34,343 nt of DNA, taken from the IMG/VR virus record IMGVR_UViG_3300047476_001633, positions 1 through 34,343 of that record. One strand, 5' to 3'. Each line of letters begins with the position of its first letter. Positions within the stretch are counted from its first letter, which is position 1. Below the pieces are notes generated by a model, which saw nothing but the letters and a program-made list of their open reading frames with translations, was not told the DNA's origin and made no database searches. The stretch is from a virus. Below are positions 1 to 34,343 of this stretch, in pieces. Made by a program: the position numbers and the translations under genes.

Positions 1-362
1 CCAATCGGTGTGCCTGATTGGGCGTAGCTCGTTGCCATGGCGCCAACCACCCCATAGCACCAACAATAGGGGAGCGTTTTTTGATTTAGGATCGGTACTT
101 TGTAAAACGTTGCCAAATGCTCGGGGGTCGCTTTGGCTGCGTCCAACGCCTCGGCACGCTCGGCCCATTCGTTGCGTGGTATCAAATCCAACGCAAACGG
201 TGCCGAGTAGGTTCCAAACGGGGCGGCTGCAAAATCTCGCGGCCTGTATCCCGCAAAAAATCGCTCCCCACCCGGTAACGAATGGTTTATATCGGTAATC
301 AACTTTGTGGCGCTGTGTTCGTCAAATACGCTGTATCCCGTTAAACGCGTGGTGTAGCTCAT
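1..362 (-). CDS. Papain-like (C1 family) cysteine peptidase, N-terminal part cut by the window edge
   Basis: The reading frame starts at an ATG (362-360) that overlaps the stop of the upstream gene as ATGA, and runs off the left edge after 120 codons. Residues 94-102 carry the papain oxyanion-hole Gln and active-site Cys (NQKTLPYCWCYGVVGAM; Q94, C100, W101), with the six-residue Q-to-C spacing of papain. About 90 residues precede the active site, with no clear signal peptide. The His/Asn half of the fold is at the right edge of the window (33981-34343), same strand, so I read the two as one gene on a circular genome. Direct joining of the two edges is out of frame, so some sequence is missing. 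A role in lysis or virion entry is inferred from the neighbouring membrane proteins; the substrate is unknown. Confidence 0.8.
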   Translation of the reverse strand, partial: MSYTTRLTGYSVFDEHSATKLITDINHSLPGGERFFAGYRPRDFAAAPFGTYSAPFALDLIPRNEWAERAEALDAAKATPEHLATFYKVPILNQKTLPYCWCYGVVGAMATSYAQSGTPI

Positions 363-877
363 TTGAACCCCTCGAGCGCTTCTACGAATGTCTGAACGTC
401 GGCTGGCAACGGCATTTCCTTGGCTCTGCGTTGATTTGCAAACACAACCACCGGCGGGCGGCTGCGGATTCGTTCGCGTAACCGTGCCCACTCGGGTGCT
501 AAATCGCGTGTCTTATCGTCGGCGTCCAAAAACAAAACCTGGCCGTCGGCGGCCTTGATTGCTTCGCGGATTTCCACCGAGTTGAAAATGGCGATTTGTT
601 CGGGTGTCAAATCCCCGCGTTGTTCGGTTTCTTCGATCACCAACACACGCAACCCCGTAACGCCGGTTTGCTCGGTCGGTGTTCGGTTAGCGATCCAAAA
701 CACCAACCCAAGGGCCACCAATGCCCACGGCAACGCACGTAGCACTAAATCCCATGGGATTTGTGGCGGCGGAAAATCGGGCTGTGGCCACCTGGGTGGT
801 TGTGTCGGCGGCGGTTGAATTGGTTGGTTTAACCAATCGTTGGTTGGCATTGGCATTTTTGGTACTCTTGCGCCCAT
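359..877 (-). CDS. Single-pass membrane protein with a soluble thioredoxin-like C-terminal domain
   Basis: This is a 172-residue protein. Residues 1-42 are proline-rich, about residues 43-63 form one transmembrane helix (LVLRALPWALVALGLVFW), and the remaining ~100 residues look like a compact alpha/beta domain (GLRVLVIEETEQRGDLTPEQ, then VLFLDADD, then PVVVFANQ) resembling thioredoxin-fold proteins without a CxxC. It starts three bases after the stop of the upstream membrane protein and ends in an ATGA overlap with the papain-like peptidase, so the three are probably co-translated. It could be a spanin- or holin-accessory-type protein or part of a virion entry complex. The fold call is by eye and the function is unknown. 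Confidence 0.7.
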   Translation of the reverse strand: MGARVPKMPMPTNDWLNQPIQPPPTQPPRWPQPDFPPPQIPWDLVLRALPWALVALGLVFWIANRTPTEQTGVTGLRVLVIEETEQRGDLTPEQIAIFNSVEIREAIKAADGQVLFLDADDKTRDLAPEWARLRERIRSRPPVVVFANQRRAKEMPLPADVQTFVEALEGFK

Positions 878-880
878 GGT

Positions 881-1495
881 TTATTGGGAAACCGGGGCGG
901 CTGCGGGATTGGAGGATTCCCTTACGCCGCCCCGGGTTTGTAGTACGTCGGCCAATAGTTCGTCGGCCATGGCTTGCCGCTTAGTCAAATCGGCTAGCGT
1001 GCCTTGCACCAACGCGGCAAACTTCGCCAACTCGGGGTCGCGAAACGTTAGGGCCTCGTTGGTTGCAACGTCTTGTGCTTGCCCTGTGGCCGCCTGCGTG
1101 CCCGCTATGGTGGCCTGTTTGATTGCTTGGGCTACTCTAGCCTTGATTTGTTGGCCGTTTCGCCAATTGGCGATCATCTGAAACGCACCGGCGACTAAAT
1201 CGCAAAACACGCGCCACCCCATGGTCGCGGCGAAAATCCCCCCACCGCCCAATGCAACCACGAAATCTATCAACATGGGCACCAACACGGCGGTTACTGT
1301 GCCAACGCTCGCGAAACCATCGGGTGCTGCGGCCTGTGGTGCGACGGCGGAAAACAGAAAACCGGCGATCAAACGCCGATTGGCCCAAAACGCGTAAAGC
1401 ATCGCCAAACCAACCAGAAAACGTAACCCACGGCTCGGCGGTTCGGCAATTACAACCGTGTGTGTAGTGTTCAATTGTCCCGTTGTGTTGTTCAT
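881..1495 (-). CDS. Multi-pass membrane protein, holin candidate
   Basis: The 204-residue product has hydrophobic segments at about residues 24-36 (LRFLVGLAMLYAF), 41-55 (RLIAGFLFSAVAPQA) and 63-92 (VGTVTAVLVPMLIDFVVALG and onward), followed by a charged helical tail with coiled-coil character (AQAIKQATIAGTQAATGQAQ, then LVQGTLADLTKRQAMADELL). It begins with an ATG 38 bases beyond the end of the presumed frameshift product of the tail chaperone and is followed after three bases by another membrane protein, then by the papain-like peptidase. Two to three helices plus that context make a holin plausible, but no holin family is recognised. It could instead be a membrane protein for DNA entry. 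Confidence 0.7.
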   Translation of the reverse strand: MNNTTGQLNTTHTVVIAEPPSRGLRFLVGLAMLYAFWANRRLIAGFLFSAVAPQAAAPDGFASVGTVTAVLVPMLIDFVVALGGGGIFAATMGWRVFCDLVAGAFQMIANWRNGQQIKARVAQAIKQATIAGTQAATGQAQDVATNEALTFRDPELAKFAALVQGTLADLTKRQAMADELLADVLQTRGGVRESSNPAAAPVSQ

Positions 1496-1535
1496 GCAAC
1501 CAAACTAATTTGGGCCCGTGGGGTGTCCCAATTGG

Positions 1536-1654
1536 TCACCAACCGGCCAACCACGCCTCTAGGTCGGCCCAACTTCCGGCAACGCGGGGCGGTCGCCCTG
1601 CGGCCATGGCGGCTTTCCAAACTAGGTAGCGGGCCCACCGTCGCCCGGTTCTGT
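1536..1654 (-). CDS. Frameshift extension of the tail-assembly chaperone (GT-type product)
   Basis: In the -1 frame relative to the upstream chaperone gene, the sequence after the A-run is open across the zero-frame stop at 1624-1622 and continues for 39 codons to a TGA at 1538-1536. It ends in W-A-D-L-E-A-W-L-A-G-W. Fused to the first 238 codons of the upstream gene this gives about 277 residues. Such G/GT pairs, made by a -1 ribosomal slip, are standard in siphovirus tail assembly: G is the chaperone, and the T part contacts the tail tube subunit. Evidence is the slip heptamer, a downstream hairpin and the open frame; no family match was run. Confidence 0.65.
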
Positions 1655-2368
1655 TTTTTTTTCCACCCAACGGCGTATCGTTGGGAAATCCAACGCACAA
1701 TGAACCAACGCGTCGCGGGCCGTCACCGTGTACACCTCCTCAAACAAACTCAGTTCGGCGTGTGAAATTCGATAGTTGGCGGTTAACGCTGCGACGGCTA
1801 ATTCGTCGATCGGTTCAAACTCAAACGTTTTCGCATCAGCGGCCACGGCTTCCTGGTGCGCGTCGGCGTACAAATTAGCCAACTCCAAAAACCTGCGGTA
1901 TTCCTTGGCGACTTTCACGGGTCGCCATTTACCTGTTTTGCCGTCATACCCTAGGGTGCGGGGTAGGGGGGTGTAATAACTGGACGTTTCAACGTCGAAC
2001 CCTCGGGCCACGGCTGCCACCCAAACCGAACCGTCCCCGAGTGTAACGCGGTGGCCGTCTAGCATTTTGGGGCGCTCGAGTTTGGACGGATCCAACGGAT
2101 CGGCGACCCAGCGGCCCACGTAGCACTCTAGCCCGCTGTCGGAAAACACCGGCGCCCAAATGGTCGCCTGTTTATCCCATTTCAAATCGCGGTCATCATA
2201 GACTTTGGAACCGTTAGAAAACCGGAATAACCAACCCGGCCCGCTTCCGTTTGGCCCTGCCATAACTTCGCGTGTTTGGTAGGTTGCCCCACGGTCGCAC
2301 GCGTATTGTAAATGGGGTGGCACCGCAAACGGTGTCCCCGGCCCCTTGGGGGCGTAGTACATAAACAT
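1622..2368 (-). CDS. Tail-assembly chaperone candidate (G-type, zero-frame product)
   Basis: The 248-residue protein starts at an ATG (2368) and has no family that I recognise from residue identity alone. The first ~150 residues include an aromatic, beta-rich part (YACDRGATYQTREVMAGPNG, then VTLGDGSVWVAAVARGFDVE). The last ~90 are helical (EYRRFLELANLYADAHQEAV, then LAVAALTANYRISHAELSLF). The reason to call it a chaperone is position plus mechanism: it lies two genes after the presumed tail tube gene, and nine A residues near its end form a slip site that would fuse it to a 39-residue extension. The N-terminal half is larger than usual for G proteins, so a fusion with another tail function is possible. 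Confidence 0.6.
   Translation of the reverse strand: MFMYYAPKGPGTPFAVPPHLQYACDRGATYQTREVMAGPNGSGPGWLFRFSNGSKVYDDRDLKWDKQATIWAPVFSDSGLECYVGRWVADPLDPSKLERPKMLDGHRVTLGDGSVWVAAVARGFDVETSSYYTPLPRTLGYDGKTGKWRPVKVAKEYRRFLELANLYADAHQEAVAADAKTFEFEPIDELAVAALTANYRISHAELSLFEEVYTVTARDALVHCALDFPTIRRWVEKKTEPGDGGPAT
1630..1661 (-). promoter_or_regulatory. -1 programmed frameshift site: A AAA AAA heptamer plus hairpin
   Basis: On the minus strand the zero-frame codons GAA AAA AAA ACA contain the heptamer A AAA AAA (1661-1655) within nine consecutive A residues. After a 7-base spacer comes a stem CGGGC (1647-1643) pairing with GCCCG (1634-1630) over an 8-base loop. Spacing and layout match bacterial and phage -1 frameshift signals. 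Zero-frame translation ends 31 bases past the slip; the -1 frame stays open for 39 codons. Confidence 0.65.
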
Positions 2369-2400
2369 TTTTGTTCCGTTGTGATTGTTATTATTGCGGG

Positions 2401-2616
2401 CTAAACCGCTTTGTTACTTGGCGAAATCAATTGGCGGATTTCGTCAAACTGATTTTGTTCGACCATGCTGCTAACCGTTTGCCAACCGTCCAATTGCTCG
2501 ATTTGGTCGGCCAAGTATTTGGCACCCAAACCCGTTTTGTTGGCGATAGTTTGGGCCAACGCCTGTTTGTCCAACGGCTCGGGTTCGAGTTGCTGATTTG
2601 GTTTTTTGTCTGCCAT
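2401..2616 (-). CDS. Small charged protein of unknown function in the tail region
   Basis: The 71-residue protein (MADKKPNQQLEPEPLDKQAL and onward) is acidic and polar at the N-terminus, followed by a helical part with LGAKYLADQIEQL and FDEIRQLI. It lies between the presumed tail tube gene (3 bases upstream) and the chaperone gene (32 bases downstream), tightly spaced on the same strand. I do not recognise a family. Its place between tail tube and chaperone suggests a tail assembly accessory role, but this is inference only. Confidence 0.65.
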   Translation of the reverse strand: MADKKPNQQLEPEPLDKQALAQTIANKTGLGAKYLADQIEQLDGWQTVSSMVEQNQFDEIRQLISPSNKAV

Positions 2617-2619
2617 GGA

Positions 2620-3534
2620 TTAAAGCGCGGAGGCTGCGTTGATTAAAAACGGTGCGTTGGTGCCGTCAAACGTCGCGGTCATTTCAAACCGTGTGTTTCC
2701 GTCGGCGTTGTTTTGTGCGCTAAACGGTTCGATTGGCACCACCATGCCGTCGGCGGTAATCACAATGTGCTGTGCCGTCGCATCGGCCAAAAACGTGCCG
2801 GTCTTGTTGTTCCGTTTGCGTAGCTTGATGAACGTGTTGGCGTGTGTCGCCGCGATCCCTGGCAAATTGATTTTGCCTGCGGCACTTCCAACCAACTCGG
2901 CGGCCAACGTGGTAACCTGAATTTTTGGTACCACGGATTGCACGCCCATGCGTGTGTCGAAAACGTCGGATTTGCACCCGTCGGATTGGATTTGTAATCC
3001 GCTTTCCAAACGCAAATCGGTAACGCAACCCATGCCGATTCCACCGAGTTGCACGGCGGCAATGGTGTGGCGTGCGTCGTCAACGGCTGCGGGGGCTGCT
3101 ACGCCCTCGGAAAACACGGCGGGGTTGGTCGATCCGTCGGGGGATAGCCCGAAAACCTCAATTTCAATTTGAGCATCCTGGCGATTGGCACAACTGAGTG
3201 TGCGCCATAGGGCCCGGCCTGTGGAAAACGCGATTTTGCGGTGGTTGGATCCTGCGACAATGAACCCGTCGTCCCCGTAGTTGATTTCGTACAACTCGGC
3301 TGGCACCTGGGCCGATAGTGGAACACCGAGAAAACCTAGCACGCTTAGGGCCGATGCCACGTTGTGGCTAGTGAATCGAAAACCCGCTTTGATTTCTTGA
3401 ATGGACGTTTGTAGCGGGTAGATCGAACCGGCGGTCGGCTCGGTTTGCATACTCGGGGCGTTGGTGAACGCCTGCGAAACAATCCCGCCAATCCAATTGG
3501 CCCCGATTTTTAGCGCGTGTGCTTTGTGTGGCAT
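2620..3534 (-). CDS. Major tail tube protein candidate
   Basis: This 304-residue protein has no signal peptide or membrane segment and is rich in beta-strand-like segments with many G, T, S and V residues, such as IYPLQTSIQEIKAGFRF, QVPAELYEINYGDDGFIVAG and NADGNTRFEMTATFDGTNAP. Size and composition suit a siphovirus tail tube subunit. It follows a tail-completion-like gene and precedes the frameshifted chaperone, which is the usual order. No sequence signature was recognised directly, so the call rests on length, composition and neighbours. A head-spike or adaptor role is the main alternative. Confidence 0.5.
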   Translation of the reverse strand: MPHKAHALKIGANWIGGIVSQAFTNAPSMQTEPTAGSIYPLQTSIQEIKAGFRFTSHNVASALSVLGFLGVPLSAQVPAELYEINYGDDGFIVAGSNHRKIAFSTGRALWRTLSCANRQDAQIEIEVFGLSPDGSTNPAVFSEGVAAPAAVDDARHTIAAVQLGGIGMGCVTDLRLESGLQIQSDGCKSDVFDTRMGVQSVVPKIQVTTLAAELVGSAAGKINLPGIAATHANTFIKLRKRNNKTGTFLADATAQHIVITADGMVVPIEPFSAQNNADGNTRFEMTATFDGTNAPFLINAASAL

Positions 3535-3543
3535 GTTTCAGTC

Positions 3544-4038
3544 CTAAATAAACCGCATTCCGGTGTTCAAATCGCTGTCCAAAACCCTGTTGTACGTGGC
3601 GTCCCAATGCTGTCCCAAGGCTTCGATTTCCAGCGGTAGCAAACGGGTAAATTCCTCGCGCGTCCACGGATTGAAATTTAGGGCGTTTACCGCGTAGCGT
3701 AATTGGCCGCGATTCGTGGTAACGGTAATGGTTGTCATGCGCGCACGCTCGCGCGTCTTACCTGTGAACACCAACGGCAATGTGTGGCCGTGTTTGCGTA
3801 GTTTTCGGCCTGTGTAAGATCCCCAAAACGCTTTGGATCCAAACGTAAATTGTTCGCCGGAACGCTTCCGGTATCCTGCGGCCTGGGCGTGTTCCTTCGT
3901 GAACCGTTTGGGCGTATTTTCGCGGTGGTGCATCTCGGCGATTTGCTGATACGCTTCGCGGCTAGCCCGCCGGTGCTGCTTGGCCATGTTTCGCGGTACG
4001 TTCCCGCGTTCGCGTATCTTGATAGCCCTTATTTCCAT
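3544..4038 (-). CDS. Tail-completion / neck-like protein candidate (HK97 gp10 type)
   Basis: The 164-residue basic protein is rich in Arg and Lys in its first half (ERGNVPRNMAKQHRRASREA). It contains GYRKRSGEQFTFGSKAFWGS, then PLVFTGKTRERARMT, then a beta-rich part (TITVTTNRGQLRYAV) and the ending NPWTREEFTRLLPLEIEALG. The arrangement of a basic helix, PLVFTGKLRxR and a late PWxREE resembles minor neck or tail-completion proteins of planctomycete prophages that I remember; this is not a verified match. It lies directly upstream of the presumed tail tube gene, a normal place for a completion protein. Confidence 0.5.
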   Translation of the reverse strand: MEIRAIKIRERGNVPRNMAKQHRRASREAYQQIAEMHHRENTPKRFTKEHAQAAGYRKRSGEQFTFGSKAFWGSYTGRKLRKHGHTLPLVFTGKTRERARMTTITVTTNRGQLRYAVNALNFNPWTREEFTRLLPLEIEALGQHWDATYNRVLDSDLNTGMRFI

Positions 4039-4041
4039 GGC

Positions 4042-4860
4042 TTACCCTGGGAACGCTAACGCACGGCTCGAACGTCGGCGCGGGCTAGGTTGTGCCGGAA
4101 CGAAATAACTGCGCCGTCTCTCTGGTTGGTAAAGCAACCCACCACCACGGCCTTGTTCAAAAATGAAACGGGCTTCCGGTGCGGTAAGTGCTACATTATT
4201 GAAAACAATTACATCATCGAGCATACCGCTGTATGGGCTTGTACCGTCGTAACTTGTTCCAAGAGTTATTCGATTGCCGGGTAGTGATCCTGTTAGTATC
4301 CCTGTCCCTTGAGTATTATAAGATGCCGGACGTAACACGCCGTTACTATACATTAGAAACGAGGAATCTCCGTTGCCTCCATCCCAAGTCGCAACAATAT
4401 GCGTCCATGAGCCAATTGCAGGCCAACCTATTTGAACTGATTTAAGTCCACCGCTTGCATGGTTAATCAACTGGAGTCGAATCGCAGAATTTACAGTAGC
4501 CGCAATCAAATAAAATGGTCGAAAACTCACCGATTCGCCGCACATTATTGGTATGGGGTTTGTTGTATTTGTCCATGATGTCGGATTAAGCCAACACGAA
4601 ATACTCATTGATGAAAAGGCAGGAATAAAAGCTGAGCTTCTTGCGTAGTCATTTACGCCATCTAAAATCAATGCAAGCTTATCAGGACTGGTTACATACG
4701 CATCATTTGCATTGTTTGAAAAATTGGACAACGTACTATGTGCCGCCAAACGCGATACGTCTGGCAATTGCAATCCAGTGTTGCCTGTGAACGATGGACA
4801 AGCTCGATAGGCAATTCTAGGTGCAAGGCTTTCCCATTCTCGCGTGTAGTATGCAAACAT
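4042..4860 (-). CDS. LamG/concanavalin-like jelly-roll protein, probable receptor-binding or decoration protein
   Basis: The 272-residue product has a LamG-type lectin fold from about residue 60 to 225. Key pieces are LALILDGVNDYARSSAF, MSISCWLNPTSW, GSWTHIVATWDGG, FLMYSNGVLRP, RITLGTSYDG and YSGMLDDVIVFNNVALTAPE, the classical strand order. The tail ends in RGGGLLYQPERRRSYFV, an Arg-rich close I associate with planctomycete phage LamG proteins. It starts in a TAATG overlap with the gene upstream. By eye its base composition is clearly more AT-rich than the rest of the window, so it may have been acquired separately. Carbohydrate binding at the virion surface is the likely role; the ligand is unknown. 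Confidence 0.8.
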   Translation of the reverse strand: MFAYYTREWESLAPRIAYRACPSFTGNTGLQLPDVSRLAAHSTLSNFSNNANDAYVTSPDKLALILDGVNDYARSSAFIPAFSSMSISCWLNPTSWTNTTNPIPIMCGESVSFRPFYLIAATVNSAIRLQLINHASGGLKSVQIGWPAIGSWTHIVATWDGGNGDSSFLMYSNGVLRPASYNTQGTGILTGSLPGNRITLGTSYDGTSPYSGMLDDVIVFNNVALTAPEARFIFEQGRGGGLLYQPERRRSYFVPAQPSPRRRSSRALAFPG

Positions 4861-5492
4861 TATGGGTTTATCGTATCCCCATAATCTATATCAACCGCAC
4901 AAAACGGGATGTAACTAATCCCGCTGTAGTTGTTGAACTTTATGCGGTATCGCCCCTGGCCTGGAATCCAAAACGGTTGGAACACGTCGGCTAGATTCGT
5001 TACGGTGTCACCAATAGCGTTCACAATCGCCCAATTATCCTCGGCTGTCCACGCTTGGGTCGATGTAAATGTAGCCAATCGTCCAAACTGTATCGCTGTG
5101 CCCGCTGAGTTGAACACACAAACCCTATCTCCAACGGCGAATGCTGGGCTAGGTGCGGTATTCAAACTCAGTGTTGCCGAATTCGTCGCAAGCGCTACCG
5201 ATAACGTACTCGAACCGGCTGCGGTGGTCGGTGCCGATGAAACTTTATCGAATGCCGTGGCCGGATAATTTCCACTTCCATTGGGTAACCGTCGGATTTG
5301 CAATTCCGCTTGGCGCGTCGGTGTGCCTGTGCCACGGCCCAACGAGGAGTAGACCCAAGCGCCACGGGCTTCTCGCAAATCTAACAACGTGTTACCGGCA
5401 TTGCTCCCCAATACCACGTTGTTATTCGTGACAATTTGCGGTGCGATCCAAACCTGATGGGTTGGCAATGTTGGTGTTACATAACTTGGCAT
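4860..5492 (-). CDS. Unknown virion protein next to the LamG protein
   Basis: The 210-residue protein is beta-rich and low in charge: it opens with PSYVTPTLPTHQVWIAPQ, continues through SSTLSVALATNSATLSLNTA and VGDRVCVFNSAGTAIQFGRL, and ends in PFCAVDIDYGDTINP. The VGDRV segment suggests a small barrel-like domain. It overlaps the LamG gene by TAATG and the gene upstream by 16 bases, so all three are probably translated together. Composition and neighbours suggest a fiber, adhesin or decoration component. I recognise no family, and part of it shares the lower GC content of the LamG gene. Confidence 0.65.
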   Translation of the reverse strand: MPSYVTPTLPTHQVWIAPQIVTNNNVVLGSNAGNTLLDLREARGAWVYSSLGRGTGTPTRQAELQIRRLPNGSGNYPATAFDKVSSAPTTAAGSSTLSVALATNSATLSLNTAPSPAFAVGDRVCVFNSAGTAIQFGRLATFTSTQAWTAEDNWAIVNAIGDTVTNLADVFQPFWIPGQGRYRIKFNNYSGISYIPFCAVDIDYGDTINP

Positions 5493-5938
5493 TGAACGCT
5501 CCCGGCTATTCGTTGTATTTCTTCGCCTGTAATTGTGTCGGGTTGCTCACCGGCGGCCAACATCGGTGCCGCTTGCTCGGCGGTTAATCCCAATCCATGT
5601 GGGCTCGGTGCGGTTAATGCCATGCGAATTTCCGGCAAACCAAAATCGGGGTAGCTAGACTCGGGATTCCCGGGCCCCATAAATTCGAGCATTAACGCCG
5701 CGTCGGGGTTGGTTTCCGCTAATTGCGCCAAACGTCTGAGCAACAAATGGCCGGTGGCACGGGCGGCCATGTAAACATCCAAAACGCCAATTTTTGATAA
5801 TCGCAAAACCTTTGGCACGCGTGGCGCTATTTCGCAACACCTGATTGCACAATCGCCAAACGCCTGTTGTTCAAATAGCTGTTTTGCCTGTGCGTCGGAT
5901 TGGATCAAATCGGCCAACGCGGCCTGTGTAATTTGCAC
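5477..5938 (-). CDS. Unknown helical protein in the fiber gene cluster
   Basis: I chose the GTG at 5938, which has a GGGGAG ribosome site a few bases upstream and starts just after the stop of the collagen-like gene (5943); a longer frame to 5983 would overlap that gene. The 153-residue product begins VQITQAALADLIQSDAQAKQ and is mostly helical, with a short GLPEIRMALTAPSPHGLGL stretch. It may be a chaperone or adaptor for the neighbouring fiber proteins. It ends overlapping the start of the next gene by 16 bases. No family recognised. Confidence 0.6.
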   Translation of the reverse strand: MQITQAALADLIQSDAQAKQLFEQQAFGDCAIRCCEIAPRVPKVLRLSKIGVLDVYMAARATGHLLLRRLAQLAETNPDAALMLEFMGPGNPESSYPDFGLPEIRMALTAPSPHGLGLTAEQAAPMLAAGEQPDTITGEEIQRIAGSVQCQVM

Positions 5939-5942
5939 GGCC

Positions 5943-7235
5943 CTAACTCCCCTTAATAAATGAAATACAATCCCATTTGGCATCGGATTGGACGTATTCG
6001 AACGCCACGCGGTCTATTGTGTTGGCCGTTGTACTCAACACCACGTTTGCCGCTGCCAAATCTCCCCTAAATCGGTATTCGTTTCCCCATGTAACGGTGC
6101 GGTTTCCGTTTCCATCCTGTTGGATCCGCAAAATAATCACACGCCCATTGGTCGCGTTTGTTGGGTTGTCTATGGTTCGGTTTCCGCCCAACGTAACGTG
6201 AAATTTGTTGGCCGTTGCCGCGTTAACTCCAATGTTTGGCGCATCGGTCAACGTTTCAATTTGTAGATCTAGGGCATCGGTAAAGGTCTTAACCCCGCTA
6301 ACGCTTTGGTCGGTAGTTGTGCGCACCACACCGGAAACGGCCAACGTGCCTGCGGTGAATTGCAAACCGTCCCCGATTGTCGCAACGCTTACCGTTGCAC
6401 CATTGCCCACAAACACCCCGGTTAACGTGGTAGTGGTTGTAGCTGTAACGGTGTTAGGCCCGACTGGGCCCTGAGCACCGGTCGCACCTGTGGCACCTTG
6501 TGGGCCTGTGGCACCCTGTGGCCCGGCTGGGCCTTGGGCACCTGTCGCCCCGGTGTCTCCCCTCGGAATCACAAAATCAAAAACCGCTGCGCTCGAGGTT
6601 CCCGAGTTGTTAACCGTAGCATTGGATCCGGCGGATCCGGTGGTTACACTTCCAACCCCAATGGTGGCTGCGTTACCGGCTGGGCCCTGCGATCCGGTCG
6701 CACCCGTCGCACCTTGTGGGCCTGTAGCACCTTGTGGCCCGGCTGGGCCTTGGGCACCTGTTGCCCCGGTGTCTCCCCTCGGGATCACAAAATCAAAAAC
6801 CGCCGCGCTCGAGCTTCCCGAGTTGCTAACCGTGGCATTGGATCCGGCGGATCCGGTGGTTACACTTCCAACCCCAATGGTGGCTGCGTTACCGGCTGGG
6901 CCCTGAGATCCGGTCGCACCCGTCGCACCTTGGGGGCCTGTAGCACCTTGTGGCCCGGCTGGGCCTTGGGCACCTTGCGGGCCGGTCGCACCTTGTGGCC
7001 CAGCGGGCCCGGTGGCGCCTGTGTCTCCCCTCGGGATCACAAATGCCAACACCACGTTTTGCGTTGTACCTGTGTTCGTTACGGCGGCCTGGGATCCTGC
7101 GGCACCCGTGGTTGTAGATCCAACGTTCACGGTGACGGTTCCACCCCCACCACCACCGTTGGGTACGCCATAACCGGCGGCAATTTCCACCACAATTGGC
7201 GGCGGTGGTGTAACGTCAATGATCGTATCGGCCAC
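5943..7235 (-). CDS. Collagen-like tail fiber / adhesin
   Basis: Starting at a GTG with an AGGGGG ribosome site that overlaps the previous stop, this encodes 430 residues. After a Gly/Pro-rich start come three copies of a module: a beta-rich spacer (GSVTTGSAGSNATVSNSG, then FDFVIPRGDTGATG) followed by collagen Gly-X-Y triplets (GPAGPQGATGPQGATGATG). Two of the modules are nearly identical at DNA level (216-bp period). The last ~150 residues form a separate domain (GVVRTTTDQSVSGVKTF, then NKFHVTLGGNRTIDNPTNAT, then VAFEYVQSDAKWDCISF) like trimeric fiber tip or appendage domains. The protein probably forms a collagen-type trimer on the tail or capsid. Confidence 0.85.
   Translation of the reverse strand: MADTIIDVTPPPPIVVEIAAGYGVPNGGGGGGTVTVNVGSTTTGAAGSQAAVTNTGTTQNVVLAFVIPRGDTGATGPAGPQGATGPQGAQGPAGPQGATGPQGATGATGSQGPAGNAATIGVGSVTTGSAGSNATVSNSGSSSAAVFDFVIPRGDTGATGAQGPAGPQGATGPQGATGATGSQGPAGNAATIGVGSVTTGSAGSNATVNNSGTSSAAVFDFVIPRGDTGATGAQGPAGPQGATGPQGATGATGAQGPVGPNTVTATTTTTLTGVFVGNGATVSVATIGDGLQFTAGTLAVSGVVRTTTDQSVSGVKTFTDALDLQIETLTDAPNIGVNAATANKFHVTLGGNRTIDNPTNATNGRVIILRIQQDGNGNRTVTWGNEYRFRGDLAAANVVLSTTANTIDRVAFEYVQSDAKWDCISFIKGS
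6550..7030 (-). repeat. 216-bp near-identical tandem modules in the collagen-like gene
   Basis: The stretch around 6679 (tgggccctgcgatccggtcg) recurs with one change at 6895, exactly 216 bases (72 codons) later, and the flanking sequence is nearly identical over the whole unit. A third, more diverged module starts near 7030. The unit corresponds to one spacer plus collagen triplet block, and likely expands or contracts by recombination. Confidence 0.8.
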
Positions 7236-7244
7236 GGCTGCCCC

Positions 7245-7601
7245 CTAGTTCAACACGTAAACGGTTGCGGTTAGATACCTGCGGGTGTTGCCGTTTGGGT
7301 CGGTGCCCTTTATCACCATTTGCCACCGTCCGGCCAAATCGTTTTTATTCGCACCGCCCACCATGGCGGTGGTTTGCGCGTCGGTCGCTGCGAACGTTAC
7401 CGTTCCGGCCTGCGCGTTGGATGTGGCTGTCATAACTACGTCGGTTTGCCCGGTTTTTTTGAACCTGGCGTCGAAACTCCAACCGGTCAAATTGATTGCC
7501 ACGTTGTTGGATTTAAACGCCAACAATAGGGCGTAGTCGTCCCCTCGGGAAATCGTCGCCGTTTTGTCTGCGGGTGGTTGGCCTATTTCGTCGCAATTCA
7601 T
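7245..7601 (-). CDS. Small immunoglobulin-like virion protein (baseplate-upper-protein-like)
   Basis: The 118-residue protein reads as a single beta-sandwich domain: ISRGDDYALLLAFKSNNVAI, then NLTGWSFDARFKKTGQTDVV, then AGTVTFAATDAQTTAM and GRWQMVIKGTDPNGNTRRYL. The wording 'GD...NLTGWSFDARFK...GTVTF' resembles the N-terminal domains of BppU-type baseplate and fiber-attachment proteins; this is a resemblance from memory. It sits directly upstream of the collagen-like fiber gene, whose ribosome site overlaps its stop codon, so a fiber-attachment or adaptor role is plausible. Confidence 0.6.
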   Translation of the reverse strand: MNCDEIGQPPADKTATISRGDDYALLLAFKSNNVAINLTGWSFDARFKKTGQTDVVMTATSNAQAGTVTFAATDAQTTAMVGGANKNDLAGRWQMVIKGTDPNGNTRRYLTATVYVLN

Positions 7602-7610
7602 GGCTAACCC

Positions 7611-8132
7611 CTAGTATTCAAACACCAATAAAACGTCGTATGCGTCCCCGTAGTCTATTAGGCTCTCGGGTGGTGTCCGACCAATAAACGAAACGTCCAA
7701 ATGTTCAAACGCCAAATACCCAGCGGTATTGGCCATTTCGATTAACCCTGGGTTGGCTGGGTCGGAGTTGCTTATGATCTTTCCAACTGCATCGGCCATT
7801 TCCCGCCAATGGTCGGTGTGGCTCTCGGTTGCGTCATAACTGCGGGATAACACTGCCAAAATTTGCCCGTTTCCGCTGTAACAATTTGGCATCGCGTCGC
7901 GTTTGAATCGGTAGCCCCGTTGGTCGGGGTACAACAACAAAAACGGCCTGGTCGCGGCCAATTGCTCGGCGTTCATTGTCTCGGCGTCGCCATTGTTTCC
8001 GATGCCGTCCACGTAGATTCTACGGGCCGTTTCGGCTGCGTTCCAAGGGATCCCCAACCAATCGGCAAACGGGCGACAATCGCGAAACATCGCGGCCAAC
8101 GCTTCAACGGGCTCGGTTAGTACGTTCCCCAC
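7611..8132 (-). CDS. Head-tail joining / tail terminator candidate
   Basis: A GTG start one base after the preceding stop gives a 173-residue protein. It contains an N-terminal helix (VEALAAMFRDCRPFADWLG), a long middle part with RPFLLLYPDQRGYRFKRDAM and NGQILAVLSRSYDATESHTD, and a C-terminal strand pair (DAYDVLLVFEY). The alpha/beta order with a late strand resembles tail terminator (gpU-like) folds, and it lies among presumed connector genes. That is inference from order and rough fold only. No active-site motif is visible. Confidence 0.5.
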   Translation of the reverse strand: MGNVLTEPVEALAAMFRDCRPFADWLGIPWNAAETARRIYVDGIGNNGDAETMNAEQLAATRPFLLLYPDQRGYRFKRDAMPNCYSGNGQILAVLSRSYDATESHTDHWREMADAVGKIISNSDPANPGLIEMANTAGYLAFEHLDVSFIGRTPPESLIDYGDAYDVLLVFEY

Positions 8133-8133
8133 G

Positions 8134-8511
8134 CTATTGGCCCCCCATGGGGTGGCGGTAGTTTGGCCTGGTTATCTCTGCGGTATCTGCCCGTTGGCAC
8201 GTTAACCCGAATCGGTCGCCGTGCTGGTTCGATTCCACCACGGTGTAGGTGTGTTGGCAATTGGCAATTTGTATTTGCGAATTGATTGGAACGGTTAAAC
8301 CCGTAACAAACACCGTGCGTTGGATTGCTTTCACCTTGGTTTGTGGGTTGGTTCCCTTGGTTACCCACCGGACAAACTCACCGTGCACCACCGCGTTGGG
8401 GATTTCTTCCCAACTGCAATTGGCGTTTGCACGCCAACGCACGCCGGTGGATCCAAACCAAATGGCGTGGTTCACGGCTGCGGTGGTCGCGTTGGCTTGG
8501 TGGTATCCCAC
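8134..8511 (-). CDS. Head-tail connector candidate
   Basis: The 125-residue protein starts at a GTG close behind the previous stop. It has an N-terminal segment (GYHQANATTAAVNHAIWFGS) and then a barrel-like beta-rich part (PQTKVKAIQRTVFVTGLTVP, then IQIANCQHTYTVVESNQHGD). Short beta-barrel proteins at this place between head genes and tail genes are commonly stoppers (lambda gpFII type), which is why I propose a connector. No specific signature is visible, so this is an order-based guess. Confidence 0.5.
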   Translation of the reverse strand: MGYHQANATTAAVNHAIWFGSTGVRWRANANCSWEEIPNAVVHGEFVRWVTKGTNPQTKVKAIQRTVFVTGLTVPINSQIQIANCQHTYTVVESNQHGDRFGLTCQRADTAEITRPNYRHPMGGQ

Positions 8512-8514
8512 TGG

Positions 8515-9060
8515 TTATTGCTCCAACCACTGAACGATTTTTTTCTCGGCTGCTTTCCCGATGCCGTCAACGTCTCCAAACGTTCCGACTTTTTGCAAAT
8601 GTTCTTTAAGTGCCTCGCGACTTTTGAACCCTGCGTCCGATAGGGCTGAACCGATCCGTTCGGGCAATCCATCCCACCAAATCGGTTCGGGCGATTGTTC
8701 GGGCTCGGGCTCGGGTTGTTCGTCGGGCTGGGCGTTTAGTTCGTCGGGGTCAATTTCCACTGGCGAATCCTCGAGCGCGGGCGGCTGCGGCTCGGTATCC
8801 TGTTTGCGATCCCGTCGCACTCGTTTGGTATCATCCGGCGGGAGTGCCATCAGTTTTGCCGGTTCGCCCGATTGCTTGGCCTGCAAATCATTAAAATAGG
8901 TGCTGGAAATCACCGCCGAGATTTCTAGGTCGGTGGTGATTGTGGCTACCACCTGGCCCGCCGGTATTACTTGCCCGTCGATCCCGAGTGGGTGCCGTGC
9001 GATCAAATCAAAATGTGCAATTTCTCTGGTTTCCGTTGTGTCCGTTGTTCGTATCAACAA
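8515..9060 (-). CDS. Unknown protein with C-terminal helix-hairpin-helix domain
   Basis: No ATG or GTG lies near the start of the frame, so translation probably begins at a TTG at 9060 or 9057, right after the U-tract of a terminator-like hairpin. The 181 residues consist of a compact N-terminal domain (FDLIARHPLGIDGQVIPAGQ, then TITTDLEISAVISSTYFNDL), a long acidic Pro/Glu linker (PDEQPEPEPEQSPEPIWWDG) and a helix-hairpin-helix end (SREALKEHLQKVGTFGDVDG, then IGKAAEKKIVQWLEQ). HhH domains bind DNA without sequence preference, so it may contact packaged DNA at the connector. The start and function are uncertain. Confidence 0.6.
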   Translation of the reverse strand: MLIRTTDTTETREIAHFDLIARHPLGIDGQVIPAGQVVATITTDLEISAVISSTYFNDLQAKQSGEPAKLMALPPDDTKRVRRDRKQDTEPQPPALEDSPVEIDPDELNAQPDEQPEPEPEQSPEPIWWDGLPERIGSALSDAGFKSREALKEHLQKVGTFGDVDGIGKAAEKKIVQWLEQ

Positions 9061-9087
9061 AAAACGGCGACGGTTACCCGCCGCCGT
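9059..9087 (-). terminator. Intrinsic terminator between decoration gene and HhH gene
   Basis: On the minus strand the 9-bp stem ACGGCG-g-CGG / CCG-t-CGCCGT (one mismatch, four-base loop) is followed by TTTTTTG. It lies 31 bases after the stop of the decoration gene and directly before the TTG start of the next gene, so it would cut read-through between head and connector genes. Confidence 0.7.
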
Positions 9088-9118
9088 TTCCGATCCCTTC
9101 CACTCTCCTACTTACGCC

Positions 9119-9466
9119 TTAGTTCAAACGAACCAAAACGCTAAGTTCATTGGCCACCTTAGCCTTTTCGGCCTTGCCCATGGCGGTGGTGCCTGCGGTT
9201 CCGCTTGCGACGGCCAATTTGTTGGTCGCGTCCCAATTGACGTTTGCACCTGCGGCAAACGTGGTAGCGCTAGCCGAATCGACCAACACCAACGCGTCGG
9301 TTGAAACTGCCACGCGTTCCCCAATCGCATAGTCTGCGGTGTCGCAAACAATCGCGGCCTTGCCGCTTCCGGTAAACACAATGTCGCCGGTTTTGCCCGC
9401 CACCGTCGCGGTAAATTCCTCGCGGCCTGAAAAACCGCCTAGATCCCTAACCAATTCGTTTGCCAT
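9119..9466 (-). CDS. Capsid decoration / spike protein (DUF2190-like)
   Basis: This 115-residue protein lies right after the capsid gene and is beta-rich and small, with the pattern of DUF2190 capsid-decoration proteins: TATVAGKTGDIVFTGSGKAA, then TADYAIGERVAVSTDALVLV, then TTFAAGANVNWDATNKLAVA and GTTAMGKAEKAKVANELSVL. The last part, AxGKAxKAxxANExSVLVRLN, is a typical DUF2190 closing segment. It presumably stabilises the mature capsid after expansion. The gene is bracketed by two terminator-like hairpins, which would set its dose relative to the capsid protein. Confidence 0.75.
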   Translation of the reverse strand: MANELVRDLGGFSGREEFTATVAGKTGDIVFTGSGKAAIVCDTADYAIGERVAVSTDALVLVDSASATTFAAGANVNWDATNKLAVASGTAGTTAMGKAEKAKVANELSVLVRLN

Positions 9467-9523
9467 GGTTTCCCTCGATGCAATCTAAAAACGTTCTAAA
9501 TGTGTTGTTAGCCCTGTGAAAAC

Positions 9524-9560
9524 GCCGTGGCGTGGTCGACTGTGTACCCCACACCACGGC
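9524..9560 (-). terminator. Terminator-like hairpin after the capsid gene
   Basis: GCCGTGG (9524-9530) pairs with CCACGGC (9554-9560). Inside, GTGG (9532-9535) pairs with CCAC (9549-9552), with one mismatch between the two stems and a 13-base loop. On the minus strand it is followed by GTTTTC, so it resembles a terminator with a short U-tract, probably leaky. It sits between the capsid and decoration genes. Confidence 0.45.
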
Positions 9561-9576
9561 ATTTTACAACGGATTG

Positions 9577-11946
9577 TTACGCCGTGCAACGTACCATTGC
9601 GGCGGCCTTGATAACGCCAACGCCAACGTCGTGGGCGATGTCCCAACCAATACCGAATTGGCCTGGTTGGGTTAGCGGTCGAACGCGAATGCTCGGGGCT
9701 CGGCCCGTGCCGCGTCGGTAACCGACTTGGATAGCTTGCTGGCCGGATTGCTCGGCAATGTACCACGTGGTTGCCGAACCACTTAGTTTGGTTTCGGTGC
9801 GCGGATCTACCACGCCAACGTCCATGCGGGCATCGCTGCGGAGTTGGTATTCGCCGCTAAACGGGTTAGCGTTTCCGGCCTGGGTTGTATTCCCGCTAAC
9901 CACCAACGTGGACGCGGTGATTTGCTTACCCAGCGGTCGCAACGCTCGGGGCACAATCAAGAATCCGGCCATTAGATTTAGCGGCCTGGAAACGCCTGAT
10001 TTGTTTTTAACGGTTTGGGCGGCCATGGCTTGCTCGGCCTTACCAAGATTGTCCAGCGTTAGCGGGTTAGTTGTTACCACGTTTCCACGGCTCGAATGAA
10101 ACAACGTGGTTCCGTCGCCCAAATTGCCGTTGGCCTGTAGCACCGCGTAAACCAAATCTGGACGCAACCGCGCGGCCATTAGGCCCATTTGTTGCGGCAT
10201 CGTTTGGTTTGCTCCAACGGTATCGTCGATAATGTCCATTTCGTCCAAAACGAAACGGCCAGTGTACCGGCTCACGGCGTAGGCTTCGCCGTAATCGGCC
10301 AAATCCACGTCTTTAGCCTCGGTTCCACGGGTGTGGCGGCGTAGGCCCTGGGTTGCATCCAAACCAATGGGTTGATTAATTCGGAAATCTGGCCAATCGG
10401 CCTCGGCTGTCCAACCAAGGGTCGAATCGGCAAACTCGGCATACCCTTGGATCAATCCAACCGAAACAATGGCGCCAAACACGCGGGGCAAATAGGGCGT
10501 CGAAAACGAACGCTGAACCATTTCCTCCACGTCGCACGAATCGCTTTCACCGGCTAGCCCTAGGATCCGTTCGCACGTGCGTGCGGCTGAATCGGCTTGA
10601 AACCGGCGTCCAATGTCAATGTGTTGTTCGAGTTGGCTGTTTCCATCGCTTCCAATCTCGGAGTTAAACGCGTGCAACCAACCGCACCCGCTGCGCTCGA
10701 GAACCACGCGGGCGGCCTCGGTGCCGAAAACGGGGTTTTGGAGATTTACGCCCGCACGCAACAAAACCGCCGCCTGCAACGACTCAACCGTTGCACCGCG
10801 CCGTTGGTGAACCGCTGGGGCTCGGTTTACACCGTCGCCGCTTTGGCTCGTTTGGTGTCCAGCGGATTGGCCGCGTAAACGCTCCAAAACCGCCAAACCG
10901 AATTGCTCGGGGCTTAGTCCGTCGCTAATCGCACGCGTTACGATTTCGTCCGGTTGGCCTTGGCCTAGCTCGCGGATCCTCGAAACCCTCGCGCGTTCTT
11001 CTCGGCGTGCTGCCTCGATTTGGTCGGGCGTTGCATTGGTGCCCGCTTGTGCGTCGGCTCGGCGGTCGGCTTGCTCGAGCGCTTCGCGTCCGTTCGGGCG
11101 TTGTTGGCGTGCAACCTGTTGGTTGCCTTCACCGTCGCCTGCGTCGGTGTCTGTGTCCGGCCCTTCGCCATTGGTGGCGATCACCGCACGCATTGCTTGC
11201 CGTGCGGCTCGGCGTTCTTTGGTCGGTCGGCTCGATTGATTGCTCGGGCCGTTGCTGCGGGCTGCTTGCCTGCGTGTGGTCTTGGTCATTTTGTCCTCTG
11301 TTGAAATAGGCCCACCAGTGCCGGGTATTGACTCGGGCAATTGTTGCCGGTTGTTTTTTGCTGTCCGAATTTGCGAACGAATAACCGCTTTTGGGTCTGC
11401 GGGTTGGTCTACCACGCTTGTTTCGTGCGCGTTCCATTTCTGAACAATCCGCATTGGTCGGTCGCCTGCGGTGTATTTGCTTTTCCCGTACCGTGCCGTT
11501 TGGCCTGGTTGCAACGTGGTTGTGTCGGCCATTTTGTAAGTTGCACCGATGGAAACAGAATCTAGGTTACCCTCACTAACTCGGGTGTAAATTTCTTCAA
11601 CGTCGGCGGCACGGCTAAACGTCAAAGTCGCGTTAACGTCTGTCTCGGTGATTTCAAAATCGGTGACGCGTCCAATTACGCTGCGGCTTGAATAGCTGTA
11701 GTGGTCTAAACGTAGCGGCATTTTTGGCGGTTCGATCATGCCTGCGGGCAACAATACCTCGTCGATCCACCCGTATTCGCCGTTTCCTAAATCGTCATAG
11801 ATTTGCACCGGCGTATCGGTTGCAATCGTTGCCCTAACGGTTCTGGCCGTGTTGTTCAACGATTGCGGCGGGCTCGCGGCTGCGGCCCTTCGATGCGTGG
11901 CCCGAGTTGCACCGGTTTTCGCTCGGCGTTTTACTGTTCTAGTCAT
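9577..11946 (-). CDS. Prohead protease-major capsid protein fusion
   Basis: The 789-residue product joins three parts. Residues ~35-200 are a U35/HK97-type prohead protease: His82 in LRLDHYSYSSRSVIGRVTDF, the Ser segment DSVSIGATY (~129-137), and HETSVVDQPADPKAVIR with the conserved PAxPxA wording. Residues ~200-400 are low-complexity, charged and Gln/Arg-rich, as expected for a scaffold (delta) domain. From ~480 onward is a Mu gpT/HK97-like capsid domain (FADSTLGWTAEADWPDF, LVYAVLQANGNLGDGTTLFH, TSxPL-type beta parts). Fused protease-capsid genes are known in several phage lineages. It starts six bases after the portal gene ends. Confidence 0.9.
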   Translation of the reverse strand: MTRTVKRRAKTGATRATHRRAAAASPPQSLNNTARTVRATIATDTPVQIYDDLGNGEYGWIDEVLLPAGMIEPPKMPLRLDHYSYSSRSVIGRVTDFEITETDVNATLTFSRAADVEEIYTRVSEGNLDSVSIGATYKMADTTTLQPGQTARYGKSKYTAGDRPMRIVQKWNAHETSVVDQPADPKAVIRSQIRTAKNNRQQLPESIPGTGGPISTEDKMTKTTRRQAARSNGPSNQSSRPTKERRAARQAMRAVIATNGEGPDTDTDAGDGEGNQQVARQQRPNGREALEQADRRADAQAGTNATPDQIEAARREERARVSRIRELGQGQPDEIVTRAISDGLSPEQFGLAVLERLRGQSAGHQTSQSGDGVNRAPAVHQRRGATVESLQAAVLLRAGVNLQNPVFGTEAARVVLERSGCGWLHAFNSEIGSDGNSQLEQHIDIGRRFQADSAARTCERILGLAGESDSCDVEEMVQRSFSTPYLPRVFGAIVSVGLIQGYAEFADSTLGWTAEADWPDFRINQPIGLDATQGLRRHTRGTEAKDVDLADYGEAYAVSRYTGRFVLDEMDIIDDTVGANQTMPQQMGLMAARLRPDLVYAVLQANGNLGDGTTLFHSSRGNVVTTNPLTLDNLGKAEQAMAAQTVKNKSGVSRPLNLMAGFLIVPRALRPLGKQITASTLVVSGNTTQAGNANPFSGEYQLRSDARMDVGVVDPRTETKLSGSATTWYIAEQSGQQAIQVGYRRGTGRAPSIRVRPLTQPGQFGIGWDIAHDVGVGVIKAAAMVRCTA

Positions 11947-11951
11947 GGCGT

Positions 11952-13448
11952 TTAGTCCTCTAGTTCGGTTTGTGTGTCAATTGCCGGTGTGGTTGGGGTC
12001 GCGTCAATTGGTTCTGTGATTTGATTTAACGCGGCGATTTGCTCGGGGGTAAATGACGTTGGCAACGCGCCGAACAACACCGGCAAACCAGCGTCGGCTA
12101 ACGCCTGGTTGTCCCGGCTGCGAATACGCAACGTTTCCTCGGGTCGCCGCCCGTCGGCTGCGATTGCCTCGGATAGTGCCAACGTCCCGTTTTCTAGCTT
12201 GATGCGCTCGGCCATTGCATCCTTGAGATTGTCCACTGGCGGGGGCTTGGGCCACGTCCACGCTATTGGCAAAACCAAGTTTGGGAACTCGAACGCTAAA
12301 CGGTCGAATCGTTTTTGCCTGGGTGTCGGGCCTAGCACGCCGGTGTACTGTGCGATACGTACCAACCGGCGAACGATTGGAGTTAGAAACCGCCGTTCTA
12401 GTTTGGCTTGCACTCGTTCCACCGCTTTGGCGTATCGGCTACCGTCAAACCGTGCGGAACTCATGTTATGGTTGGACGCGTCTTTTCTTAGGATCATCCA
12501 CGGCATTTCCAACACGTTGGCAATATCGGTTTGTTTTTCCTTGCGAAACTCGCGGTAGGTCGCTGCGGGTTGGTGTGCTTGGATGCCGCTTGGTTTCCAA
12601 CCTGGGGCAATGTATTTTTGGACACGCCTTTGGATTTTTTGCGTTGTGCTGGCCGGTTCGGCAAACTCGGCGTCGGGGTGTTCCGTGTAGAAAAACACCG
12701 CGTGGTCGGCGGCGGCTCGGGCTGCGTCCTGCACCTGGTCGTCATAGTCGCGCAAATCGGCGGCGGGCTGTAACACGCTCGCGAAACCCGGAAACCCACG
12801 GCGCTGCATCGCGAACCGTCGCCGGTAGTAGTGCAAACACACGCTAGCCGGTAGTCGGTCTTTTATCGTAGGGTTTGCCGGGTCGAAAACTCTGTAATGC
12901 GTCACCCGTCCGTTGGTGTCGGTTTCCACGCCGCTGTGCACGCTAGGGGCGTGCAATGTTGTGTCTAGGGCCTCGGGGCCTAGGTCGAAAATTTTGTATT
13001 CGGAAATACTCGGGCCAATAATTTCGCGGGCGAAAATTTCGCCGTAAATCATCCATTGCGCGACCCACCCGTCTAGCAAATCCACCAAGGCTAGATTGTC
13101 TTGGTATTCGCACGTTTGGCCCCAATTCGCAAACATCGCCTCGACGGTTTCGTTAAATGCGTTGTTGTCCGTCAACACTTGCAACGCTGGCCCGCGTGCG
13201 CTAACTACGTTGGTTTGCTGCGTTTCAATCGCGGCATCCAAAACCGCGTTGTTAATCGATTCGTGCCGAACGCGGCGGTGCAACTCCACTAAATCGGTTC
13301 GCAAATCCTGCAACGGATCATCGCTAGCGTTTTGCCAATGGGCCCAGTTTAACCGGTCGGTCTGTGCGGCTTCCCAATGGCGATTGGTTCGGCGATCCGG
13401 TTGGGCTGCGATCACTTCCCAAACGCCCCACGGTTGTTGGTCGGCCAT
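11952..13448 (-). CDS. Portal protein, lambda (gpB) family
   Basis: I chose the ATG at 13448, one base after the preceding stop, giving 498 residues; an upstream GTG at 13487 would overlap the previous gene. The N-terminal part has the lambda-family pattern (RTNRHWEAAQTDRLNWAHWQ, then LRTDLVELHRRVRHESINNA, then a Q-x-N/VV-x-GP-x-LQ stretch). The middle and the end show the wing-stem-clip order (IYGEIFAREIIGPSISEYKI, MQRRGFPGFASVLQPAADLR and NMSSARFDGSRYAKAVERVQ). The portal is the 12-mer through which DNA is packaged. It sits between the gpW-like gene and the protease-capsid fusion, the standard head order. Confidence 0.9.
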   Translation of the reverse strand: MADQQPWGVWEVIAAQPDRRTNRHWEAAQTDRLNWAHWQNASDDPLQDLRTDLVELHRRVRHESINNAVLDAAIETQQTNVVSARGPALQVLTDNNAFNETVEAMFANWGQTCEYQDNLALVDLLDGWVAQWMIYGEIFAREIIGPSISEYKIFDLGPEALDTTLHAPSVHSGVETDTNGRVTHYRVFDPANPTIKDRLPASVCLHYYRRRFAMQRRGFPGFASVLQPAADLRDYDDQVQDAARAAADHAVFFYTEHPDAEFAEPASTTQKIQRRVQKYIAPGWKPSGIQAHQPAATYREFRKEKQTDIANVLEMPWMILRKDASNHNMSSARFDGSRYAKAVERVQAKLERRFLTPIVRRLVRIAQYTGVLGPTPRQKRFDRLAFEFPNLVLPIAWTWPKPPPVDNLKDAMAERIKLENGTLALSEAIAADGRRPEETLRIRSRDNQALADAGLPVLFGALPTSFTPEQIAALNQITEPIDATPTTPAIDTQTELED

Positions 13449-13449
13449 G

Positions 13450-13713
13450 CTATCCCCTGCGGTACTCGATTGGTTGATTGGATCCACCGGCCCAACGCTT
13501 GGCGTTGCACGCCTTTATCACTTCCTTTAACGCCATGGTCGCCCCAACTCGGTCGAATCGGATTTGGTCGCCACCGTCGAATTGCGTGTCGGGCGTGGTC
13601 GCAATAATTAGCAACGCGGAATTGGCCAACGTCGCGGCGGTTTTGTAGTTCCCCGCCTCAAACGCCGCAATCGCGGCATCGGTTTTGGTTTGTAGGTCTG
13701 CTAGTGTCGCCAT
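13450..13713 (-). CDS. gpW-like head-tail joining protein candidate
   Basis: The 87-residue protein is helical at both ends (ADLQTKTDAAIAAFEAGNYK and ATMALKEVIKACNAKRWAGG), with a short DGGDQIRFDRV strand between them. A small helix-strand-strand-helix protein directly before a lambda-type portal is the normal place of gpW, which joins head and tail. Its last codons end one base before the portal start. The wording is not close to lambda W, so this is a position-supported guess. Confidence 0.6.
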   Translation of the reverse strand: MATLADLQTKTDAAIAAFEAGNYKTAATLANSALLIIATTPDTQFDGGDQIRFDRVGATMALKEVIKACNAKRWAGGSNQPIEYRRG

Positions 13714-13789
13714 GATTTCCCGAGTTTAGGCACGCTACCGGCGTTGTCCTAGCTGGTTTGGAAATTGCGACAAAACCGCGTCAATGACG

Positions 13790-14113
13790 CTATTCTGGCG
13801 CAATTCTGGCGCAATTATGAACAACCTCGGGCGAATCCTTGTATTCCCAATCCCGGCACATATCGAACGGCCCGGTTTGCACCCTGCGTTGTGGCAACAC
13901 AACGTTTGGATTTTGGGCCCAGCACTCGCGGCGCATTGGGTTGAACGCGTCTTGTGGCTTGTTTGGTTCCATGTGTTCCAATTTGTTGGCGTCGATCCAA
14001 TACTTGCACGTCGAACAACGCCCGAGTATCAACAACGGGGCCGGTATCCCGGGTTTTGGTTTTCGGTCGCTTGGCAATCCGTGCACGCTGCGTTTAGTCG
14101 CCCTTTTGGCCAT
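13790..14113 (-). CDS. Small cysteine-rich zinc-binding-like protein
   Basis: The 107 residues carry spaced cysteines: CSTCKYWI (CxxC), then RRECWAQNP, then FDMCRDWEYK, then HNCARI. The CxxC...EC...W/D-C pattern resembles short phage proteins of the 'CGxCRFW...GECRR...DWCGEF' type that probably bind a metal. The function of this family is unknown to me. It overlaps the gene upstream by 20 bases. Its last codons hold an 11-bp direct repeat (attctggcgca twice, 13792-13813). Confidence 0.6.
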   Translation of the reverse strand: MAKRATKRSVHGLPSDRKPKPGIPAPLLILGRCSTCKYWIDANKLEHMEPNKPQDAFNPMRRECWAQNPNVVLPQRRVQTGPFDMCRDWEYKDSPEVVHNCARIAPE

Positions 14114-14312
14114 TTTCGTTACATCGGTTCGTTGGTTCTTCTCTCGATTTTTCTACCACTCTGAAAACTAAAAACTGCCCGGTTTGCATCATTACCACGT
14201 TTTGCCCGTATTCGATGGTTAATGCTTTTGTTATTACACCAAGCAAACTAACCGGCACGGGCAACGCTATTTTTAGCAACTCTCGAAACGGTTCGGTCTC
14301 TGGTTGTTTCAT
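14094..14312 (-). CDS. Small protein of unknown function
   Basis: The frame starts immediately at the stop of the DNA methyltransferase gene (TAA then ATG at 14312) and encodes 72 residues, beginning MKQPETEPFRELLKIALPVP and including VSLLGVITKALTIEYGQNVV. The tight fusion-like spacing to the upstream gene and an overlap of 20 bases with the downstream one support a real gene. It has no membrane helix or motif that I recognise. Confidence 0.55.
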   Translation of the reverse strand: MKQPETEPFRELLKIALPVPVSLLGVITKALTIEYGQNVVMMQTGQFLVFRVVEKSREEPTNRCNENGQKGD

Positions 14313-15554
14313 TTAAAACAACTCCAATTGGCGGCCATGTTCGGCCAAATGTTTTGCGGTTTGTGTAATTTTCGTTTTGGCGATTTCCATGTATTCGCGT
14401 TCGCGTTCGATCCCAACAAACCTAAAACCCTCGATCAACGCGGCCCGGCCTGTTGTTCCCGATCCCATGAACGGATCCAACACAACGCCCCCGGGTTGCG
14501 TTACCAAACGGCACAACCAACGCATTAAGGCCACGGGTTTAACCGTCGGGTGTGGATTTTCGCAGCCTTGATTGCGTTCCAATTGACTTGGTTTTGCCGT
14601 ATAGAAAAACCGTGCCGCGTCACGTAAACCTCGCGTTACCTCGGGTGTGCCATCGTGACAAACATTCGACGGCCAACCGCCGTTTGTTACCTTGCACGCT
14701 TCCACGTTTAACGCTCCTGTTCCGTGTTCTAACACGTTGTTGGCAACCGTACCGGCAAACGGTTTGGGGGCCATTGTGATAGGTTCGCACGCTGGTTTTA
14801 TCGCTGTGTGCCAACCGGCCCATTTTTCCGCATCTGTTGTTTTTGGCTTGGTAATGGGTATCGTTTTGTGGCTAGTTTTTTGTTTTCTTTGTGCCTGAAT
14901 TGCAACGAGCCGGTCGGTTTTTAAATCGTGGGCTCTTCGCGTACCAACGATTTCCCGAGAGGCTAAGTTTTTCGATTCCACGCTGCGTTGCTCGGCTGCG
15001 GCCTGCACCCATTGCGGAACGTCGGCGAACAAATGGCGGCATTGTTCTAAATGTTCTATGGTCATAATTGCCGGTTGGCTTCTTGCGCTAACGTAGTGGC
15101 CACCCATAGCCGTTCCCGTTGCGGCGTCAATTTGTTTAGCGGTTACGCCCTGCGAACGAACCCACGCGGTAAACTCCAAACGCCGTTGGTGCTGGGCCTC
15201 GGTCGCGTCCAACCCGTCGATTGCCTTTGATACGTCCAACGCTTTTGGGTAACCCGAACCATAACACCAAAAAATCAAATCACGTATTTCGAACCCTGCG
15301 TCCTCGATTGCCACGGCCATTCGGTGTTGGGTTCGTGTTCCTGCAAACGCTAACAAATACCCACCCGGTTTCAAAACGCGAAAACACTCGGCCCAAACTT
15401 CCACACCTGGCACCGAGTTATCCCATGTTTTCCCCATGAATTGCAAACCGTATGGGGGATCCGTGACCACCGCTTCCACGCTTGCCGTTTCTAACTGCTT
15501 TAATTGCTCTGCGCAATCTCCTAAGAACAATTGGTAGCGTTTGCCTTTATCCAC
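14313..15554 (-). CDS. DNA methyltransferase, beta-class N4/N6 amino-methyltransferase
   Basis: The 413-residue protein has motif IV DPPY at residues 32-35, and motif I is far downstream (DPFMGSGTTGRAA, 360-372), with NPHPTVKPVALMRWLCR between. That order (IV before I) is the beta class. It is typical of phage orphan methyltransferases acting on adenine or cytosine amino groups. The GTG start overlaps the preceding gene by 8 bases. The central ~200-residue insertion should be the target-recognition part. Target sequence unknown; it could protect the phage from host restriction, act in regulation, or pair with the upstream HNH nuclease. Confidence 0.9.
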   Translation of the reverse strand: MDKGKRYQLFLGDCAEQLKQLETASVEAVVTDPPYGLQFMGKTWDNSVPGVEVWAECFRVLKPGGYLLAFAGTRTQHRMAVAIEDAGFEIRDLIFWCYGSGYPKALDVSKAIDGLDATEAQHQRRLEFTAWVRSQGVTAKQIDAATGTAMGGHYVSARSQPAIMTIEHLEQCRHLFADVPQWVQAAAEQRSVESKNLASREIVGTRRAHDLKTDRLVAIQAQRKQKTSHKTIPITKPKTTDAEKWAGWHTAIKPACEPITMAPKPFAGTVANNVLEHGTGALNVEACKVTNGGWPSNVCHDGTPEVTRGLRDAARFFYTAKPSQLERNQGCENPHPTVKPVALMRWLCRLVTQPGGVVLDPFMGSGTTGRAALIEGFRFVGIEREREYMEIAKTKITQTAKHLAEHGRQLELF

Positions 15555-15816
15555 GTTCCACCTTACACGCCAAACACTCTGCGGTCACAATCTTTCGTCG
15601 GCACTTCGCGCACCGGCCTGGTTGTTTTTTCGATGCGATCCCGTTTTCGTTTTCCTGTCGGTACTTGATACGGCACCGGTAAACGGTTGCTAGGCAAACG
15701 TTGTAGGTAAATGCCAACTTATTGGCGGGCATGGTCGATCTACCAATTATCTCTGCGGTGGTTTTATCCAACCGCTTTAGCCCTAGTTTCAATCGTTTGG
15801 TTGGTGTTCGTTTCAT
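15547..15816 (-). CDS. Small HTH / zinc-ribbon-like DNA-binding protein
   Basis: Starting at the ATG (15816) that overlaps the HNH gene stop as ATGA, the 89-residue product has a helix-turn-helix-like part (KLAFTYNVCLATVYRCRIKY) and a C-terminal CxxC...CxxC zinc motif (CAKCRRKIVTAECLACKVER). A related HTH plus CxxC architecture is found in the gene at 29853. The product is basic and likely binds DNA. It may regulate the operon. A longer frame to 15870 is possible but the overlap start is better supported. Confidence 0.6.
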   Translation of the reverse strand: MKRTPTKRLKLGLKRLDKTTAEIIGRSTMPANKLAFTYNVCLATVYRCRIKYRQENENGIASKKQPGRCAKCRRKIVTAECLACKVERG

Positions 15817-16247
15817 CGTCTTGAAAACCTGGCCGCATCGCGGCGAACGTTTGCGTTCGATTTCTTCCAATCTGGTTTCTGTGGCCCAGTTGGGCCGTCG
15901 GGGTCATGCCCCAACGTAAAATGGTGCACACGGCATAACGTGATTAGGTTCGATTTCTCCAACTCCAACTCGGGGTGTATCCAAAACGGTTTTACGTGGT
16001 GCACGTTTAACGTGGCCGTCGTTCCACACGCGGCACACGCTGGAAATTCGGCTACGAACTCGGCTCGGATCCTTGGCCAATCGCTCGAGCGCGAACCCAA
16101 CCCGCTGTCGTCGTCAACTTGTTCGGCCTGTTGGTCGGGCGGCTCGGGTGGTATTCGGTTTGATTCGTATTGCCAAATCAGTAAACAACACGCCAAACCA
16201 AACAAAAACGCGCCTAGTAGGTCAGTAAACCGCGTGGTTTTAAACAT
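15813..16247 (-). CDS. Membrane-anchored HNH endonuclease
   Basis: The start chosen (16247) overlaps the previous gene by 8 bases (ATGTTTAA), giving 144 residues. Residues ~8-25 (TDLLGAFLFGLACCLLIW) are a transmembrane helix. A short Pro/acidic linker follows, then the HNH domain: C71-x2-C74, H83-H84 (LNVHHVKPFW), N100 (KSNLITLC), C105 and H108-H109. These are the usual metal and catalytic positions. HNH nucleases in phages often help packaging, but a membrane anchor is unusual and could tie it to entering DNA. See the separate finding. Confidence 0.8.
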   Translation of the reverse strand: MFKTTRFTDLLGAFLFGLACCLLIWQYESNRIPPEPPDQQAEQVDDDSGLGSRSSDWPRIRAEFVAEFPACAACGTTATLNVHHVKPFWIHPELELEKSNLITLCRVHHFTLGHDPDGPTGPQKPDWKKSNANVRRDAARFSRR

Positions 16248-16371
16248 CCTTGTTTGCGATCCTATTAACAGTTGAAACCATAGAAACGGCGAATGCCACC
16301 GCTGACACTCCAACGGCTAAACCAACTGAAAACCCAATGTAGAACCACCAACCGTTTATAATCCAACTCAT
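16240..16371 (-). CDS. Tiny single-pass membrane protein
   Basis: The 43-residue product is one long hydrophobic helix: MSWIINGWWFYIGFSVGLAV and GVSAVAFAVSMVSTVNRIAN, with a charged C-terminal tail. It starts two bases after the stop of another small membrane protein, and its end overlaps the membrane-anchored HNH gene start by 8 bases. Coupled translation of three membrane proteins suggests a shared role. No family recognised. Confidence 0.6.
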   Translation of the reverse strand: MSWIINGWWFYIGFSVGLAVGVSAVAFAVSMVSTVNRIANKDV

Positions 16372-16373
16372 TT

Positions 16374-16553
16374 TTAACCCCCAATAAGAAAATGAATGAG
16401 TAAAACACCGATGGTTAACGCAACGTAAACCACCTTGCAAAAATCTAGGCGTTCATAGGCGACCACTGAAAAAACAAGGTCGATCCAACTAACGAGGAAA
16501 AACCCTAGGCACCAACCCAAACCAGCAAAACAACCGAACCAAAACATTTCCAT
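16374..16553 (-). CDS. Tiny two-helix membrane protein
   Basis: I chose ATG 16553, preceded by an AAAGGGG ribosome site, for a 59-residue protein: MEMFWFGCFAGLGWCLGFFL, then SWIDLVFSVVAYERLDFCKV, then VYVALTIGVLLIHFLIGG. It has two hydrophobic stretches with a short polar middle. It follows the winged-helix gene by 19 bases and is followed by another small membrane protein two bases later. Holin-like or superinfection-related function is possible but not shown. Confidence 0.55.
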   Translation of the reverse strand: MEMFWFGCFAGLGWCLGFFLVSWIDLVFSVVAYERLDFCKVVYVALTIGVLLIHFLIGG

Positions 16554-16572
16554 AGCTTGCCCCTTTAATGCG

Positions 16573-17538
16573 CTAGCAACCCACCCGGTTTTCTTGGCAA
16601 TCCAACGCGGCGTTTGCCAATGCGTCGGCCTGTGCGTCGGTGATTGTTTCCCCGCGTCGGCGTGCGTCCAAAACAATTTGGCCGCGTATCGCTTCGAACT
16701 TTTGTTGGCGTTTGGCTCGGTCGAACGCTGCGGCCCTGCGTGCGTCAACCTCGGGGTTGGGCAATTCGACTGGCCACGCACCGTTTCGTATTCGATCCAC
16801 TAACGCCCCTGGGCCGTCGAATAACGCACGGTGTTGGGTGAACTGCCCGAGTATCTCGAACACGTCGGCGGGGCTGTATCCTGCGTCCCTAGCGGCCACA
16901 ATCGCGGCTTGGCTACGACTCACCCCGGCACCCTCGAGCGCTCGCCGAACTTCCCCCCATGGGTCTGGCTGTTTGGTTTCTAAATTTGCAATTTCCGCCG
17001 CCGCCGCACGGGGTGGCGGATCTTTCGGTTTTAACGGTAAATCGGAAATATAGTGTGGACGTTTGGCGCCTGGGCCGGCGCTGGGGCCGGCGCTGGGGCC
17101 GGCGCTGGGGCCGGCGCTGGGGCCGGTGACGGGGGGGTTAGCTGGGTTTGCCAATTGTTGCACAACCCGCATTTGCAACTCGACACACACACCGACCACC
17201 GCCCCGCGATCATCGACCACGGTATTGGTTTCAACCAACCCCGCCGCACGCAATCGCCGAACCGCACGGCCAACGCTTTCGGCGCTGCATTCGAGCTTAC
17301 CGGCCAACTCGGCCCATGTACCGGCCCAACGCAATCCCGTTAATCCTCGAGCGCGTTGGCTCGGGCTATCAACCCACACGGCCAAGGTGCCTGCAACCCG
17401 GTGCAACACTTCCCCGGGCCTAGCACCGAGTGCCACGGCTGCGGCCTCACACGCTTTGGCACGTTGTGCCCTAATCGCCGTTTCGGCTGCGCGTTCGACT
17501 TCCGCCGATTCCCCCCAATCAAAACGCAACTGTTCCAT
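16573..17538 (-). CDS. Winged-helix protein, possible phage replication initiator
   Basis: The 321-residue protein has an N-terminal winged-helix part (~45-120: LHRVAGTLAVWVDSPSQRAR, then WAGTWAELAGKLECSAESVG, then RAVRRLRAAGLVETNTVVDD), a Gly-Pro-Ser-Ala repeat linker (~139-158) and a helical C-terminal half. Organisation into a DNA-binding N-terminus, flexible linker and C-terminal partner-binding part recalls lambda O/phage replication initiators. No polymerase or helicase gene accompanies it, so recruitment of host replication enzymes is inferred. It follows the DUF1064 gene by 14 bases. A transcription regulator role is the main alternative. Confidence 0.55.
   Translation of the reverse strand: MEQLRFDWGESAEVERAAETAIRAQRAKACEAAAVALGARPGEVLHRVAGTLAVWVDSPSQRARGLTGLRWAGTWAELAGKLECSAESVGRAVRRLRAAGLVETNTVVDDRGAVVGVCVELQMRVVQQLANPANPPVTGPSAGPSAGPSAGPSAGPGAKRPHYISDLPLKPKDPPPRAAAAEIANLETKQPDPWGEVRRALEGAGVSRSQAAIVAARDAGYSPADVFEILGQFTQHRALFDGPGALVDRIRNGAWPVELPNPEVDARRAAAFDRAKRQQKFEAIRGQIVLDARRRGETITDAQADALANAALDCQENRVGC
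17071..17130. repeat. Five 12-bp tandem repeats (ggggccggcgct) in the winged-helix gene
   Basis: Three perfect copies (17083-17118) are flanked by one imperfect copy on each side. They encode a repeated G-P-S-A linker on the minus strand and are unusually GC-rich. The copies could expand or contract by slippage. Iteron-like repeats inside the initiator gene mark the lambda origin, so an origin function is conceivable but unproven. Confidence 0.85.
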
Positions 17539-17552
17539 GGTTGCGGCCCCTC

Positions 17553-17915
17553 CTAAACTTCCCTAATCTCGATCCCTAGTTGGTCGGCCATTTGTTTTTT
17601 CTTGGCCTTATACTCGCGGGTGCGATACCCCTTAACGTCCTCAACAACCTCGTTGCCGTTTTCGCAATAAACGAAATCGGCTACATAGTGAACCACCTGA
17701 ACCAATCGGTAACGCACCTGGCACCGTAGGTTTTCAATCTTGCCCGCCTGTTCTGCTAGCTTTAATTCGGAGTACCGGCGGGCCTCACGTTTTGAAGCAA
17801 ACCGCCGCCCGTCCACTATCGTTGGCTTTGCGCCATACTTATGGGATTTTTTGCCGGTCAACGCCGCTATTAACGCACGCGTATTAGTAGTTGGCCTCCG
17901 TGCACGCTTGGCCAT
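17553..17915 (-). CDS. DUF1064 (PD-(D/E)xK) phage nuclease
   Basis: The start is set by an ATG (17915) with GGAGG eight bases upstream; the product has 120 residues. It matches the DUF1064 pattern: KSHKYGAKPTIVDGRRFASK, REARRYSELKLAEQAGKIEN, YVADFVY, VVEDVKGYRTREY. The putative PD-(D/E)xK residues are E44, D80, D93 and K95. Members of this family are RecB-like nucleases that are thought to act on branched DNA. A structure-specific role in replication or recombination would suit its position beside the winged-helix gene. Confidence 0.85.
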   Translation of the reverse strand: MAKRARRPTTNTRALIAALTGKKSHKYGAKPTIVDGRRFASKREARRYSELKLAEQAGKIENLRCQVRYRLVQVVHYVADFVYCENGNEVVEDVKGYRTREYKAKKKQMADQLGIEIREV

Positions 17916-17961
17916 TTGCTGTTCCTCCAAAACAGTGTTTAAAACGTTCGCCGATTACCAA

Positions 17962-18054
17962 ATCCATGGGCAGGATTCGAACCTGCGCCTCCTAGGTTTT
18001 GCCATTAACCAAAAATTGCTGGCCTAGGTGTTCCACCGCAATAACTTCCATGGA
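17962..18054 (-). tRNA. tRNA-like gene with an enlarged anticodon arm
   Basis: Read on the minus strand: acceptor TCCATGG (18054-18048) pairs perfectly with CCATGGA (17969-17963); a T-arm GCAGG-TTCGAAT-CCTGC (17986-17970); a D-arm-like GTTATTGCGGTGGAAC; and an anticodon stem CCTAG(G)/(C)CTAGG. The anticodon loop is 26-28 bases instead of 7, with an internal hairpin GCCA/TGGC. No CCA is encoded. U8 and A14 are swapped to A8 and T14. No clear anticodon can be assigned (a TTTTTGG loop would read UUU). It could be a tRNA pseudogene, a tRNA with inserted bases, or a tRNA mimic. Confidence 0.6.
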
Positions 18055-18093
18055 TTAAAGATCAAGCAATCGCGAATACTCCGCAGGTAAATC

Positions 18094-18108
18094 AAAAAGC
18101 GGCCCGCT
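18094..18108 (-). terminator. Weak terminator-like hairpin after the gene at 18148
   Basis: On the minus strand the short stem AGCG-ggc-CGCT is followed by TTTTT. It lies about 40 bases after the stop of the upstream gene and before the tRNA-like gene. The stem is only four base pairs with a three-base loop, so confidence is low. Confidence 0.25.
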
Positions 18109-18147
18109 AACGCTCGATCATTTCCAATTACCGCAGATCCAAAACGC

Positions 18148-18687
18148 TTACGCCTCGGATTCCCGCCGGTAAAGCGAATCGCTATACAACTCAACCATTT
18201 TTTCAATGGTTATGTGGCTTTCGTCGTCTCGAACAAACGCGGCGGCCATGTCCCCAACATCGTCGGGTGCGGCGGCTCCCTCGAGCGCCAACGCAACCTC
18301 CTGAATTAGACGCGTTTGTTTCTGTCGGATCCGTGCCGCATCCTTGGCGATTTGTTCCAACCCACGGCGCATATTGGAGACACGCTTTGATTTGGCCGGT
18401 TCCGCAATTTCGGTAACCTCCCTGTATTGTTCATCCAAGCGAATGAACGAATACAAACCGGCCATTAGATTCGTTAGCACTACGCGTTGGCCGGTGAACG
18501 CTGGAACACCTTCGGTTTTTGGCTGCGTTGTATCGACGTGACGCATTACCCACCGGTCGCGTAACACCGCGTCAACATAGAACACCTGGGCCCTAGTTTG
18601 CTGGCCGCACAAATGGCCCCCGTAGCACCGCCCAACCTCTAACGGCTCGTCGAACTGGTCGACCATGTAGTTGCGTATTTTACCCAT
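18148..18687 (-). CDS. Unknown helical protein, early region
   Basis: The ATG at 18687 has GGAGG eight bases upstream (18700-18696), so the protein is 179 residues and not the longer upstream reading. It opens with GKIRNYMVDQFDEPLEVGRC and later has QVFYVDAVLRDRWVMRHVDT, followed by a long charged helix (RGLEQIAKDAARIRQKQTRL). The ending is Asp/Glu-rich. I do not recognise a family. It is the first gene behind the terminator-like hairpin at 18717 and therefore probably has its own regulation. Confidence 0.65.
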   Translation of the reverse strand: MGKIRNYMVDQFDEPLEVGRCYGGHLCGQQTRAQVFYVDAVLRDRWVMRHVDTTQPKTEGVPAFTGQRVVLTNLMAGLYSFIRLDEQYREVTEIAEPAKSKRVSNMRRGLEQIAKDAARIRQKQTRLIQEVALALEGAAAPDDVGDMAAAFVRDDESHITIEKMVELYSDSLYRRESEA

Positions 18688-18704
18688 GCTTTTAACCTCC
18701 AATT

Positions 18705-18751
18705 TAAAAAACAAACACGTTGCGGCGTTGCGACCACAACCACCGCAACGT
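18705..18751 (-). terminator. Intrinsic terminator behind the early winged-helix gene
   Basis: ACGTTGCGG (18717-18725) pairs perfectly with CCGCAACGT (18743-18751), and inner GTTG/CAAC pairing extends the stem. On the minus strand it is followed by GTTTGTTTTTT. It sits 12 bases after the stop of the gene at 18764 and upstream of the next ribosome site, so it ends the early transcript or acts as an attenuator. Confidence 0.7.
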
Positions 18752-18763
18752 GCCCGTTGTGAA

Positions 18764-19060
18764 CTAAAACAACTCACCCTGAACCAACTTGGTGCGTTTC
18801 GCAAAACAAACGACGGTGGCCGGTTTGCCGTAGGGTGTCTCCCTTGTTTCCTCGGTCGAATACACCCACCCGTCGCTTTCCAATTCCGCCACGCGACCAC
18901 AAACCGAACTGAGTGGCAAACCCAACTCGGCGGCGATTTCGTGCCGCGTTAATCCGTTGAGTTTGTTTTCCAATAGTTCGCAAATTCTGCGTTTCACCTG
19001 TGGCAACTCGGCCAAACTGTAAAACACTTCGTTGCGGTTTTCTTGGCTGTGAACGCTCAC
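18764..19060 (-). CDS. Winged-helix DNA-binding regulator candidate
   Basis: A GTG start in a GTGA overlap with the gene upstream gives 98 residues. They include QVKRRICELLENKLNGLTRH, EIAAELGLPLSSVCGRVAEL and ESDGWVYSTEETRETPYGKP, the helix-turn-helix plus wing order of MarR/IclR-like folds. It lies in the first leftward gene pair beside the divergent control region, so a role in early control or in the lysis-lysogeny choice is plausible. It is not recognisably a CI- or Cro-type protein. Confidence 0.7.
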   Translation of the reverse strand: MSVHSQENRNEVFYSLAELPQVKRRICELLENKLNGLTRHEIAAELGLPLSSVCGRVAELESDGWVYSTEETRETPYGKPATVVCFAKRTKLVQGELF

Positions 19061-19278
19061 GTTTGGCCCCCCCCTTTAGGCGTGCTTGCAACACGGCCTG
19101 TTTTCAAAATCGGTCGGCCCAACGGTTTTTTGCTTTGTCGGCGCGGCAAGCACAACCCGAGTTTTTCCGCCGTTTCCCACGTGTATTCGCCGTCCTCAAT
19201 TCGACGGCGTAAACGGTGGTAATCCGCTGCGGTTAACCCTCTGGCCAATGCTGGTTTTGTTTTGCGTTTTCGTCCCAT
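19057..19278 (-). CDS. Small basic protein, first leftward gene
   Basis: The 73-residue product is highly basic (MGRKRKTKPALARGLTAADY, then KKPLGRPILKTGRVASTPKG) with one helical, HTH-like middle (HRLRRRIEDGEYTWETAEKL). It starts 18 bases from a 23-bp inverted repeat in the divergent control region and overlaps the next gene by GTGA. DNA binding seems likely. No family recognised. Confidence 0.6.
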   Translation of the reverse strand: MGRKRKTKPALARGLTAADYHRLRRRIEDGEYTWETAEKLGLCLPRRQSKKPLGRPILKTGRVASTPKGGGQT

Positions 19279-19446
19279 GCGGCTAGTTTATCTTGTTTTT
19301 GTAAAAACACTACAAAAAACTATTGGGATTGTAATACCAATTCAGCGTGAACGTTTTCTAACGTGTTATTTCCCAAATAGTTACGAACCGCAAAAAACTT
19401 GCAAAATTCCAAAAGACGGTTAGAATTTTTGCGGAGGAAAAACTTT
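19279..19446. promoter_or_regulatory. Divergent control region between leftward and rightward genes
   Basis: The ~170-base AT-rich gap separates the leftward gene start (19278) from the rightward gene start (19447). It contains the inverted repeat TTTTTGTA (19296-19303), 7-base spacer, TACAAAAA (19311-19318), which looks like an operator close to the leftward start. A rightward promoter is suggested by TTGCAA (19399-19404), a 16-base gap and TAGAAT (19421-19426). GGAGG (19433-19437) lies nine bases before the ATG. Confidence 0.6.
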
Positions 19447-19773
19447 ATGGCTAAGAAAAAACCAGCGGATCGGGCTTACGAATTTTCGGTCGACGAATTG
19501 GCTGCGGTAGTTCGGCAACTGACAAACGCGGCGGATTTGTTTGAGGAGTGCCGAATAATTGCGGACAAAACGCCAACGAAAACGTTGGTGGCCCACAATC
19601 GCCTAACACTTGAACGGGCGCTAACGAATCTAAAATCGTCGGTTGGTGCAATGCAAAAGGCTGTTTGGCTCTATCGCGTGGGAACGCCCCTCGAACCAGG
19701 CCAGCTCAAACCCCAATCCCCATGGCGCAAAAAGGATAACGGTAAACCCAATGGAAAACCCGGCAAAAACTGA
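19447..19773 (+). CDS. Small basic protein, first rightward gene
   Basis: The ATG at 19447 has GGAGG nine bases upstream; an ATA/ATG-less upstream extension is not supported. The 108 residues (AKKKPADRAYEFSVDELAAV and onward) form helices with charged ends, including AVVRQLTNAADLFEECRIIA and TLERALTNLKSSVGAMQKAV, and a Lys/Asn-rich tail (KKDNGKPNGKPGKN). Its 3' end overlaps the small membrane gene that follows. No family recognised. It is the first gene behind the rightward promoter, before the excisionase-integrase pair. Confidence 0.7.
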   Translation: MAKKKPADRAYEFSVDELAAVVRQLTNAADLFEECRIIADKTPTKTLVAHNRLTLERALTNLKSSVGAMQKAVWLYRVGTPLEPGQLKPQSPWRKKDNGKPNGKPGKN

Positions 19774-19921
19774 TTGGCTTTGGATCCTGTGGGCCATGCT
19801 GTATTCGGTCGGTTTTGTGTTTTCGGCGTCGGTCGCGGCGATTCCAAACGCTTGGGTTGCTTACTCGGTGGGTTTAATGGCTTTAGCGGCGCTTAAATAC
19901 TTGATTCGGTTCAACGGGTAA
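19751..19921 (+). CDS. Small membrane protein, two helices
   Basis: The frame from an ATG at 19751 overlaps the end of the preceding gene and gives 56 residues: MENPAKTDWLWILWAMLYSV, then GFVFSASVAAIPNAWVAYSV, then GLMALAALKYLIRFNG. Two hydrophobic helices follow a short polar start. Small membrane proteins in lysogeny regions often exclude related phages (superinfection exclusion), which would suit this place, but that is speculation. A longer frame from 19643 is unlikely because it would lie inside the previous gene. Confidence 0.55.
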   Translation: MENPAKTDWLWILWAMLYSVGFVFSASVAAIPNAWVAYSVGLMALAALKYLIRFNG

Positions 19922-19970
19922 TCATAATGTGCGTGTGCTTGCAACACGGCCTCAAATGTTTGGGGCACCG

Positions 19971-20216
19971 ATGGAAACCGAAAACCCAAAACCTGGGCTC
20001 GTTGCTGAGATTGTGCAACGCCGGATCGATACCGAAAACCGCATCCAACCACCACCGCCCCGCGTGGCCTATTCTCTGGCCGAAATCGCGAATATGTGCG
20101 GCGTTTCTAAACGGGTTATCGAAACCCAAGCGAATACCGGTAAATTACGCACCAAACGCGTTGGGCGCACGCTATTGGTTACCCACCGAGAATTGGAACG
20201 GTGGTTAAATGGCTAG
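19971..20216 (+). CDS. Excisionase-like HTH protein (xis-type candidate)
   Basis: I chose the ATG at 19971 (81 residues), with GGGG shortly upstream; other possible starts are 19956 and a GTG at 19929. The C-terminal part is a MerR/HTH_17-like DNA-binding domain (YSLAEIANMCGVSKRVIETQ, then RTKRVGRTLLVTHRELERWL). Such proteins sit next to integrases as excisionases or regulators. Its stop overlaps the integrase start (ATGGCTAG), so the two are translationally coupled. Whether it is an excisionase or an integrase regulator is unknown. Confidence 0.75.
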   Translation: METENPKPGLVAEIVQRRIDTENRIQPPPPRVAYSLAEIANMCGVSKRVIETQANTGKLRTKRVGRTLLVTHRELERWLNG

Positions 20217-21354
20217 CGTATGGAAACACGCTCGCGGGGGTTGGTACCTAGAGATTGCCATGCCCGTTGGGCCGTCCAAAAAAATCTACCTTGGCCGGAT
20301 CCCCTCGAGCGCTGCGGCCTCGGTGCGGCTGCGGGTGGAACAACTTGGGCGACTTGCCCGAGTTGGAGAACCACCAACACCTGAGTTGGCCGCGTGGCTT
20401 GCTGCGTGCAATCTCAAGTTTTTGGAGTCTCTTAAATCGGTTGGTTTATTGTCTACGTGGAATAGTGCCGCCGTCCCTAGTTTTCTAGCGTTTTGGGATC
20501 AGTACGTCACCGCACGCCGCGATTTCACAAAATGGACTCGTAAAGGTTGGCAAACGGCTCGTTTGCATGTTGCCCAGCGGTGGCCCACTCAAACCCTAGC
20601 GGAAATAACGGCCTACGATGCCCAGTTGTTCGCCTCGGATCTTAGGTTAGCGGTTTCCAATAGCCACGCTGGCAAAATGATTGGGCGGTGTTCCCAAGTG
20701 TTCAACGCTGCAATTGCGGCCAATCTTGTTGCCAATAATCCGTTCTCCAAAATTGTGTTTCAAAGAAGTGTAGATAAAACACGGCAAACCTACGTTACCA
20801 ACGAAACGGCCAAATTGGTGTTGGATGGATTTGCCACGCTTGAGGGTCGCGCGTTGTTTGCACTTGCCCGGTGGTGTGGGCTTCGCGTGCCGCACGAACC
20901 GTTGGCGCTCACCTGGGCCAATGTCGATTTGCACGCCAACCGGTTGCAAATACCGGGCGGTACCAAAACCGGATTTCGAGTTGTGCCGCTATTCGAACCG
21001 GCTCGGGCGGAACTTTTGACGCTTTTCCACTCGGCACCGGAGACGCCGTGGGTGTTTAACCGCTGCCGCGCGTCGGCTGGTACGCATTGGCGAACGTGGC
21101 TGTTAACCGCTTGCCGCACGGCTGGCGTAGATCCGTGGCCAAAACTGTGGCACAACCTGCGTGCGTCGGCTCGCACGGACTTGGAAGAACGTTTCCCGGC
21201 CCACGTGTGCGATTGTTGGATTGGTCATAGCACACGGGTGGCCAAGGATCATTACTTACGCGTAACGCCTGAACACTGGGCGACGGCTTGCGGTGTTGTG
21301 GTTGGCGATCCAACAAAAACGCCCGATGAATCGCGCGCACGGGTCGAACCTTAG
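20209..21354 (+). CDS. int: Tyrosine integrase, planctomycete-type
   Basis: The 381-residue protein has the full catalytic set: R226 (WCGLRVPHEPLALTWANV), K253 (GTKTGFRVVPLF), H315 and R318 (WHNLRASARTDL), H340 (WIGHS) and nucleophile Y349 (DHYLRV). The wording PWPKLWHNLR, AHVCDCWIGHS and HYLRVTPEHW is what I recall of integrases from Planctomycetota. The N-terminal ~190 residues hold the arm- and core-binding parts. Its start overlaps the HTH gene; attP follows ~110 bases downstream. It should integrate the phage into a host tRNA gene. Confidence 0.95.
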   Translation: MASVWKHARGGWYLEIAMPVGPSKKIYLGRIPSSAAASVRLRVEQLGRLARVGEPPTPELAAWLAACNLKFLESLKSVGLLSTWNSAAVPSFLAFWDQYVTARRDFTKWTRKGWQTARLHVAQRWPTQTLAEITAYDAQLFASDLRLAVSNSHAGKMIGRCSQVFNAAIAANLVANNPFSKIVFQRSVDKTRQTYVTNETAKLVLDGFATLEGRALFALARWCGLRVPHEPLALTWANVDLHANRLQIPGGTKTGFRVVPLFEPARAELLTLFHSAPETPWVFNRCRASAGTHWRTWLLTACRTAGVDPWPKLWHNLRASARTDLEERFPAHVCDCWIGHSTRVAKDHYLRVTPEHWATACGVVVGDPTKTPDESRARVEP

Positions 21355-21466
21355 CGCACGGGGTTGCGCACGGGGCCGAGTGTTGTTTGCTGTGGTCTGT
21401 GGTGGTGCAATTCCATGAAAAAACCCGGCCAACGTGTAATTGGCCGCGTTTAAAATTGTTGGCAAA

Positions 21467-21486
21467 TGCCCCCGCAAGGGGTCGAA
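21467..21486 (-). other. attP core candidate: 3' end of a tRNA gene
   Basis: Read on the minus strand the segment is TTCGACC (T-loop), CCTTG (3' half of the T-stem), CGGGGGC (3' acceptor strand) and A (discriminator). The remainder of a tRNA is absent: the expected 5' T-stem strand CAAGG is not found next to it. Phage attachment cores often consist of exactly this part, so that integration rebuilds the tRNA. It lies ~110 bases after int. A host tRNA starting GCCCCCG would be the attB. Confidence 0.7.
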
Positions 21487-21534
21487 CAAACCAAAGTTTT
21501 TCCAAGGTTTGCGCTGCCTTATACGGGGCGGCGC
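21487..21534 (+). repeat. Two hairpins next to attP
   Basis: CAAACC (21487-21492) pairs with GGTTTG (21506-21511), and directly after, GCGC-t-GCC (21511-21518) pairs with GGC-g-GCGC (21527-21534). They start at the edge of the attP core and could be integrase or accessory protein binding sites or could end the int transcript. No U-tract follows. Confidence 0.5.
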
Positions 21535-21561
21535 ACGGGTTCAAGATTGATCGAGGGATTT

Positions 21562-21855
21562 ATGCGAACAATAAAACGCGTGGACAGTTGCGGTAGGGAC
21601 GTTACCGATTTACATGGATTGTGGGATGAAACCGACTTGGAAATTCTGTGTACGCCATACGGCGATCCGAACCAAACCAGCGGGCAAAAAACCAATGGCC
21701 CTGCGTTGTTTTTCGTGCGTCGACTCGGCGGCCCTTGGATCTACACCGAGTGCAATGGATTTTACCGAGTGCAAACCGCAATCGAAAACCTTGGCATGGT
21801 TTTTTTTGAGGGTTTGAACTACCGCACAACCTTGGGAAAAAAACGCCATAGGTAG
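21562..21855 (+). CDS. Small unknown protein downstream of attP
   Basis: I use the ATG at 21562, with GAGGGA in front, because a longer frame from 21466 would run across attP. The 97 residues include RTIKRVDSCGRDVTDLHGLW, LEILCTPYGDPNQTSGQKTN, and later LGGPWIYTECNGFYRVQTAI; the composition is mixed alpha/beta. It is transcribed in the same direction as int. No family recognised. It may be a lysogeny or moron-type gene. Confidence 0.5.
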   Translation: MRTIKRVDSCGRDVTDLHGLWDETDLEILCTPYGDPNQTSGQKTNGPALFFVRRLGGPWIYTECNGFYRVQTAIENLGMVFFEGLNYRTTLGKKRHR

Positions 21856-21866
21856 GCGCAACAACT

Positions 21867-21896
21867 CGTGTAGCAATGCTACAAACCGTGTAGCAA
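21867..21896. promoter_or_regulatory. Operator-like repeat cluster upstream of a small rightward gene
   Basis: CGTGTAGCAA occurs at 21867-21876 and again at 21887-21896, exactly 20 bases (two helix turns) apart. Between them an inverted half-site completes TGTAGC-aat-GCTACA (21869-21883). The arrangement suits a dimeric regulator bound on one face of the DNA, about 30 bases before the start of the gene at 21929. Confidence 0.5.
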
Positions 21897-21928
21897 ATTT
21901 ACTTTTTCGGTTTTTTGGGGTGGGTGCT

Positions 21929-22174
21929 ATGTCTGACAAATGGGAAAACGCAACGATAGAAACACTAAACCGCGTTGATAACGAGGGGCCAATTGCGGCT
22001 CGGTTTAGCGACAATGGCGTTGATTGGATCTATGGAAAACTAGCTGGGTGGATGAAATCAACGTGGACGTGTTCCGCCTGTTGGATTCCAGAAAACTACG
22101 ACGAATTGATTGGTTTAGACGACTGGGCCTTCCAGTTTTGCCAAGTAAGACCCATCGAGGATTCCAATCTCTAG
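21929..22174 (+). CDS. Small acidic protein of unknown function
   Basis: The ATG at 21929 (81 residues) is preferred over a GTG nine bases upstream; a GGGGTGGG stretch lies before both. The protein contains DKWENATIETLNRVDNEGPI, DWIYGKLAGWMKSTWTCSAC and DELIGLDDWAFQFCQVRPIE, acidic and rich in Trp. It could be an inhibitor or DNA mimic, but there is nothing to support a specific role. The operator-like repeats directly upstream suggest regulated expression, for instance in the lysogen. It is convergent with the tail tip genes. Confidence 0.5.
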   Translation: MSDKWENATIETLNRVDNEGPIAARFSDNGVDWIYGKLAGWMKSTWTCSACWIPENYDELIGLDDWAFQFCQVRPIEDSNL

Positions 22175-22373
22175 GCTAGCCGTCGATCGATTCCCCCGGT
22201 AGCGTCGGCGGTTACTTACCCACCAAAAAACGGCATGGCGTGCGCAAAAAAACACGCCGATAGTTCCGCTTCGCGGCGAACGCCCCCACCCCCCTGGGGA
22301 GAACCTAAGAAACGGGGCAATACGCCCCCTAAATCGCCCTGAAACCTAGGGTTTTTGTGTCAAACACCTAGGG
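22175..22373. other. Convergent intergenic region with hairpins
   Basis: Between two converging operons. It contains a GGCGTG/CACGCC stem (around 22235-22257) with an A/T-rich loop, a stable stem around GTTCCGC-ttc-GCGGcGAAC (22263-22281) and two direct copies of acctagggt (around 22345-22353 and 22366-22374). A two-way terminator is expected here, but none of the stems has a clean U-tract on both strands. No gene seen. Confidence 0.5.
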
Positions 22374-23171
22374 TTATTCGAGGCCAACGCCTGTGTTGAC
22401 GCCGATTTGAACAATATCTACCAACGTTTCCAGCGGTGGCCCGGTGCGAATTACCCACCCCTCACAATAGCCGTTTATGGTTGGATTTGTTATTTCGATT
22501 TCGTCAAGCTCGGCGTCATTATTGCCCGGGCCTGTGTCGGAAATTGGCGGGTTCAAATTTGCGTTTGGCACCTCACGAAACCAACGCACCCGCAAATCGA
22601 ACGATTGCCCGGGCAACACGGTGGCCGTAAACCATATTGGTTCGGGGTTAATCCAAAACGGTGTGTCGGGCTGCGATTGCACTGGGTTGTTTGGGTTGGT
22701 GCCTGGCGTAAACGCTAGCGGTGCGGCTGCGGGCCCCTCGTTGGCCGGTCGAAAAAATGCGTGCATATACGAACGTTTGGGGGCACCGTTGGAAAACCCA
22801 GTATAGTTTCCAATCAAAACCCCCGTTGGGTTTGCGTTCCCGTCCTCCCATTGCCACGGTTCCCAACGAAAATTAACCTGTTGGCCGTTTTGAAAATCTG
22901 AGTTTTGGTACAACTGCCTCGGGCGCCACCAATTGCGTTGCACGTGCCGGTGTCGGAATACCTCCACGCCGGCAACCTCCACCGTTACCAATGCCGACCA
23001 CGCAATTGGGCCCTGGCCGCTGGGTTTGTCATAGTTGGCCTGCAAAGTCAACAATGGCCGCACGGATCCCCAATACAAACCGGGCAAATCTCCAAACGGT
23101 TTCAAACTCAAAACGCTCGTTGTTGCCAAATTTGAACGCACAAACCGAAACACGTTGGCGTTGCCTATCAT
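22374..23171 (-). CDS. Unknown tail tip protein, last gene of the late operon
   Basis: The start (23171) overlaps the upstream stop as ATGA; an upstream TTG at 23192 would be longer. The 265 residues are beta-rich with many W and F: LYWGSVRPLLTLQANYDKPS, FRHRHVQRNWWRPRQLYQNS, VGIGNYTGFS-like Gly parts and DTPFWINPEPIWFTATVLPG. It reads like a beta-sandwich virion protein. With the two genes before it, it forms a group of unknown proteins behind the hub, so a tail tip or fiber role is likely. No family recognised. Confidence 0.6.
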   Translation of the reverse strand: MIGNANVFRFVRSNLATTSVLSLKPFGDLPGLYWGSVRPLLTLQANYDKPSGQGPIAWSALVTVEVAGVEVFRHRHVQRNWWRPRQLYQNSDFQNGQQVNFRWEPWQWEDGNANPTGVLIGNYTGFSNGAPKRSYMHAFFRPANEGPAAAPLAFTPGTNPNNPVQSQPDTPFWINPEPIWFTATVLPGQSFDLRVRWFREVPNANLNPPISDTGPGNNDAELDEIEITNPTINGYCEGWVIRTGPPLETLVDIVQIGVNTGVGLE

Positions 23172-23728
23172 GCTATACCCCCGGTTTGCCAAACGTGGTT
23201 GTGGTGCCCGAGTGCCAACACTCGCACCACCGATTTCGTGCCTGGTTGTTCGAACTCGACCCGAACGCCGTATGGGTCGAACGCCCCGTCGGTTTTAACG
23301 TCGAACACGCCAAAATATCGATTGGCAATGGTCATTTGTTCGTTGGTGGTTGTGTAGTTGTTTCGGTAAAACCCTTGGCCCCAAATAGCACCGGCGGGAA
23401 ATCGGTACTCACGCACGGCCACACCCGAAAACAACGGCAAAACCTCGGGAAACACCTGTGGCCAATTCGTTTGGCTTAACGTGGGTGTTACACCGTTTGC
23501 CCTTCGGTATTCAAGGAGGCGAAAATCGTTTGTGCTCCAACACCAAAATTGAACTTGGGCGGCCCATTGTGGCATGTGCACAAATCGCCGGTAGGCGTCA
23601 AACTGCAACCGCGTTGCCTCCATATTGCCCGCCCGAAACGTCAATTGTGGCCGAGTGGCCGAGTGTTCCCAATCGAACAAAACCCACCCCTGCCCGGAGT
23701 ATTGTTCCGTTGGTCTAGTCGGTAACAT
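23168..23728 (-). CDS. Unknown tail tip protein
   Basis: The 186-residue protein is aromatic and beta-rich: GQGWVLFDWEHSATRPQLTF, then HMPQWAAQVQFWCWSTNDFR, then VREYRFPAGAIWGQGFYRNN. It overlaps the upstream gene by 14 bases and the downstream one by four, so the three-gene group is translated together. The many Trp and Tyr residues fit a carbohydrate-binding or structural beta-sheet. No family recognised; a tail tip or fiber component is inferred from position behind the hub protein. Confidence 0.6.
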   Translation of the reverse strand: MLPTRPTEQYSGQGWVLFDWEHSATRPQLTFRAGNMEATRLQFDAYRRFVHMPQWAAQVQFWCWSTNDFRLLEYRRANGVTPTLSQTNWPQVFPEVLPLFSGVAVREYRFPAGAIWGQGFYRNNYTTTNEQMTIANRYFGVFDVKTDGAFDPYGVRVEFEQPGTKSVVRVLALGHHNHVWQTGGIA

Positions 23729-24653
23729 TTAATTGGGCCTCCACGTCGAACGCGTCGGTAGCGTTGATTTGTGCGATTTCCACGCGGGCGATTTGCTGGC
23801 CCGCTGCACGGCGGCCTACGTTGATTGAGTAAACCGCCTCGGTGGCGTTGTAGGTTAGCGCCTGCGATCCGATCAACGCGTTAGCCGCCGAGTAGATCGA
23901 AACAACGGGCGATCCTGTAGCCCCGCTGCCTGGGGTCGCCAAAATCGCCACTCGCAACGTATGGGTGTAGTCGGCCAAACACTCGGGCAACCAAACCACC
24001 TTGTTAAATGGGTTGTTCGCCGTCGCCGTTACGCTGCGGTAGAGTTTGTAGACTGGACTGTACCACCGATTTGCGGTGGTTTTTAAGGCTGTAACCGTCA
24101 CGTTTCCCTCGGCCTGTGGTGGATCAAACAACCGGTCGGGTTGTTGAATTTTCTCAACTCCCCCGGCGTAGTTGAAAAAACGCCACACGTAAACGGCTAG
24201 GCTGTTAAATCCGGCTAGTTCGCCGCTGGTTGTTTGCCATCGGACTGCCTGGTTTGCTTCAGTTGTCTGAGTTAACCACGCAATACTAACGCGTTGGTAT
24301 GGCTGCCAAACTCGGTTTAACACTTGCACAACTGGGTCGGCTTGGCCGTTGGCCGCTGCGGCCACGTCAATTGGTTGCACTATCGTACCCGCACGCCAAC
24401 GCCCAGTTGGGTTAATTACCCACGTTTGCACCGACTTGTTCGTTAACGCTATTTCGGTTGTTGCGTTTCCCGTTCCGGCCTGTACCACCACTAGATACCA
24501 ACCTGGTTCTGCAAACTGTATTTGGCTTGTTTCGGCGTTTTGCCCATACGTGCCTCGTACAATTTCGTTTTGGCCCGATACGGCCACTTTCCACGTGAAA
24601 TTGTCGATTCGGCGGCGTTCAAATTTGGCCCATGCCAAGGGCAAACCGTGCAT
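23715..24653 (-). CDS. Unknown tail tip / fiber protein with beta-sandwich features
   Basis: The 312 residues contain repeated beta-strand-like parts: NFTWKVAVSGQNEIVRGTYG, GWYLVVVQAGTGNATTEIAL, RVSIAWLTQTTEANQAVRWQ, and a late segment RRAAGQQIARVEIAQINATD. It starts three bases after the hub gene and overlaps the next gene. Some stretches look like C1q/TNF-type or carbohydrate-binding beta-sandwiches found in distal tail proteins of large siphoviruses. No specific family recognised. Confidence 0.6.
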   Translation of the reverse strand: MHGLPLAWAKFERRRIDNFTWKVAVSGQNEIVRGTYGQNAETSQIQFAEPGWYLVVVQAGTGNATTEIALTNKSVQTWVINPTGRWRAGTIVQPIDVAAAANGQADPVVQVLNRVWQPYQRVSIAWLTQTTEANQAVRWQTTSGELAGFNSLAVYVWRFFNYAGGVEKIQQPDRLFDPPQAEGNVTVTALKTTANRWYSPVYKLYRSVTATANNPFNKVVWLPECLADYTHTLRVAILATPGSGATGSPVVSIYSAANALIGSQALTYNATEAVYSINVGRRAAGQQIARVEIAQINATDAFDVEAQLNVTD

Positions 24654-24656
24654 GTG

Positions 24657-27056
24657 TCACCCCGTTTGAAGTTGTGGGAAAAACTGCAATGGGTCTAGCT
24701 CACCAAACGACGTTTGCACCGTAAACGTCGGGGCTGTGTAGCTTCCATTGGTTCCAATGCCCATGGTTATGGAAACCTCGCTAATTTGGGCGTTACACGT
24801 TGCCGCGTGTGCGGTGTTTGGGTTTACCACCCCTAGCATTTGATTAGGCCACAATTTCGCGGTGGCTCGGCGACTTACCACACGCACAATTTGGCGGGGT
24901 GTGAAATAGTATTGGCTCGCGAAACTGCATATTTGCAACGCCAACATGCCATCGTCCCGCAATTGGAACACCGCCGGAACGGTAACCGGCCCCGCGTCGG
25001 TGGTGCCAACGATGGTGTCCTTCATAACTTTGATTTTCTGCAACCGCTGCCCTAGCTCAATTACTCGGATTCGGTCGGCGTCAACGTTCACGGCTGCGGG
25101 TGTTTGCCCGGCTGCGGGTGTCCATGCTAAAGCGTTGTAAAGGATCTTACTAACCCGTTCGTCGCTTTGAATGGCAACGGTTATTTTTAGTTCCGCCGGA
25201 TCGATCTTTGGAACGTGCGGCGCTACGCGTCCACCACCGGATTCTAGTGCCCCTTGGTACCCGCCCGTTACGTCCAATACCACGCCAATGGCCATTTGGT
25301 TGGTTAGCTCGGTGGCTTCCAAACCGTAGGTCGGATCGTTGGGATCATACAAAACATCTCGAACGGCTTTTGTGCTCCAACAAATCCACGGCCCCGTTAA
25401 CGTCGCGTCGGCTGCGTGTGTCTTGGCGTAGACCTCGGTTTTTCGCCATGGTGTCCGTGCCGATTCGTGATTGGTTTGCAACGTGGTGGTGTTTGCCTCG
25501 GCATAGTTTACACCCTCGCGAAACGGCAAATCGGGCAAAATTCGCATTCGAACGGGATACGGTAAGTATCGGCTCGTTTCGAAAAACGGTGTTATCGCAA
25601 ATTGTTCGTCGTGGTCGAAAACATCGCTCGCGGGTGTGGAATCTTTCCAGTTGTATAAAAACTTTACCCGCCATTGCCGCCCGATGGGGCGATACTTAGG
25701 CAATTCCCGAATGTCTCTCATGCGCTGCAGTTGTCGCATAATCGCCGGGTTCAACCCTGCAATTTCGGCGTTGTATTCTGTTTCGAGGGTCGCGGGCCAT
25801 GCGGGTTCTAATTGGTCGGTTGTGTCGATAGTGCAAACGGTAACCATGGGGGCACCGGTCACTTGCACGGCGGTGTAATACTGTGCACCGTTGGCTTGAA
25901 CGCTAATGGCTGTGGCCGAATCGGTCGCGGCGGTTAGGTTTACCAAACGCGTGTTGGCTGGGATTGTTTGCAAAACGCTGTTTTCATCCAACCGGTTGAT
26001 TGGCTCGGTCAACGTGGTAAACGGTTCAACGTAAACGCGATGAGGCGTTACCGATTCGTCGACCCAAACCCAATACCCGTGGCCGTTGGTCGGCGATAGC
26101 AACCGGTCTAGGGCCGCCTTGAGTGTCAAACCGTCGCAATCGATACGCGGTAGGATCCAATCGGCGTATTGCGTGGTAGTGTCGGGTGGGTTCAAAACAT
26201 CGTGGTCGAATATCCACACCGGCACAAACTGCGTTTGGGATCCCCGAATCGGGTTACGGTCGCTTACCATGCCAACACGCGGGGCGTTGAACGCCACCAA
26301 GTTTTCTAGCACGTCGCCCAATTTCCACACCTCGGTGTCGATTGCCGCACCCAAACCGTATAAACCAGCAAATTGGTGCTGGTAAACGTCCCGAGTTTGC
26401 CCGGTCAAACCAAAACCCTGGGCTGCGATCTTATCCACCGTTCTGGTTTTCGGTATTTTGAACCCTCCAAACTTTTTGGCGGGTTCGGCTTTATCGTCTG
26501 CCACGTTAAACGCTGGGGCCACCCACGCAACCCGCTGGGTATCGGTGCCGTTGTTACTAAATGCGGCGGTTACTCTGAAATAGGTTCGTTGGATCGGTGC
26601 CCGGTCTAACGCGGCGATCATGCCGACACAACTAAACGTTTGAATCCCTGTTGGCTCGTTTGCAATCGTCGGCGGTGTGCCTGGTACGGTTCTAGCCACA
26701 ATCCCGGTTTGTTCGTCGGCTGCGTCGTCGACGAACCCATGCCACACGCGGTTTCCGTCGCTGCAAACCACCACTATTTTGACGTAGTAGCCCAGCAAGG
26801 TTTTTTTGGCTCGGGTTGTCTCGGTCGCGGATCCCTTCACAACTGCCCGCCCATAGCGATAGCGAATTGTCGCCGTCGGTATGTTTGGCGCTGCGTTCCA
26901 CGTTACCGATAACAAATCCAACCCGGTTTCCTGCGTCCACGCGTCGGCCCAGCGGCGTTTGGTGTAGATCAAAACCGAAACATCGTTGGCGATCCCGTCG
27001 CCGAACGTTAACGCGTTGTTGGTCGGCTGCGGAAACGGATACGGAAACGCGGGCAT
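24657..27056 (-). CDS. Large baseplate hub / tail tip protein
   Basis: This 799-residue protein follows the presumed distal tail protein directly and is the size of a siphovirus hub. N-terminal ~120 residues carry a barrel-like domain (ATIRYRYGRAVVKGSATETT, VKIVVVCSDGNRVWHGFVDD). Later parts include LYGLGAAIDTEVWKLGDVLE, TNGHGYWVWVDESVTPHRVY and RQWRVKFLYNWKDSTPASDV. The late segment PAVNVDADRIRVIELGQRL looks like a gpD-type (late control D) hub arrangement, but this is resemblance only. It likely forms the tail tip that opens on receptor binding. Confidence 0.65.
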   Translation of the reverse strand: MPAFPYPFPQPTNNALTFGDGIANDVSVLIYTKRRWADAWTQETGLDLLSVTWNAAPNIPTATIRYRYGRAVVKGSATETTRAKKTLLGYYVKIVVVCSDGNRVWHGFVDDAADEQTGIVARTVPGTPPTIANEPTGIQTFSCVGMIAALDRAPIQRTYFRVTAAFSNNGTDTQRVAWVAPAFNVADDKAEPAKKFGGFKIPKTRTVDKIAAQGFGLTGQTRDVYQHQFAGLYGLGAAIDTEVWKLGDVLENLVAFNAPRVGMVSDRNPIRGSQTQFVPVWIFDHDVLNPPDTTTQYADWILPRIDCDGLTLKAALDRLLSPTNGHGYWVWVDESVTPHRVYVEPFTTLTEPINRLDENSVLQTIPANTRLVNLTAATDSATAISVQANGAQYYTAVQVTGAPMVTVCTIDTTDQLEPAWPATLETEYNAEIAGLNPAIMRQLQRMRDIRELPKYRPIGRQWRVKFLYNWKDSTPASDVFDHDEQFAITPFFETSRYLPYPVRMRILPDLPFREGVNYAEANTTTLQTNHESARTPWRKTEVYAKTHAADATLTGPWICWSTKAVRDVLYDPNDPTYGLEATELTNQMAIGVVLDVTGGYQGALESGGGRVAPHVPKIDPAELKITVAIQSDERVSKILYNALAWTPAAGQTPAAVNVDADRIRVIELGQRLQKIKVMKDTIVGTTDAGPVTVPAVFQLRDDGMLALQICSFASQYYFTPRQIVRVVSRRATAKLWPNQMLGVVNPNTAHAATCNAQISEVSITMGIGTNGSYTAPTFTVQTSFGELDPLQFFPQLQTG

Positions 27057-27458
27057 TTAAACCTCGACGGGTTGGATTCGAAACGTTGCGATTAACACAA
27101 ATGCGGGCGAAACATTGGCCCGTGGGCACTGAAAAAACGGCATCGGCTTAATTTCGCTGGCCGAAACTTCCAAAACGATAAACGCCACGCCTGTGCCGGT
27201 GAAATTTACCCCACCCAACGCGATGTCCACGGGTGCCGCTGTAAACGTGTTTCTCCACGTCATTTCGGCGGTGCGGGCTAGGGCGTAGGTTCCAAACGCA
27301 TATTGGCCCGTTAATTCAAACGTGTTGCCGCGCCGGCCTGTGTTGAAAACGCTTACCCCGTCGTCCCCGCTGCGGTTTTCTACCTCGCGGCGCATTTGGG
27401 GTAAATCTAGGTTGCCTTGGAGATTATCAAACGTTATCAAACCTATGGAATTGCTCAC
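27057..27458 (-). CDS. Distal tail protein candidate
   Basis: The 133 residues are beta-rich: SIGLITFDNLQGNLDLPQMR, RREVENRSGDDGVSVFNTGR, RGNTFELTGQYAFGTYALAR, ALGGVNFTGTGVAFIVLEVS. The start overlaps the tape measure stop (ATGA). Small proteins directly after the tape measure and before the large hub are typically distal tail (Dit) proteins, and the repeated 'NTFELTGQY' wording fits an insertion-type tail domain. I assign the role by position. Confidence 0.6.
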   Translation of the reverse strand: MSNSIGLITFDNLQGNLDLPQMRREVENRSGDDGVSVFNTGRRGNTFELTGQYAFGTYALARTAEMTWRNTFTAAPVDIALGGVNFTGTGVAFIVLEVSASEIKPMPFFQCPRANVSPAFVLIATFRIQPVEV

Positions 27459-29608
27459 GGACTTACACCCCCGCCGGTTGTGGCACCTGGGGCCATTAAC
27501 ATGCCCCGCAAATTGTTAGCGGCGTTGGGTTGCAACGGCTTGTTTTGGCCGGATTCCAACAACCGGTTGGTTTCTTCTATCGCTTCCAATTGCCGTTGTA
27601 GGAAATTGTTTGTGTTTTCGCCCGCTGTCCTCAGTTCCGCCAATCGTTCGGGCAACGTCAACAACTTGTTGATTGCCTCAATTGCGGCGGCTGCGCTTTG
27701 GATCTTAGATTCCACGGCACCGGCGTTTTGCAAATAGTCGATTCTTTCCTGCAATACCTTGATTTCCCCGGTTCCAAACGCGTCTGGGCTGTCGAACGCT
27801 CGCGATACGCCGACCACGTTGCGACTTACCACGGATCCCAACCCGGTGGTCATATCCACCGCCGTGGCGTTCATTGCGTCGGTAAAAATTTGGCTTACCG
27901 CTGCGCGTACCTGTCCCTCTGTGTCGGTGCTTTGTTGGATGTTCAACGCCGTTTCGACTTGGTTTGCGGCTGCGACTACTCGGGCCTGCGGTGTTTCTAC
28001 GGTGGATTGGGCCACCTGGGCGAACGCTTTGGTGTCGGTTGTGACGGTGTTTAACGCGGTGCCCAGTCCCTCAGACAATTCGCTGTTTCTGTCCAACAAC
28101 TGTTTAAACAACGGCTGAAACTTCGCCTCGCCGGTCATGGTTTCGGTAACCGCTGCTCGTAGCTCGGGCGTGGTTCGCACGGCTTCCAATCGGCCTAAAA
28201 AAGTGCTTGGTACCGGTCTGGTTGGTGGTTCTTCTATAGCCCCCCGGCTTACCGCTTGTAACTCGGCAAACACCTTTCGAAAACGCTCTGGCAAATCACC
28301 AAATTCTGCGGGGGCCATGTTCAAATCTGGCCTATCTGCCATGGCCTTAATCGATTCGGGTGAATCCTTGGCCAATGCTGGAAATCGCTCGGTTATCCTT
28401 TGCGCCGACTCGGCCCGCAACGCCTCAACCTGTGCGGTTAAATCGCGGCGTTTTTCCTCGGTCGGCGAAACTCCCGTGGTAACTGTTTGAATTGCCTCCA
28501 ATCGTTTCAATTCATCGGCATCGCGTTTGATTTTCAAATTCGCTTGTGCCATGTCCTGTTGGGCTTTTTGGACGTTTAACCGTGCTGTTTCGGCCTCAAT
28601 CGAAGTGTCGGTCGGCTTAAAAAACTTGGCGGTGCGTTCGGTTTCTTGCACCTTCAACGTTGCCTGTTGTAGTGCCAATTGGTTATCGGTTTGTCCCAAC
28701 CGTAGCGTTTCAATTCGTTCGGTGCGATCCTTTACTAGCTTTGGATCCGCAAACACCGCCGAGATTTGGCGTATGAAATCGGTTGTGGCCGTCGCGGCGC
28801 TTTGGCCCTGGGGATCCACCTTGGTTAGCTTGGCATATAGGGCCACGCCTTCCTTGGCCGCGTCCACCTTATCCTGGGCCGGCGCTTGGGCAATTGCCGC
28901 GTTAACGGCTGCGGCGGCTCCCTGGGCTAGCTTGGCCAATTCCTCGGGCCGTGCAACGGATCCCGTAGACGCCAACAACGCTAGGGCCTGTTTTGCGTCG
29001 TCCAATCCGGTCGCGGCCATAATGTCGGCGGTGGCCGTTGCCGTGGTTTGCAATTGGTCGGGGGTAAATCGTGTAATGCGTGCCGATTCGGTTACCACCC
29101 CTCGGGCCTGTTGTTCGCCTACAATACTTGCGGCGGATCCCAACGCGGTAGTTAGTTTGGCTAGGTCGGCAAATTGCGTTTCCTTGGCGATTTCTGGAAC
29201 GGTTCGCTGTAGCGTGTCGCTTATCTGTTGGGGTGTTTGTCCGGCTAGATTCTTGGCGGCTTCTTGTTGCGCTGCGGCCAGTTCCTTGGCCTTCGCCAAC
29301 GCTTTATCCTGGTTCCCAATTAGAACCGTGTGCGCCTCACTTGCTGCGGTTACGGCTGCGGAAACCGAAACATACGCGGCCACCAAATTGGTTACCGCCC
29401 CAATGGCCGAATCGACCCGTTTTTGGCGATCCTTTTCGGCGTCGGCTTGCTCTTTGGCGGCGGCCTTGGCTGCGTTGGCGGCTTCCTTGCTAGCGTCCTT
29501 CACCTTTTTGTAGCCGGCATCGGTTTTTAGCTGTTGGTCTATGATGCGTTGAAACGCTTTGTATAGCTCGGCATCGTCGCCCGATAGGGTAACAATCGTT
29601 TGGGCCAT
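27455..29608 (-). CDS. Tape measure protein
   Basis: The 717-residue protein is almost wholly helical with long Ala/Gln/Glu-rich coiled coils (KVKDASKEAANAAKAAAKEQ, ELAAAQQEAAKNLAGQ, LQQATLKVQETERTAKFF), and a hydrophobic segment near residues 70-100 (AIGAVTNLVAAYVSVSAAVT). That is the standard architecture of siphovirus tape measures, which sets tail length. By the usual rule of about 0.15 nm per residue it suggests a tail of about 110 nm. It starts after a small gene with five bases between and ends in ATGA overlap with the next. The size is short for a siphovirus. Confidence 0.85.
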   Translation of the reverse strand: MAQTIVTLSGDDAELYKAFQRIIDQQLKTDAGYKKVKDASKEAANAAKAAAKEQADAEKDRQKRVDSAIGAVTNLVAAYVSVSAAVTAASEAHTVLIGNQDKALAKAKELAAAQQEAAKNLAGQTPQQISDTLQRTVPEIAKETQFADLAKLTTALGSAASIVGEQQARGVVTESARITRFTPDQLQTTATATADIMAATGLDDAKQALALLASTGSVARPEELAKLAQGAAAAVNAAIAQAPAQDKVDAAKEGVALYAKLTKVDPQGQSAATATTDFIRQISAVFADPKLVKDRTERIETLRLGQTDNQLALQQATLKVQETERTAKFFKPTDTSIEAETARLNVQKAQQDMAQANLKIKRDADELKRLEAIQTVTTGVSPTEEKRRDLTAQVEALRAESAQRITERFPALAKDSPESIKAMADRPDLNMAPAEFGDLPERFRKVFAELQAVSRGAIEEPPTRPVPSTFLGRLEAVRTTPELRAAVTETMTGEAKFQPLFKQLLDRNSELSEGLGTALNTVTTDTKAFAQVAQSTVETPQARVVAAANQVETALNIQQSTDTEGQVRAAVSQIFTDAMNATAVDMTTGLGSVVSRNVVGVSRAFDSPDAFGTGEIKVLQERIDYLQNAGAVESKIQSAAAAIEAINKLLTLPERLAELRTAGENTNNFLQRQLEAIEETNRLLESGQNKPLQPNAANNLRGMLMAPGATTGGGVSP

Positions 29609-29613
29609 GTTCG

Positions 29614-29850
29614 TTAACCTCCGACGGTTTTGGGTTCAATTTCAACCGGCTCGGTTACTTCACCAAATCGGCAATCACTACACCATGGCCCGGGGTGTCC
29701 ACCCCCGCCGCACGGGATCGGCCCGTTAGCCCTGAACTCTCGGGAAACCTCGGGGGCCATTTCTCGCGCGAACAACTCGGGCGCACCGAAACACACAAAC
29801 AACGAAAACGTGCGTTTGCGTGGGTTCTTTTTGCGAAACGGTTGGTGCAT
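29614..29850 (-). CDS. Small cysteine-containing protein before the tape measure
   Basis: I use the ATG at 29850, two bases after the upstream stop; the frame reaches further upstream but that part would overlap. The 78 residues read HQPFRKKNPRKRTFSLFVCF, GAPELFAREMAPEVSREFRA and GGGGHPGPWCSDCRFGEV, with a CxxC near the end. In siphoviruses the position right before the tape measure is often an assembly chaperone, but a chaperone candidate already exists near 1.6-2.4 kb. Unknown function. Confidence 0.6.
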   Translation of the reverse strand: MHQPFRKKNPRKRTFSLFVCFGAPELFAREMAPEVSREFRANGPIPCGGGGHPGPWCSDCRFGEVTEPVEIEPKTVGG

Positions 29851-29852
29851 GG

Positions 29853-30143
29853 TTAATACCGGTTTGTGGAACTGCATTGAACGCACGGCCAGACACGCAC
29901 CAAACCGTGTGTTGGGCACCTGCGTGGCTTGCTCAATTGCTCGAACGCTATTTTGGGGCCGTCGTCCGACTCGTCCGATTCCTGGGCGCTCCACGCGTCA
30001 TAGACTTTTTGCCGGTGGTAATCCACTGTCGATTTCCCCACGCCCAATCGTTTCGCAACGCTGCGTAGGCTCCCCTCGCAACGCTGGATAAACGCAATTT
30101 GTTGGGCGGTTAATCGCTGGTTTTTTTGCCGCTGGGCTTCCAT
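29853..30143 (-). CDS. HTH plus zinc-binding regulator candidate
   Basis: The 96-residue protein has a helix-turn-helix (IQRCEGSLRSVAKRLGVGKS, then TVDYHRQKVYDAW) and a C-terminal CPTHGLVRVWPCVQC metal motif, the CPxHG/WPCxxC wording I associate with planctomycete phages. The start codon lies six bases from an inverted-repeat structure that could hide its ribosome site (see 30149-30217). It is the first gene after the terminase, so it may regulate the tail operon that follows, autogenously or otherwise. Confidence 0.65.
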   Translation of the reverse strand: MEAQRQKNQRLTAQQIAFIQRCEGSLRSVAKRLGVGKSTVDYHRQKVYDAWSAQESDESDDGPKIAFEQLSKPRRCPTHGLVRVWPCVQCSSTNRY

Positions 30144-30148
30144 GCTTG

Positions 30149-30217
30149 TTTCCTACAAGAATTGCAAACACACGCAAAACCATGCGTGTTATTGTAATTG
30201 TTTGCAATCCTAGGAAA
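30149..30217 (-). promoter_or_regulatory. Long inverted-repeat RNA structure covering a ribosome site
   Basis: The gap between terminase and the HTH gene holds nested inverted repeats: TTTCCTA (30149-30155) with TAGGAAA (30211-30217), ATTGCAAACA (30161-30170) with TGTTTGCAAT (30199-30208), and an inner ACACGC/GCGTGT stem. On the minus-strand mRNA the last TAGGAAA before the ATG is the ribosome site, and it pairs with the first repeat. This would hide the ribosome site of the HTH gene. It may also act as a protein operator. Confidence 0.7.
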
Positions 30218-30242
30218 TAACCCGGTTTTTAGCTTGTACCCC

Positions 30243-32267
30243 CTAATTACCCCATTTTTTACGCTGCTTTGGCTCTGCGTTTGTGGGTGTCCACCCCAAC
30301 CTAGTGGCGGCACAAATCGCATAGGCTAACGCGTCTTTGTAGTGATTCGCTCCGGTTTGTATCCAACGGGCCTTGGTGGGTTGGTCGGGTAGTTCCTCGG
30401 TTACGTATTGTTCGTTGATTAGGTGCCTAATGAACGTGCGGTGCACGGATCCCGGCCCCGAAAACAGTGTGATTGCCCCTGGGTTCCCGGCTGCGACACG
30501 AAACCCGCCGTCGGCCATTCGTTTGTAGGCGTCGGCGTCTAGGGTCAATTGGTCGATCTTGGCGCGTGGGACTCGGGACAAATGCCAACGCCCGTCCGGG
30601 TCAATTTTTCGCACCTGGTTACCGGTTCGTGTGGGTGCCGAGTAGCGGCGTTTGGCCATTTGCGTTTCACCACGGCCTAGCACCGGCAACACAAAATCCC
30701 GTCCGGCCTTGGTGTTGAACGCCTTGGCGGCCTCGAAAACAACTTCTGGCAAGTGTCCCGAGTCAACGTAAACACCACGGCACGCGTGGCGACCACCGGC
30801 CACGGCCACGCCTGGTTCGATCACGTCGCGGGCCACGCCAAATTCCAACGCGGTGAACAGTTCCACCAAACACCGCGATAGACCCGTTTTCATGCCTGCG
30901 GCTCTGTCTACCTCCGCCGTGCCGTAGTCGGTCACGTGCAATTGCGCATTTGGGCGAACCACCAACAACACCCAGTGGCAAACCCTTTCTCCAACGTCCA
31001 CACCGGCGACCACGTGCAACGCGTCGGCATGGGCCACGGCTCGGGGCAACACGTCCCGGCGTGCGTCCACGTCGGTTTCTTCGAGTATGTCCCCCGCCTC
31101 TGTAACCGGTGCAACGTATGGCAACCCAAACACGAATTGGCACAACTTGCGCTCGGCTAGGTCGCGGCTGCGGGTGCCTGGTTCGAGTTGGGCGGCGGCC
31201 CATAGATCCACCGCAATGTCGGCGGCGTTCAAAAATGCGTTGTGGTATGCCCCGTATCGAAAAAACAACCGCCGGGTGCGTGGTGGATCCCCCGTTACGT
31301 TCCCGCGTTTGTCAATCACTTGCCCCGAATGCACCAACACGGCCTCGGCCAACGCGTCGCGGCGTTCCTCGGTGGTGATAGCTTCGCCGCATTTTGGGCA
31401 ACACCACGTCGCCAATTCGCTGGCCTCCACTTCGGTTCTGGCGGTTTCCCAACCAACCAAATTGTCTCGGCCTGGCCAAATCCACGCACCGCAATGGGGG
31501 CACGGGGTTAGTATTTGGCTGTCGGTCGATACGGGCCGCAATGTCTCGGGCAATTCCTGCGGCGTGGTGTTGGTTCCTTCAATGTACGTGGCTCGGTCTG
31601 CCCATTGGATCGAACGTTGCCGGGCCCGCAATTGTTCTAGTGGGTCGGCCTCGGGTGATTTGCTTGAAATCCGGCTAAACGCTGCGGCCTCGGTTACCAA
31701 GATGGTTCGCAATGTGTACCCGGCCTTGGCTGCGTCGCGTCCGCCGGCGGTTAGGATCTTGGCGACGGATCCATTGGAGAACACCACGCGGTCGCGAATT
31801 GTTCCGCCTGCGGATCCTGGGCCGGATCTTGGCAACAACCGTTTTAACCTGTGGCTAGCTTCCAAAACCGGTTTAATGTCGGCTTGCCATTTGTCACCGG
31901 CCATTTCTTCCATGGGCACACCGAAACCAACCGATTCCCCCAACTCGGTCACGTGGTACAAAAACGGGCACACGTACCCGAGAAACGATTTGCCGCTTTG
32001 GCTTGGGCCTGTGTAAACGTATTCGTTCCATTGGCCCGAATCGATTTCCTTGGCCCACAATCGGGCAATGGGTTGGTATTCGAACCTAAACCGGCGGCCC
32101 GAGTATGGGCCACCGTCGGCGGGCAAATAAACCTCGGTTTCCAACCACTCGGCGAACTTACGCGGTGGGGATCCACGCCCGGCACGTATCGCTTGGGCCA
32201 CCATGGGGCCAAACTCGGCGGGCCGTAGCAAAACCAAACCGTCGTCGCTTGCTAACTCGGTGGCCAT
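30243..32267 (-). CDS. terL: Large terminase subunit, gpA (lambda) type
   Basis: The 674-residue protein has the P-loop GPSQSGKS (87-94), a Walker-B-like strand TILVTEAAAF (188-197), a zinc-ribbon-like pair CPHC (256-259) and CPKC (290-293), and a C-terminal nuclease with acidic residues near D424 (VAGVDVGERVCHW) and D502. That is the order of the GpA-like terminase. It packages the genome into the prohead with the portal. The start ATG follows directly on the small subunit stop. The Walker B segment reads VTE rather than DE. Confidence 0.9.
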   Translation of the reverse strand: MATELASDDGLVLLRPAEFGPMVAQAIRAGRGSPPRKFAEWLETEVYLPADGGPYSGRRFRFEYQPIARLWAKEIDSGQWNEYVYTGPSQSGKSFLGYVCPFLYHVTELGESVGFGVPMEEMAGDKWQADIKPVLEASHRLKRLLPRSGPGSAGGTIRDRVVFSNGSVAKILTAGGRDAAKAGYTLRTILVTEAAAFSRISSKSPEADPLEQLRARQRSIQWADRATYIEGTNTTPQELPETLRPVSTDSQILTPCPHCGAWIWPGRDNLVGWETARTEVEASELATWCCPKCGEAITTEERRDALAEAVLVHSGQVIDKRGNVTGDPPRTRRLFFRYGAYHNAFLNAADIAVDLWAAAQLEPGTRSRDLAERKLCQFVFGLPYVAPVTEAGDILEETDVDARRDVLPRAVAHADALHVVAGVDVGERVCHWVLLVVRPNAQLHVTDYGTAEVDRAAGMKTGLSRCLVELFTALEFGVARDVIEPGVAVAGGRHACRGVYVDSGHLPEVVFEAAKAFNTKAGRDFVLPVLGRGETQMAKRRYSAPTRTGNQVRKIDPDGRWHLSRVPRAKIDQLTLDADAYKRMADGGFRVAAGNPGAITLFSGPGSVHRTFIRHLINEQYVTEELPDQPTKARWIQTGANHYKDALAYAICAATRLGWTPTNAEPKQRKKWGN

Positions 32268-32858
32268 TTAGAACCTTAACGCCCCACCCTCGATTTCGGC
32301 GGCTAACGCGTCCAAAAACTCGTTCACCACGTCGATACCCGCCTGGCCGCAAACTCGGTGCAATTGTGTGCCCATAGCCCGCAATCGACTTGCCAACCAA
32401 TCTAGCCCAGTTTGCACGTCGGATTTCGCTAATAGCTTGTCCATGTGCCGGTCTAGGTCGATTTGCAACGCGGCGGATTGGCGCTGCAACTTTCCGATTT
32501 CTTGGCGTAATTTTTCCCGCACCAATTCGGCCTCGTCGGCGTCCAAGTTTGGGCGGGCCGCTGCGGCCAATTCGCTAACACGCGTGTGTAGATCCTTAAT
32601 CACCGCGTAAAGGTTGATAGTCGGCACGTCCACCGGTATGTCGTAGCGTGCCCCAAATTCGTCAACTACTTTTTGTTGGCGGCCTGCTAATTCGCAGTAC
32701 ACGCCCTTGGGAATTTCCTTTAGCAACTGGCCTCGCATTTCCTGGGCCATTTCTCGCTGCCATTTAGCTAACGCGGTAGTTTCGCGGGCGGTTAGTTTGC
32801 CGCCCTCGATTTGTTTTTTTCTGGCCGCGATTCCGGCCAATTCGGTTTTGGAATCCAC
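32268..32858 (-). CDS. Small terminase subunit candidate
   Basis: The GTG start (32858) gives 196 residues, four bases after the previous stop. The protein is highly helical and charged: TARETTALAKWQREMAQEMR near the start, PKGVYCELAGRQQKVVDEFG and ARYDIPVDVPTINLYAVIKD in the middle, then a coiled coil. Position directly before the large subunit, size, and the K-x-YCE-x-AGRQ plus P-T-I-x-L pattern that I associate with planctomycete phage small terminases support the call. It would recognise the packaging site. Confidence 0.75.
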   Translation of the reverse strand: MDSKTELAGIAARKKQIEGGKLTARETTALAKWQREMAQEMRGQLLKEIPKGVYCELAGRQQKVVDEFGARYDIPVDVPTINLYAVIKDLHTRVSELAAAARPNLDADEAELVREKLRQEIGKLQRQSAALQIDLDRHMDKLLAKSDVQTGLDWLASRLRAMGTQLHRVCGQAGIDVVNEFLDALAAEIEGGALRF

Positions 32859-32861
32859 ACG

Positions 32862-33215
32862 CTAGGTTTGCCGGTTTTTCAGTGTTAAAACGTCGCTTGC
32901 AATTTCTCTGGTTGCGCTTTCAAGTTCAACAACCGTTTTGGCAATTTGCCCGATTTCGCGGTGGTGGTCTGCTTGATTCGCCAAAACGGTTTTTATGCCG
33001 TCGGTGGCTTGCTTAATCCCCTCGGTGGACGCGTCTAGGTAGCTTATGTGCGCCTTGAACAATGGGAGGCCCAAATTCACACCCGCCCACCGAATCCAAC
33101 CGTAGAACGCCCAACCGAGTGCCAAGACAATTAGCACCGCAAACCCTTGGTTGAACCAATAAACCAAATGGTTCGAGCTTACGGTTTCCTGTGCCAAAAA
33201 AAACAGTTTTGCCAT
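32862..33215 (-). CDS. Single-pass membrane protein with coiled-coil tail
   Basis: I chose the ATG at 33215, 14 bases after the previous stop, over a longer upstream frame that overlaps the previous gene. The 117 residues have a transmembrane helix at ~24-45 (YWFNQGFAVLIVLALGWAFY) and a long helical tail (STEGIKQATDGIKTVLANQA, then EIGQIAKTVVELESATREIA). A holin- or antiholin-like accessory, or a spanin-like part, is possible given the cassette around it. No family recognised. Confidence 0.6.
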   Translation of the reverse strand: MAKLFFLAQETVSSNHLVYWFNQGFAVLIVLALGWAFYGWIRWAGVNLGLPLFKAHISYLDASTEGIKQATDGIKTVLANQADHHREIGQIAKTVVELESATREIASDVLTLKNRQT

Positions 33216-33229
33216 TTGCCCGCGCTTCC

Positions 33230-33658
33230 TTATCTGCGAAACAATCGCCGCAACGGCCCGGTGGATTGTGTTGTTTGTGGTCGGCAAACGCCACCGGTAC
33301 AAACCGTTTCGGTGCTGTATTCAATTGTAGTTTGCGGTTGGTACTGTCCAATCGATTCGGCTTGCGGCGTCTCGGTCACTTGGTACACCGTTGGCGTTTG
33401 CCATGGCTCGGCGGGTGCGGCGCTCGAGGCTACCGGCTTGGCCTCGGTTGCGGGCGGTTGTCCGGCTTCAATTGCTGCGACTCGTTGTTCCAACCGCGTC
33501 ACACGTGCACGCAATGCCGAAACGGGGTTATCGCTCGGGCTTGATACTTCCCAATTATCCTGTTGGGTTTGCTCGTTGGCTTCCCCTGGGGTGCCTGCGA
33601 TCATCGCGGCGAACAATACGGCTACACACACACAACACACGGTCAAAAAACGTTGCAT
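33230..33658 (-). CDS. Exported protein with coiled coil, unknown
   Basis: Residues ~4-26 look like a signal peptide (LTVCCVCVAVLFAAMIAGTP) or a short membrane anchor, followed by a coiled-coil (ALRARVTRLEQRVAAIEAGQ) and a Pro/Gln/Thr-rich tail ending CRPQTTQSTGPLRRLFRR. The N-terminal region is compatible with export to the periplasm. With the membrane genes on both sides this could be a spanin-like outer component, though no lipobox cysteine is evident at the usual site. The Cys-x4-Cys end resembles tail tags seen in planctomycete proteins. Confidence 0.6.
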   Translation of the reverse strand: MQRFLTVCCVCVAVLFAAMIAGTPGEANEQTQQDNWEVSSPSDNPVSALRARVTRLEQRVAAIEAGQPPATEAKPVASSAAPAEPWQTPTVYQVTETPQAESIGQYQPQTTIEYSTETVCTGGVCRPQTTQSTGPLRRLFRR

Positions 33659-33672
33659 TGGTCGATTCCTTT

Positions 33673-33981
33673 TTAACTTCCAACACTACCAAACCCAGCG
33701 GCACCCACGGCGGGTTTACCGCTTAACAAATCCATTGCTTGCAACACGTGCCATAACGCCTTGGCGTTTACGTCGGCGGCCTGTGGTGTCTTTTGTAATT
33801 GCGACAATCGGGCCGCGCACGCTTCTAGCACACCCTCTACGCTTGCCCCATGGCTCTGGACGTTTGGCGGTAGATTTACCGGGGCCCAGTTAATTTTCGT
33901 GTTGGAACTTACTAGCGAATCCCCGCCATAGTCGTTCCCGTTCGGGGTGGTCAAAAATCGGTGTTTTTGTTGTTGTTCCAT
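33673..33981 (-). CDS. Small soluble protein of unknown function
   Basis: The start overlaps the papain-like peptidase stop as TAATG. The 102 residues begin EQQQKHRFLTTPNGNDYGGD and end with Gly-rich AAGFGSVGS; the middle has ASVEGVLEACAARLSQLQKT and AKALWHVLQAMDLLSGK. I do not recognise a family. Being co-translated with the peptidase, it could be its partner or inhibitor, which is a guess. Confidence 0.6.
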   Translation of the reverse strand: MEQQQKHRFLTTPNGNDYGGDSLVSSNTKINWAPVNLPPNVQSHGASVEGVLEACAARLSQLQKTPQAADVNAKALWHVLQAMDLLSGKPAVGAAGFGSVGS

Positions 33982-34343
33982 TACGCTGCCCGTTGTGTTT
34001 CGTACTTGGTAACGCTGCGAATCGAAAACGCTTCGTGGGGTGTGGCTCTGGCCTCGGTTAGAACGGCTCGGCCCTTATTTTCCCAATCTTCTCCCCACGA
34101 ATTGCGGATAATCACGCCATAACTACCACGCCCTAGAACTACCAAACGCGTTGCGAAAACCAAATGGCCCCACCATGCTAACCCTAGGGTCACTGGGAAA
34201 CCTGATAACAACGCGGTTGCGACGGCATCGAACGATTGGCTCGGTAGCTCCTCAAACTCCACCGCTTTGTGCAACTGTGCGTTTTCGCGTTGCTCTGCGG
34301 TATCGTATCGGCGATCTAAAACGGCCTCGGGCCAATGCTCCAC
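33981..34343 (-). CDS. Papain-like (C1 family) cysteine peptidase, C-terminal part cut by the window edge
   Basis: The frame enters at the right edge and reads VEHWPEAVLDRRYDTAEQRE, then LAWWGHLVFATRLVVLGRGS, then IIRNSWGEDWENKGRAVLTE. H60 (of this piece) and N81 in NSWGEDW are the catalytic His and Asn of papain-like enzymes. The apparent GTG at the very edge is simply the cut frame and not a start. The N-terminal half with the active Cys is at 1-362. Both are in the same direction and fit one protein, with an unseen middle of roughly 35-45 residues. Confidence 0.8.
   Translation of the reverse strand: MEHWPEAVLDRRYDTAEQRENAQLHKAVEFEELPSQSFDAVATALLSGFPVTLGLAWWGHLVFATRLVVLGRGSYGVIIRNSWGEDWENKGRAVLTEARATPHEAFSIRSVTKYETQRAA

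Follow-up and report, generated by a model that had tools for sequence, protein, structure and literature searches.

A conserved −1 frameshift at nine A residues in a putative tail chaperone gene of an undescribed phage clade

Xu, Hendrix and Duda reportedly described a conserved frameshift in the tail assembly chaperone genes of long-tailed phages. In lambda, the two products are gpG, with 140 residues, and gpGT, with 279 residues. Low-level G-T frameshifting is widely conserved among long-tailed phages, in some of them without stimulatory signals, and the chaperone ORFs of different phages show low sequence similarity (PMC5009743). Transcriptional slippage at A-runs has been described for Thermus thermophilus dnaX, which carries nine A's, for mxiE and spa13 of Shigella, and for IS elements (PMC1088944, PMC5009743). 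Selection against such slippage is visible at nine A's in many bacterial genomes (PMC1088944).

In the present study, we analyzed a frameshift gene on the minus strand of a viral DNA of 34,343 bases (the window, which is the whole of IMG/VR record IMGVR_UViG_3300047476_001633). The coordinates of the gene and associated features are summarized in Table 1. The 248-residue product ends in ...RRWVEKKTEPGDGGPAT. The codons at the slip site are GTG GAA AAA AAA ACA, and the nine A's span GAA AAA AAA ACA; A_AAA_AAA, a heptamer of the X_XXY_YYZ form, is thus in the right phase for a −1 slip, and it stands in the zero-frame phase in all ten loci compared. The initial annotation had placed A_AAA_AAA in the correct phase within nine A's without naming the strand, and we confirmed this on the minus strand. 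Its coordinates and numbers for the −1 frame, which runs past the zero-frame stop and ends after 39 codons to give a product of approximately 277 residues (238+39 = 277 aa), also held. As it had further anticipated, the extension escapes ordinary gene calling: the ORF list closes the gene at 1622. Apart from the slip site, no run of at least nine A's occurs on the coding strand, whether in the window or in any of the nine loci scanned in the relatives.

Table 1. Positions of the frameshift gene, its elements and associated genes in the window
Feature	Position	Strand	Basis or remark
Zero-frame gene, 248 aa, G-like product	1622-2368	(-)	ORF; stop TAG 1622-1624; kept in nine relatives, 59-97% identity
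Slip site, run of nine A's	1654-1662	(-)	A_AAA_AAA in zero-frame phase, 1661-1655
−1 frame extension, 39 codons + TGA (1536-1538); NRTGRRWARYLVWKAAMAAGRPPRVAGSWADLEAWLAGW	1536-1655	(-)	−1 frame only: pN/pS 0.38
Candidate 5-bp hairpin, CGGGC/GCCCG, after 7-nt spacer	1630-1647	(-)	Drawable; unsupported as conserved element
Gene of unassigned role, 71 aa	2401-2616	(-)	Between probable major tail protein and frameshift gene; 36-87% in all loci scanned
Probable major tail (tube) protein, 304 aa	2620-3534	(-)	Position, size, conservation; no family match
Probable tape measure protein, helix-rich, 717 aa	27455-29608	(-)	703-717 aa in relatives with start seen; no family match

Relatives were collected by profile scans of IMG/VR, which yielded nine further contigs that include the complete gene end (59–97% identity); one additional related contig was cut off upstream of the gene end and is outside this count. 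Exactly nine A's were kept in all nine relatives reaching the slip site. The zero-frame stop lies 27–30 nt past the run in each of them, and each carries a −1 extension of 38–39 codons with an identical end position. Twenty of the 39 extension residues were invariant among seven representatives. Homologues without an open −1 extension were sought, and the extension was present in 9/9. A search for the extension across related phages had been proposed earlier as a check; a scan with the extension alone recovered the same nine IMG/VR contigs, with a 39-aa match in place in each. Since the nine relatives keep the frameshift layout, we concluded that the frameshift is real. Searches of isolated phages and of bacterial and archaeal genomes found no relatives, and a scan with the 304-aa major tail protein candidate added no contigs to those already known. 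The phage clade is undescribed, with no close isolated relative found.

Selection on the three frames was assessed by computing pN/pS among the seven representatives. Past the zero-frame stop, pN/pS was 0.38 in the −1 frame versus 1.48 in the zero frame and 1.31 in the +1 frame. The +1 frame, which is also unconserved and contains stops in some relatives, was rejected as coding. Variable columns past the zero-frame stop numbered 14, 11, and 23 at the first, second, and third −1 codon positions, respectively. When substitutions were shuffled, 0 of 20,000 trials matched the identity observed after the zero-frame stop. The −1 frame in this region is under purifying selection. In the 30-nt overlap, pN was 0.165 and pS 0.491 in the −1 frame, versus 0.301 and 0.168, respectively, in the zero-frame tail. 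The constrained frame in the overlap is the −1 frame, not the zero-frame tail.

The position of the shift may be narrowed from the relatives. In loci L007–L010, a −1-frame TGA directly precedes the A-run, with no start codon between it and +55; the shift is therefore confined to the A-run or the next 30 nt. The +55 start codon, an ATG in most loci that is absent from L012, sits downstream of some 16 conserved extension residues. The −1 ORF might be open by chance, might be a small gene of its own that starts at the +55 ATG of most loci, or might result from misassembly of the A-run, given that homopolymers are prone to sequencing errors. However, the nine other contigs are in agreement, and if the runs had ten A's throughout, a zero-frame stop 30 nt on is not expected to persist in every locus. 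A coding signal is also present to either side of the +55 ATG. Because L012 lacks this ATG and L007–L010 have the −1 stop right before the run, the extension cannot be explained by an independent start; this candidate was ruled out. We consider the chance, small-gene, and assembly-error explanations to be highly improbable. Conservation in nine relatives, selection on the −1 frame, and the stop before the A-run together establish that the extension is made by frameshifting. The comparisons show that the −1 extension is translated as part of a fused product, with entry at the A-run.

The initial annotation had also described a 5-bp hairpin downstream of the slip site. Five pairs may be drawn 7 nt past the site; however, the pairing is no better than in shuffled sequences. 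Its pairs were formed in 85% of cells versus 81% after shuffling, a level reached by 121 of 500 shuffles; one compensatory change was noted, and the hairpin is broken in L008, L009/L010, and L011. As it did not exceed the shuffles or the column-shuffled controls, the hairpin was rejected as a stimulator. Downstream folding was significant in no locus, and no upstream SD-like element was conserved across the ten loci. The sequence GGTGG, which abuts or nearly abuts the A-run, was rejected as an SD-like element because it is unconserved (5/10 loci).

We consider it probable that this is a G/GT-like two-product gene operating by a −1 slip at the nine A's. Most decoding would end at the zero-frame stop and give the 248-aa protein, and a minority would slip one base within the nine A's and give the 277-aa protein, the last 39 residues of which would come from the −1 frame. 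The likeliest mechanism is ribosomal slippage on A_AAA_AAA that needs no strong stimulator. If RNA polymerase slipped on the same run, the resulting proteins would be identical, and this mechanism may contribute to or replace the ribosomal one: transcripts with ten A's would carry the −1 frame in register, and their ordinary translation would produce the 277-aa protein. Because both mechanisms yield the same protein, the sequence cannot tell them apart.

Polymerase slippage is a serious alternative because the run stays at nine A's while its phase changes between clades. The run is split around two Lys codons as 2+6+1 in seven loci, 1+6+2 in L006 and L012, and 0+6+3 in L011; in an independent gene tree with a weakly supported deep fork, the latter two types fall outside the other clade. 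Ribosomal slippage would need only seven A's, and no ribosomal stimulator is conserved. Nine is also the length of the Thermus dnaX slippage run and a length at which selection against slippage is visible (PMC1088944). However, there are just three run types, and the constant length could therefore reflect shared history; by a rough estimate with an A-after-A frequency of 0.34, three independent runs would all be exactly nine with a probability of ~0.003, or all at least nine with ~0.02. Moreover, the canonical in-phase A_AAA_AAA is also kept in every locus, the G/GT frameshifts on record are ascribed to the ribosome, some of them without the need for a stimulator (PMC5009743), and polymerase slippage would also yield +1-frame products, whereas the +1 frame is unconserved. 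We regard slippage by the polymerase as an appreciable possibility, although we do not favor it. Ribosomal slippage is placed somewhat ahead, and both may act. We tentatively raise, as a rather unlikely possibility, that the clade controls the ratio between its two chaperone products by polymerase slippage on the conserved nine A's, alone or with the ribosome, and that these products belong to a chaperone family without sequence relation to known ones and encoded apart from the tape measure gene.

The frameshift gene is best read as a G/GT-type tail chaperone gene, based on its anatomy and its site just downstream of the probable major tail protein. The part common to both products may bind the tape measure protein, as in G/GT, and the rare tryptophan-rich tail may recruit the major tail protein. 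Alternatively, the frameshift may be real but the gene may encode a different type of virion or assembly protein, one requiring a longer form in minor amounts. Sequence searches matched the 248-aa protein to none of the chaperone families, and a fold comparison of its model, a poor one, gave no match. Its structure was predicted twice, with 4 and with 10 sequences, and confidence was low both times; the AlphaFold model had a pLDDT of 52.6. Residues 1–86 form a large predicted beta-rich N-terminal part, better modeled than the rest, and this part is a point in favor of a non-chaperone protein, as is the lack of a family or fold match. The location of the tape-measure candidate also favors this alternative: in relatives spanning the interval, the frameshift gene is not directly upstream of the candidate, but ~6–7 kb away, behind terminase genes. 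The initial annotation had described the layout as classical for tail chaperones. The conserved −1 frameshift near the 3′ end agrees with this description; the tape-measure candidate, ~6.8 kb downstream and past lysis-like and terminase genes, does not. However, in every locus the gene closely follows that of the probable major tail protein, separated from it by the 71-aa gene, and the −1 tail is short and W-rich. There is also no alternative chaperone candidate beside the tape measure gene; the conserved 96-aa gene there was rejected for this role because it is helix-turn-helix-like. We therefore regard a non-chaperone function as unlikely and retain the G/GT reading.

Both the major tail protein and the tape measure protein are assigned by inference. 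The head genes are of the lambda/Mu type, with a portal (Phage_portal_2), a gpA-type terminase, and a fused protease/capsid. In the relatives, the gene order is portal, protease/capsid, neck and fibre-like genes, the 304-aa protein, the 71-aa gene, and the frameshift gene. Beyond the frameshift gene, most relatives carry membrane-protein-like genes and a papain-like peptidase, and contigs reaching further show TerS, TerL, a helix-turn-helix-like gene, and then the tape-measure candidate. The genome in the window is circularly permuted, and the cut falls within the papain-like cysteine peptidase gene (1–491 and 33981–34343); the complete order is therefore visible only in relatives. At this junction, ~106 bases are missing relative to L004 (11857–12837).

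Several other features of the genome were noted. The head protease and major capsid protein are apparently fused in a 789-aa gene at 9577–11946 (PHROG 4523/133, Phage_capsid_4), and a 96-aa helix-turn-helix/zinc-finger-like protein is encoded at 29853–30143, between TerL and the tape-measure candidate (59–99% in relatives). A LamG-domain protein and a protein with collagen-like repeats are encoded at 4042–4860 and 5943–7235, respectively. Identity to L004 is 46% for the LamG protein and 94–98% for its neighbors, which suggests that the LamG protein is fast-evolving or exchanged, and perhaps receptor-binding. A ten-T run occurs in the neck-gene region of L008 (L008:3422).

The present results provide comparative evidence for a working two-product frameshift gene in a clade for which no close isolated relative was found. 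They suggest an annotation rule, namely, that the end of the frameshift gene should be inspected for nine A's. As the run length is kept while the phase changes, the clade also offers a natural test of ribosomal versus polymerase slippage.

The frameshift is a further case of the G/GT type, a kind known from the tail-chaperone genes of many phages. Unlike lambda gpG/gpGT, with which there is no detectable sequence relation, the main product is larger, the extension is only 39 aa, and the tape-measure candidate is ~6.8 kb away with terminase genes between. The locus resembles transcriptional slippage sites in having nine unbroken A's on the coding strand, the length of which is kept whatever the phase; it differs from those cases in that every locus also has A_AAA_AAA in phase, and polymerase slippage is here only a candidate. 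As in the G/GT genes of long-tailed phages, the slip may work without a strong stimulator (PMC5009743). Similar to lambda gpG/gpGT, the −1 shift is located near the 3′ end of a gene that follows the probable major tail protein, and a main product would be accompanied by a minor, C-terminally extended product.
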